Shown in pieces: positions 1 through 64,000 of a stretch of 64,000 bases of DNA. The position numbers were made by a program, and so were the translations under genes. This DNA comes from Termitomyces sp. T153. Lineage: Eukaryota; Basidiomycota; Agaricomycetes; Agaricales; Lyophyllaceae. The notes under the pieces are model-generated. The model searched no databases. It was given only the letters and a program-made list of their open reading frames with translations, and was not told where the DNA came from. The DNA is taken from NCBI GenBank assembly GCA_018296165.2, contig JACKQL020000143.1:1-64000 (forward strand). The letters run 5' to 3'. How positions within the stretch are numbered: position 1 is the stretch's first letter; every line of letters starts with the position of its first letter.

Positions 1-855
1 TCTTTTTTTCCTTTGTCCTTGTCTTCATTCTCACATTCATCACTCTTTGCACCCATCTTCCTGGTCTTGATTAGTGCCATTACATTTGACATGTTCTATC
101 CTAACCAGTGCTTTAAGCTTGTCCTGATATATAATTTAACACATTCTTCAGCTTTGTGCAGGTAATGCCTTTTCCTAGGATGTGTGATCAAAATGAGCAG
201 TGTCTTCTATTGAGTTAGCATACTGTGCAAGCCCAGTCACATTTCAAATGTAGTTTCTATACCAAAATTTAATCTGCTGTAAATATCCTACAATGTAGGT
301 GATTCTGTTACTCTAAAAGATAGATCAAACTTATTTTGTGATCATTTTCCAAAGCAATCTGCAACTTTTTGCTCCTGCTCACTCCAGAGTTCTTTAGCTA
401 TAGACAGAGCTGTCAATGAAAGGAGCTGTTGCAAGATGAGGGTCTTGGTCTGTGGCCATGCCACAAAAAACTCTTCTGAGATGTTCTCAAAGGAACATGA
501 CAGTTTTTTCTAAAGAATGGAAGTCTTTCTTCTATGCTTTCAAGGTATTGAAATATACTTCTTCATGATTTTTTCCTTGATATACTCTGGAGCTATCTGA
601 GATGCAGCAGAATAATGGAAACAAGGACCTCTGGATTATCCCCTAGCAAGGCTGATTCCAAAGGTCAAAATTTGTGAACTTTGTATGGATGCCAGAGGGT
701 CATTTTGAGATGGAAATAATATAGCTTCCACCCTAAAAACCATTGAAATCTGTAAGGGTATCTGGATCTAGCATTTTTTGGCCTAATTTTGTATACACTC
801 AAAGAAATCAAATGTTTTACGTGATAACAAAAACGTTAATCCAAAACCAAGAAAT
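1..855 (-). other. AT-rich left edge with a short coding-like segment
   Basis: No complete gene can be built here. On the minus strand, positions 509 to 342 form a 56-codon open stretch that follows a plausible acceptor (ctttag) and ends in TGA. It reads as a leucine-rich helical peptide containing AWPQTK, LILQQLLSL and AKELWSEQEQKVADCF. Upstream of it on the same strand (about 660-520) are further open pieces in shifting frames with GT/AG sites. This could be the 3' part of an intron-rich gene, or a decayed mobile-element gene, whose remainder lies outside the window. I do not recognise the family. Confidence 0.25.
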
Positions 856-952
856 AGCCCACCGCGAGGGTCGAACTCGCAGCCTTCAGATAACTCAGAA
901 GATCACCGCCTTCTTAAAAGTCTGACGCTCTGGCCGATTGAGCTAGGCGGGC
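856..952 (-). tRNA. tRNA-Lys (UUU) with a 23-nt intron
   Basis: Read on the minus strand, the 7-bp acceptor stem GCCCGCC/GGTGGGC closes the molecule. The D arm is GCTC...GAGC, the anticodon stem TCAGA/TCTGA holds loop CTTTTAA with anticodon TTT, and the T arm is GCGAG TTCGACC CTCGC. Between the base 3' of the anticodon and the rest of the loop there is a 23-nt insert, the canonical position of eukaryotic nuclear tRNA introns removed by the tRNA splicing endonuclease. Without it the tRNA is 74 nt. A box (TAGCTCAATCGG) and B box (GTTCGACCC) are intact, so internal Pol III promotion is expected. CCA is not encoded, as usual in eukaryotes. Confidence 0.93.
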
Positions 953-1606
953 CTTAATAAAGTCTACTCAACCAGCACATCTAGATCACTGCGACTCCCA
1001 TCAGCAAAAACAAAATTGGAATAAAAGTAAAATTGGAATCATTGTAAATGAATTCACCGTGAGGTCCATAACGGGATCTAAATATAAGAAAATTCTACTG
1101 ATTTGAGTCTTAATGTGGAAACATAGAATACAGTATGGTTACCATTCGCACGCGGACATGCTGAACATGGTTGTCGACGGAAAACTCGGAGCTTGACCAA
1201 AACTAGAGTGCTTGGGGTACACACCATCCGTGTACGGCACACGTCTGTATGTTTACGGTGAAATAACGCTTACTAGTGCAGTATGGAAGAATCTTAGACC
1301 TTCGACGGTAGGGTACAATGGGTTTACGGCCATAAACGACGATATACTGTGTACGGTAAGTTTTTGGATGAAGTTAGAAGTTTTCATGGCAAAAACTGCG
1401 TTTAAATGAGAATTATTTAAGTGGAAATCATAAAAGCCTATTCACATACCTCATGAGCAAGCGGCTGGGGTCGATCACTGATGACCACTTGTTCTAAAAA
1501 AATATGAGCAAGTACAAGCCTATTACCAGCCAAGTCATTGCTGCTTCTGACAGGTCAACGATGTCGTTTGGAATATGGCCATGACATAAACGGCTTGAAG
1601 TAATTT

Positions 1607-1772
1607 TACACATGACTCGATCGTTGCGGTACATTCCGACTCCAACACAGCGTTAGCATATGCAGAAAGATGATATGAGTACCTGTTTCTACACATGACT
1701 CGATCATTGCGGTACATGCGGGTTCCAACACATCGATAGCATATGCAACATGATATGAATACCTGTGAATGT
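1607..1772. repeat. Two-copy tandem repeat, 83-bp unit
   Basis: The unit begins TACACATGACTCGATC at 1607 and again at 1690. Both copies carry TTGCGGTACAT, a TCCAACACA block, TAGCATATGCA and a TGATATGA(G/A)TACCTGT end. They differ by scattered substitutions and small indels, so the duplication is old. There is no coding potential across it. Confidence 0.8.
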
Positions 1773-4423
1773 TGGAATAATAGAACGAAACGAGAACGAG
1801 GAACTGCTGGCGCCCAATAATCCGGAGGTACGCGACCCCGGATCTAACAAAGGCACATATCCCAATCTATCGGCGTCGAGTTTTGCCAACGTCAGCTGCC
1901 AGCTAGCTTATGTATAGGTGTTTCGTGCTGGGTTTGGACCATTGGCGCCCGTAACCATGACCATTCTGCGCCATTTAATACCGAAAACTGTTGGAAATAC
2001 AACAATCGCGGAGAGGAGTGTCATGTCCGTGTTGAACTCGGAGATTTTACCAAAAACAAGAATTTTTGTGAAAGACTTGGATTTACTTACGTCACAGTCA
2101 ACCCGAAATTCGAGCTCATCCCAAATTCAGCCTCGCAGTTGGTATGGCTGAGTTTTGCAAGTATGTAGGAAGGCTAGACACAAACGCGTGTGTTGCAATG
2201 ATCACCTCCAGAGTCTTTGGAGCTTCTCCCACGATATCGACGCAGCTGAAGTAAGTATCGGTCGATGTGAAGTAACCGCATGTCCAAATGAGCAGACGAA
2301 GAAGAGCAACTATCAAGGCGTTTACTGGGGCTGAAGTGACTATCGTGGACACTGAATGAAACCGATTTGTTGGGCCCGTCATCGAACTAAGAGTGACCAG
2401 GCAAAAGGTCGGATTAAGCCTGGTCCGGGCGCTATTTCAATGCAACAAAGCTCTGAACTCAACGGTCCCGGACGACCTGCGTTTCGCCGAGTTTATCCAA
2501 TTCAATTCACAGATCCGACTCACTTTAGCATAAATGAGACGACCTCGTTTTCCGAAATGTAAGATGAAGATGTTTAGGATTAACATGCGAATCTCTGGGC
2601 GAGCTGAACCGTCGCCGATTTCATGGCATTGAAATTCGACGTAAAGGCGGGTTCCAGGAGCCTCTGCGGGTTATGTAACGCATGCTACGTCACTCCGATC
2701 ACTTTTCTTTCCCCTTACCGCATTTCAAAGCCGAAGTCGTCAGCGGTCCAATACTGTCTAGTACCAATGTTTGGCAAAAGCTGGTGGCGGACGGTAGAAC
2801 TAAAGGTCAACATCAAAAAAGAAAAAATCTGTGCATCCTCGCTGCATTCTCCATTCGCGGTTGAGCCGCTCTGTCGCTCTCTCACTTGGCCCGGGCTCAC
2901 CCATCCCCTTCGCAGAGCAAGGCCTTTGTATCCCTGTTTCTCTCAAACAAGTGAGATTTGACATAGTCACTCGGATGGTACTATAGCATACCTCTCACCC
3001 CAGAACTTTAACACTTGTTGTCTCTCGTCATTTGACATTTACAGAAAGTGTCTCACCTTGTAAGCCAAGCTCGATTCCCGCACAGCCCGGCTCGCTCACT
3101 CCATAATTATTCTTGTACTTCCATAGAGCGTATGCTCACCCTCCTTTCTCTCCCTCATCTAGTCCGTGACGTTATCTGACGTTAGTTACTTCGCTTTCCG
3201 ATTCTATCTGTTACAATTACGATATACTTAAACTACTCACCCTCACCCAGTTTCTCATTACAAGTCTTAGCTCATCCCTTTCATCAGTTCATAGTATGCC
3301 GCCTCCGGCGGTTAGCTGTTCATCCCGTGTGCTTATCTCTGTCAAAATCTATCCAAGCGATTCTCCTTAGTAGAAGCACACTCCGCCCCGATCGAGCCGA
3401 ATTGATACATCTGGCGCCAGGCACGGGCCCAAATAACGCCTAATTTGGAGGTGGAATTGCGCATTTCGATCTTATCTTATCTATAATTCTGAATAACTGG
3501 TGGCATAAAGTTTGAAAATTTTGAAGCTTCTACACACACCTACTGCCAAAAGCGATGCGCCTGGACCGTGGAGTTGTGAAAGTAAAATGAATGACGAAAG
3601 AAGTGTAACGACTCCATGATGGTTGGATCCGTACTACTCCCAAGTCTCCAAGCGATCAGCTGAAGAAACGAGTGAACAGTGATAGGCTTCAACAGAATAG
3701 TATAAGACTAAGTGTGATACATCTGTCATGAAATGAGTGGTTCTTCAGGCGCTATGCATACCAGACGAATGCTACCTAGCACACCTATCCATGAATGTGT
3801 TGGGCAGTGCGTTCATGCATCAACATGTCAGCCACTAACCATTCAAAAAAGTCAGCGCCTATCACATAATTCATGTATCAAAGAACTCGCCACACCATGC
3901 CTGTCACAAGCGACCGGCATCATGATGCAACTGTCGTACGTTCATTGATGGGAAGCAGCCAGATTTCAGAAGAGTGACATACCAACCACCAGACTTCAGC
4001 ATGCATGAGGCTGCTGCCGCAGCTCTCGCGCTGAAAACGGGAAGTGCAGAAGAAGTGCCGGAATGGAAAAACAGAAGTTGCTTACAGCTTCTCCATATCG
4101 GACCCCTGCTCCGAAGGTCCGAGTCGTTCTCATCCGTATCGCGGGAGTTATGCGGGGCGAATTGTCTGCATGACGCTAAGCTCAAGTTTTTGAAAAAAAA
4201 ACTATATTTTTGGATGCATCTATCCACTTACATATCAGACAAGAGTATGGGAGCACAAGTAACAAAAATAGCTTGGGTCCAGGCCCTACATGATACACTT
4301 GGTACAGGGTGTACAAGTCAATTGGACAAGGACAGTAGTGGGGTAGGGTTGCCGTACATACTAACTGTCGTGCATCCTCGTCATGATTGACGAAACCTTA
4401 GTCAAAAAGCACTCCCGCGAGTG

Positions 4424-4470
4424 GTAGTCTAGTGGGTGATGTGATATGATTGCTATCGAAATTCGAGACC
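4424..4470 (+). other. tRNA-like Pol III A/B-box pair
   Basis: TAGTCTAGTGGG at 4424-4435 matches the A-box consensus seen in tRNA-Asp/Glu-like genes, and ATTCGAGACC at 4461-4470 resembles a B box at a normal distance. I cannot fold the surrounding bases into a convincing acceptor stem. It is a decayed tRNA or a tRNA-derived SINE head at best. Confidence 0.25.
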
Positions 4471-6073
4471 CGGCTTGAGAATATGACAGCCGGCAGAACA
4501 TGCCGATACGGAGAGTCGGAGCATTTCGCCTAGGGCCTGACAAGCTGAACGGAGCTCCTCAGTCTCGAAAATCTGAAAGTATAACCAACCTGTACTTACT
4601 AGTAGCATAATCCACCACGAACGAGCTGGCCGAAGCTGGCACCACCATAGTTGGTTGATTCTCGATTTCCACGAAGCATGGAAAAGTTTGCATCTCACTA
4701 GAGTAGTCCATCCATTTCCATCGAGCTTTCGTTGATCCTAGATCACGTATATGATTACCTGAACTCGACGAATCAAGAACACTGGGGAACGGACTACGAA
4801 GTGGGGTTGTCTTCACGATACTACTTAGTTGAGCATGTGAATGATTAAATAGAGATACAGAATGTATTACCTACCCAGGTTTCTCCACTCGTCGTACCGT
4901 CGTACGATGCCAAGTCTGCTGCGTTACCGACCCAGGGCACAGTATTGCATCTCGTACAATCCCGCAAAGAGAAATATGTACTTACATATAATAGATTGAA
5001 TAAAAGACTCACCTGATTGGATGATCAAGGTCGCTGTTCGGGACTCGGAAACTACAAAATCATCCATGACGCGGACGCAAGGTGGCTGCGATCGAAGATG
5101 AGTACATATGTAGGACAATTCTTGCTGACTCACCCGGTGGATGGAATGGCTAAGTTTCCGACTTCAATAGATATCGCGTCTAGTGCGGGAAGTGTCATTG
5201 TTGGGCGACACCGGCGGGACTTCTTACACAAGTGTTTCTTTTAGTATAGATTGCCAGATCACTTGATCACACTTGGCTTATAGAGTCAGTGAAAGTGCCG
5301 GTGTTGGATTCTTATGCATGTGGCACTATCCGGTTGGCAAGTCTTGGTCTGGTCACCGGTCGGTAGCGGCGCCAATGACGCGGACGAGTCAAGTTAGTCA
5401 AGCTCAATGTGGTGAACGGTAGCTATCGTCCATTGATTTCGATCTGTACGGAAATTCCGGGAGCCTTATCCGAGTCTGTACTCATTCGTGAATGTGACGA
5501 CCATTGACTCACACACTCGTTGCCGGTGTGACCGCTAACAGTGGGCGCGCCTCGTTGCAAGTTGCCTAAGCTACGTGGCATTCGAGCGCCCTGTCATTTC
5601 ATCGCCACAGACGCAGTACGTGGCACTGATTGTCAAAAGTATCACATCAGTTTTTTTTTCACTCTAACCGAAACAAGCGGTTGTGATAGTTTCTCTGGCA
5701 TTCAAAAAAACTTGTATCAGATTGAGCTTAATAAAAGTGCGTACGTATATATTTTAAACTGAAATGCTAGTAGTATAGAGGTGGATGCGATGAAATGGGA
5801 TGATGCAAGTGCTGTTAGTGACAGTGATGAGAATATGATGATAATGTGAAGTACAAGAAGCAAATAAAATAACAGAGCATGAGCTATAACAGATTCGGAT
5901 GAAACACGATGAGAAAGAGACGCCGAGGAGCAAGAAGATTGAAGTCGTGATGCTGAGAACATAGAATAATTATACTAGACGCCGACGTCCTCTCAGTAAA
6001 ACTTTGGAGAGAAACAGGACGGAAATCAGGATACTGATGCACCGGCTGAAACACAACCCCTTATGCTGGTGGG

Positions 6074-7052
6074 TTATGAGAATTGGCCGTGGTTGTGGGA
6101 TTCGTGAGCCGGCGTGGATATAGGGATGATGGGAAATGAACGAAGAAGTTCCAGCGTCTTGGAGGAGTGCTGGGGCTGTGTTCCCTTGTGCGTAGGAGGG
6201 TAAGCCGGGGATGACTCCAATGTAGACGGAGTGCGCGGGGAGTCAGATCCTGGTGATGACGAGGACTCGGGGCTGGAAGGATCCAACCCAGGAACGGGTT
6301 GCGGATGCCGCGCATGTGATCGGTGGGTATGATGAGGATGAATGAAGCCACGAGAGGCACGATGGGAATGAGATGGAAGGGCGACAACGGAAAGACCATC
6401 ATGGTGTGCAAGGAGATCGTCCTCTGTGATACCAAGTTGGAAGTCGAGGACGTCAAGGAACTCGCGCTCAATGCGACCGACGTCTCGCTTGCCGAAAACG
6501 CCGGTGCAGAGTGCCCAATGAACGTTCTTCAGAGTAGAATCATTCAGGTACTGGAAAATATCGAGTCAGCTGTCAAGACCGAATATATGGAGGATGACCA
6601 CACACTTTTGAAGCAACAATTAGTGCGCCGAGGAAGACTCGCTCCAGTGCCCACTCTTCCAACGCGATGTGTAGATGTGGCTTTGCTCGGTCAATGTAGA
6701 CAAGTGTAGCAAGGAGAGTTGGGGTAGAGACTTCGGCACGTTTTATGACGTTGTTAGCAAAGGCAGTGAATTTAGCATGCTCTGGGCGACGAGACAATGG
6801 ACGTCCGCGTGTTGAGGAGGGGCGACCCATGGCATAGTCAACAGTGTCAACCACACAGTCAATCACATACTCTGGATGCAAGAGATAAGGAAAAGCTCAG
6901 AAGACCATAAGCCAGTTTAACACACCGATGATACTGCGAGAGATCTTGAGGTCGATGAGCTCGAGGAGGATGGGGGAGTGCCTAGAGGGGTCGACGAGAC
7001 TGGCATGATGGACGGGCGAGAAGGAGGGCGATGCGTGCGGGGAGACTGACAT
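6074..7052 (-). CDS. PHO80/PCL-type cyclin
   Basis: Three exons, 7052-6926, 6871-6606 and 6550-6074, join in frame to 289 aa; introns are 54 and 55 nt with GTGTGT donors and CCAG acceptors. The cyclin box spans about residues 77-181. Helix 1 is FTAFANNVIKRAEVS, then TLLATLVYIDRAKP, then the ALERVFLGALIVASKYLND helix typical of PHO85-partner cyclins, and a closing EREFLDVLDFQLGITEDDL. Family members bind a PHO85-like CDK and direct it to substrates in nutrient, morphogenesis or cell-cycle control. The tail (about residues 182-289) is rich in Pro, Ser and His and looks disordered. The start ATG at 7052 opens the only frame leading into the box. A minus-strand TATATA lies about 55 nt upstream. 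The gene sits alone. The specific PCL subgroup cannot be assigned. Confidence 0.88.
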
Positions 7053-7103
7053 GTCTGAAGACTGGGGCAGATGAGTGGCAACTTCATTGGAATTGAGAAG
7101 GAT

Positions 7104-7112
7104 ATATAAAGG
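7104..7112 (-). promoter_or_regulatory. Candidate TATA box of the cyclin gene
   Basis: The minus strand reads CTTTATATATCC here, 52-60 nt upstream of the cyclin ATG. This is consistent with a core promoter and a short 5' leader. Position and sequence are the only evidence. Confidence 0.35.
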
Positions 7113-8341
7113 GTTCGGGAGCAAGAGAGCCGATGCGAAATTGTAGAAACGCCCAAAGTGGAAGCGATGCGATCGGTGGACAAAGGATCTGACAAACCGT
7201 CCGTCCGAGCTGGGTCAGCTTGACTCGACTCCTTCCAAATCCGGTCAACCCACACGCCCCGCCGTCCTCCACGCAACACTCGGCCACCAAGCTGAGTCCG
7301 CCTACTTGTTGCGCAGCCGCTTAACGCTCCCCATGTCTTCTTCCACAGTTCCTCCGCCCTCCCCGCAGTCCTCGTCATACGTGGACGCGGCTTCTCCATA
7401 TCCACGTCAGTCATGTTCCTTTTTCGACGTAATTCCGGGCGTATCGCCTCTGGCCACTTTCGATCATCATTACTCCCCAGCGCTCAGGTGATAGCTATTG
7501 TTCCCTCAATTCATTGGGATACACATGCATAGCCTCTCCATTGTGTTGCGGAAGCACAGAATACAATTTAATTTCTTTTCTCGCCAGTTCACGGAAAGTC
7601 TTCTATCCATATTCGGCCAAACTACCTAAATTCAGGAGGGCCATGTCTTCCGGAGACAAACATCAGCATCTTCTATAACTCGGGATAATGTATCACACTC
7701 AGTCATGACTCCATAATTGCTGATATACTCTGCACAATTCTCACTAATCCTCAGTCACATAACCCGACAACCATCACTCACGTCACAATTTCACTTAATC
7801 AAGACTTTGGACCATAATCGATAATCTCGCATGGTGGGCGCAACCGTCATCATGCATCCACTTTAATTCTTAGTCACAATATGGTTTGATTCGATTAATC
7901 AGTCGGTGTCTCTCCACCACCTGAGGCCCGCGCGGATTTCTCCACCGACTTTTTACCTCGGATTCAGTTGACGAGTTGTCTCCATTTTGGGGTCACAATG
8001 CGCCAAATGTGATCCTATTGATAGGCGCCATCACAAGCACGAGTTTTCCAAATACATTCATCGCAGCCGCTTACTCTATCTATATATATTTACCCTGCTC
8101 AGTGCACTCGAACACTTGTACGCGTGAACACCTAAATTGCTATTCAAGGGTGAAGTCATGCTGCTACTTTGCCTTGCCATTCCCATACTAAGACTATAGT
8201 GGGCAATCCACCTGGTTTGGCTACTGCCGCGACATTGCCACCCCCTCATGTCATGAGGGATTTTCAAGGGTGATTCTTGTCGGTAAAATCACTTAATGAT
8301 CCACTGTATGGGTGTCACTGGACTCTAGGCTCTCGAACGCG

Positions 8342-8990
8342 GATGACTACCCGACGTTAAAAAGTCCTCACCAATGGGCCTACGGTTTTATATATAACTA
8401 GCAAGAAAACAAGAGCGTGGCCTCACCCCGTTAGGCGTACACCCCAAGAAAAACTTTTCAGTCCGAGGTATATATCGTCGTTCCTGTTGGTTGGCCAGCT
8501 TCTAAACGACGACCCGACGTTAAAAAAATCCTCGGCAATAAGACAGCCTTTATGTAGCTCAGTAAGAAAACAAAAACGTCGTTCACCTCATCAAGCGTAC
8601 ACCAGCATTACAGGCAAAAGTTTCCAGCCCGAGGTACCCTCGTTCCTACTGGTCGTCAAGAGTGTCGGCGAGGATCAAGAACTCCGGTCCCTCTCAAGAA
8701 TTCTCTACCTGCCCGTCAAAGAAACAAAGCTCAAAACTCAGGCTCTTGTATTTCTCAGGCCGTCGTCCTATTTGTCCGTTACGACATTCCGACGTCAAAA
8801 ACTCCTCCCTAACAGGACAGTTTAATGTATAATAGTTACCGCTCTTGGAAAGAAAACAAGAAACGCGGCTCACCTCGTCAGTCTGGCGTACACTACAGGC
8901 ACTGGAAGAAGTTAAATCTTCTCAGCCCGAGGTCCCCTCGTTAATATCGCTCATCAAGAGCCTCGTCGACGACCAATCACTCGGGATCTA
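8342..8990. repeat. Three diverged tandem repeats, 160-270 bp
   Basis: Copies start near 8342, 8506 and 8779. Each carries the same ordered blocks: CCGACGTtAAAAA then TCCTC, AGAAAACAAgA, GGCGTACAC or AGCGTACAC, and CAGcCCGAGGT followed by a CTCGTT box. The second copy is longer because of an extra segment before the third. Divergence is high, so this is an old array. The conserved boxes could be protein-binding sites or fragments of a degraded transposon end. No ORF crosses the copies in a constant frame. Confidence 0.7.
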
Positions 8991-9614
8991 GCCCATCCCA
9001 GGGAAAGTGCTCTCACTGTCATGCCTCAGCGTCGAAAAGAGCTCGAAAATCGTATACTCTACACCTCACAAGGAAAGAGTGACCTACACTAACCACCAAC
9101 GTCCGTCGGTACCGATTTGGCCAGACTAAGTAGCCAGTTCTCAACTTGAATCTTCCCGCATGGCAGGCTGATCATGATACCCTTCGAAGAAACTTCTCAC
9201 TCATCCTCGATCGCCTGCGAAAGTGCATAAGTAGATCTGACTTGATCTAGTTGACTAAATTCATCCAGTCCACTCAGCTTCTAGCGGGAAGTGCGATAGA
9301 TCTGTCGTCCCCGTGTCTCTGCTGTCTATCTGGCCTGCTACACATGGCATCGATGATATTACACTGTACATATATGGACTAGGTCCTGCCAGTTGCGCCC
9401 CAATCAGGCTGAGCACCAACGACGAATCATCTGGGGTGCCGCAAGCTGGAGTTGGAGATAAACTGATAAGTCGAACGTTTAGGTAAAGGTCGCGGCTGGT
9501 TGGAGGTGCCAGCTCGGTCTGCTCTCCAAATTAATCAGACGAATCTTGATCTTGAGTTTGGCAGGCGGGACTCGTTCGGACACCTGTCTATCTGATGATG
9601 ACGCGTCGTGACTG

Positions 9615-9919
9615 CGCTGTCGCTCGATATTTCTCTATTCGCGCCCTTCACTTATGGAAGTAAACTTTGTTTATATGTAGGATGCCTCAGTTTTTTCGGT
9701 TTGAATGATTCAACCGACAGAATAGGCTCAGACAAAAGGTCTTGACACTGTCACTAGTACGCGCGGTCGACTATAATGTGTTGTCGTTTGAGATCTCTAT
9801 TCGCGCCCCTTCTTCACTTATGTAAAGGCTACTACGCTATCTCAACTTTTTCAGGTTGAATAATTTGGACATAACAGGGCCTAGACAACAGGTCTTGAGA
9901 TTGCAACTGGTACGCGCGG
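9615..9919. repeat. Two-copy tandem repeat, about 152-bp unit
   Basis: Both copies contain TCTATTCGCGCCC, a TTCACTTATG block, TTTTTCgGGTTTGAAT-like and GGTCTTGA blocks, and end in GTACGCGCGG (9758-9767 and 9910-9919). The spacing of the terminal box gives a period of 152 bp. Sequence between blocks is diverged. Confidence 0.72.
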
Positions 9920-10482
9920 ATGATTAGAATCGATCCTCACGTGGAATTGCTAGCCAGTAGACTATACGCTGAGCTTCTAAGTTCTATCTGGCAATCTGGC
10001 ATACGAACAATGGAAGAGGAAGAACGGAAAAAAAGGTCCGAAAGGAGATCATGAGGTATTCGTATAAAGTTTATTGCAAGTTCGCAGATCTCATGTATAT
10101 CTACAGCGTCATGAATGCACACGAGTTCGTATGAATGAAGGAACAATTGGGCGCATCGCTTAAGGTTTGTAGTTTAATCTTTTTTTTTGGTGGTGTTTCC
10201 AACTTTTTTTTTGTTGGAAGGCAACTTGACGTATCTACATCTTCCCAGAAAATGGACGGAACGAATCCTGTTAGCTTCAAGTTGCCTGCTTAACATAGGG
10301 GGATTGAACCTCCATATCACTAAGGAAGGAATGCTTTTACGCACGAATTTCAAATTTTTTGATTAACTCTGAAAGACAGTGTAGGGCTCAATGACCCTTT
10401 ACAGTCATAATACCCACCAAACCTCCCTTGTGCGGCTGACCTCCGGGCACCCATGGAGGTAGGTGCCCAGGTGGTAGGGGTA

Positions 10483-10584
10483 GGGGATATGGTTTGAACC
10501 CAAAACCTCCTGCTGCATTATCTCAACAGAGGGCCTGTCAAAGGGCCTGGACTTGTGTGGTGTGCCGCTCCACCACGCATCCCC
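10483..10584 (-). other. tRNA-like element, possible SINE head
   Basis: On the minus strand GGGGATG at the 5' end can pair with TATCCCC at the 3' end as an acceptor stem. A TGGTGGAGCGG A-box-like D arm follows, and GGGTTCAAACC provides a B box near the 3' end. At 102 nt with a long insert between the boxes it resembles a tRNA-Leu/Ser type molecule that has decayed, or the head of a tRNA-derived SINE. A gggcacc/ggtgccc inverted pair lies just outside. No convincing anticodon arm is seen. Confidence 0.35.
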
Positions 10585-12867
10585 TGTTCGTAGTTTAATC
10601 TTATCAATTAGTGGAGAGGGACCGTGACGTTGAAATCGTGGGCATTGATCAAAATTCGAACATGATTTCAGAATCTATTCAGTTCATACTTCTGCCGGTG
10701 GCAATCCGAACTGACTTGCTTGATACTTGATGTGGATGCTAAGCAAGAGAGGGCGTGTGCGTCTAGAAAGTGGTATAATGTGAAAAACGGCGAGTTCTCA
10801 CCCATCCCCGAAAATTCCGCAGGTCGCCGCGAATCTGATGGAAAGTTAACTAGTCGCCTTAGCTCACCTCTTATTTCCTGCTCTAAGGCTGTGTAGCTTG
10901 TAAATACATGCACGTAATCGCGTGGTGTACCGTGTGCGAAAATCATTCGAGAAGCGCTACAGCCTGAAGAACGATTCGCCATTTTCAGAGTAATGCGATG
11001 CCTTCGATGGCAGATCGCAGCTGGCTACGGAGACAAAAACACTCTGTCGACCACCTACATATGAACTGAAACTGATGGAAAGGATAGAAAAGGGAATTTG
11101 AATGGTGCCATCAGCCGTAGATTAGGCGTGTGCAAACACGTAACCTGGGGAATCCGAACATATATTTTTGTAGAACAAAAAAGAAGAAGGGGAGGGAAGA
11201 GATGTTATGATAGTTGTGGGTGCAGTACAGATGTGTACGACTTGTAGGCGTATATTGATCAACGATTTTAACTGAGAAACAAAAAGGTAAGGGCAACACC
11301 CCCACGCGTAGCTGAGGTCAGATGTCAACAACTGGATAGAAGACAAAAGGCGTGTCTGCAACGACGGGAATTCATGAGAACCGAGGGCTCAAAGGTCCAA
11401 AGGGTGCCAACTCAAATAGTGACATCACTAATTAATGAAATAACACGGAACTTGAATTTGGCGTTGAATACGTAAAATGTACAGCGAACGAACTAGTTTC
11501 AGTTCTAGCGGGGCGACAGTCGTATCGTATCACGAGGGATATATACAAGATGACGGTATTCTTCTTCAGCTGTACTCAGGTAAAAGCACAGGTAAGCACA
11601 AAGAATGAAATGTGTGCATAATGTCATATCACGTATCGTATGTCCGACGATGTCCATCGCTATCACAGTTGTGTACGGCAGGGCCTAGGCATATCCGTTG
11701 AATATCGTAATGGATCGAACGTCGTAATGGGTCGAATGAGTCCTCCTTAGGGAGAGAGGGCCAGTTGAATCGCTACTTAAGCCATTTTTGGCACATAGGC
11801 AACATCGCGCCTGCGCCGCTGCTCCAAGGTCCAGAAGAAGCCATTGGGGTAGAAAATGATTGAAGGAGCAACTTGAGATTTCTGTCCTGCACGACGTCTG
11901 GTCTGAAACCGACGATCATTCCAACTCCCAGACAATCAAACGGCCGCGGGACATGCACGTCCCAAATTCGGCTAGCTACAAGTCCCCCCTACAGGTCGCA
12001 GCCCCGGGTTACGTGGCCTGATCTGGAGATGGAACAAAGGAATACGCAGCTTTTCACATTTGACAATTCGATGCCATTAATGGACCAACGCGATCTCATG
12101 GTCCCGCCCGCCGCCCGCCCTCCACTGACTCACTTCCCCACTCCCACTCCCACTTCCGACGTCCCTGCACACATAAAAAAAAAGAAAAATTCATCCGAAA
12201 CAACAGGCTCTGAACCAAGGAACGATCAGCCAGGCCGTAAGCTACATGGGACTGCCGCTCGCCCCCATGCCCGACTCTTTGGTGCGGTTCTTGCTGCCTT
12301 TGGGCCGTCCTCTTGGCCGCTTGTTCGAATGCCCATCCGTGCCTATGCTGACCACCTCCACCGATGGGCGTTTTGTCCCTGATATACTTGGGGAGACTGA
12401 GTTGTTTGAATTTTGAGATTCATTTCCTAGGAGCCGTCGTTCGTTTAGATATCTGATGTGAGTTACAAAGATAGTCAGCTCTCAGTTATCAAAGAAGTAA
12501 TCCATTGCCATGATGACGATGAAATGCGTGGGACAACCGTTCTGCTCTTTAGTCCGCTAAGTTGAGCGCAGATGCGGTAAGGGGTACGTCAACGAGACAA
12601 GATACAATGCACTGGGCATTCAATAGCACCGGGTTTGGTGTCGTATGCCCACGCCGCAACGGCAAGGAACGCCCGAAATGTCTATACAAGACTGTTCCGA
12701 GACTTTAGTGATGGAAGTATTGGCGGAAACGAAGAAGCAAAAATTGCATGCGATGCGGCGGGAATGTGACGACACTCGATCATGAGGCGCAGTGATATGG
12801 TTCATGTGTGGATTTTGAGTGATTCAGTCCGAGGGAGAAAGATAATGGAAGATAGATTTTAAGGCAC

Positions 12868-13749
12868 TCACTGGTTTGTCTTCTCATCCAAGATACTCTG
12901 AAGACTTGGGAGTGGCGGCTGTCCGAGCTCCTGACGTAGTCGATCGACATCACTTTTCGCAATAGCATATTCGCCGTCAGTGAGTGCGGTCATCTTGTTT
13001 CGAATTTCACCACATCTAGGAGAGAAGTCAGCATATTACGAGATAGATCAATTGAAAAAGGAAAACGAACTCTCTCTCAATTGTTGATTCCGTTAAATCA
13101 GCCTTTGTAAAGAAATTTAGGACCTTGGGGACGCATAGTTAGTGAAATAACCTGCCTTATCCCGGTCTTCGTTAATCTGACAACTTTATGAGTCTAGCAC
13201 ACTAATAGAACTAAAAATTGTCCACATACTTCTCTGAGTGCATTCAAAAGCCTCGTTCGTTCGCTGTCCAACCTGCATTGACAAATTTAACAGCAGTTCT
13301 GTCCGATGGAAATAAACCCACTTGTTCCTCTGCTCGCGGATATCCTGGATAATTCTGCTCTTCTCCTGTAGCGATGCATGTGCTGACAATATATGTGCTG
13401 TGTGCAATTGGAGTGTCAACGCGTGTTTCCTGTCAAAGCGAATTAGACCGTCGGTACATTCCTCCTGCCCATGACAAAACAAGAGATCAACATTCTACTA
13501 CGAAAATACGTACTTGAGCTCAGCTGTTTTGGCAAGATGAACGAGATCCTTGGTCCAATCACCCGTCGCGACAAGGGGAGACGACGTGTTTGCCTGCGGC
13601 TGTGACTGAGACTGCGGCGGGTGGTGGGTAGTGTCCTGGGGCGCGATGCCAGCGCTGCCATTGATAATCGAGGGAATGGCAGTTCCTGGTGGACCCATAT
13701 AATGGACATACTGAGGTTGAGTGTGATGGTATTGCAGCGGTTGCGACAT
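12868..13749 (-). CDS. Coiled-coil protein of unknown function
   Basis: Six exons (13749-13514, 13429-13322, 13272-13230, 13176-13156, 13102-13071, 13015-12868) join in frame to about 195 aa. Residues 1-60 are rich in Gln, Pro, His and Tyr. From about residue 62 (GDWTKDLVHLAKTAELK) the protein is a charged helical, probably coiled-coil chain with repeated Lys/Glu/Arg and Leu spacing. The fourth intron (13155-13103) begins GCAGGT, so it is a GC-AG intron if the exon is right; the frame requires it. A strong GTGAGT at 12871 just before the TGA at 12868 leaves open a further spliced C-terminus. I do not recognise the family. Confidence 0.68.
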
Positions 13750-14628
13750 ATCTTTTTAGTGGACCACGACTAAGGTATTCGATCGGAGTTTCGGGGGTCT
13801 TCACGCTTAGTGTTTTTGCTGGCGGTGGCGGGAGTCGCTTTATTGGGACGTGTTAGTTCTTCAACTTTGCTTACCTCATACTGCGCGCTAGAACATGCAC
13901 CCTTGAGATTTATGACATGGGTGTGCAAATTGAATCGTGTCAGTGTTCAAGATTCTGCTTCCTCTACTCCGTCTGAGGTCGCCTCTCCAAGGTACTGTCG
14001 ATCGTGTGCAGCCATCCTAAGAGTGGCTTCATGTTCTTTTGACTATAGCAGACCAAGTTCTTCAGGGGACAGGGCCACAGGTGATGTACAAAGGACTCTT
14101 CAGAACCCCGAGTCGTTGCAAATGCTTATGGCAAGAGTAGCGGCTCGTTTATGGGTCTCTTTCTTTCTTGTAGACTTTCGTGCTGACCCATTGATATGAG
14201 GAAATTATGATTATGTGCTTATAGATCATACACTTCCACTCCTTTCTTAGTATCACTCAATACCTCCTTCGGGTCTTCAGTGTATGACGGCTCTTTATGT
14301 CGATTGTTCCATTCTGGAACGAGAATTTGCAGGCCATTTACACTTTGTAAACCTTTGGTAACACTTCGAAACGAAACGAACACACATAGAGTGCGATTTA
14401 CATATATCATAAATGGTAGAGGAGCCTGCTTGGATGAACTTCCACATCGTGATCAATTCTAGAGAGAGAAATGTGTAGAAATATTAAGGGGCCAAGTGTG
14501 GCCAACAACGTGGCGTCGATCAAGGTATTTACGAATATTTGGCCAGAGCATCATGCGATGAGATAACTCAGTTCCACTAACACTGCACTTGCACTTGTAC
14601 CAAATTTGCGACTTACAACTTCTCTACC
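13750..14628. other. Intergenic, between coiled-coil gene and HSF
   Basis: This is a divergent promoter region of 0.88 kb. Open frames on both strands (13810-14199 plus, 14219-14410 minus) show no family signals. The stretch just before 14629 is the likely 5' leader of the HSF gene. I see no clear heat-shock element triplet. Confidence 0.35.
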
Positions 14629-16778
14629 ATGACGACTGGGCAGGTCGCTCTAACGCGTCACAGAACGTCAGGGCCGGTACAACGGGCATCACGACAGGCT
14701 GTGCCAGCATTCCTGCAGAAACTTCATGAGTAAACTCTTTCTTTATTCAAATTTGTAGCCATAGAAAAGGCTAATTTATCCACAGAATGGTAAACGATCC
14801 TAAGAACGCTGAGTTGATTCGTTGGTCTGACGCAGGCGACTCGTTCTTTGGTAAACTTCGCTGTTTGACATGTTAGAATTTGCTATATCTAATTTGGACT
14901 TCAGTTTTAGACCACGAGCGCTTTGCTCGTGAAGTCCTCCCGCGGTGGTTTAAGCACCAGAATTTTGCCTCCTTCGTGCGACAACTGAATATGTATGGGT
15001 TTCACAAGATACCGCACCTGCAACAGGGAGTTCTAAAAAGCGATACGGACACCGAACACTGGAACTTTGCTCATCCCAACTTCCTTCGAGGGCAATTTGA
15101 CCTTCTATGCCTCATTCAAAGAAAGAAGCAACCGACACACCCTGGGGATGATGCTGTTATGGATCTTCGAGACTCTTTCGCCGCTCCACCAGCAGCACCG
15201 CTCCAATCTCCAGGCCAAGGTCAGGTAGTCGACGCTCACGCTATATTAAACGGTATTACAGCAATCAAGCGCCACCAAGCGACCATCTCGCAGGAACTCA
15301 ACGAACTCAAACAGTCTAATCAGATGCTATGGCAGGACGCCTTGGAAACGCGGCAAAAGCACCAGAAACAGCAGGACACCATCAATCGGATCGTCAAGTT
15401 CTTGGCTGGTGTTTTTGGAAGCCATACAAGCCCGCACAAGGATGATGGCCTGAATAATTCTTCGCGCGCCGTGGTTCCTCGAAGAAAGCCTCGTTTCCTC
15501 ATTGAAGACGGTCGAAGAGGGAAAGTGACGACTGATAATGAGCGGGGTGTTTCAGAGAGTGGATCTAATACTTTAGGAGACCAATTTTCACCAAGTGCGT
15601 CAAAGAATACCCGTATTCTGTTTCTCTTCTGACCTTATTTTGAAGATTATCCGATAATCGAAACACCCGCATCTATTCCTTCACCCAGTCCGAGTGATAA
15701 CGAGTCGATTTTGCGCACATTGAATCATTCGCTTCCCCATGACCCGTCTCAACCCCCGGAAACTCCGCAGACCACGACACCAACACCAATCCCGAGTCCC
15801 TTTCAACAACGTGATGTCATCGACAGGTCGGTCACCCCAACTCGCTCTTCAGGAGGCATCGACATGGACCGTTTCCAGACGCTTTTAAATCATCTGACAC
15901 CCAGCCAAATCCAACAACTTCTATCTTCTATCCCCAATCTTGATCAAATGGCGTCCAACAACCCTTCTGAACGCTCATCGTCGTCCCAGATCACGCAATA
16001 TACACCCCCTTCCGACCTATTCAATCTGTTCATTAGTCCAATATCGGCCCCTCAATCCCTGTCTGTTGATGCTGCACCTGAGGACGGTCTCTTGTCGCTT
16101 GAAGACCATCAAAATCACCCTCAGGAGTTGGGCTTAACGGAAAACCACTTAAATAATGCTGGGAAACAATGGACGGCCATTGAAGATATTGAACGTGATG
16201 TCAATGCGTCAAATACTGACATCGAGTCCCTCATCCGTGGCCTCGGTCTTTCCCTTGACGCTTCAGCCGTCAACGAGTCAGGGTCCGCCGAATCGTCTCC
16301 CAGCACATCCTCTCTTCACCTCGACCCCGATAACGCGCACGCAGACCCCCCACCACCTCCAGCTCCACCAGGCACAACCAACGTTCGGAACACTCAGACT
16401 GAGAAATTCCCCCCGGTTTCACCATCATTAACCGGACACAACATCTTCGATTTTGACTCATTTATAAACTCTTTCGATCTGAATCTCGTCCCTTCAGACG
16501 TGCCATTCTCGGCCGACGAGACGTTTAACAATCTCGAGCAAGCTTCCGTATCACGAGACCATATCCTACAACCTCTTCCAGAGCAACAGCCGATATCACA
16601 ACACCAGCAAGGAGCGCCAATACCAGGCATCTGTGTTGTGTCTGGGACGACGAAACGTAAATCTGATGCCTCAGACTTGCGCATCCCCCCACCAATATTG
16701 GCTGATAATACGGACGATGCTGCTACCAACCTGACCCCTACACCGTCAAAACCCATGAAACGAAGGAGAAATAAATAA
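14629..16778 (+). CDS. Heat-shock-factor-type transcription factor
   Basis: Four exons (14629-14729, 14786-14850, 14905-15594, 15646-16778) join in frame to 662 aa. The HSF DNA-binding domain spans about residues 26-125. It has PAFLQKLHEMVND, the RWSDAGDSFFVLDHERF strand region, PRWFKHQNFASF and the recognition helix FVRQLNMYGFHK (about 79-90), which contacts nGAAn units in the major groove. A hydrophobic repeat helix (about 167-226, ILNGITAIKR through RIVKFLAGVFG) is the trimerisation HR-A/B region. The rest is Ser/Pro/Asp-rich and disordered, with acidic patches such as FDFDSFINSFDLNLVPSD that look like activation segments. It ends in a basic KRRRNK. Both introns inside the DNA-binding domain are 54-56 nt. 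Expected to be a nuclear regulator of chaperone or stress genes. Which fungal HSF subgroup is not decided here. Confidence 0.95.
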
Positions 16779-17187
16779 TGGTATTTCGTCACAGCGGCGC
16801 ATTGCCGCGAAGCTATACATCGGTATGCATTGCATCTTTGATAGCGACAAAGTATTTACATCCGTACTAAGTACATACGCCTGTTGTACTGCGTATTATT
16901 CCAACCCATCTCTCGTATCTTGTAGCCTCGTCCTAGTAAAAGATAAGTGCATGTAAAGTATAATGTATTTTTGGAGAAAATGAATGTCAGACCGATTCTC
17001 GATTGGAAATGAGCGCTAATTGAGATGGGACAGGTGATCAGAGATAGTCAGTCAGAAAAAGATTGGCGCCTGGGTATAGAAACATTATAAATGGGAAAAA
17101 AGAATGACCTATAGATCATTTAGTGGTATACATTCGGGGGAGAGCTGAAGAGGGTGAAGGTTCGAGCTGAAGAAATATGTTGAAACT
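16779..17187. other. Convergent 3' intergenic spacer
   Basis: This 0.4-kb spacer lies between the 3' ends of the HSF and arrestin-like genes. It is AT-rich, as expected for two untranslated regions. I see no RNA gene or repeat. Confidence 0.5.
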
Positions 17188-20100
17188 TCATTCCCCAGTC
17201 GGTTTAGGAGGCAATGGAGGAGGCGGAGTAATCGCTTGGTCGAATCCGGCACTAAAGGGCGAGAATGGCCGCATATGCATCCGAGGGACAGACCCGTTTT
17301 GCGGTTTCAGCGGTATGGGATGCTCAAGTCCATCATCCAGAGAAAGATCATTGTTCATAGCGACTTTTGACACCCGAGCATCTTCTTCTTGGGTCTCTTG
17401 GATATACTCAACAGGGGGACGAGGCATGAGAGGCGGGGGCAGTGGCGAGGTTATGGGACTCAAAAATGCCGCGCTGGAAGGCCGTGAGGGTCCCCCATCG
17501 TATTCGAGAGGAGGAGGTGGTTGTTGTTGCTCCTGCTTAGCCCTAGCATCATGTGCAGCGAACTGTGCTTTTAACAAAGCCTTTTCCTCAGCTGCCGTGA
17601 GTACTCGCCCGGGCGAAAAGGGTACGGCAGGGGGAGATCGAGGTCCACGAGACGACGAGCGAGTAGTCGGTATGCTCGCAGAGTTACTGCGCGGGGGTGG
17701 TTGAGGAGTGTATCCCGGAGCGGCATTCATCGCTTGGGCTTGGGCGTCTCGAGCCTCGAACTTCCGACGAATGGCTTCCTTCTCTGATATGGCACTGTTG
17801 ATGCTACTACTACTGACGCCATTGATTGGAAGCAATTGAGTTTCCTGGGAGAATGGAGGTGGGGCGGTATTTGCCGCGACCAACTGGGCCTTCTGGCGTG
17901 CCAAGGCTGCTGCATCTTGTTCCTCGTATTGTCGACGTAACCTCTCTTTTTCCGACAGGTGCGACGCAGGGATGAGGTTGGCTGGAGTTTCAAACGGAGG
18001 GGGTAGGCCATTTGCCGGAGTAGGCGTAGACGTTGAAGCACCTTTGGTCTCGGGATACAAGGACTCATACGAAACCGGTCCACTGGTCGACTGTAAACTA
18101 CCTGCATCCTCTGCTGCAACAAAACCACCGTTCTTGCCACCGTTGTGACTGCGATCCACAGCCTCTTTAGCCTCACGGTATCGTTTAAGTGCAGCCTTCT
18201 CTTGTTCAGCAGTGGGGTATTGCGGCATATTGGTCTTCAGGGGTGATTTCGCTGGAGAAGTAGTCGCGGACTGCTGGCGTGCCATGGCCTGATTGCGAGC
18301 AGCTATGGCTTCGGAGTACAATTCCTGTAGCTTCTTGGAAGACGGTTGATTCGGCGACTGTTGGATTGAATCGGCACCACGTCCTTCATAGTCATGTATT
18401 GAAGCAGGCGGAGAGCTGTCAATTCCTTGTTTCTTGATCACTGCGGCTTGCGCTTCGTTGTAAAGCCGTGTTTTCTCCTCCTCGGCAGTAGGCCATTTCT
18501 TGGAGAGAGTTGGCTGTGCGGGCTGAGTAGATAGAATCTGAGGTGATGCGGTTCGTTGAGGAGGCTGGACATATGATGAGATCTCGTTCCATCATGTGAA
18601 TGACAAAAACGCACTGGTGTATTCGTCCTTAAGCTTGGAACGCTTTTCTGGGTCATTTCTACCTTCGCCTTAGCTTTGTCATAAAGACGCTGTTTTTCTT
18701 CCCCTGCAGTCATCCAATCATGAGTCACAGCAGGAGATACAGTGTTAGTATTCGTTGTCGGCGGGGGCCGTAGGTGAGTATCTGTCTCCGGCTGTGTTGT
18801 CTCAATTAGAGGATTCGTGACCGTAAGTCTCCTCCCAGCACCAGGTGTGTTAGCGGGACCAGATCTTCTCGTAGCTGTGGCATTAGAATTGGAAAGGGGC
18901 ACCGCAGGGCGACCGCCACTATGATCATCCGAACTCGCAACAGACTCCGTACGGCTGTGGGCGGTTTTCGTGTTAGTTGTGGTAGTGCTAAAACCGAATT
19001 CATCAACTTTGAGCCCGTAGAGCCCTGCACCTGCGCCCATCTTAGCTGGAAGGGAGGTGTTAGTGGGTGGACTGGGGCCATAATTGTCTTTCGATATAGG
19101 GAGGGTGGATGCTGTGGGAGGAAGACGGGCAGTCTCGGCGCGCGTTACGGTTTGTGAAATAGGTCGCACGGGACCCAGAGAGAGACCTGGAGTTGGGCCA
19201 ATTCGCCTTTAGTCCGATGATTGTTTAGCCGTTGTTAAGCGACATGGAAGATGAATATGCATACCTGATAGCTTCCTGAGAAACACCCCTTGGTGAAGCA
19301 AGTACATAAACATTCAGAAACACAGAGGTCCTAGACGACTTACCTTTGCCAGTTAGAGATCATCACCGGAAGGTCCATCACAATAGGCGACACGTTGTCA
19401 ACAATTGCTTTGACACTGAGGATGTAGGTAACATCGATGTGTCTGGCCGAGCTGAGGGAGGTCGTCGTATGATTTTGCGAGATCAGACAATTCAGCTCAG
19501 CTCGATGCTCATGTCCAGGAAATAGGGTGCCATTGATAGCCAGCTTGCTATCACATATCGTCACGACTCGATCCTGGGGCGGAGCCGCTTTCCTGCCTGC
19601 TTGTTGTCCCGGTTGGAATCTCGAATACTCTTTCAGCGTTAGCTCAAAGCCTCGAAGGATAGTGTCAGAAAGGGTGTCAGACTTCAACAAGGCCATGAGA
19701 GAGATGCGATCGCCGGGTCCGTAGCAAAGCTGGTTTCGATCTACAATGAGAGTTGCGCCATTCTGGATGGTCTGTCGGGTCTCGGGCTGGCAGTAGATGG
19801 GCCATGTGGAATGTAGTTCGTGCTTGTCTATCATGACCGTTGTTTGGGTGGAAACTACGTCTGGTTTTCGTTTGCGGAAAAAGCTCCTGTCGACTTACGT
19901 TGATACAAAGGGCCACGAAGTGATCAAGGCACTTACCTCTTGCCTCTGGTGCAGAGACTTGCGACAAGTTCGTATTGGATACCGGCTGATGGAAGTGAAG
20001 AATGAGTCTACGTTTATCACATATGGATGAGATCGTGGGCACACCTCGATTATCCAATGCAATACTCGGTGGTATGGATTCTGGTATCCGAATCGAGAAG

Positions 20101-20608
20101 GGGAAATCGTGCTAAAGTATGCCACTACTGAACGCTGATCGCTGGAATGGAATAGCTGAAACTCACCGTGCGTAGCACACCAAATTCATCACTTGACTGC
20201 CAGAGATTTATTGGACTGCCAACGGAATCGTAGAACGTGTTCGATCCTCCTCCCCCAGGCAGCGTCTCCACCTTCCGCAACTCAATGCGCACCCACTTCG
20301 TCTTTGCCCCCTGAGGACCTGCCCTAACTTCGACAGTCTGCGAAACCAAACAAATCAACACGCATTCAGGACACCGGTGATACGTCACGTACACCCTTTA
20401 CAGCGGCTTGCGGCCTGTCAGGACCACCAGGGGGGATGCCAGGGTACCCTGAGCCAAAATCATCTAGTATTTTCACACTATTTTGCAAGGACTTCTTACC
20501 ATGGACAAAATCGACATTTGGTGGAGGACGTAGAATTCTGAATCTCGTTGTGATTAAAACTTGAGTGAGTGGAGTACAGACATGTGCTCACAGCTTCACC
20601 TGCGACAT
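17188..20608 (-). CDS. Arrestin-like protein with long repetitive tail
   Basis: Ten exons (20608-20592, 20537-20500, 20448-20393, 20337-20167, 20111-20045, 19985-19937, 19886-19344, 19289-19266, 19206-18615, 18564-17188) join in frame to 977 aa. Residues 1-322 read as an arrestin N/C fold. The first strand is LILRPPPNVDFVHGYPG, then KTKWVRIELRKVETLPGG, a THDFPFSIRIPESIPPSI loop, GIQYELVASLCTRG, and a C-terminal RHIDVTYILSVKAIVDN...LPVMISNW sheet. Fungal arrestin-related proteins recruit ubiquitin ligases to membrane cargo; no canonical PPxY is visible, so that role is inferred. Exon 8 is only 24 nt and supplies GVSQEAIR. The remaining 655 residues are disordered and hold six or seven copies of a charged motif of the type (T/S)AEEEKxxLYxEAxAA. 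Start ATG, phases and all nine introns are mutually consistent. Confidence 0.9.
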
Positions 20609-23034
20609 CGCCTGATATGGAATGAAGGGAGGAAAAGAAGAGGAGAAAGGGAGACGGGAAACGAAAGATGGAGCGAGCGCGGTCTCGCCGGAACAAGCTG
20701 CACCTCTGGAAATCTACATGCTTTTGATGCAGCTGTGCCAAGGAGGTCACTCCCACCATCAATGGCATCATGATTCCTCTGATGTGCATCATCGTGTCCT
20801 AGAAAGCCTCGCAAAACGGAGAACGCTAGGGTGGTACACAAGTACAAGGCCTTCAAGAGTACAAGGCCTTCAAAGAATGATATACATGAGCGGAAGAACG
20901 AAGGTCGTCCAGGTGGTAAGTACATATTTTGATCACCAACGCAACGTTTTCCATGACTATACATAAAACATCGTGATAGCTGATCTCCATTGTGCCATTG
21001 TCTAAATTCTATGATGCCCAGTCCATTCGCGAGGTTAAATCACTGAATCTCTGTACATCAGGCCGTAGATCCTGCCACTAGTAACAGCGTACACAACTTT
21101 CCTAGGACACACTCGAGGCTGCGCAATGGATAGTAAGATAATACTTCAGGATATTGGTTTTCGTAGGGTTCCACCCAAGATTTGTGCGTATGATCATAAG
21201 TTTGACGTGACGAATACACGATCCTATCTTGATTTCTGTTATCAAAATTGACAATGACAGAATGGTGACAAGCTGGGTGCAGACCTTCCAGGACCGACTT
21301 GCATGGCTGCCAAAGATATGGCCTGACCCACCAGGCCCAGTGAAGATATGATTGTGGCCTTGGAATGGGACGAATATGGTACTTACTCTCCATTCTCAGT
21401 TGAAATTTACGACCACTTCGGAAACAATCGGAATCTCCGTGTGAACACACTCTCATCACGGCCCCTTCTCCGACATTGACGATGACACTCAACCCCCTTT
21501 GAGGCCAACTTCTTCCTAGAGAGGCTGGACTGGAGAAAGTTGACAGCGGCAGCAAGATGATTCCAGGGCATCCAGTGTTCATGTTGCCAGATTTAAAGCC
21601 GCTGTTCTTTGAACCTTCCAAGTTCGGACACGTGAATTCTTGAGATTGTACTGTATGGTACATAACAAACGCGACTCAGTGCTTTATTTGTACTCGAGCG
21701 CGGCTAGGATGTCACAATACTGCCGCTGGGACGTGATATGCTGCCGGTGTAATCACGTACTGCGAACGCTTCCCGCTTCGATATACAACTCTAGAGTCAA
21801 GTAAGATTGCCTCTCAATCACAACGCCCATCCTCAGCGAGTAATGATGGTCATTATACTAGAACCCTTGCACGTAATCACACTTCTCTCTCAGTTATAGG
21901 TTCAATGTTGATGCTGCTGCAATTATGCCTCCAAGCACGCTAGTTCATCGCCCCTCATGCATTGACACGGTCGAGTCAGTTGCACTGCCACATTCCACTC
22001 CCTAGCTCCCTCCGCATTCATCATTCACACTCATGGCCTTTAATAGCAATAGCTCCGCATACAACCCCGAGGCCGATATCAAATTAGAGGTCGAGCTCCA
22101 TCATAGGTTTTAAGTACTATGATTGATATACACTGTTCAGAAGTGTCACTTACTCCATGTTCTGCATATTATTAAGTTTTGTCGCCTTCAAGAGTCGTAT
22201 CATGAAAAGGATTTACATGAAAGACCTCTAATTTTTCGAGCCTCCGTCATTAACTTGTTGGGCCCCTCTTATTTCATGCTAGGTCGGCCAATGGAAGTGT
22301 CTAGAAACCTATCGCTACAGCACTTTGATGGGATGTGCTGCAATTGCAGAGCTGAATAATACATACTGCCAGTTGATCACGCGCCGGTGCGCTGCCATGA
22401 TCATACCAGTACTATACCCTTCGCACTGGTAGTATTGCACCTTTACATCCTTTTCTCTCGTCATAGACCGCCCCGAGATCGGATCCAGAGAACTGAAGGT
22501 CGATTCTCAACCTCGCTTACCTCGGGTCAAACACTTCAAGAAGGGCATAAAGTTCCCGAGGTTGTGTCCCCTCCAATTTTATCTAACTCCATTCAAACAA
22601 GCAAAGCCGCGCTGGCAGCCGAATGACATCGGGAACGACTGTTCGACGTCTCTAGCTCATGATTGGTGTCTCTCAATTCGTTATTGCTATCACTCAGCGA
22701 TTGTTCGGAAAGTTTGATTTCTGGAGCTGCCACTATAGATGTTGAGAATACCCACTTTCAGGGTATATGCCTTATCTAACTGAAGCTTGGAACTTTGGGC
22801 TGCATAATAACTGATTTACGAGGTTCATTCACTGGTGCACTAGTGAAGGCCGTGTCTACTACATACAAAATTGGCCGATTTTGACGTAGAGGCGGTGTGT
22901 GAGCGCTGAAGGGCTACCGAAATTCCGCCGCGCTTTCACATTTGTCAGGCCCATCTAATTGAGAATATTTTTCGTTGCAAAGACATCAGGCAAACCTACT
23001 AATTACCATCAGAATTGCATTGGTTGTTTTCGTG
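20609..23034. other. 2.4-kb gene-poor interval
   Basis: It contains the arrestin gene's 5' region, with a 17-bp tandem duplication (AGTACAAGGCCTTCAAG twice at 20841-20874). A 201-codon minus-strand open frame at 21663-21058 is long for this DNA but has no recognisable domain, and splice-like sites cut it. I do not call it a gene. Nothing else is recognised. Confidence 0.35.
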
Positions 23035-23250
23035 GATTGACCCATACATAATTCGTGTGTGTCATCAAACCAACAATGAATCTTAACTTTCTAAACTTTC
23101 CATGACATGTAATTATTGAATGATGTCCCTGATTCAGATGTTTCGCTAGAGTCCTCATCCTATCGCCGAGTGGCAGGCAAGGTGTTGTTGTCCACGTCGA
23201 ACTCAATCACACTGACTGAACTCGACACTGTGACGACAGAGGTTGACATC
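23035..23250 (-). pseudogene. Possible inverted relic of the GTPase N-terminal module
   Basis: On the minus strand, 23110-23045 reads CATGGAAAGTTTAGAAAGTT and then a peptide-level match LRFIVGLMTHTNY, followed by a GTATGG donor. It parallels exon 3 of the two GTPase genes at 24443-24498 and 32577-32638 (HGKFGKLTVIVGLTTHTTY, then a GT donor). Farther up, 23249-23160 reads VVTVSSSVSVIEFDVDNNTL, weakly like their VELPVSSSKSIQSIDIAIDD segment. A TAG and missing middle parts show it is broken. Inferred third, inverted, truncated copy. Confidence 0.5.
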
Positions 23251-23949
23251 GTATATCGCAGCATCGCGATGTTGTTTTGGCGTTTTAGTCGATTCGTCTT
23301 CGACAAAAACTGTGTCCAAGCGATACTCCCCATCTGCGATATTGATCTCGTTATCCAACCTTCGTTATTGACTTGTTGTCAGGTTGTTCATTTGCTCGAC
23401 CGCTATTAATAGTCATATGGACGTGGACGTCAACCCGACTGCTGAGTAGCTCCGACGTGGAATCCCTTGTCCTCTTTTTGGGCAAACCGAGGATTCAAGA
23501 AGTCATCGTATTCTGTGCCGCTGTGCCGTACTTTCAACATTCCTTCCGATCTGTGATCAGCTTCCCACATCGCCCTTCGATACACACAGAGATATTGTAG
23601 TGTGACCTGTCCTTCCTGAATAAAGCTTGATAAACTTTACAGGATTCATCGTATGTAGCTCCGTTGTTATTGTTATTGGTAGGGTCAGTACACACTCATC
23701 GGTACCACCCCAGTTCCGGACCCATCAACGACAAGTCAAATCGACGCTTCGGGGAATCACACATCTATCCTCCAGGACAGTGATTGTCCCGAAGAAAAAA
23801 TGATCAACAGGATCACAGCTTTCGTATTTTGTCCCTGTGGTATATGTACTGAGAACCAATACTTGGTAACAGCCACCACACGTGCGTCGTAATTTGTGAT
23901 AACATAAAACCATTGACAGATGTGAACATCCTCCTTCACTCCGTTCACT
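23251..23949. other. Upstream region of GTPase gene A
   Basis: About 0.7 kb without a supported gene. Open frames on both strands are short and lack signals. It probably contains the promoter of the gene at 23950. Confidence 0.35.
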
Positions 23950-26618
23950 ATGACGTTGGACGACCTCATTAGCTCTGAGCTTCAAATCACCAGTGTGTAA
24001 CGATAACTATCTTGGGCTATCGCGTGGGCTCATACTTTTGTAATGTTTAGATATCAGGGTTGAACTCCCTGTGTCCTCTAACAAAGTAATTCAATATGTA
24101 GACATCAAGATAGACACAGAGAAAGTGGGGGGTCAAGCATTAACTAGAGCATCTCGAACCCTGGCTGTGGTATTGGATCGACCTCGGTGGGCAAATGATA
24201 CGATTTCATGGGTACCTGAGGAACTTATCATTCTCATAGTGTAGTCAGGCGGTCTCTTGAAATCGAGGTCCACCTATGTTATGAAAACATTTTGAGAAGA
24301 AGGTGGAGGACTGATGGGCCATTTTCAATCACTCCTCAGGACTTGCTGTCCGCGTCAAGTCAAGGAATTGAGAACGAGGAAGGTACATCGCGTTAATTTG
24401 CGCCTCTAACGTTTTTCTGACTGACTATCAACTATTAACCAGAATGGTTTGGAAAATTTGGAAAATTGACGATCATAGTCGGTTTCAAGACGACACATGT
24501 TAGGTCAATCTACCCAGGCCAAGCGACTTAATACTGATAGAAATGCAAGCCGTTAGAAGCCATAAGCCAGAGAAATGGGTCTCCAGAGCCTGCGGATGGA
24601 AGGAGGCTGACACCTACAACAGAAAGCATCCTTCGTGACTGCCCTCAGTCAGTAGAAAGCTTCAAATCTATTCTGCTTATACGATAATTATGTCCACTAC
24701 CAGCTTCCGAATTCTTGTCATGGGAAAGGTTCGTTACTATGTTTTCTATACTCCAGAATCTAAACTCATTGTCGATCGACAGACGGGTGTAGGTAAATCA
24801 TCCCTGATCAACAAGACGTTTGGAGTCGATGATGCGGCGAGTCTACCGTCATTTTGTTCATGAACGCTGCAAGCTGACGAGGGCATTCTTTTAGATTGTG
24901 GCACATAATCAAGTCGGGTTCGCCGATATAAACAAAGAAATCTACTCTAAAGTAAACCCCCATTTTGTCCTCCATGATAGCAAGGGCTTTGAGTATGGTG
25001 ATGACACCAACGTCAAAATAGTCCGTCGTTTCATTGAAGAACGGAGGGACGCGCCTCGCATCACAGATAAACTACACGCAGTGTGGTAGGCCATTGACTT
25101 ATCTGTGAATGACCCCTCGATTACATCACGTATAGGTTATGTATAGATATTCCAATAGGCGGTGGTCGATTTCTGGAAACCGGAATTGAAGAGTTTCTGA
25201 AACTCAAAATTGGGGGCAAACTAGGAGGTGGTATGCTTCTCCAATATGTAGTGGTAATAGTCACAATCTGACCACATTCATTATAGTTCCCGTCATTGCC
25301 GTCTTTACGAAATATGATCTTTTGATTGTGCACGAAACCCGGTTACTCAAACAAAGAGATCCTGGTATTTCAAAGGAAGAAGTTACAAATTTGGTCCAGC
25401 AAAATGCAAATGCGAAACTTCAGGATGCTTGCGTAAAACCTTTTGAAAGCTTTGTGCAAGGAAGAGTGCCTCACATCACTGTGTCAAGTCTGTCTGAAGC
25501 TGTATATTCACGATTGGTGTCATTAACTCATTGTTACAGCGGAAACTGGATATGAAGATCATTTATCTAAATTGACTCACATAACTTATCTGCATGTTCG
25601 TGATTATCTGTCGGATGCTTCCGTTGTCACCGCCATGGCTCAGCGAGCGAGCGCTCGAGTCAAAATTCAGGCGTCTATCGAGTGAGTGATGACCTTGTGG
25701 AATTATTCAGAGCCACCAACCTTTTGATCGTAGGGTTGGTCGAAGGAGTACGTCAGTACCTTTGGAAGGTACTTACCCTAACTCAGTATCTTTAGAATAT
25801 TGGGCACGGTTGGCAGCAAGTGTTAATTTTCCTGGGAAGACTTTGCAACAATGCATTGATGTCATCCATGCTGATATCATCGCGGTCTGGAGGTTCAATG
25901 ATCCCCAAGGGGTTAGTAAAAGTGACTTTTGTAAAAGAAATCATTCGGACTGATTCGATTCCCTAGTACCTGTCGAGTGATAAATTTAAAGCAATGATGT
26001 CCAACATCATTGTTTCTGATAAGGATCCGAGTACAAACCTGTAAGTGCTGCACTCATGCTGATACATTGGTCTTAGCGCAAAACCTATAGAATCGCGGGA
26101 GTATCTCTTGTTTCAGGCATTGCTGGTATTGTATCTGCTTTGTCCGGTCCTGCGGTCCCGATTGTCCTTCCCATCGCTACTGCACTTGTACTTGCGAGGT
26201 GGGTATATGATGTGTATCAGCAGACGTGCGTTGATCTTTCTCGGCAATGCACTTCTTTGACCGACCAGTATTTAGGGCCTTCGTACTGAGACATCTCATG
26301 ACCTATATCATTGACCTTACACTTATTCTTCAGAACATCTTTTGGCTTCAAGCATTAGTTCCTGATTGCCCCTTATCACGTCGAATCATCAAGATGGGAG
26401 TACGTGCCTATCAAGGCTCTACTACAAAACGCATACTGTCTTTCAAGATAGATAAACATCTTGAAGGTGTATCTTTCCATGTTGGCCCCGACACGACGCT
26501 CAATACCATTGAGGAGTTGATTAAATCAAATATTATTGAAACAACAGAGATGCTGAAACACAGGGAAACTTTTTCTCATTTAAATAATGTCAGAGATGAT
26601 GAGGCATGGGAATCATAG
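23950..26618 (+). CDS. P-loop GTPase paralogue A with C-terminal membrane segment
   Basis: Proposed exons: 23950-23992, 24051-24382, 24443-24498, 24550-24647, 24704-24728, 24783-24836, 24895-25085, 25136-25230, 25287-25487, 25540-25681, 25734-25747, 25796-25911, 25967-26040, 26091-26225, 26276-26618. G1 is FRILVMGKTGVGKSSLIN (split by an intron after GK), G3 is HDSKGFE, G4 is FTKYD. The fold is of the TRAFAC GTP-binding type. Exon 14 encodes a long hydrophobic stretch (GIAGIVSALSGPAVPIVLPIATALVLARW), suggesting membrane anchoring. From exon 3 onward all phases agree to the TAG at 26616 (about 514 codons). The N-terminal module (exons 1-2, C2-like in pattern) is damaged: an in-frame TAG at 24242 and a one-base offset against paralogue B. 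Intron 6 begins GCGAGT, not GT. Function is unknown; Agaricomycetes carry many such genes. Confidence 0.72.
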
Positions 26619-26724
26619 AGGGTGGTTCTAGAGGATAGGACTATTGATCAAATCCAGGCTAATCTGCATTTGTCAAGAATAGCGAATGTCATTCCTTGTT
26701 TTACTACACTATAAGCATCTTTCG

Positions 26725-29700
26725 TCACAATTTGATCTCTTCCTGTCTAATAGGAGCTAGAGCAAGTTTGATTGTTTTGAGTACTATATCATGAACATGA
26801 ACAACTTACTTATACTATTTTCCAGAACAATTTTGACAAGATTGTCACGAAGATGTAGCTGTGCCTTCTTCTCTTCAGTTGATTTTTCTGGTGGAAGAAG
26901 GAAGGACACTGATGGTGATCTCTTTCTGCCAAATGAGGACAAGTCCAGGGCCTTGACACAGGACATGACGGCAGGGAAGTTCTGGGACTTCAGATAGACA
27001 TCCAGAGCTGCCTCAATGGATTCCTTGAAGGACATCTGGTGGTTCTCCTGTTTTAAGAAAAACGAGTGCTCTGCAACAATGGCTAGTGCTATACAAATTC
27101 ATCTTTTTGAGTAGCTTTTTTAAAGTTTGAATAAAATGATGCCTGACAAATTGCGAGTTGGACAATTTGGTGGCCAACAAGTGCTTCCATATTGTCCATC
27201 TGGAATAATTGATTGGTTACTTGAGTTGAGAATGGTAGAGAGCCCTACCAATTTTACTAATGTCTCTTGAATGATTTGATCATTTTGGATATTTTGAAGC
27301 TATGTAAGGTCAGTCATACTAGAGGCAAATCATGACATTTGGACTCACTCTCTGGAAGAAACATTCATATGTTACAATATAACAGGCAGTGGAAACTCAC
27401 AGTCTGTTTTGTTTGAATAATTGAGTGAGTGATTGAAGAAACATTGAAGTCTCTTACAGTCTAGAGACCAGTGGCGGAGTTGTGCCTATCTTATTAAACA
27501 AAACTTACTAGCTGGAATTCAAAGGCCCAAGTGATTTTAAAGTCTAGACACAGTATGGACCAAAAGTAAACTTACCCACTGTTGATAACCATCTGAATTT
27601 CCACTTTTATACAAAGTATACAAGCTGTGACTTACAATCTAACCAAATAATTAGTATCAAGTGATTGATGGTGATGTTGGAGCCAAACTCACATCCTACA
27701 TGAAAAAAATAAGTATGGTATCTTGATGTAGTAAAATAACTCACATCCCGCTATTAGATGAGTAAAATTTTCAAATAATTTGGCAGTTGAAATTGGTCAG
27801 TTGTGCATACCCCCTTCAAATTGCTATGTCAAGTGATTTGTGATTTCAAGGTAATGATGAAAAACTTGCATGCTAAGAAGATGAGTTGGTTGAGCATACA
27901 GTCAATACAGTTTCATAATATCATTCACTTTCTTTCCACATGATGACATGTAAATTCAAGGTGATTTGTATCAAGGCAAACAACTCACTAGCTGTGATAA
28001 TTGATCAATGAGAAAAAGAAACATCATTTTATAAAAATACATACCACCTAGCAAATTATGAAATTGGAGCCATTATTTGGCATGCAAAGAAGAATTTAAT
28101 CACCCTCTACTCAAGAATTAACTTGATTAATAAGAAGGCAACATAGACTTACTTCCTGCAAACATTGAGAGTCTAAAATCAGATCAAGAATATAACTTAC
28201 ATCCTGAATAAAGTTTCAGAAAAAAACTAACATCAGAATATTGTGTTACTCTACTGACCCTCTGAAAAAATGGTCAACAGAAGTTGAGTATGATGAGAAA
28301 TCCAAAATCTTACAAGCTATTGAGCACCAGTCTTAGTCAAAAGCAGTATTGAAGTAACATGACATACAAGCTATGGAAAGTGGTTGAATTCTAAGCAAAA
28401 ATAACAAAGAGAACATAAGCTTACTGTACGCTGAAATCCATGAACAGAATCAGTGAAATGTTTTGCTTCAACAATAACACTCACTAGCTACAATCATGTA
28501 TATCAATGTTGTTAAAATCAAATTCAACCTATATCACAGCTTACCAACTATGATATAGAATGTCATTGGAAAAATGCACACATAAATAGAGCAAACTCAC
28601 CAACTGGTTTTTATTACATTCAATAGACAAGTAAAAGTGAATGATAGAGGACATACATGCTGCAGTTCAAGTTGAGTGTAGAGAGAGAATAATAGGAAAT
28701 TAGATGTAACTCACATCCTTTGCAAGAATAAATAATTATTATCAAAAATTGCTGCATACAATGCACAACATACCATCCCAGTCTACATATGAAGAAGATG
28801 AAAGAGTGGGCAAATGTGACAATTGTTCAAGATTGACGCACATTCTCAATTGAGGTATTGAGTAGATTCAGAAGTATATTGAGAATGAGTTTCACAAAGA
28901 TCTCACCATCTAAATATCTGTAATTAGTCAACTAGAGAAGATGGTGTTACAAGCACTCACAATCTAATTGACATTAAGTTGAATTAGCTGAAAATGTAGC
29001 TGAATTACTGACATCCTAAAAGCCAAATTAGCTCCTGAATTAGTGGAATCAGAATTTGAATGTTTACAGGCTGAAATAAATCAAGAATTAAGCATTTAAT
29101 TAGATTGATTAGACTGTTTATCAGACTTACATCCTATGAAAAAGTTAAATACCACATATTCAATCACATAACAATGTTTTTCATACCAGCTGAGATACAA
29201 GTTACATCAGTTATATTGAATGAAACTTATTGAGTGAATTACCTGAATCTGTGACAGAAGAATCATTTTTGTATAGTTAGAATTGTTCACTGTAATAACA
29301 TACTTCCTGAAAAGCAGCTTATATGAGAATTTCTGAATCAGTGCAATGAAAAAAACTCACGCCCTGAATTCTCTCTAGTGCCCTCATACATCTACTAAAA
29401 GATGGTTGAACTTACATTCTAAGAAAACACTTAATCAACACTGTTAACTTGAGTCACATAAACAACCAACCTCCTTGTAAAATTAATCAAAGGTGCAATC
29501 ATAATATAGGCTGACTCACCCCCTAGAGAGCCAATTCTAGACAAAAAACAAACTGCTTGTCAAGTAACTCACCATCATCTATAAGAGTAATGTCAATGAC
29601 TATGTAAATTAGTAGATATAATAAAAATGGCTTACTAGCTGTAAATACCAATAAAGAAATCTATTGAGCATCAGTACCAATAAGAAGGAAGTGCTCACAT

Positions 29701-31031
29701 CCTACAAATAAATGGTGAGTTTTTAGGGAATTAAAACTAGACAAAGGCTTCACATACACCCTATTACATTGATGAGTATTAAAATGAATTGATTTAGATG
29801 GATGCACTAAGTACCAGAATGTGAGGATACCATCTCAAGATAAGAGACTCCACTTGTTTGATAGACAGCTTATTCACTGATTCCATCCTCAAAATAAGCT
29901 TTCTGCACAAGAATTTAACAGTTCCACAATCTGTAAACAATCTCCAATTTGCATACTCAATGGCATGTGTTGTGCACAGCTTCAAAGTGATTTGCTGCGT
30001 AGCTACAAAGAGCAGCTGGAGGGTATCATCGTCAAGGGCCTCTGCAGTCACTTCCAGAAGTCTACTGCAGTCAGCATTTGCTTTATCCATGTCTAAAGGA
30101 AGGGTGACATCAATATTGATATGCATATAGCTGTTCGCAAGAGTCATTGTACCTCGAAGCGCCACGTAGCCTTTAGGTTTATATTTGAAGTTGAAGATAG
30201 GAAGTTTCGAGCGCATTTCCTCGAAAAGCTGCTGAGCGCGCTCGGGAACATAAGGGTTGGGATCATCATATCCTTTCTCTCGCTGGAGCAACTGAAATGC
30301 TCTATCATCGAACGCGTCAAACTTGGTAAACAATACAACGACAGGCACTGTTGAGTACGGTCAGAGGCGATCGAATAACGGCATCTGATTAACAGACCAT
30401 GTCCTGTACCACACTCCGAGAAAAACTCAATCTCTGCCTTCGTAACAGGACGACTATCATTCAAAGGAATGCAATACCTTTGCAGCAACCGATGAGTTAT
30501 AGCGGCTCTCGTGAGATCCAGAAATGAAAGATACCAAATGACATGTATGCGATCTTTGAGGTGCATCCCATGTGCCCTGTTCTTTATGAAATTTTTAACA
30601 CGACTTAATTCCTCTGTAGTCCCTGCTTCAAAACCGCGAGAGTCGTGAAATATGAATTCTGGATTACTTTTGAAGATCATTTCATTTTCGATCTCGTGGA
30701 GTCCTCGCTTCCAACATGATCAGCTAGTGCGGAAAGCAGAACTTGTAAATTCTTACACTGGCGGCTGGTTTAAGGATAGACGGATCAATCTAATGCAGGT
30801 TCACATATATCACTAGTATAGAGACAGGAATGAACGTACTGGTTGTTGAGTGCCATCTAGAATCTCAGGATCTTCTGTCGAATTGCACACTCTTTTCAAG
30901 ATAGTCGTTTTCCCGGAATTCGCTCTCCCAATAATGAGAATACGAAAACGTTCTGCCCTCTTGCGGTTCTTAATGGCTTGTTCTGGCTTCACGTTTGAAT
31001 TACGTCTGCATACAGGTGCGAGCATGCTCAT
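26725..31031 (-). CDS. P-loop GTPase encoded through 43 micro-exons
   Basis: Conventional exons 31031-30840, 30789-30757, 30707-30535, 30477-30398, 30347-30153 and 30092-29815 encode residues 1-317. G1 is GRANSGKT (35-42), G3 is DSRG (97-100) and G4 is TKFD (167-170), with the HAIWYC-like IHVIWYCIP and LLFVATQQITLKLC segments of a large Agaricomycete GTPase family. The frame then enters 43 micro-exons (29760-27349, separate entry) giving 49 residues. It resumes in exons 27299-27249, 27199-27095, 27047-26810 and 26756-26725, a helical tail with LQNIQNDQIIQETLVKL and KESIEAALDVYLKSQNF, ending at TGA 26725. Total 1524 nt, 507 aa, no stop, every junction phase-consistent over 53 exons. That consistency is observed; that the transcript is really spliced this way is inferred. 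Alternatively the GTPase and the tail exons are separate genes. The start ATG at 31031 precedes the P-loop by 34 codons. Confidence 0.65.
27349..29760 (-). other. Array of 43 in-phase micro-exons
   Basis: Read on the minus strand, 44 back-to-back introns (45-64 nt) are separated by units of 3 nt (38 cases), 6 nt (29578-29573, 29248-29243, 28430-28425, 27750-27745) or 9 nt (28782-28774). Examples: GGT 29760-29758, GAT 29701-29699, CTA 29638-29636, GGG 29522-29520, GAG 29473-29471, AAT 29418-29416, GGC 29363-29361, TGG 27578-27576, ACT 27460-27458 and 27403-27401, AGA 27351-27349. Almost every unit is preceded by TAG, CAG or AAG and followed by GTGAGT, GTAAGT, GTATGT or a close variant; one donor is GCAAGT (after CAT 27872-27870). 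None of the 49 codons is a stop, and all units are multiples of three in phase 0. GAT occurs six times and CTA four times as single-codon exons. Introns share no obvious sequence beyond splice signals. The region is strongly AT-rich. Confidence 0.8.
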
Positions 31032-32081
31032 GAGTGATAGGTGGTTATACAGTGTGCAAAGGCAATGATCACGCGAAAACTAGGTTGCAGTATGGGAAAA
31101 GACCAAGGTTGTAGTGGGTAAATAAATACGCAGCACGGATCAGAATCCCAAGTCAGTTCGGCACGGGCATTGCCCGGTACACAAGCTTCTTGTCAATTGC
31201 TAGTTGATTGATTGACAAGGACTACCTGTCAATATCATGGGAAAGAGGTTTGCGCAAGCTGACAGGAAGTTGGATTCCGGACATCTCGTGGTTGACCGAT
31301 GATAGTCGGTTTACATAAGGGGCCGAGGTTTGCCGAACGTTTTCCTGAGGACGACAGCCTTCTCTTCTAAGTATGGGATAAGATTCTCTTGCCTCCCCTT
31401 GACACCTCTTGAGCTTTATTGTCATTCAGACTGGGTTTGCGTCTTCGAAAGTATGTAGTAACGCCAGCTGTTCATTTCGTGGACAATTAGTAACCCTGTG
31501 TTGTATAATACTCACGGCCCCTGGTTGATCGCCCGCGACCGCGCCAGTTTTCTTTTCTATTCTATCCTGAGATATCAATCATAGTGATAAGTTCCCGAGT
31601 CAAGCAATTCTCGGCGCCAACGACTCCGTAAGGGCTGCCGGGACGATCACAACTCAGCCCTTTACATCTCTTGAATACTCGTGCGTCAGGGATCATCAGT
31701 TCATCGTAGAGATCGGACGTCGTTTTAGGCGCTGAGAATGGAAATAGTTTCTCTACGGTCGGATCTCGGTTCCCAATCGTTTTGGGGCGGACACACGTTA
31801 CATAAATATAGGGGTGACTGGGCATGTACATATGCTAAAGGAATCGTCGTGCCTTGCAAAACGGTTGGAAGGGATTCCGAGTATCAATCATGATCAAATA
31901 TCAATCAATGTCTATCAACACGGGTCACCTCCCTCTGAATCAAGATTCGCCAGATTCAATCCGTTCCTCCCGCGCCCTGAATGATGTACAAAGACCCACG
32001 CCATCACACGTGCATATGCAGACATAAAATTGACCAACCACGGGCGCTTCAGAGCAGACGTTCTGGTTCTCCATTCCGCAC
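31032..32081. other. Divergent intergenic region
   Basis: This 1.05-kb region lies between the micro-exon GTPase (minus) and paralogue B (plus) and is a likely bidirectional promoter. Minus-strand open frames at 31425-31222 and 31831-31562 show no family signal. I see no repeat. Confidence 0.4.
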
Positions 32082-34784
32082 ATGGTGAACGACCTCACCT
32101 TCTCTCAGCTCCAAATCACTGGTGTGTGGTATATTATAGTCCTCGAATGCTATCGCTTGGCTCACATTCTTCGTGCTTAGATATCACGGTTGAACTGCCT
32201 GTGTCCTCGAGCAAATCGATTCAGTCCATAGACATTGCAATAGATGACGAAAATGTGTCTGGGCAAGTCAGGGGACAGGCATTAGCTGGAGCATCTCGAA
32301 CACTAATTGTGGCGCTGGATCGACCTCGGCGAGTAGACAAGCACGACTTTCTCGGCGCTTAAGAAACTTATCATCCCCGCAGTGCCGTTTCGGTGTCTCT
32401 ACAATTGACGGTTCATCTACGCTACAGAAATATCTTGGGGGGAAAGTGGAGGAGTGATGGGCCATTTTCAATCGGTATTGAGGAACTAGTAGACGCTTTC
32501 AGTCGAGGAATCGGGGACAAAAAAGGTGCCTTGCATCAGGTTCTGTCCTGAATGCCTTGAACTTACTCGTGGCCAGAATGGCATGGGAAGTTCGGAAAAT
32601 TGACGGTCATTGTCGGCTTGACGACACACACAACATATGTAAGGTCAATTCATAAAAGCTAAGCAACGTGATCCTGATAGCAATTTTAGCCAGCCAACCG
32701 AGCGAGTCTGAGCATAGACTCTGTGAGCCTCGGGAATGATCCTTCTGACCACGAGGATGGAATCAGGCTTACGCCTACAACAGAGAGTATCCTTCGCGAT
32801 TGCCCTCAGTGAGTGGGAACCTGAATGTTAACATTGTTGTATGTTTATCAATGTTTGTCCTGAGATTCCGAATTCTCGTCATGGGAAAGGTTCGGAACAT
32901 TGTTTTTTCAATGGAAAGCTAACGATTGTTTGGCAGACGGGCGTGGGGAAATCTTCTCTGATCAACAAGACGTTTGGAGTTGACGATGCAGTAAACCTAT
33001 TACCATCCTGTCAGTCATAAGCGCAAGTTGACAGAAGCATACTTTTAGATTGTTGCCCATAATGAAGTAGGGTTTGCTAATATCGATCAGGAAATATACT
33101 CCGAGGAAAACCCCCATTTCGTCCTCCATGATAGTAAAGGGTTCGAGCAGGGCGACGATACCAACGTCAAGATAGTCGATAATTTTATCAACGAGCGGAA
33201 GAACATGCCTCACATCAAGGATAAACTACATGCAGTGTGGTGGGTTACTTGTTGATCCATTGACGGTCTCCATGCTGATTCAAGTATAGGCTTTGCCTGG
33301 ATATTCCAATAGCCGGAGGGCGACTATTGGAAACTGGCATTGAGGAGTTTTTGAAGCACAAGATTGAGGGCAAACTAGGCAATGGTATGCAGATAATCAA
33401 TCATGACGATCAATGTGGTCTGATGAGCCCATCATAGTCCCCGTCATCGCTGTCTTCACAAAATATGATCTTTTGGTTGCACGCGAAAATCGTTTACTCA
33501 AACGAGCTGACCACCCTGGCAAATCAGATGGAGAAATTAAAACTTTAATTGAACAGAATGTGGACGCCAAGCTCCAGGAAATCTGCATTGAACCTTTTGA
33601 AAGGTTTGTGAAAAAGGGAGTGCCTCATATCACCGTGTCAAGTATATCTGAGGCTGCGTATTCGTGCTCGGGGTCATTAATTCATCGTTTCAGCGGAAGT
33701 CGGATTCGAGGATCGCTTATCTCGCTTGATCCAAATCACTTACGAGCACGTTCGTGATTATTTGGCGGACGCATCTGTTGTTAGCGCCATCGCTCAACGA
33801 ACAAGCCCTCGAGTTAAAATTCAGGCATCCATTGAGTAAGCAATGATTCTTTACATTGTCGAAGCCTCTAACAGATTTTAGGGTCGGCCGAAGGAGTACG
33901 TTAGTGAATGTTGGAGACATCTACTCTGACAGCTCGTTGTAGAATACTGGGAACGATTGGCAACAAGTGTCAATTTTCCTGGAAAGCCTCTACGGCAATG
34001 TATCGATGTCATTCATACTGATATCATCGCGACTTGGCGGTTCAATGATCCTCAGGGGGTTAGAGAATTAAATTCTGTAATCTGACTATTCAGACTGATC
34101 AATTCCTACGCAGTATTTGTCAAGTGATCAATTCAAAGCAATGATGTCCAATGTCGTTGTTGCTCCAGGGGATCAAAGTAACGACCCCAGTAAAAACCTG
34201 TAAGTCGATGTACTCATGTCTAATTGACTTGTTTTCAGTACCAAGCTTCTAGAGTCGCGGGAGTAAGTCTCGTGGCAGGCATTGCAGGCATCGTTTCCGT
34301 TTTGTCTGGCCCTGTGGCTCCAATAGTCATTCCCGTTGCTGCTGCTCTTGTAATGGCAAGATGGGTCTATGTTGTGTATCAAGAGACGTGCGTTTATTTT
34401 TGATTTGACTACAGTGCTTTTGATTCTTTGATTTCCAGGACTTTCGTGCTAAGACATCTTATGACTTATATTATTGACCTCACCCTTATCCTCCAAAATA
34501 TCTTTTGGCTTCAAGAATTGGGCGATCCTGACCGTCCTCTATCACGCCGGACCATCAAGATGGGAGTACATGCTTATGAAGGCTCCACTACAAAACGCAC
34601 GCTATCTTTCAAGATTAATCAACATCTTGATGGCCTATCCTTCCATGTAGGCCCTGACACGACACTCAATACTATCGAGGCATTGATCCAATCAAACATC
34701 ATTGAATCAAAGGAGATGCTGGGACACAGAGGAACTTTTCCTTTTTCAAACATTGTTAGAGATGATGAAACTTGGGAAGGGTAG
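32082..34784 (+). CDS. P-loop GTPase paralogue B with C-terminal membrane segment
   Basis: Proposed exons: 32082-32121, 32181-32525, 32577-32638, 32690-32808, 32865-32889, 32937-32990, 33049-33239, 33290-33384, 33438-33641, 33694-33835, 33882-33895, 33943-34058, 34114-34199, 34253-34387, 34439-34784. Exon-intron structure is the same as paralogue A, including a 14-nt exon. Motifs: G1 FRILVMGKTGVGKSSLIN, G3 HDSKGFEQGDD, G4 FTKYD. The hydrophobic exon 14 contains GIAGIVSVLSGPVAPIVIP. The N-terminal module (ITDITVELPVSSSKSIQSI through FSIGIEELVDAFSRG) is in the same frame as the rest but is crossed by TAA at 32360-32362; paralogue A has TGA at the matching codon of the same frame. Either an intron I cannot place removes it, or the N-terminus is not translated. 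From exon 3 on the reading is clean to the TAG at 34782. Probably a GTP-binding protein at a membrane; role unknown. Confidence 0.74.
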
Positions 34785-36505
34785 AGTGTATGTGATTAAT
34801 GAAGCCATATGTCATTTATGATGTCTATAGTTTTCACTATGTATCACAGGATCCTTGTTTTAACTAGCTCCATCAATTGAAATCTGATGAAGAGTTGAGA
34901 CAGCTGATTAGTCTGGATGCTCTGAGCCTGTGTAAAGGTAAACTCCAGAGGCTATGGCTTAGTGATACAGTTGGCAGAGGGAGATCTAAGTACATTCAAT
35001 ACTGTACAGTGTCTACAAGCATAATTACACACCTGGCAGAGAGAAACTCAAAGAGAACAAGTCTGGGGATTTCCTATGTGAAGTGTGGAAAAGAGCTGTA
35101 CAGAACAACAAAAAGAAAGAGTTACAAGTCACACCTAAGGCAAGTCACTTTGTTCTTCTTAATGGGACTTAAGAGGAGCTATTGGATAGGACAAGAAGGG
35201 GCCTAAATGATGGGAGGTTGTGAGGTTTTGCTTCTTTTCACTGGACTAGGACCTTTAGAGATTCTAGATTATATCCCAAGATTCCTGATTACCACCTAAC
35301 CTCCACCTTCAGACTGTCATAATTTGACCTTTATACCCTCACAGTTATGTATCAATCTGTTATGTTCTCAGCATCTTCAACTTGCTAGCTGCTCTGACTA
35401 TAATGATGCCCCCATCTAAGTATTCAACCCTGCTAATAATGCTCACTTCAGCTAAGTACAAAAAACCTAACCAAAAATACAAAGGCATAAGAAACTCCTT
35501 TGTTCTGGAGTAAGTGGTCTTTGGTTATGAAGAAAGAAGGTTAGGTAGTATACTAGTTGGAGTTGAGTTCTAGGGGCTGTATTGTAAATGAAAAGATAAG
35601 ATGGCTTCCTTAGTATAAAGTTCACTTTGTGGTTTCAGTTTTATTAACAAATTTTGGTAACTAGTTTTCACATTTGTAAAACACCTAATTATTAACAGAC
35701 TTTGAAGGCTTTGGCTTTCTTTCAAGTTCTTACAAGCAGAAAATGCAAACCATAACAGTCACACTAATTGACAATACTTCCCAACACCTGACAGCTTTCT
35801 GTTCAATGTAATCAAAAAGCAATCCAAGTTCTCTGAGATCACTACTGTTGGAACTGTTAACAAATTCAGTTCACATTGCAAATACCTTGTATTTTGAAAA
35901 CAAGATGAAAGGAGTGAAAAGTTGTTGTTCTCCTCCCTCTATCTTATAGTACAATATATATCCAGGTTTTGAAATAATACTATAGTGGATGCCAATAGGA
36001 TGTTTAGTAAAGTAGTCATAGTCAGCTCTACTTACTAATTGTTATGATTAGCACAACTTGTAGTCATCTGGCAGCCATAATGTCAGCATTTTCACAAGAC
36101 AAACCCTACTTTCTAGTTGTGTAAGGGTGATCTCTGGAGGCTCTGGTTCAATCACATAGTTAGTAGATAGATTGTCCAAGTGTATTCAGAGTATATAGAT
36201 GGTTCTGGGGTACTAACCATTCACTGGGTCCAAAGAAGACAAATCTAAGGATTCCCTTGCCAGGTTTCAGAAGTTTACTCTAGAGCTTTCAGGAAAAATG
36301 CAAAGAAACATCCCAAGCCCAAGTCCTGACCTAAATATGGAAATCCACTGTAATTAGCCTTGAATACAGGCTCACAGGCACATAACAGGGCTATAGTGGT
36401 ACTAACAGATATTCCTGGTCAAGAAGTACCTGTGGTACAAGTATGGTGGGGTTTGGTGGAAAGAGAGACCAACAATAAAGAAAATGGTTGAGAGAGCTAG
36501 TCCTC
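34785..36505. other. AT-rich gap before the retrotransposon block
   Basis: 1.7 kb, AT-rich, without a supported gene. The 109-codon open frame at 34877-35206 has no recognised domain. CpG is nearly absent, as in the neighbouring elements, so this may be old decayed transposon sequence. I see no LTR or splice-site array here. Confidence 0.35.
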
Positions 36506-37621
36506 TGACTGTCATGACCCACTCCATGGACCCCTGATCTTGTTCCCAACCTGCTCGCTTCCCTGGAGCTCCCCCTGACACCCTGTCAAACTCCCCCAAT
36601 CTTTGTCCACCCTCTGCACCCACCCCAGGTAACTCTGACACTTCTCTAGCAAACTCCAATGGCCTCCTGGCTAACTCCAATGCCTTCCCTGCAGCCATCA
36701 ACACTTCTCCTGACTCTTCTGAGCCCCTGGGACCCTCCACCACTGTTCCTGACCCTGGTGTGCATCACCAACTCATCTCCCTAGTTGCCCAACCAACCCC
36801 AGAGCATTACAACAACCCTGGAACAGCCTGCATTCTCAATTGATCCCATCAGAATATCATTGCAGCCCATCCCCTGATCACAACCAACACCTGTCAACTC
36901 TGCACAGCTCTGTTGAGCCCTGCCACCACACCTGCCACCCCCTGGAGCTCTCCAGTAGTCAGTATATAAGTTGTAGAGTAGCACATTGTACTTTAGTCTT
37001 GATATTGCCTTACCTGATGTGTTTCTGATTGTTTCTCCTCTTGTGCTTTGTGTTCTGTGTTATGTGTCCTCTTATCTCAGTCTCCCAGTTTTGTCTTGTC
37101 TCTATTTCTGTTATTGTCTTGTTATCATTTTGTATCTCTGCTTGAATATATTTTCATTCCTGTCTCAATCTCATCTTGACTCTGTCTTGTCTCATTTGAC
37201 TCCATTTCCATTATTGTGTTCAGGTCCTTTCAATCCTAACACCTTTACAAACTCTGTGCTTATGATTATGAACTCAAACATTCTTTAAACCAACTCTAGA
37301 CCTCACTCTTCACTTGGTCCCAAAACCCATCAACATCCATTGATCCCCCATCAAGCTCCAGCTCTGCTCCCATCACTCACATAGCCTCTGCTTACTCCAC
37401 ACCTTCAATACTTGTTTTTGGACTTGTACCTGCCACTTCATCAAGCCTGACCCTTCCTCTGCAACTCATCTTAGACTCCTCTGGACCATCCTTTCACAAG
37501 TCCCCAATGTCTAGACCTTCTCCAAATGCCAAGTTACCAGTGTAGAATCTCACATTCACCTAGTAAGGATTTGCCCAGTGTAGCTGAGCCCCCATGGTCA
37601 GCAGAACCTGACATAATATCA
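36506..37621 (+). repeat. LTR of element 0
   Basis: It begins TGACTGTCATGACC and ends GACATAATATCA, inverted termini matching those of the better-defined LTR at 50761-51819. It contains the shared core promoter block CAGTATATAAG (TATA at 36963-36969), followed by the TAGTCTTGATATTGC initiator region. CpG-poor. It is similar along its length to the other three LTRs but with many transitions. Confidence 0.75.
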
Positions 37622-40600
37622 AGACTCTCCCTTACCCTATTTGTGATGTCTGCAATTAACTCTGCACACACTTCTGTTGGGACTCTTGATGTCTATGGTT
37701 GGCCCATGCCTGAGACCCACTATGATTTGTTTTGCCTTGCCCAATTTGCCAAGGCAGATTGAATTGCTGATCTGATGCCAAATGTCCCCTCTGCTTGGGT
37801 CACACCTTTACACAATGGATCTCTCTATGGACACCTTCCCTGCTCAACCCCAATCAAATTATTCCTGCACCACTCTCACCTGCACCTCCTATACTCCCAC
37901 ACCTCCTCCACCAGCTCCTCCTCTGCCAGCTCCTCCTCCTACTAAAGGTTGACTATGACATCTCCAACCCAGTACCCAACCAACCCCAGTGACAAATCAA
38001 TCTATTGCTTGATGACACCTCCAGTGCCCCATACACACCACCTCCCCAACAATAATGCAACTCTGCCAGAGACAATCACTTGCTGCATAAGAGCAAGTCA
38101 CTATCCCCACCAACAAACAACAATGAGACCTCCAACTACACACTCCCTCATCCCCCCACCTCTGGACCCACTGGCCCTACCCTGCAGCTCTGTCAAAAAT
38201 CTGCATGTCACTAATATCTGACCCAACAACCCTCCAATAGTGCCCCCTCCACCCACTTCAAAGGAGCAAACATCTGATGCTTCACCAGTGAACTCTCCAA
38301 CTCCTATGCCACACTCTCACCCAACTCTGAGAATGTCAACTCTCCAAAGCAAGCCCCACTGTCATTGAACTCTGACTCAGCAACCCCTCCCTCTCCAAGA
38401 ATAAATTGAAATTTCAAGACCAGTGCTCCACCCCCAACCCCAGAACCAACCTCTGGAAATCAGCTAGGACCCTTTTGGTTAACCAGCCATCAATCCCACC
38501 CAATGTTTGACTGGACAAAACTCTGCAACAAAGTCCCCAAGCATAGACACAACCCCCTCTACCCCTCCCTCCAGTTCTCTAAGGCTCCAATGCCTCCAAC
38601 CCAACTCCAGCAACTCCAGAGCAAGACAAAAGAACTCCCAAGCCTCAAGGTGGTCAAGAAAGAAAGGAAGATGCACCTCTGCCCCAACCTCCTTGAAATG
38701 CAGCCCAAAGGTGCCTCCAACAAATCCAGAAGTCAATGCAAGAACCACAGCACCCCAACTTACAATGCTGGACAACTCCAGACCCCTCTACCATTACTTT
38801 GACACCCCCTCCAAATTGATCTGGAGCCTCTAGCATCAAAATGCTTGACATCACCTCCCTCTGCACACACTTCACAGGATGGGACCTCCATCCTTCAACT
38901 ACCAAATTATGCCACTTCTAGCAAAAGAACACCCCAGTGCAGAAGCCACTCTGCCAGAACAGACTATAGGAAAAAGAGAATTCTATATGAAGTAGTTCCC
39001 CTGGAGTATCACAAATCTATGGACATGTTCTCCAAAGGAAGCAAAGAACTCCACCATCACTCCCAGAACCATGTTACAAACTCTGCACTCAACCATTTCA
39101 AATCCCAAAGCCTCAACAATAAAGAATACTCTCCCAAGCACTCCTTGGAGGTTCCCTCCTCATCCAATGACTCTGAAAACCCTGCAGAAAGATCCAAGGC
39201 ACTTCAATCTACAACTTCAGGCAACTCTGGACACTCCTCCCCACAACTCTGGACCCTGGCAACACAGCTCTGGAACCCCCATTTTAACTCCAACATCTAT
39301 CTAAGAAGCCTCTGACATCAGCCTATCCACAATGCATGCACTCTGCAAGCTCAAAAACCTGATTACTAATCTTGAACCTCTCCACCCTTGCTAGAAAAAA
39401 ATCTACAAACAAGGACCACACCACTGGGGTAACAGAGGGACAAATCCCATCTAAAGTAGTTCTTCTGGAGTGTCATAAGTCTGCTGATGTATCCTCCAAG
39501 AAAAGAGTCATATCTGCCACCACACACCTCTGAATCAACATTGAAGAAATGCTACCACCATTTCCACTCACTAACAAGTAAGGATGTTGCACACCTGACC
39601 TCCACCACCAGAGTCACAACTCCCACCATCATCCTCCCCACCTCTCCAACAAAATTGATCACCCAGTGAAAGAACAAATTCTGGACACTCAAAGTAGTTT
39701 CCTCCAAGCTTGGCAATGTGCCATGCAACCCAACCACATCCACTAGAGATTGACTCAGATGCCAAGAAAAATGAATGGCTCCTCCATCTCCACCCTGATG
39801 ATCAAGGGATCAACAATGCCCACTGAAAGAAGCGGTACCCCTTTTCCCTGATCAGAGTTCTTGTTGATTGCCCTGCAGTGCCAAGACCTACCTCCACTCC
39901 ATCAAAAATGACCTCTGGACTGCTCCAGAGCATGAATGGAAGATTGCTCCCATCCCCACCATGACCCCCTAAGAGTCTCAAGTGATGTCCTTGTGCAACC
40001 AACTTCCCCACCACCCTTCAGCATTTGTGAATGACCACCCCCCAATACAAACAATGTTTTCACATGTTGGGGCAATGGTCTGACCCACCCAATTCCTTGG
40101 AAAGCAACTAGAATGCACCCACCACATCCAAGCATGACTCTGGGGACCACCACCACTCATCCAACAATTCCACCACTTGCTCACTTGCAATTAAAGAATC
40201 TCTCCAAGGGATGATTCTAGCTCTGCAGGTCCATGGTCAATTTAAGGAGCCTAAACACCCCTACTAGACAACTAGTAGGAAGCATGGGGACTGAGCAGCA
40301 TAACCCCCACCACTCCATGCCCTACTCCAGACCCCCTCCCTTGCCCAGCACAACCTCTGCCACAACCCTGCCAATGAGCCAACTCCCCAAACCACCAGTT
40401 ACACCACCTCTGGGCCTCTAGTGCTTGCACTGGGAAGAACAGACTAACAAAACACACTCCTGGACCCCTTTGCCCTGCTTAGCACCATCTCTGAAGACAA
40501 TTCCATTGATGAGCCATCCACTAACCAGCCCCCATGCTAACCCTGGACTCTTGGCTCCTACTCTGGAAGAAGAAATAACCCACCAAGCTCACTCCTGGGC

Positions 40601-40783
40601 CAATCCCACCCACACTCCACTACCCCCAGAAGAGCTCTACTAACAAGTCAGTGCCCCACCAACTCTCACAATGCATCCAGCCTGCTGGCTCCACTCTGAG
40701 AAGGGATGAAATTGCTGCTGGACCTCCAATACAATGCTGGACCCCCCAATACAACCTTTGACACAATTCTGCCAGTCAGCCAG
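36506..40783 (+). mobile_element. Element 0: scrambled Ty3/gypsy derivative
   Basis: After the LTR at 36506-37621 comes a Gag-like N-terminal stretch around 37640-37760 (PMPETHYDLF, then AQFAKAD before a stop). A short body follows in which pieces of pol are recognisable but not joined. About 38960-39060 matches the segment before RT (ILYEVVPLEYHKSMDMFSKGSKEL), and 39850-39960 resembles RT. No domain is complete and no long ORF survives. It is shorter than elements 1 and 2 and resembles element 3 at its left side, so it is probably a non-autonomous derivative of the same family. CpG-poor. Confidence 0.65.
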
Positions 40784-41845
40784 CAGTGTCACAACCCACT
40801 CCCCAGACCTCTGCCATCACTCCCAGCCCCCTCATTCTCCTGGAGTTCTTCCCAATGCACTGCCAAACTTCCCCAACCCTCACCTACCCTCTGCACCCAC
40901 TCCAGGTAACTCTGACACTTCTCTGGCAAACCCTGATAATCCCCTAGCCAACTCTGACACCTTTTCTGCAGTTATTGACACTTCCTCTGAGTCCCTGGAA
41001 CCATCTCCCACTGTTCCTGACCCCATTATATGCCTCCGACTCCCCCTACCCTGGTTCCCCAACCTGCCCTGAAGCATCATGACAACCCTGGAGTGGCCCA
41101 TGCCCTCAGCTGATCCCATCAGAATGTCACCACAGCCTGCCCCTTGATTGTACCCAACACCTGTTGACTCTGTGCAGCTCTGTTAAGCCCCACCACCATA
41201 TTCACTGTTCTCTGAAACTATCCAGTAGTCAGTATATAAGTCATATAGTAACTCCTCATACTCTAGTCTTGATATTACTTGCATTATTGGTTACCTGTGT
41301 CTTGTGTCCCTCTCTGTCTCTGTTTCTATTTTTAGTTGCAAATCTATCTCTTTTCTCTGTCTTGTCTTGCCTTGTCTCTGCCTCATCTTGACTGTCTATA
41401 TTTCCTTTGTTCCTCTAAGTTCTTTCCACCTCTGATGTCAGTATAAACTCCATGCATGTGCTACAAACTCTGAACACCCTATGACAACTCTGGACCTTGC
41501 TTTTTGCTTGGCCCCAAAACCCATCAAGTCTTAATTGATCCCCTGTCAAACTCTGGCTCTGCCCCCATCACTAGCAAAGCCTCCATTTACCCTGCAGGCT
41601 ATTCACGCACCTACAAACTTGTTTCTGATGCCTGCCCCAGCCCAATGTTAATATACTTGGTCTTAGACTTTCCCAGACCACTCTGGACTTGCTTGGACCA
41701 CTCCTCCTAATTTCTCCTTGCAAGTCTCTCCACTCTGCACCAACTCTAGAATGCTAGGTTATAAATGCAGGACATTGCATCTGCCTAGTAAGGATTTGCC
41801 AGTGTAGCTGAGCCCCTGTTATCAGCAGAACCTGACATAATATCA
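40784..41845 (+). repeat. 5' LTR of element 1
   Basis: It starts near CAGTGTCACAACC (the TG terminus has mutated) and ends GACATAATATCA. TATATAAG lies at 41233-41240. It is nearly collinear with the LTR at 50761-51819. The right third (41500-41845) is almost identical to it; the left part has more transitions. Confidence 0.8.
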
Positions 41846-41869
41846 AGACTCCCCCTTACTTCATTCTTG

Positions 41870-44219
41870 ATGTCTGTATATAACCTCGCATACAACCCCA
41901 CTAGCTACCTAACTGACGTCTATAGTCAGCTGGTCCCTGGAAATCCCTATGCCCTGTTCTACCCAGGCCTCCCTATGGACTAGTATGTCACCTGCCACTG
42001 GACTCCTGATCCCAACCAGGCATTCTATGCACCTTTCATCAGCCAGGGAATCCCTCCAGGCTGGCACTGCCCCCCAGCATTCCCCGCTAATGGCAACAAT
42101 TCCTGCATGTACCCAGGAGGATACTCTGCAGTGCCCCCCAACCCCACCTACCTTCCCCCCACCCATTACTACATTACTTGGTTCCCACTGCAGCTCCAGT
42201 CTCTCTGGAGCACATAGATAATTATTCTCCCCCTCATCTACCATTTTCTGCTCAAGTCCCCCCTTCTCCCAGGCAGCAAAGGGTTAAAGCCTATGCCCAA
42301 CAGTGCAATGAAGTCCTCCATTTCCTCTGCCTCTCTCCTGTGAAGTTTGCAAGATGCACTTGCACTCTCCTTGTCAACCTAGGCTACCCTAACACTTCTG
42401 CAACTCTGGAAGTTTGGGCAAATTGACTTCTTGACTTCCACAAATGCTACCTGCAAGGGAATCTCTCAGAAACTATGCAAGGCACTCTGAATATCAATGC
42501 TAGTTTGCAGAACAAGCTCCATGCACTGGTCAAAGAAATCTACACCAGTCCAAAGCTCTGCTTATTTGAAGACCCTCTGGACCCCTCCTGTTCCTTCCAC
42601 ATGCAGCACAGGAAACCTGTCAGAATGCAAAGCAAAGCCCTGCCCCCCATTTCCCACCAGCAGGAAGAACTCAACATGGCCTCCAGCATCTTGAGGAACC
42701 TCAACCCTGTGGGGGGATCGTTTGACCAACCTGCTGCCCACACTTTGGCCCTCTCCACCTGCCCCCAGGCCAACTCTGTTCCTAGTGCCTTCTGAACATG
42801 GAATCAGCCCACTGCCCCTGAACCCCATTCACAATGGCTGCCCCTGCACATGGACAATAACAACCAGATTCTTTCCTATATTGACAAGCCTGGCAACCCC
42901 ACCAACAAGCTCACTCCACACAATGACCCTCCATGGGACCAACCTCCCCACTTCAATCTCTGTGCCCCCCATACCAATGCCTTTCTGCCCCACCACTGAC
43001 ACCCTCAAAACAGCCTATAGGCCCCAGGACACCATAACCACCCTTCCCCACTAACCCCCCTTGTCCTCCACCCATTCTGATGTCCAACCCTCCCACTGAC
43101 ACTAACTACTTTGGACCCCCCACCTCTGGAGAACCCCCCTCCCTCCTCCCCTGGGGCCTGGCTATGGACAATTTCCCTCCCCAGCATGGAAATGGAAACA
43201 ACAACAACAACTACTACTACAATGCTGGACCCCCACCCTAAACTCAAAATACACAGGACAATACTTGCAACACACTGGCTTGGAAAGGAAAAATTGACAT
43301 TCAGAAGCCTGAACCCTTCACTGGCCATGATCCTCAGAAGTGGCACATCTTCCTGATCCAGTGTTTAACTATGTTCCAAGCTAAGCCCATCACCTTCCAG
43401 CTTGAGAGCTCACAAGTAGCCTTTGCTGCATCCTATTTGCAGGGTATCACCTTCAACCACTATACAGCACTACTCCAATTTGATCTGAGCAACTCTATAC
43501 TTTCCAACTGGCTTGCTTTTACCTGGGAATTTTCTAGTAAGTTTGGTGTCTTTGACACTGTAGTGGAGGTGGAGGAGAATCTCTTCAACCTCTGAATGCA
43601 TGACAACAAATGCTTCACAACCTTCATTGTACAATTCAAATAGGAAGCCTACAAAACTGAGTGGAATTACAATGCCTTCCACTTCACTCTTCATCATGCC
43701 CTGCCTCAATGGATCAAGGACACTCTCTGCCTTGCACCCAAGCAAACCACTTATGAAAGATACAAGGCACTTGGTATCCAGGTTGACCAACACTACTGGG
43801 AGGACCAGAGTGAGAACATGGCACCCTGGACCTTGTAGAACACCTCCAACAACACCAACTGGCAGGGCAGAGCAACCAATGGCACTTGACCCTCAATCCC
43901 CACCAACCCCACCAACTCTGCACCCCATTTTCTTCCATGCTAAGGGCCTTCCAGTGCCAATTGACTTCTGGAACAGTGCCCTCTGGCCCAACTCAATGCT
44001 GCCAACCTCCATGAGGCCCCAGAACTCCTGGACACCAACTCTGACAACCATGACAACATTTTGGACTCCACCAATGACCAAGAAGCCCTATGCATGAACA
44101 AGATTCAGGATAGGCCATGAATCAATGTACTAGAGGAAACTCAGAAGAAATGACAGAAGGAGGGTGCATACATCCTATGTGGTGAGCAGGGACACTTTAT
44201 TTGCAGTTGTCCTAAATGA
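41870..44219 (+). pseudogene. gag remnant, element 1
   Basis: ATG at 41870 opens MSVYNLAYNPTSYL..., broken by TAG after GLPMD. After a Pro/Asn-rich middle comes a capsid-like stretch (DIQKPEPFTGHDPQKWHIFL, 43290-43360; SILSNWLAFTWEFSSKFGVFD) and a C-terminal zinc knuckle CGEQGHFICSCPK with the last Cys codon mutated to TGA at 44217. Gag would form the particle and bind RNA. Multiple TAG/TGA codons sit where copy 2 or normal coding suggests TGG, CAG or TGY. Confidence 0.8.
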
Positions 44220-44371
44220 CAGGTGATGGGACATGCTGTCTGGACAATTGATGGAGAAGACTGCAATTACTAGTTTACAGAAAACAAGTTGGCAGTTTAG
44301 GTCTTGAAGATGCACTAGACTGTGGACCAGACCCTGACATCTTCTCCACCCTGGCCACACTTCTTCATGCA

Positions 44372-47300
44372 ATGGTACTTGCCCCAGACAACCTCCCAGC
44401 ACACCTCCCCTCTTACTCCTCCACCACCCTTCTCCTCTGCACTACTCTCCCCTTCTCTGACAACTCTGTCCCCATGCTAGTTGACAGCAGCACTACAGAT
44501 AACTTCATTGATGAATTTCTAGCAGTGCTTGCTCCCCACCTCCTCCAATGCCTCTCCACTCCGATCTCCCTCAAGCTCTTTGATGGTGACCCTGCCCCTG
44601 CCGGAGCAATCACACACCACCTGGAAATGACCATGATCTTTGCCAATGGACAACAACAAGAACTCTGGCTACTTGTCACAAAACTACACCCCTCTGCCCC
44701 TGTCATCTTAGGCTTCTCATGGCTCCACTCCACCAACCCCTGCATTGACTGGCCCAGCCTCACCCTCCACCTTGACCAGGACAATTCCACCAACTCCAGA
44801 CTAGTGCTCTTTGATGTCTCACTCTCCTCTGAGAATCTTGAGACTATGATTGACCATCCCTGAACTCCCCCGCAGCTCTGCTTCAGGTTCACATAGTCAT
44901 TCATCATCAATGTCTGACTTGATGGCTCACCCAAGGTACTCCCCACCCTCATTAACAGTGGTGCCTCTGGTACTTTTGTCAGCAGTCAACTCAACCTCCA
45001 ATACAACAACCTTGACAAACCCCTCAAGCTCCAACTCTTTGATGGGAGCCCTGCCACTACAGGGATCACTCAATACCATGACAACACTCTCACCCTCAAC
45101 AATGACCTGCAGTTCTAGGCCTGGCTCCTTGTCACCCAACTCCCCCCATCAACCCTAATTATGCTCAGACTCCCATGGCTACAAGATGTCAACTCCAACA
45201 TCAACTGGAAGAATCTCACCATGCAATTTCCCAGCTCCAAAGCAAGCCTAGCAGCTGCCATCCCCCTCCACCTCCAGTCTATCTCAGACCCCAGCATCCC
45301 CAAACCCAGCACCAGCACCTCTGGAGCAATCCAAAGCTCCTCAACCTCCAATAGCAACTCAGGAGATGAAAAAAACACAATTCTGCCTCAGTCAAACCCA
45401 ATCAAATCATGATAGTTGCCCCCCAACATACTCTGGAATTGATACAAAGGCCCACAGTACCCCAACCAGCAATGCTTGACTCCTCCAAACAACTCCACCA
45501 CCACTCCAGGCTCGACTGCCACTGCCCCATTGCTCACCCCCATTGATTCTGGAAACCTTGACATTAAGATCATTGGTGCCATCCCCTTTGCATGCATCTT
45601 ACAAGACAGCACCCTGCCTTCAAGTTACAGATCATGCCAGCCCTACTGGAGGAGCACCTCCACACAGAGACTACCATGTCAGAGAGCAAAACAGAGGAAC
45701 AGATCCTATACGAAGTAGTTCCACTAGAGTATTATGAATTTGCTGATGTGTTCTCTAAAGAGAGTGCCAAAGAACTTCCCCTGCATCAATCCTACAACCA
45801 TAAGATCAACCTCAAAGAAGGTGCCTCACACCTATTTGGCAAGATCTACAACATATCCAAGATTGAGCTCCAGGCCCTGAAGAACTACCTCAATGACATG
45901 CTTGGCAAGAGCTTCATATGTCCATCAATCTCCATCACCAGCACTCCAGTCTTGTTTGCCAAAAAGAAGGATGGATCACTGTGACTTTGTGTAGATTATT
46001 GGGGACTCAATAAAGTCACCAAAAAGAACTGGTATTCACTCTCCCTGATCAGAGATCTTGTTGACTGCCTCTGCAGTGCCAAGATCTACACAAAGATAGA
46101 CCTCTGCTCTGGCTACAACAATGTCCGGATTGCCCTAGGACATGAATGGAAGACTGCCTTTCACACCCACTACAGCCTCTTTGAGTACCTTGTAATGCCC
46201 TTTGGAATGACTAACTCCCCTGCCACTTTCCAGTACTTTATAAATGACATCTTCCACAATATGAATGATGTTTTTGTTATTGTGTACCTGGACAACATAC
46301 TGATCTACTCAAATTTGCTGGAGGAGCACCTGGAGCACATCTGCCATGTCTTAAAATGACTCCAAGAGTACCACCTCCACACTAAACCTGAAAAATGATC
46401 CTTCCACACAATGGAGGTTGAATACCTTGGAGTCATTGTTACTCCTGATGGCATGCACATGGACCCTGCTAAGGTTGAAGCTATACCCAATTGGCCCCTG
46501 CCACAGAACATCAAAGAGGTACAGTCATTCCTGGGTTTTGCTAACTTTTATTGCTGATTCATCAACAATTACTCCAGAATCACCAAACCCCTCAACTGAC
46601 TTATGCAGAAGGACAACTCTTGGAACTGGGACAGCAAATGCCAGAGTGTATTTCTCCTCCTCAAAAAAGCCTTCACCTCTGCCCCAGTCCTCTGCCATTT
46701 TGACCCCTTCCTGCTGATTGTGCTCAAATGTGATGCCTTCAACTATGCCATCACAGGAATACTCTTCCAGTTGGACTCCAGAGGCAAGGACCTCTGCCCC
46801 ATCACCTTCTACACCTATTTGATGATCCCCATGGAGCTCAACTACAACATCTATGACAAGGAACTCCTTGCAATTATTGAAGCCTTTTGTCAGTGGCAGG
46901 CTTACCTCAAGAGATCCCTGCACCACATCCAAGTCTACTCTGACCATAACAACCTACAATACTTCATGACCATGAAGCAACTCAGCTGCCACCAAGCTCA
47001 ATGGTCCAAAACCCTCTTGGAGTATGACTTCACTATCCACTACTATCCTGGACAACTCAGCATGAAGCCTAATGCCCTCACTCAGAGGTCCAACATGTAT
47101 TTGAAAAAGTCCTTTGAAGCTGAGCAGAACACATTCAACCATTGAGTGGTAATTCCCCCCAAACATCTACATGCTGTGCTGATTTTAAATGAAGAAGGAA
47201 TCCTCCATCAAATCAGAAACTCACTCCTGGACCCTTTTTTCACCCAGCATGACCCCTGCAACAATTCTGTTGGTGAGTCAAATGCTGAAAACCCCTTCAT

Positions 47301-48620
47301 GCTGTTTCTGGACCACTGCCTCCTGCTCTGGAGTGGACAAATTTATGCTCCAGACCACAAGTCTATTTGCCTTGACATACTCCAGCAACACCATGACTAC
47401 AAGCTCTGGGGACACCCAGGAATTTGTAAGACCCTCCAACTCATCTCCTAGACTTACTTTTGGCCAGGAATGAAGAAGGATGTCATGCAATACATAAGGG
47501 CCTGCAAACCTTGTCTCTAGGCCAAAGTACCCCACCACTGCCCCCACAGGTTATTGAAGCCCCTCCCTGTCAGCTGATGCCCCTGGTCCTCAATATCAAT
47601 GGATCATATTGTTGAACTCCCCAACTCCAAAGGTTTTGATGCAATCCTCATCATTGTCTGGTGCCTCACTAAACAAGCCCTCTTCATCCCCTGCCACACC
47701 ACTGACAATGCTCTGGAGTTTGCCAAACTATTCCTCAAATATGTATTCTCCAAGCATGGACTCCCAGACAACATCATCTCTGACTGTGAACCTCTATTCA
47801 TATCTTGTTTTTGGCAATCACTATGCAAGGCACTCAAAATCAAAACCAATCTTTCCAACACCTATCATCCAGAGACTGATGGACAAACAGAATGAGTAAA
47901 CCAGATGTTGGAACAGTATCTCTGCCTCTATGTTAAGTATTTCAGAATGATTGGCACACAGAACTTCTCCTCACTGAGTTTACCTACAACAATATGACTC
48001 ACTCTGCCACTGGAGTTTCCCCCTTCTATGCCAACAAGGGCTACAACCCCTGGCTTATGCTATCCCTCAAGGATATCCCTTCCCACATCATCTATAAAGT
48101 CACCAAAGACCTCTGATCCCTTTACCAGTTCCTCTAGGACAAGATCGACACCACCAATCAAGCCTACTCCAGGCATGCTGATGCCCAATGCAACCCAACC
48201 CCCAACTGGCCCTCCAGCACCTTGGTCTGGCTTGATTGACAAAATCTCAAGATCCAGAGACCCTCTGTCAAGCTCAATCACAAATGTTTTGGCCTTTTCC
48301 AAGTCCTCCAGAAGGTCTCCATGCATGCATACAAGCTTGACCTACCACTGGGCTTGAAGGGCCTCCACCCTGTATTCCATGTCTGACTGCTCAAAAGACA
48401 TGCTCTGGACCCATTTCCTGGCCAACGCCCCAGCTGACTGCTCCCCATTGAAGTTGAGGATGAGTGTCACTACAAGATCGACCAAATCCTCGACTTCCAC
48501 ATAGTCCATGGCCAACTCCAATACTTGATCTGCTGGAAGGACTATGGATCTGAGGATGATACTTGGGAACCCCAAAAAAACCTCAATGGAGCCCTCAACA
48601 AACTCCAGGACTTCTATTGA
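44372..48620 (+). pseudogene. pol remnant, element 1 (PR-PR-RT-RH-IN-chromo)
   Basis: Retropepsin 1 at about 44470-44815 (MLVDSSTTDNFIDEF, DSG changed to DSS). Retropepsin 2 at about 44940-45245 (LINSGASGTFVSSQLNL, Asp changed to Asn). RT at about 45660-46560 has LYEVVPLEYYEFADVFS, a [16 protein letters not shown] finger, [15 protein letters not shown], and [11 protein letters not shown] where YLDD is expected. RNase H at about 46700-47060 keeps KCDAF. Integrase has a zinc-finger region (47370-47530) and a core with DHIVELPNSKGFDAI, ISDCEPLF and DGQTE (47600-47900). Chromodomain at 48440-48620 reads LQYLICWKDYGSEDDTWEP, ending at TGA. Stops and the lost catalytic Asp mean no active enzyme. 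Expected role when intact: cDNA synthesis and chromatin-targeted integration. Confidence 0.87.
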
Positions 48621-48884
48621 TGACACCTCATCAAGCCCTGGGACTCCCGGGACTAGTAACCACAGATGGCATTAGTGGGCATAACCCCCACCTCTGGATT
48701 CATCAGGGATTCAACTCTCATGAGTAACTCCTACATGTTTTCACTTACCCCTCTCCCTCACACAATCTGAAATCCTCTCATAATCAGCAAGAATGTAAAA
48801 AATTGATATGCACCAACTATGAATTTAACTATAGAACAGGAGGGAGGATGGGGCAGCAAGAAATCAAGAGTCCAAAGGCCCCCT

Positions 48885-50551
48885 TCACTCCCTCTCCTCC
48901 TCCAGAATCCTCTACACCACACTCCTGACCAAATCCACCTCCATCTAGGCAACCACAACAGCAAGAAACTCTAGCTGCCTAGGCAATGGCTCCTCTGCAT
49001 TAGTTGCTACCTCCCACCATGCTCTGGGGTCTGCCGCACTCCTCTGCCAATGTCCTGCTAGCAACTGCCCCATCTAACAAGACCCCTGCTCCAACTCCAG
49101 TAGGAGCTCTCTAGGCATCTGTACCAACCCATCCTGCATTGAAGCAAAGGTAGCCAATGCCCTATTAAGGAGGATGTGGTGCTGTTGAACCCAGTCTAGA
49201 TGGCTCTGGGTCAGTGAGATTGTAGAAGAAAAAGGGCAGAAAGACTCATGGATTATCCTCCTTTGCTCTAAGGCTGCCTTGTTAGCCAACCGTTCCTCCT
49301 GCCACTTTTTCACCTCTGCCCTGGCCCTCTCTGCCTCTGCAGCTCCTTGCTCCACCTGCACCCTCTGCTCCACCTGCACCTCTGATTGCTCCAGCCATTC
49401 CTACAGGCCCCACACCTCTAGCAACTTCTCCACAATCATCTGTATAGTCCTCTCCAGCTCTTCTTGCACCAGATCCTGACTCCTCCATGCCTCATCATGC
49501 TCCTACTGAATTCCATTGTGGTCCTCTGTGATCCTCTGGACCTCCTCCTCATGCAATGTCAACAATTGAGACAGTGCCTCTACCCATTGCTGCTAAAATG
49601 TCTTGGGGACCATAGGAAAGGGGACAGGACCCCTGCCAGACCTCTCCATCAAGGCCTCTGATGCAGAGGAGTAAACATGTGGCCCCAGAGGACCTGCCAT
49701 CAACCCCTCTCCCCACAGCCACTTGCTGGGCCCTGCCACTGGAAAGGGGATGCCCTCTGCTTCCCCTTATCATAAATTGTGGGGGCTCCCTCCCTTTGCC
49801 TGCTCTGTGGGGGCCCCACCTTCATTGACCACTCCATGCTGTCTTCATGCTCCACCCCAGCCCCCAGCCCAACACCTTCCCTTATGCCTCTCAAGTAACT
49901 GCACAGCCACCCACTCCACATCCCATTCCTGCTCCTCTAACATGCAGGCTATCCACCAACTCAATGAGATGGGGCACTTCTCATGCCTTGACCAACAGGG
50001 GATACACACTGATGTATCCCATTGGAACCCCAGCACTGGCTCCTCAAAGTCACAATGGTCACCGCAGTGAGCATAAAGAGCATACTACAAAATCCACTTA
50101 GCTCAACCTTGTCACAACAGCTCAGCATACTCACCAGGGCCTCCACCTAACACCACTGCAAGGTCAGGGAACCTCATGCCCATCCCACCACCTCTACAAA
50201 CTTCTCCAGGATTACCTCTGCTTGGGGAACCCACAATGCCTCTGGCATGACCTGGACCTCCTCTGGCCCAAAGTTAGGCCATGAGGATTGCTCTGCCAAC
50301 ACTGAAACTGACTCTGCTGGAACTCCACATGAGGATGGGACCCCTGACAGGCCAGCCACAGCTGCAGACAATTCTGTCAGACTAAATCAGCAACTCCAGA
50401 GTACAATAGAAATGGGACTGCACTCATGACTATGGTACATTGCAGCAACCCACCCATCACCATGGGGGGACTCAGACTCCCCTGAGGATGAAGGGCTGGG
50501 GGAGGCTAAGGACAATGCTGATGGCACAGGAGAATAAGCAGAGGATGACAT
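48885..50551 (-). pseudogene. Antisense accessory ORF remnant, element 1
   Basis: On the strand opposite gag-pol, between pol and the 3' LTR. It starts ATG 50551 (MSSSAYSPVPSALSLASPSP), a Ser/Pro-rich N-terminus. A Cys/His patch CIPCWSRHEKC follows around 49990, then a long helical coiled-coil: QQWVEALSQLLTLHEEEV, RITEDHNGIQ, DLVQEELERTIQMIVEKLL and KKWQEERLANKAALEQRR. It ends at TGA 48887-48885. Several TAG/TGA codons fall where TGG would fit, and there is at least one frame change. Homologous antisense pieces occur at 58520-58902 and at 63752-64000, so the ORF is a family trait. Protein family not recognised; the Cys patch hints at nucleic-acid binding. Confidence 0.6.
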
Positions 50552-50760
50552 GGTAGAAAGTTAGGGAATTCTAGAGTACATCTGACCCTTTTAATGGCTT
50601 GGAAAGACTCTCTGATGAATGGCAGCCATGCTTCAACTTTGTTCCCTATGCCACTGCCACTTGCTGCAGTCTGATCAATATTGCTCAACTTTGATTCCCA
50701 TGCCCTGCCAATCCCTGAACTACACCCCATGTCTCAAGGGTCTTGATGCTGAAGGGGGAG

Positions 50761-51819
50761 TGATGTTATGACCTGCTTCCCAGACCTCTGCCATCACTCT
50801 TAGCCCCTCATTCCCCTGGAGTCCTTCCCAATGCCCCACCAAACTTTCTCAACCCACACCTACCCTCTGCACCCACTCTAAGTAACTCTGATGCTTTCCT
50901 AGCAAACCCTGATAATTCCCTGGCCAGCTCTGACACCTTTTCTGCAGTCATTAACACTTTCTTTGAGTCCCTGGAACCCTCTCTCACTGTTTCTGACCCC
51001 ATCATATGCCTCCGACTCCCTCTACCCTGGTTCCCCAACCTGCCCTGAAGCATCATGATAACCCTGGAGTGGCCCATGCCCTCAGCTGATCCCATCAGAA
51101 TGTCACCACAGCCCACCTCTTGATTGTACCCAACACCTGTTGACTCTGTGCAGCTCTTTTGAGCTCTGCTGCTGTATTCACTGTCCTCTGGAACTGTCCA
51201 GTAGTCAGTATATAAGTTGTATAGTAACTCCGCATACTCTAGTCTTGATATTATTTGCATTATTAGTTATCTGTGTCTCATGTCTCTCTGTCTCTGTTTC
51301 TATTTTTAGTTGCAAATCTATCTCTTTTCTCTGTCTTGTCTTGCCTCATCTCTGCCTCATCTCAACTGTCTATATTTCCTTTGTTCCTCTAAGTTATTTC
51401 CACCTCTGATGTCAGTGCAAACTCTGTGCACATGCTATGAACCCCAAACACTCTATGACAACTCTGGACCTCACTCTTTGCTTGGCCTTAGAACCCATCA
51501 AGTCTAAATTGATCTCCTGTCAAATTCCAGCTCTGCCCCCATCACTAGCAAAGCCTCTGTTTACCCTGCAGGGTATTCATGCACCTACAAACTTGTTCCT
51601 GATGCCTGCTCCAGCCCAATGTTAATATACTTGGTCTTAGACTTCCCCAGACCACTCTGGACTTGCTTGGACCACTCCTCCTAATTTCTCTTTGCAAGTC
51701 TCTCCACTCTGCACCAACTCTAGAATGCTAGGTTATAAATGCAGGACATTGCATCTGCCTAGTAAGGATTTGCCAGTGTAGCTGAGCCCCTGTTATCAGC
51801 AGAACCTGACATAATATCA
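50761..51819 (+). repeat. LTR shared by elements 1 (3') and 2 (5')
   Basis: This is the best-defined LTR, 1059 bp. It begins TGATGTTATGACC right after the purine tract AAGGGGGAG and ends GACATAATATCA; the termini are imperfect inverted repeats (TGATGTTATG / CATAATATCA). TATATAAG lies at 51209-51216. Because the next gag starts 25 bp downstream, the LTR serves as the 3' end of element 1 and the 5' end of element 2. This is a head-to-tail arrangement from recombination or tandem insertion. Confidence 0.85.
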
Positions 51820-51843
51820 AGACTCCCCCTTACTTCATTCTTG

Positions 51844-54290
51844 ATGTCTGTATATAACCTCGCATACAACCCCACTAGCTACCTAACTGACGTCTATAGT
51901 CAGCTGGTCCCTGGAAATCCCTATGCCTTGTTCTACCCAGGCCTCCCTATGGACTAGTATGTCACCTGCCACTAGACTCCTGATCCCAACCAGGCATTCT
52001 ATGCACCTTTCATCAGCCAGGGAATCCCTCCAGGCTAGCACTGCCCCCCCAGCATTCCCCACTGATGGTAACAATCCCTGCATGTACCCAGGAGGATAAT
52101 CTGCAGTGCCCCCCAACCCCACCTACCTTCCCCCCACCCATTACTACATTACTTGGTTCCCACTGCAGCTCCAGTCTCTCCAGAGCACCCAGATAATTAC
52201 TCTCCCCCTTGTCTGCTATTTTCTGCTCAAGTTCCCTTCTTTCTCAGATAGCAAAGGGTCAAAGCCTACATCCAACAATGTAATGAGGTCCTCTGCTTCC
52301 TCTGCCTCTCTCCTGTGAAGTTTACAAGATGTGCTCACATCCTCCTTGTTAACCTAGGCTACTCCGACACCTCTGCAACTTCAGAACTTTGGGCAGATTG
52401 ACTTCTCAACTTCTATGAGTGCTACTTGCAAGGAAACCTCCTGGAAACTATGCAAGGCACCCTGGGCATTGATGCTAATTTACAAAATGAGCTCTGCACA
52501 TTGGTTGAAGAAATCCACACCAGTCTGAACCCCCACCCCTTTGAAGATCTGCTGGACCCCGCCTGCTCCTTCCATGCACAATGTGAGGAACCCATTGGGA
52601 CAAGAAGCAAAGCCCCACCTCCTATCCCCCACCAGCAGAAAGAACTCAACGTGGCCTCCAGCATCTTAAGGAACCTCAACCCTGCGGAGGGACTGTTTGA
52701 CCAACCCACTGCCCACACTTTAGCCCTCTTTACCCATCCCTGGGCCAACTCCATCCCCAGCACCTTTCAAATGTAGGATCAGCCTGCTGTCCCCAAACTC
52801 TGCTCCCAATGACTGCCCCTGCATGTTGACAATGATAACTGGACTCTTTCCTACATTGACAAACCTAGCAACCCCACCAACAAGCCTGCTCACACAATGG
52901 CCCTCTGTAGGACAGACCTCCCCACTTTGACCTCCATGCTTCCTGTGTCAATGCTCCTCCACCTCATCCCAATGTTCCAGCTCCCCCAAGGTGGCCCATG
53001 GGCCCTGAGGGACCTTAACCACCCTTTCCCACCAACCCCCCACATCTCCCACCTGTTCTGATGCCTAATGCTCCTACCGATGCAAATTACTTTGGACCCC
53101 CCACTCCCAGAGGACCCCCTCCCCCTTGATGGGCCTCAGGGCTCCCCAGGCAACGTGAGCCAACCCCCCAGCAGAGGACCACTCAACAGTGGACCCCCTG
53201 AAAGATGGGGCCCAGCCATGAACAACTTCCCCCCCCAACATGGAAATGAAAACAATTATTATTACTACTACAATGCCAGGCCCCTGCTCTGAACTCAAAA
53301 CCCACAGGACAATACTCGCAACACACTGGCTTGGGAAGGTAAACTTGACATTCAAAAACCCAAACTCTTCACTAGCTGCAACTCCTGGAAATGGTGTGTC
53401 TTCCTAACTCAGTGTTTAACTATGTTGCAAGCTAAGCCCATTACCTTCCAACTTGAGAGCTCATGAGTAGCATTTGCCGCATTGTATTTGCAGGGTATTG
53501 CCTTTGACCACTATACAGCACTACTCCAGTTTGACCCCAACAACCCCATACTCTCCAATCAGCTCACTTTCACCTAGGAATTCTTGAGCAAGTTTGGCAT
53601 CTTTGACACCATAGCAGAGGCAGAGGAGAATCTCTTCAACCTACAAATGCACAACAACAAGCACTTCATGACCTTCATTGTACAATTCAAATAAGAAGCC
53701 TATGAAACTGGGTAGAACTACAATGCTCTCCGCTTCACCCTCCATCATGCCCTGCCTCAACAGATCAAGGACATCCTTTGTCTTGCACCCAAGCAAACCA
53801 CCTATGACAGGCACAAGGCACTTGTTACTCAGGTCTACCAATGCTACTGGAAAGATTGCAGCAGAAATATGGCACCCTAGACCTCGTGGAACACCTCCAG
53901 TAACACCAACTAGTAGGCTGGAGCAATCAACAGCATTTGATCCTTGATTCCTGCCAACCCTGCCAACCCTGCCAACCCTGCACCCCATTTCCCTCTGGGC
54001 CAAGGAACTACCAGCACAAATCAACCTCCAGAACAATGCTCACCTACCCAGCTCAAGGCTGCCGACCTTCACAAGACCCCAGAGCCCCTGGATGCCAACC
54101 CTGACAACTACCATGACATTCTGGACTCTGCCAACAATCAAGAAGCCCTGTGCACAAACAGGATTCAGGATAGGCCATAGATCAATGTACCAGAAGATAC
54201 ACAGGAGAAACAACAGAAGGAGGGTGTATGCATCCTATGTGGTGAGCAGGGACACTTTATCTGCAGTTGTCCTAAATGTCAGATGATGAG
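51844..54290 (+). pseudogene. gag remnant, element 2
   Basis: It opens with the same MSVYNLAYNPTSYLTDVY start as copy 1 and the same early TAG after GLPMD, so that stop predates or is shared between the copies. The capsid region retains KPKLFTSCNSWKWCVF-like and FLSKFGIFDTIAEAEENLFN stretches. The zinc knuckle CGEQGHFICSCPKC (54235-54280) keeps its Cys residues. Many other stops are present. Confidence 0.78.
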
Positions 54291-54369
54291 ACATGCCATG
54301 TGGGAAAATGAGTTGGTGGTTTAGGTTTTGAAGATGCACTAGACTGCGAACCAGACCCCAACATCTTCT

Positions 54370-57300
54370 CCACCCCAGCCACACTTCTCCATGCAATGGT
54401 ACTTGCCCCAGACAACCTTCCAGCACACCTCCCCTCCCACTCCTCCACCACCCTTCTCCTCTGCACCACTCTCCCTTTCTTCAACAACTTTGTCCCCACA
54501 CTAGTTGACAGCAGTGCCATGGATAACTTCATTGATGAATCCCTAGTGGTGCTTGCCTCCCACCTCCTCTGATGCCTCCTTACTCCAATCCCTCTCAAGC
54601 TCTTCAATAGTGACCCCACTCCTGCCAGAGACATCACACACTGCCTGGAAATGACCATAACCTTCACCAATGAATGATAACAAGGACTTAAGCTGCTTGT
54701 CACGAAACTATACTCCTCCACCCCTGTTGTCTTAGGATTCTCATGGCTTCACTCCACCAACCCCTGCATCAACTGGCCCAGCCTCACCCTCCACCTTGAC
54801 TGGGACAACCCCACCAACTCTGGACTGGTACCCTTTGATGTCTCACCCTTCTCCAAGAACTCTAGAACCACAATTGACCACTCCCAGACTTCTCTGCAGC
54901 TCTGCTCCAGGTCCACACAGTCATTTGTCATCAATGTCCAACTTGACAGCTCGCCCAAGGTACTCTCTGCTCTCATCAACAGCAGCATCTCCAGTACCTT
55001 CATTAGCAGTCAACTCAACCTCTAATACAACAACCTTGACAAACCTCTTGAACTTCAACTCTTTGACAGAAGCCCTGCCATTACAGGGATCACTCAATAC
55101 TATGACAACACTCTTACCCTCAACAATGACCTGCAGTTCCAGGCCCAGCTCCTCATCACCCAACTACCCCCATTGACTCTGATAGTGCTTGGACTTCCAT
55201 GGCTACAAGACATTAACCCTGACATCAATTAGAAGAACCTCACCATGCAATTCCCTGGCTCCAAAGCAAGTTTAGCAGCCACCATCCCCCTCTGCCTCCA
55301 GTCTATCTTGGACTCCAACATCTCCAACCCTGGTGCCAGCACTCCTGGAGTAACCCAGAGCCCCTCAACCTCTGATGGTGACCCCAACAGTGAAGGAAGC
55401 ACAACTCTGCCTTGGTCACCCTTAATCAAATTACAATGGCTACCTCCCAACATATCTTGGAATTGATACAAAGGCCTATAGTACCCCAGCCAGCAACACT
55501 CGACTCCTCTGACTGACTCCACCACCACCCTGGACTTGACTGCTACCACCCCACCTTCCACTCCTGTTGACTCCAGAAGCCTTGACATTAAAATCATTGG
55601 TGCTGTTCCCTTTGCACACCTTCTACAAGATGGCACCCCCACCTTCCAGCTGCAAGTCATGCCAGCCCTACCTGAGGAGCATCTCCATGCAGAAATTGCT
55701 GCACCAGAGAGTAAAACAGAGGAACAGATCCTATCCAAAGTAGTTCTCCTAGAATATCATGAATTCACTGATGTGTTCTCTGAAGGGAGTACCAAAGAAC
55801 TTCCCCTGCACTGCTCCTATGACCACAAGATTGACCTTGAAGAGGGTGCCTCACCCCCGTTTGGCAAAATCTACAACATGTCTGAGGTCGAGCTCTGGGC
55901 CCTAAAGGAATACCTTGATGACATGCTCAGCAAGAGGTTCATACACCCGTCAATCTCCACTGCCAGTGCTCCAGTCTTGTTCACCAAGAAGAAGGATGGG
56001 TCACTCCAACCCTGTGTGGATTATTGGGGACTTAACAAAGTCACCAAAAAGAACTGGTATCCCCTCCTCCTGATTGGGGATCTTGTCCAGTCTTGTTCAC
56101 CAAGAAGAAGGATGGGTCACTCCAACCCTGTGTGGATTATTGGGGACTTAACAAAGTCACCAAAAAGAACTGGTATCCCCTCCTCCTGATTGGGGATCTT
56201 GTTAATCATCTCCACAGTGCCAAGATCTACACAAAGGTAGACCTCTACTCTGGCTACAACAATGTTTGGATTGCCCTGGGACATGAATGGAAGACTGCCT
56301 TTCATACCCACTATGGCCTCTTTGAGTACCTTGTAATGCTCTTTGGAATGACTAACTCCCCTGCCACTTTCCAGTACTTCATGAACAACATCTTCCACAA
56401 CATGAACAACATTTTTGTTATTGTATATCTGGACAACATACTGATTTACTTGAATTCACTAGTGGAGCATCTGGAGCACATCTGCTGCATCTTGGAATGA
56501 CTCTGAGAGTATCACCTTCATGCCAAATCTGAGAAATGTTCCTTCCACACAATGGAGGTCGAATACCTTGGAGTCATTGTCACTCCTGACAGTGTGCACA
56601 TGGATCCCACCAAGGTCAACACAATACTCAACTGGTCCCCACCATGGAATATCAAGGAGGTACAGTCATTTATGGAGTTTGCTAACTTTCATTGCTGATT
56701 CATTGACAACTACTCTGGAATCACCAAACCCCTCAACCAACTCACATGGAAGGATGCCCCTTGGGATTGGGACAGCAAGTGCCAAAGTGTCTTCCTCCTC
56801 CTGAAGAAGGCTTTCACCTCCACTCCAGTCCTCTGCCATTTTGACCCCTCCCTACTGATTGTACTTGAATGCAACACCTCTGGCTATGCCATCACTGGAA
56901 TACTCTCCCAGTTGGACTCTGAAGGCAAGGATCTCTGCCCCATCGCCTTCTACACCTGTTCAATGATCTCTGTGGAACTCAACTACAATATCTACAACAA
57001 GGAACTCCTTGCAATTGTTGAAGCCTTCCACCAGTGGCGGGCCTACCTTGAGGAGTCCCCATACTGCATCCAAGTCTACTCTGACCATAACAACCTGCAA
57101 TACTTCACGACCATGAAGCAACTCAGCTGCTGCTAAGCTCAATGGTCCAAAACCCTCTTGGAGTACAACTTTGCCATCCACTACCACCCTGGATGACTCA
57201 GTGCAAAGCCTGATGCCCTCACTCAAAGGTCCAATGTGTATCCAAAAAAGTCATTTGAAGCCAAACAGAACACGTTCAACTATTGAGTGGTAATCCCCCC

Positions 57301-58415
57301 TGAACATCTACATGCCATGCTGATTTTAAATGAAAAAGGAATCCTCCACCAAATTAGAAATGCACTCTCAGACTCCTTCTTCACCCAGCATGACCCCTGC
57401 AACAACTCCGCCAACAAGTCAAGCACTGCAAACCCTTTCATGCTGTCTCTGGACCACTGCCTCCTGCTCCAGAGTGGACAAATTTATGCTCCAGACCATA
57501 AGTCTGTTTGCCTTGACATACTCTGCCAACACCATGACCACAAGCTCTGAGGACACTCAGGAATTTGTAAGACCCTTCAGCTCATCTCCTGGACTTACTT
57601 TTGGCCAGGAATGAAGAAGGATGTCATGCAATATGTGAGGGCCTGCAAACCTTGTCTCTGGGCCAAGGTACCCTGCCACCACCCCTATGGATTGTTGAAG
57701 CCCCTCCTCATTGGCCAACATTCCTGGTCCTCAATATCAATTGATTATATTGTTGAACTCCCTGACTCTGAAGGTTTTGATGCAATCCTTGTTGTTGTCT
57801 GCTGCCTCACCAAGCAAGCCCTCTTCATCCCCTGCCACACCACCGACAATGCTCTGGAGTTTGCCAAACTATTCCTTGAACACATATTCTCCAAGCACAG
57901 ACTCCTAGATGACATCGTCTTTAACTGCAAACCCCTATTTGTATCTCATTTTTGGCAATCACTATGCAAGGCACTCAAAATCAAAACCAATCTCTCCACT
58001 GCCTACCACCTGGAGACTGACAGACAAACAGAACAAGTAAACCAGATGTTGGAACAGTATCTCTACCTCTATGTTAACTAATTCAGAATGATTGGTGCAT
58101 AGAACTTCCCCTCGCTGAGTTTACCTACAACAATATGCCTCACTCTGCCACCAGAGTTTCCCCCTTCTATGCCAACAAGGGCTACAACTCCTGGCTCACA
58201 CTATCCCTCAAGGATATCCCTTCCCACATTGCTCATGAAGTTGCTGAGGACCTCCAATCCCTTCACCAGTTCCTCCAGGATGAAATCAACACTGCAAATC
58301 AAGCTTATTCTAAGCATGCTGATACCCAATGCAAACCAACCCACAACTGGCCCCCTGGCACCTTGGTCTGGCTTGACCAGCAAAACCTCAAGACCTGGAG
58401 GCCCTCTGTGAAGCT
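54370..58415 (+). pseudogene. pol remnant, element 2
   Basis: Retropepsin 1 at about 54490-54790 (TLVDSSAMDNFIDESL). Retropepsin 2 at about 54950-55260 (ALINSSISSTFISSQLNL). RT at 55690-56700, with the region from 55971 duplicated in tandem (116 bp), shifting the frame. The RT catalytic box reads [11 protein letters not shown]. RNase H at 56830-57200, with LECNTSGYAI in place of an ECDAS-type box. Integrase at 57290-58080, with WPGMKKDVMQYVRACKPC, the core DYIVELPDSEGFDAIL and ETDRQTEQVNQM. The chromodomain is lost by truncation at 58415. Inactive. Confidence 0.84.
55971..56202 (+). repeat. Perfect 116-bp tandem duplication inside RT
   Basis: 55971-56086 and 56087-56202 are identical, both starting CCAGTCTTGTTCACCAAGAA and ending GGGGATCTTGT. 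Element 1 has a single copy at the matching place (about 45947-46060). 116 is not a multiple of three, so the duplication breaks the RT frame. The lack of differences shows it is younger than the surrounding decay. Confidence 0.95.
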
Positions 58416-58519
58416 CAGGGCATGGGTGGAAGTTCGGCAGAGCATCGGGGGTTTTGAGGAATTGGGAGGTTGCTGGACAATGTGTGGGGGTCCAGGGGAC
58501 AGGTCATGACAGTGGCCTC

Positions 58520-59515
58520 CAGATGCCGGAGAATAATGCATAAGTTTGCCCCTCTTCCACCATCATGTTCCACTAATACTGAGCCCTCCAGACTGGGTCT
58601 GACAGCACTGCATCCTTCTTGATGGGGCATTGGCTGCTTATGCTTGAATGCAGGATGGGATAGCGCAGATGCCAGGGGAGCTTCTGCCAGAGTTGGAGCA
58701 GGTGTCCAGGCAGATAGGGCAGTTGTTGGTGGGGCATCAGTGGAGAAGTGCAGCAGATTCCAAAGTGTGGTGGAAGGTGGTGACCAATATGGAGGAGCTA
58801 TTGCTGGGGCAGCCAGAGGTCCTCACTGTCATTGTTGCACAGCTGGAAGTAGATATGGTCGGGGGTGGGGTGCAGAGGATCCCAGAGGAGGAGGAGGAGT
58901 GAGGGGGTTTTTTGGACCTTGAGTTCTTGCTGTCCCATGCCTACTTTTATCACATAACTGTAGTTGTAGTTTGTCCATATTAATTATTTTGCATTTCTGC
59001 TGAGTGTGAGACATTTCAGATAGAGTGAGAGGAGAGTAAGCAAAAACATGTAGGAGGGTACTCATGGGAGTTGAATCCTGAATAAATTCAGAGGCAGGGG
59101 TTGTGCCCACTAATGCTATCTGTGTTTGCTAGTTCTGGAGGTCCTGGGGCTTGGTGGGGTATTGTCAATGGAAGTCCCAGAGCTCATCAGGGGCCCTGTT
59201 GAGGTTCTTTTAAGGCTCCCAAGTGTTGTCTTCAGGTCCATAGCCCTTCCAGCAGACCAGGTACTGCAGTTGGCTGTGGACTATGTGGGAGTCAAGGATT
59301 TGGTCCACCTCATAGTGATACTTGTCCTTAACCTTGATGGGGGGTGGTCAATTGGGACATTGTCCAGGGAAAGGGTCCAGAGTATGTTTCTCAAGAAGGC
59401 AGACATGGAATACTGAGTGGAGGCCCTTCAAACCTGGGAGTAGGTCAAGCTCATAGGCATGCATGGAGACCTTCTGGAGGACCTTGAAGGGGCTGAAATG
59501 TTTGTGATCGCGCCT
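58520..59515 (-). mobile_element. Inverted 3' fragment of the Ty3/gypsy family
   Basis: This piece is the reverse complement of the family's 3' region. Plus-strand 58648-58902 encodes part of the antisense ORF (MQDGIAQMPGELLPELEQVS, WWKVVTNMEELLLGQPE). Minus-strand 59510-59130 encodes the integrase C-terminus and chromodomain (FKVLQKVSMHAYELDLLPG, LHSVFHVCLLEKHTLDPFPG). It matches about 48280-49260 of element 1 in opposite orientation. It joins directly to a 5'-truncated LTR at about 59515. Confidence 0.82.
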
Positions 59516-60571
59516 ATTTTGGTTAGCCCCGATGCAACCTCGGCTAACTCTGACGCCTTCCCGGCTAACTCCGACGGCCCCCTGGCCAACTTCAATGCCT
59601 TTCCCGCAGCCACTGACACTTACCCTGGATCTCCCAAACCCCAAGAACCACTCCCGCTGTTCCCAATCTTCACCACCCATCATCAATTCAACACCCTGGT
59701 TCCTCCAACCCATTCCAGAGTATCACGACAACCTTGGGGCGACCCGCATTCTCAAATGATCCCATCAATGTATCAGTGTGGCCCGACCCTTGATCACAAC
59801 TGACACCCACCCACTCTGTTGAGCTCCACCAAGCCCCACCGCCACAGCCGACGTACCCCAAAGTTCTCCGGTAGTCAGTATATAAGACGTCGAGTAGCTC
59901 TTCGTACTCTAGTCTTGATATTGCTTAACGTTACCTATAGTCTGATTGTTTCCTTCTCGTGTTTTGTGTTTTGTGTTTCGTGTCTCGTTTTCCTTACTCT
60001 CAGTCTCCCGGTCTTGTCGTGTCTCCATTTCATTATCATTCTCGTTATTGTTTTGTATCTTCACTCGAATCTACTCTTGTTCCATATTGACTCCATTTCA
60101 TTTTGTCCGACACTGTCTCAGTGACTCCGTCCGACTGTAGTGCCCAAGCCCTCCTCAACCTTAACAGCCTCACAAACTCTGCGATTACGATTACAAACCT
60201 CAACACTCTTTCCCAGACCCAAACCCCGCTCTTTGTTTGGTCCCAGACTCCATCAACTCCAATTGATCTTCCATCAGACTCCAGCTCCGCTCCCATTGAT
60301 TGCATAGCCGCCTACTCCTTTGCCTCCGCAAATCTCTCATATGGTCTTCTGCCTGAACCCTGCCAAGCCCGCCCCATTTCCTTGCAATCCGACTTCTCCA
60401 GACCTCCCCGGATCTGTCCAGATCACCTCCCACCAACTATCCACACAAGCCATCAGTGCCCAGAACGCTTTCGAGTGTTTGGTTGCCAGTGCAAGGGGAT
60501 CACGCCCACCTAGTAAGGACTCGCCCAGTGCAGCTGAGCCCCCGAGGTCAGCAGAACCTGACATAATATCA
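59516..60571 (+). repeat. 5'-truncated LTR of element 3
   Basis: It has no TGATGTTATG start. Homology to the other LTRs begins near GGCTAACTCTGACGCC, and the sequence ends GACATAATATCA at 60571. TATATAAG lies at 59879-59886. It is rich in CpG (for example GACGTCGAGTAGCTCTTCG), unlike the other three LTRs, where the matching positions are TpG or CpA. Confidence 0.8.
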
Positions 60572-63500
60572 AGACTCTACCTTACCCCATCTGTGATGCC
60601 CGCATTATCTCTGCACACACGATCAAATAACTCCGACATCTATGGTCTACCCATGCCTGGAAACTCTTATGATTCATATGGCCCTGCCCAATTTGCCGAG
60701 GCACATTGAGTTGCGGATCTGACACCAAACATCCCCTCCACTCCAGTTACATCCATACAACAGCTCCCCCCACGGACACCCTCCCCAACTCACACCCAAC
60801 CTCCAACCCCTTGCACAAACCGTCAAATCACCTCCCACCCCACCCTTACCCTCTCTGCCAACTCCATTCCCTCGCACAAAGTTGACCCCAACATCACCCA
60901 AAGAACAGCATTCCAAAGCCTGGCAACCATCCGACCAAATGAGTGACAAAGTCTCCAGCACCGTGCCAACCCTCTAACCCACAATAACGCCAACCCACCA
61001 CAGAACCATCACCTATTGCGTGAAGGATTGCCAGCCACAATGAGACCACTGAGAACGTGCTTCCCCGAAGCCTGCCTGTGGATCCACTGGCCCTCTAGCA
61101 ACCCCACAGACTGACAAATGCGACTAATCACCAACAACATCACCAAACCCTACTATCGACCACCCAACCCTCACTCTGATCACCCCCAAGGAACTACACC
61201 CTCCGACAACTAGCCCCGAAACCACCAAAATCAAGCTCGACCCAACACCCCCAACAACAGAGCAAGAACCCCAGACCTAGGCTACGCTCCAACCCCAGAA
61301 CCCACTTCCGGACCTCGGTCAACTCGGCCGTCACCTCTGCCCAACAAATAAAGGGGCCCCGACACCTCCGACCAACCCCGACAACCCCGGAACAAGACCA
61401 AGACATCCCCGAGCTTCTAGACAGTCAGGAAAAGAATGGCTACGCACCCTCCACCCCGCCACCTGAAGCACAGCCCCAAAGTTAATGAGGAGAACCATGG
61501 CACCCCACTCCCGACAAGGGACAACTCCGGACCATGCCGCTATTTCAACACCTTCTCCCACACAATCCGGAACCCCCGACAATGAGGACTCTGGACGCCG
61601 AACCTCCCCGCATGCCACCCCCAAACCTAAACCCCACCCCCAGACCCTGCCACCTCCCATGAAGGAACCCCCAGCATAGGAGCCACCCCGAACTAACTAT
61701 AGGAAAAAGGACCCTATACGAAGTAGTTCCCCTAAGCACTCTGAACTCGCTGACATGTTCATATAAGGGAGGGAGAAGCCCCACCACCATCCCAAACACA
61801 TTGACCAGCTGCTCAAGCGACCTGACGACCCAAAGGGCACATGCTCCGATATCCTTAAAGGACCTCCCCCACCTGGCTCGATGACCCAAACAACCCCGTG
61901 CCAGCCCAAAACTGCCCGACCCACCCCTCTGACCCCCTCCAAACCTCTTGACACAGCCCCGGACCCTGGCAACACGACTCCAGGGCCTCCGCTCCAACTA
62001 CAACATTTTATCAAGGGGACTTACAGCGCCAACCCAACAACAATGCCCTGGTAGCCCCAACTCCGCAACATAAATCACCACCCGCTCCGAATCCCGCCCC
62101 TATGCCGGGATATGTCCGTCAAACAGGGACCACATCCTCGGAGCACTCAGAAGCAAGCCACATACAAAGTATCCTCTCTGGAGTACCCAGAAGCAGGCCA
62201 CATGCGAAGTAATCTCTCGGAGTACCCTAAAGGTTGCTGATGCCTTCCCCAAGAAGCGAGCGGTGCCTCTCCCCACTGCCACCCCCGCATTTGCAACAAT
62301 CTCCGGGCCGCTCCGGAACATGAATGAAGAGTTGCCTCAACCCTGCCACGACTCCCGGGGAGTCCCACTCCAGTGCCTCCCCACGACCAATCTCCCTGCC
62401 ACCCCCCAACAATCGTGAACAACCATCTTCCCCCATCCAAGCTCAGCTCCAGGAGCCACCACCACTCCTGCGTGACAACTCCACTGCTCTGCAAAAAACC
62501 CCACACTGAAGCTCCCCCTCCGATTTGTGACACAACCCCACTTGTAAGTTAAGACCCAACCCCAACCCCTGCATCAGCTCTGGACCTCTGGTACTCACAC
62601 TTGGAACTGTGGACTGACAAAATGCACCTCAGACCCCTTCCTCTGCCCACACCTCCCCCAAAGCCAACACAACCAACAAGCCCCCACCAAGTGACCCTTG
62701 TGTCAACTCCGGGACCGCCCACTTCTTCCCCGATGAAGGAACCACCGACCCCCAGGAAGGAACAACCCTCGGAACAAGCCCCGAAGCATCTCGGCTGAGG
62801 CAAGCCATTCCCCAACCAACCCCTGTGCTGCCCCTGCCCAAAAGAAACATCCACCAACACAACTCCAACAGACCTCCAAACTCGAGAGAGTGTCAGAAAT
62901 ATGTAAGACCCCTCTGTCCGTCTCGGGACTTACCTTTGGTCAGGAAAGCAATGTCACGTAGATGACCCGGAACCTCAAACTTTGGCTCTGGACCCAAAGG
63001 AACTGGTCAGGACTGATCACCCTGCATCCTGCCCCCCTCGGTCATCGACACTCCGGAGCACACCAAAGCACTACTCGAACGTGCCCGCCCACAGATGCAA
63101 TACTCCGGAACACGACCTCGACCCAGACCAACTAGGCCGCAAGGATGAACCTCACCCCACTGACCCCCACCAATGAAGAGGGCCCCGCCGCCTTTGCCAC
63201 CAGCGCCGGCATAAGGGCCAGATCATGGGAAGACCTCTGTCCCCCCCACCAACTGCACTGCCAAGAAATCCAAAGCCCCAAACCCACTGGGCACTGTGAA
63301 AGATTCAAAGGTCTGCCCTCCAGTACCAATACGGCACACGTCCCCGCCGCAGACTAAAGAAAACCCCTACACCCCTGGTCGGAAATTCTGAGAATCGAAC
63401 TCAATAACACCACCCAAAAATGCCATGGAACTCCACCGGAGAACTCCCACCACTCCCGCCGAACCTCGGGAGCCCTCCCTGCGATGCCCTGCCCCGTCCC

Positions 63501-63751
63501 AACAAACCCCGGGACTAGCCAGCACAGACGGCACTAGCGGGCATAACCCCTGCCTCTGGATTCACTAGGGATGCAACTCCCTCTCACACCCCTGCATGTT
63601 TCGCTTACTTCGCCCTCATACAAACTAAAACCCCACTTCACATGCCCAGGGACCAAGAAAAGGACATGTTCGCATACAAAAATTATATATATACAAAAGG
63701 CGAGGGAGGCAGCAAGTCTGAAAGCAACAAGAAACGGGGCCCGCACCCACC

Positions 63752-64000
63752 TCACTCCCTCCCCGGACCCCCCGGCAACCCTATCCCCAGGTCGACTTCC
63801 ATCTGGGCCTGCACCACCGCTAAGACCTCTGCCAACCCCGGCAACGCCTCCTCCGCATCAGCTGCCACCTCCCACCATGACCCCGGGGCCACCGCATTGC
63901 GTCGCCGATGCCCCGCCAGCAACCTCTCCAATCGCACCATCCCCTGCTGCAACTCCAGGGGCTGAACCGTGGACCCCTGCGTCAACCCATCCTGAATCGA
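63752..64000 (-). pseudogene. Antisense accessory ORF, element 3 (partial)
   Basis: The minus-strand open frame contains LEQGMVRLERLL-like LQQGMVRLERLLAG, WWEVAADAEEALPGLAEVLA and VQAQMEVDLG. It is collinear with the C-terminal part of the antisense ORF of element 1 (MGQLLAGHWQRSAADP, WWEVATNAEEPLPRQLEFLA, MEVDL). Here it is open without stops to its end at 63752, which supports real coding in this family. The N-terminal part lies beyond the window. Confidence 0.6.

Follow-up and report, generated by a model that had tools for sequence, protein, structure and literature searches.

The window analysed here, a 64,000-nt stretch of contig JACKQL020000143.1 of Termitomyces sp. T153, a termite-farmed mushroom, carries on its minus strand a gene that, when spliced through the run of minute exons described below (array 1), is open from an ATG at 31031 to a TGA at 26725 and comprises 54 exons encoding 485 residues (Table 1). 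Judged from its sequence, the product is a putative GTPase-like protein whose C-terminal part is helical; in Pfam, no family passes its cut-off, with G-alpha at 21.1 bits (cut-off 48.8) and MMR_HSR1 at 17.9 (cut-off 21.9). Array 1 is located after the residues WYPHIL, at which the GTPase-like part ends, and before the conserved C-terminal helices. Besides the array, the gene contains nine ordinary introns, which measure 49–60 nt and are of mixed phases, namely 0, 0, 2, 1, 1 and 2 for the six lying between exons 1 and 7, and 0, 1 and 1 for those following the array.

The nearest relatives of this gene are encoded by Termitomyces T112 (P0001), by Termitomyces 'cryptogamus' (P0002, which covers 36% of the searched region and is 100% identical there) and by Termitomyces J132 (P0003), followed by proteins from Tephrocybe, Tricholoma and Arthromyces. 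A profile search returned 559 relatives at E 1e-10 among 7,993 candidates scored; among the 120 matches listed, these are GTPase-like proteins, mostly from mushrooms where the source is named.

Table 1. Features of the gene carrying array 1 (positions in the window)
Feature	Position	Strand	Remarks
Exon 1	30840..31031	-	Includes the start codon and, for the GTPase-like domain, the P-loop GRANSGKT
Exons 2–7	29815..30789	-	End in ...WYPHIL; conserved in eight aligned relatives
Exons 2, 3, 4	30789-30757, 30707-30535, 30477-30398	-	
Exons 5, 6, 7	30347-30153, 30092-29957, 29902-29815	-	
Microexon array 1	27300..29814	-	44 introns, 43 microexons; predicted peptide GDLMMGENGEIQLDPDIMNTGMDHLLLRTLLRDERVLKHGRDDIWLTTR
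First array-1 intron	29761..29814	-	GTACTT...ATAG; spliced out in model P0003, read into in model P0002
Four 3' exons	26725..27299	-	Conserved C-terminal part LQNIQ...SLAIVAEHSFF...TPIRQEEIKL and stop
3' exons individually	27299-27249, 27199-27148, 27088-26810, 26756-26725	-	

Array 1, predicted as a chain of splice sites, consists of 44 consecutive putative introns of 45–64 nt each (mean 53.8), separated by 43 microexons, of which 38 are 3 nt long, four 6 nt and one 9 nt (147 nt together). All 44 introns are in phase 0, and the 49 codons include no stop. An initial annotation, made from the letters of the sequence, had given the same numbers of introns and codons, the same intron and exon lengths and the same phase, all of which hold on recount. 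Some of the sites are poor, namely the donors GTACTT, GTTGGT, GTAATT, GTATGA, GTAAAC, GTGAAT, GTGATT and GCAAGT, and one GAG and four AAG acceptors. Tandem Repeats Finder detected no repeat in array 1, and in a search of the organism's own genome the DNA of the array matched only itself.

Chains of splice sites were determined by dynamic programming on the scores of donors and acceptors, in which phase was ignored and exon lengths of 1–15 nt were permitted. Under these conditions, the phase-blind chain of array 1 contained 43 introns, with exon lengths divisible by three in 40 of 42 instances. The remaining two exons, of 11 and 13 nt, shorten to 3 nt when the in-phase acceptors TTTAG (28910) and GAAG (27814) are used, and the first intron, with its donor GTACTT, was added to the chain by hand. 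Across four settings of the search, exon lengths were multiples of three in 40/42, 34/39, 43/43 (44 introns) and 32/35 instances, the counts being lower in the stricter settings because weak sites are dropped. The chain of array 1 scored 147.6, with no value above 19.6 among 30 Markov shuffles, and 146.7, with none above 14.4 among five shuffles of the whole window. In line with this, the motif [CT]AG-N(k)-GTR[AT]G[TC] occurs within array 1 24 times at k=3, three times at k=6, once at k=9 and at no other k between 0 and 12, whereas its frequency in control sequence (568,606 bases, both strands) is 0.05–0.08 per kb at each k.

Beyond the window and the paralogue described below, we read 223,003 bases of the same genome in 23 stretches (0.3% of 72.4 Mb), within which the best chain score was 20.0 and nothing comparable to the arrays was encountered. 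Taken together, chain recovery, shuffles, motif spacing and other genome sequence bear out the earlier claim that the regularity of the array lies beyond what chance splice sites would produce. Other genomes were also considered as a source of arrays, and scans with the pattern of alignment A3 matched 47 stretches (viral_contigs) and 37 stretches (genome_contigs), none of which was a relative by tblastn.

A second array was found in a paralogue (L019; contig C5:1393948-1397165, plus strand), at the same position of the protein as array 1 and with a different sequence. This array 2 comprises 52 introns of 45–69 nt; of its 51 microexons, 50 measure 3 nt and one measures 9 nt. Every intron is in phase 0, and the frame of L019 encodes 445 residues. 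In both arrays combined, 88 of the 94 microexons consist of exactly one codon. The chain of array 2 scored 234, as against a maximum of 14.4 among the five shuffles of the whole window, and two of its 51 raw exon lengths (4 and 8 nt) needed a second-choice in-phase site; with the four search settings, 49/51, 47/51, 50/52 and 44/47 lengths were multiples of three. The acceptor–donor motif is found 43 times at k=3, once each at k=6 and k=10, and at no other k from 0 to 12. One exon join upstream of this array is ambiguous, as it reads AFSTKV in the version used here and AVNYTKV in the T112 model P0121, both of them in frame. For the L019 sub-family, two Termitomyces models from the database, P0121 (T112) and P0123 (Mi166), end just before the array position. 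No array genes of the family beyond these two were detected with five protein queries against the organism's own genome, and the paralogues L020–L022, as well as one on the plus strand of the window, are without an array by chain search. Overall, the conserved coding parts on both sides of array 1 and the array of the paralogue support the proposal of the initial annotation that we are dealing with in-frame microexons of one gene.

We then compared the units of each array with one another. Donor positions +1 to +6 are identical across units at 0.73 in array 1 and 0.81 in array 2, in contrast to column identities of 0.29–0.31 and 0.31–0.46, respectively, in the intron bodies, and a full GTRAGT donor is present in 55 of 96 array introns versus 2 of the 19 ordinary introns of both genes; both contrasts are in part a product of the method, as high-scoring donors are favoured in the chain search. 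Branch-point-like CTRAY sequences, which the search does not use, occur in 15 of 44 array-1 introns as compared to 7.5 in shuffles (one of 200 shuffles had as many), and in 25 of 52 array-2 introns as compared to 8.6 (none of 200). The introns of array 2 are mutually alike (z 26.9, 10 shuffles) and represent diverged copies of one unit of ~62 bp, the consensus of which contains a CTGAC-like branch site, whereas those of array 1 barely resemble each other (z 2.2).

The relatedness of the array-2 units would also be expected of a decaying minisatellite-like repeat in a dead gene, in which the splice-like motif is merely the conserved core of the repeat and nothing is spliced. We regard this as very improbable, since in array 1 the splice motifs persist while the bodies of the units are near random, the exons flanking the array are in frame and conserved in eight aligned relatives, and the longer microexons are multiples of three as well.

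Regarding coding potential, the 102 codons of both arrays contain no stop, as compared to 7.6 expected at the frequency of the intron bodies. The base composition of the triplets themselves leads to an expectation of 0.64 stops in array 1 and 1.62 in array 2, and the chance of encountering none, calculated from codon composition, is 0.52 and 0.19, respectively; once codon composition is allowed for, the absence of stops is therefore weak as a proof of coding. Retention of a single intron would cause a frameshift or introduce a stop codon for 38 of 44 introns in array 1 and for 52 of 52 in array 2.

At the position of the array, the relatives carry a linker that varies in length as well as in sequence and is continuous in their proteins. 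For linker 1, no significant similarity to the linkers of six relatives was obtained (47 to 422 of 500 shuffles scored as well), and the similarity of linker 2 to the linker of P0122 was likewise not significant (31/500 shuffles as good). Neither linker peptide is present in the 133 database proteins compared, the profile search having listed 120 of its 559 relatives; the longest shared words are 5 residues for linker 1 and 6 residues for linker 2. In a structure model of P0045, the only relative modelled (pLDDT 79.4 overall), values lie below 50 at residues 298–321, just after WFPQ at 292, which suggests a linker region that is disordered in this protein. The best hits of the model are the bacterial dynamin-like protein BDLP (2j69; E 2.9e-6, TM 0.31, rmsd 28.6) and the immunity-related GTPase Irga6 (4lv5; E 7.8e-6, TM 0.35, rmsd 13.3); both are significant, but they superimpose poorly overall and match only loosely at the level of the fold.

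The variability of the linker bears on whether the triplets reach the messenger at all. Array 1 could be a splicing ladder, that is, one intron of 2.5 kb removed stepwise, with the triplets as by-products or skipped and the mRNA joining 29815 directly to 27299. Such a jump would stay in frame, given that both outer exons are in phase 0, and it would be in keeping with the greatly varying lengths of the relatives' linkers, down to the database model P0006, which has almost no linker at this position. A ladder, however, has no need for leftovers that are multiples of three, including those of 6 and 9 nt, and P0013, P0034, P0045 and P0122 (source contigs of 1.4–1.9 kb) all carry a linker of ~40–50 residues at this point. 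On balance, we consider this explanation unlikely, albeit less so than a dead repeat.

The database models of the three Termitomyces relatives do not follow the array in full. P0002 ends within intron 1, and in P0003 intron 1 is removed, the first microexon is read and the model ends within intron 2. P0001 is identical to the window translation over three stretches within the array, of 21, 30 and 22 residues, and the model has in common with our chain two donors, at stretch ends, and one acceptor, at a stretch start. P0001 also reads through array introns and uses one in-array acceptor that lies outside the chain. As P0001 derives from another strain (T112) and agrees with the window over these three stretches, an assembly artefact is unlikely for array 1.

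These observations argue for a model in which the introns of array 1 are removed singly, so that the codons between them would be joined into a 49-residue linker of the GTPase-like protein, and in which array 2, and by extrapolation array 1, grew by duplication of a codon together with its intron; on the strength of the sequence features, we hold this to be highly probable. As an exon of 3 nt is too short for factors at both of its ends, recognition would take place across the intron, with each array intron defined across itself (intron definition). Removal would then proceed from one intron to the next, with one codon added to a growing exon at each step, and strong intronic donors would offset the missing exon contacts. 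Intron definition has been proposed for microexons in a study in which a short flanking intron is reported to rescue splicing and to relieve the need for PRP-40 (PMC8378409). According to the initial annotation, the array challenges the way in which a spliceosome handles two sites three bases apart. This statement is too strong as it stands: with a mean of 54 nt, the introns of the array match the ordinary ones of the gene (49–60 nt) in size, and recognition intron by intron could thus handle them one after another.

Because the units are in phase 0 and multiples of three, the frame is kept whenever a unit is gained, lost or skipped, and the linker becomes longer or shorter by complete codons. 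Growth of the array would be tolerated by a linker that is disordered, and the tolerance of the frame towards changes in unit number, combined with the damage caused by retention, would explain both the growth and the upkeep of the array.

With regard to origin, the descent of the array-2 introns from one ~62-bp unit makes it likely that this array grew by in-frame duplication of a codon together with its intron. Array 1, in turn, is probably older, its copies having diverged until little but the splice signals can be recognised; that it also arose by duplication is extrapolated from array 2. The introns might instead have been gained in the manner of introners, with intron copies inserted between the codons of an older, continuous linker. 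This concerns the origin of the array, in which the microexons would be equally real and coding, and is hence compatible with the splicing part of our preferred model. It would fit the continuous linkers in the proteins of relatives and the similarity among array-2 introns, which hardly falls with distance, from 0.067 between adjacent introns to 0.045 between those more than 12 positions apart. On the other hand, insertion would have to strike nearly every codon boundary, and in phase 0, and the DNA of array 2 matches only itself in its own genome at the sensitivity of the search. We accordingly judge insertion to be improbable, though clearly less so than a splicing ladder, and favour duplication of the codon together with its intron.

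Given that any subset of the microexons remains in frame, one gene may yield linkers of varied length and sequence by skipping. Tentatively, the arrays could represent a novel type of gene element, a codon–intron satellite with one codon and one intron as its unit, which grows and shrinks in frame in the manner of satellite DNA, builds linkers codon by codon and might by skipping give rise to varied linkers, a possibility that we rate below even chances but above that of insertion.

If the model is correct, cells would have to assemble each of these proteins by splicing almost residue by residue, and introns would have a route for multiplying inside coding sequence at no cost to the frame. The limits of intron definition would become testable in a natural gene, including the order of removal, the error rate per intron and the minimum distance from an acceptor to the next donor. 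The arrays would further exemplify a kind of coding sequence that escapes gene finders, as indicated by the three Termitomyces models, two of which end in introns 1–2 of array 1 and one of which reads through introns. If transcripts confirm them, these series of 44 and 52 adjacent introns, most of them a single codon apart, would, to our knowledge, be the densest runs of minimal exons. In the literature searched, which covered few subscription papers and no bioRxiv preprints, no run of single-codon exons was found, and this agrees with the initial annotation, which held a run of 3-nt exons in a fungus to be undescribed. A 2024 publication states that functional microexons in filamentous fungi had not been described (PMC11121469).

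Among known systems, both arrays would be placed with the micro-exon genes, as an extreme case with consecutive, phase-matched exons of 3–9 nt whose splicing is predicted. Micro-exon genes of schistosomes contain runs of short in-phase exons, mostly several codons long; among the relatives listed, no sequence link to them was apparent. Recursive splice sites, with exons of zero nucleotides, are an instance of successive splicing at crowded sites, whereas the arrays keep coding triplets between their introns. Stwintrons are likewise spliced successively at crowded sites, but as described they are nested, whereas the arrays consist of complete neighbouring introns and triplets (PMC12403724). The bicycle genes of aphids have ~17 exons on average, many of the internal ones small and nearly all of them in one phase, and megacycle encodes about 2000 residues in more than 100 microexons; the exons of bicycle genes are in phase 2 and those of megacycle are far longer, in contrast to the phase 0 microexons of Termitomyces, which are confined to one linker (PMC9168663). 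A fungal precedent for gain by repeat expansion is reported for Cryptococcus CNN00420, in which duplication of an intron-containing repeat led to the gain of two introns, as compared to the 44–52 of the arrays (PMC2395259). Finally, the 1-nt exon of Fusarium CYP621A (PMC12940212) and the 3-bp exon of Drosophila homothorax (PMC7392893) illustrate that exons of 1–3 nt are spliced; as described there, they occur once per gene, whereas in the Termitomyces arrays they form runs.

The minus-strand gene for a GTPase-like protein that carries array 1 is flanked on both sides by plus-strand paralogues of the same GTPase-like family, and one more match lies at C143:73379. The two flanking paralogues carry the sequence TGVGKSSLINKTFGVDD and the C-terminal sequence YIIDLTLILQNIFWLQ, and in neither of them did the chain search, a dynamic programme scoring donors and acceptors, find a microexon array. 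Upstream of the array-2 gene, the paralogue on contig C5, there is a partial family match with an internal stop; it lies on the opposite strand at a distance of ~1.2 kb.

Family members near the two array genes
Feature	Position	Strand	Remark
GTPase-like paralogue, first	window about 24640-26620	+	different branch of the array gene's family
GTPase-like paralogue, second	window about 32830-34790	+	different branch of the array gene's family
Partial match, GTPase-like family	L019 1599-1826 = C5:1391098-1391325	-	

In P0122 (jgi, 1,388-nt contig), a relative of the array-2 paralogue, the linker is continuous (about 43 residues) and contains the stretch YDYGKTEDDN, compared to YDYERKEEKE in Termitomyces; the alignment of these two linkers was not significant, as 31 of 500 shuffles scored as good.

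In the predicted proteins P0004, P0005, P0007 and P0009 (Tephrocybe, Tricholoma, Arthromyces), WYPH(I/V)L is followed by NVS, DVS or LVS. Since this is the translation product expected from a GTGAGT-type donor, these species may harbor an array, or else an intron, where array 1 sits in the window gene.
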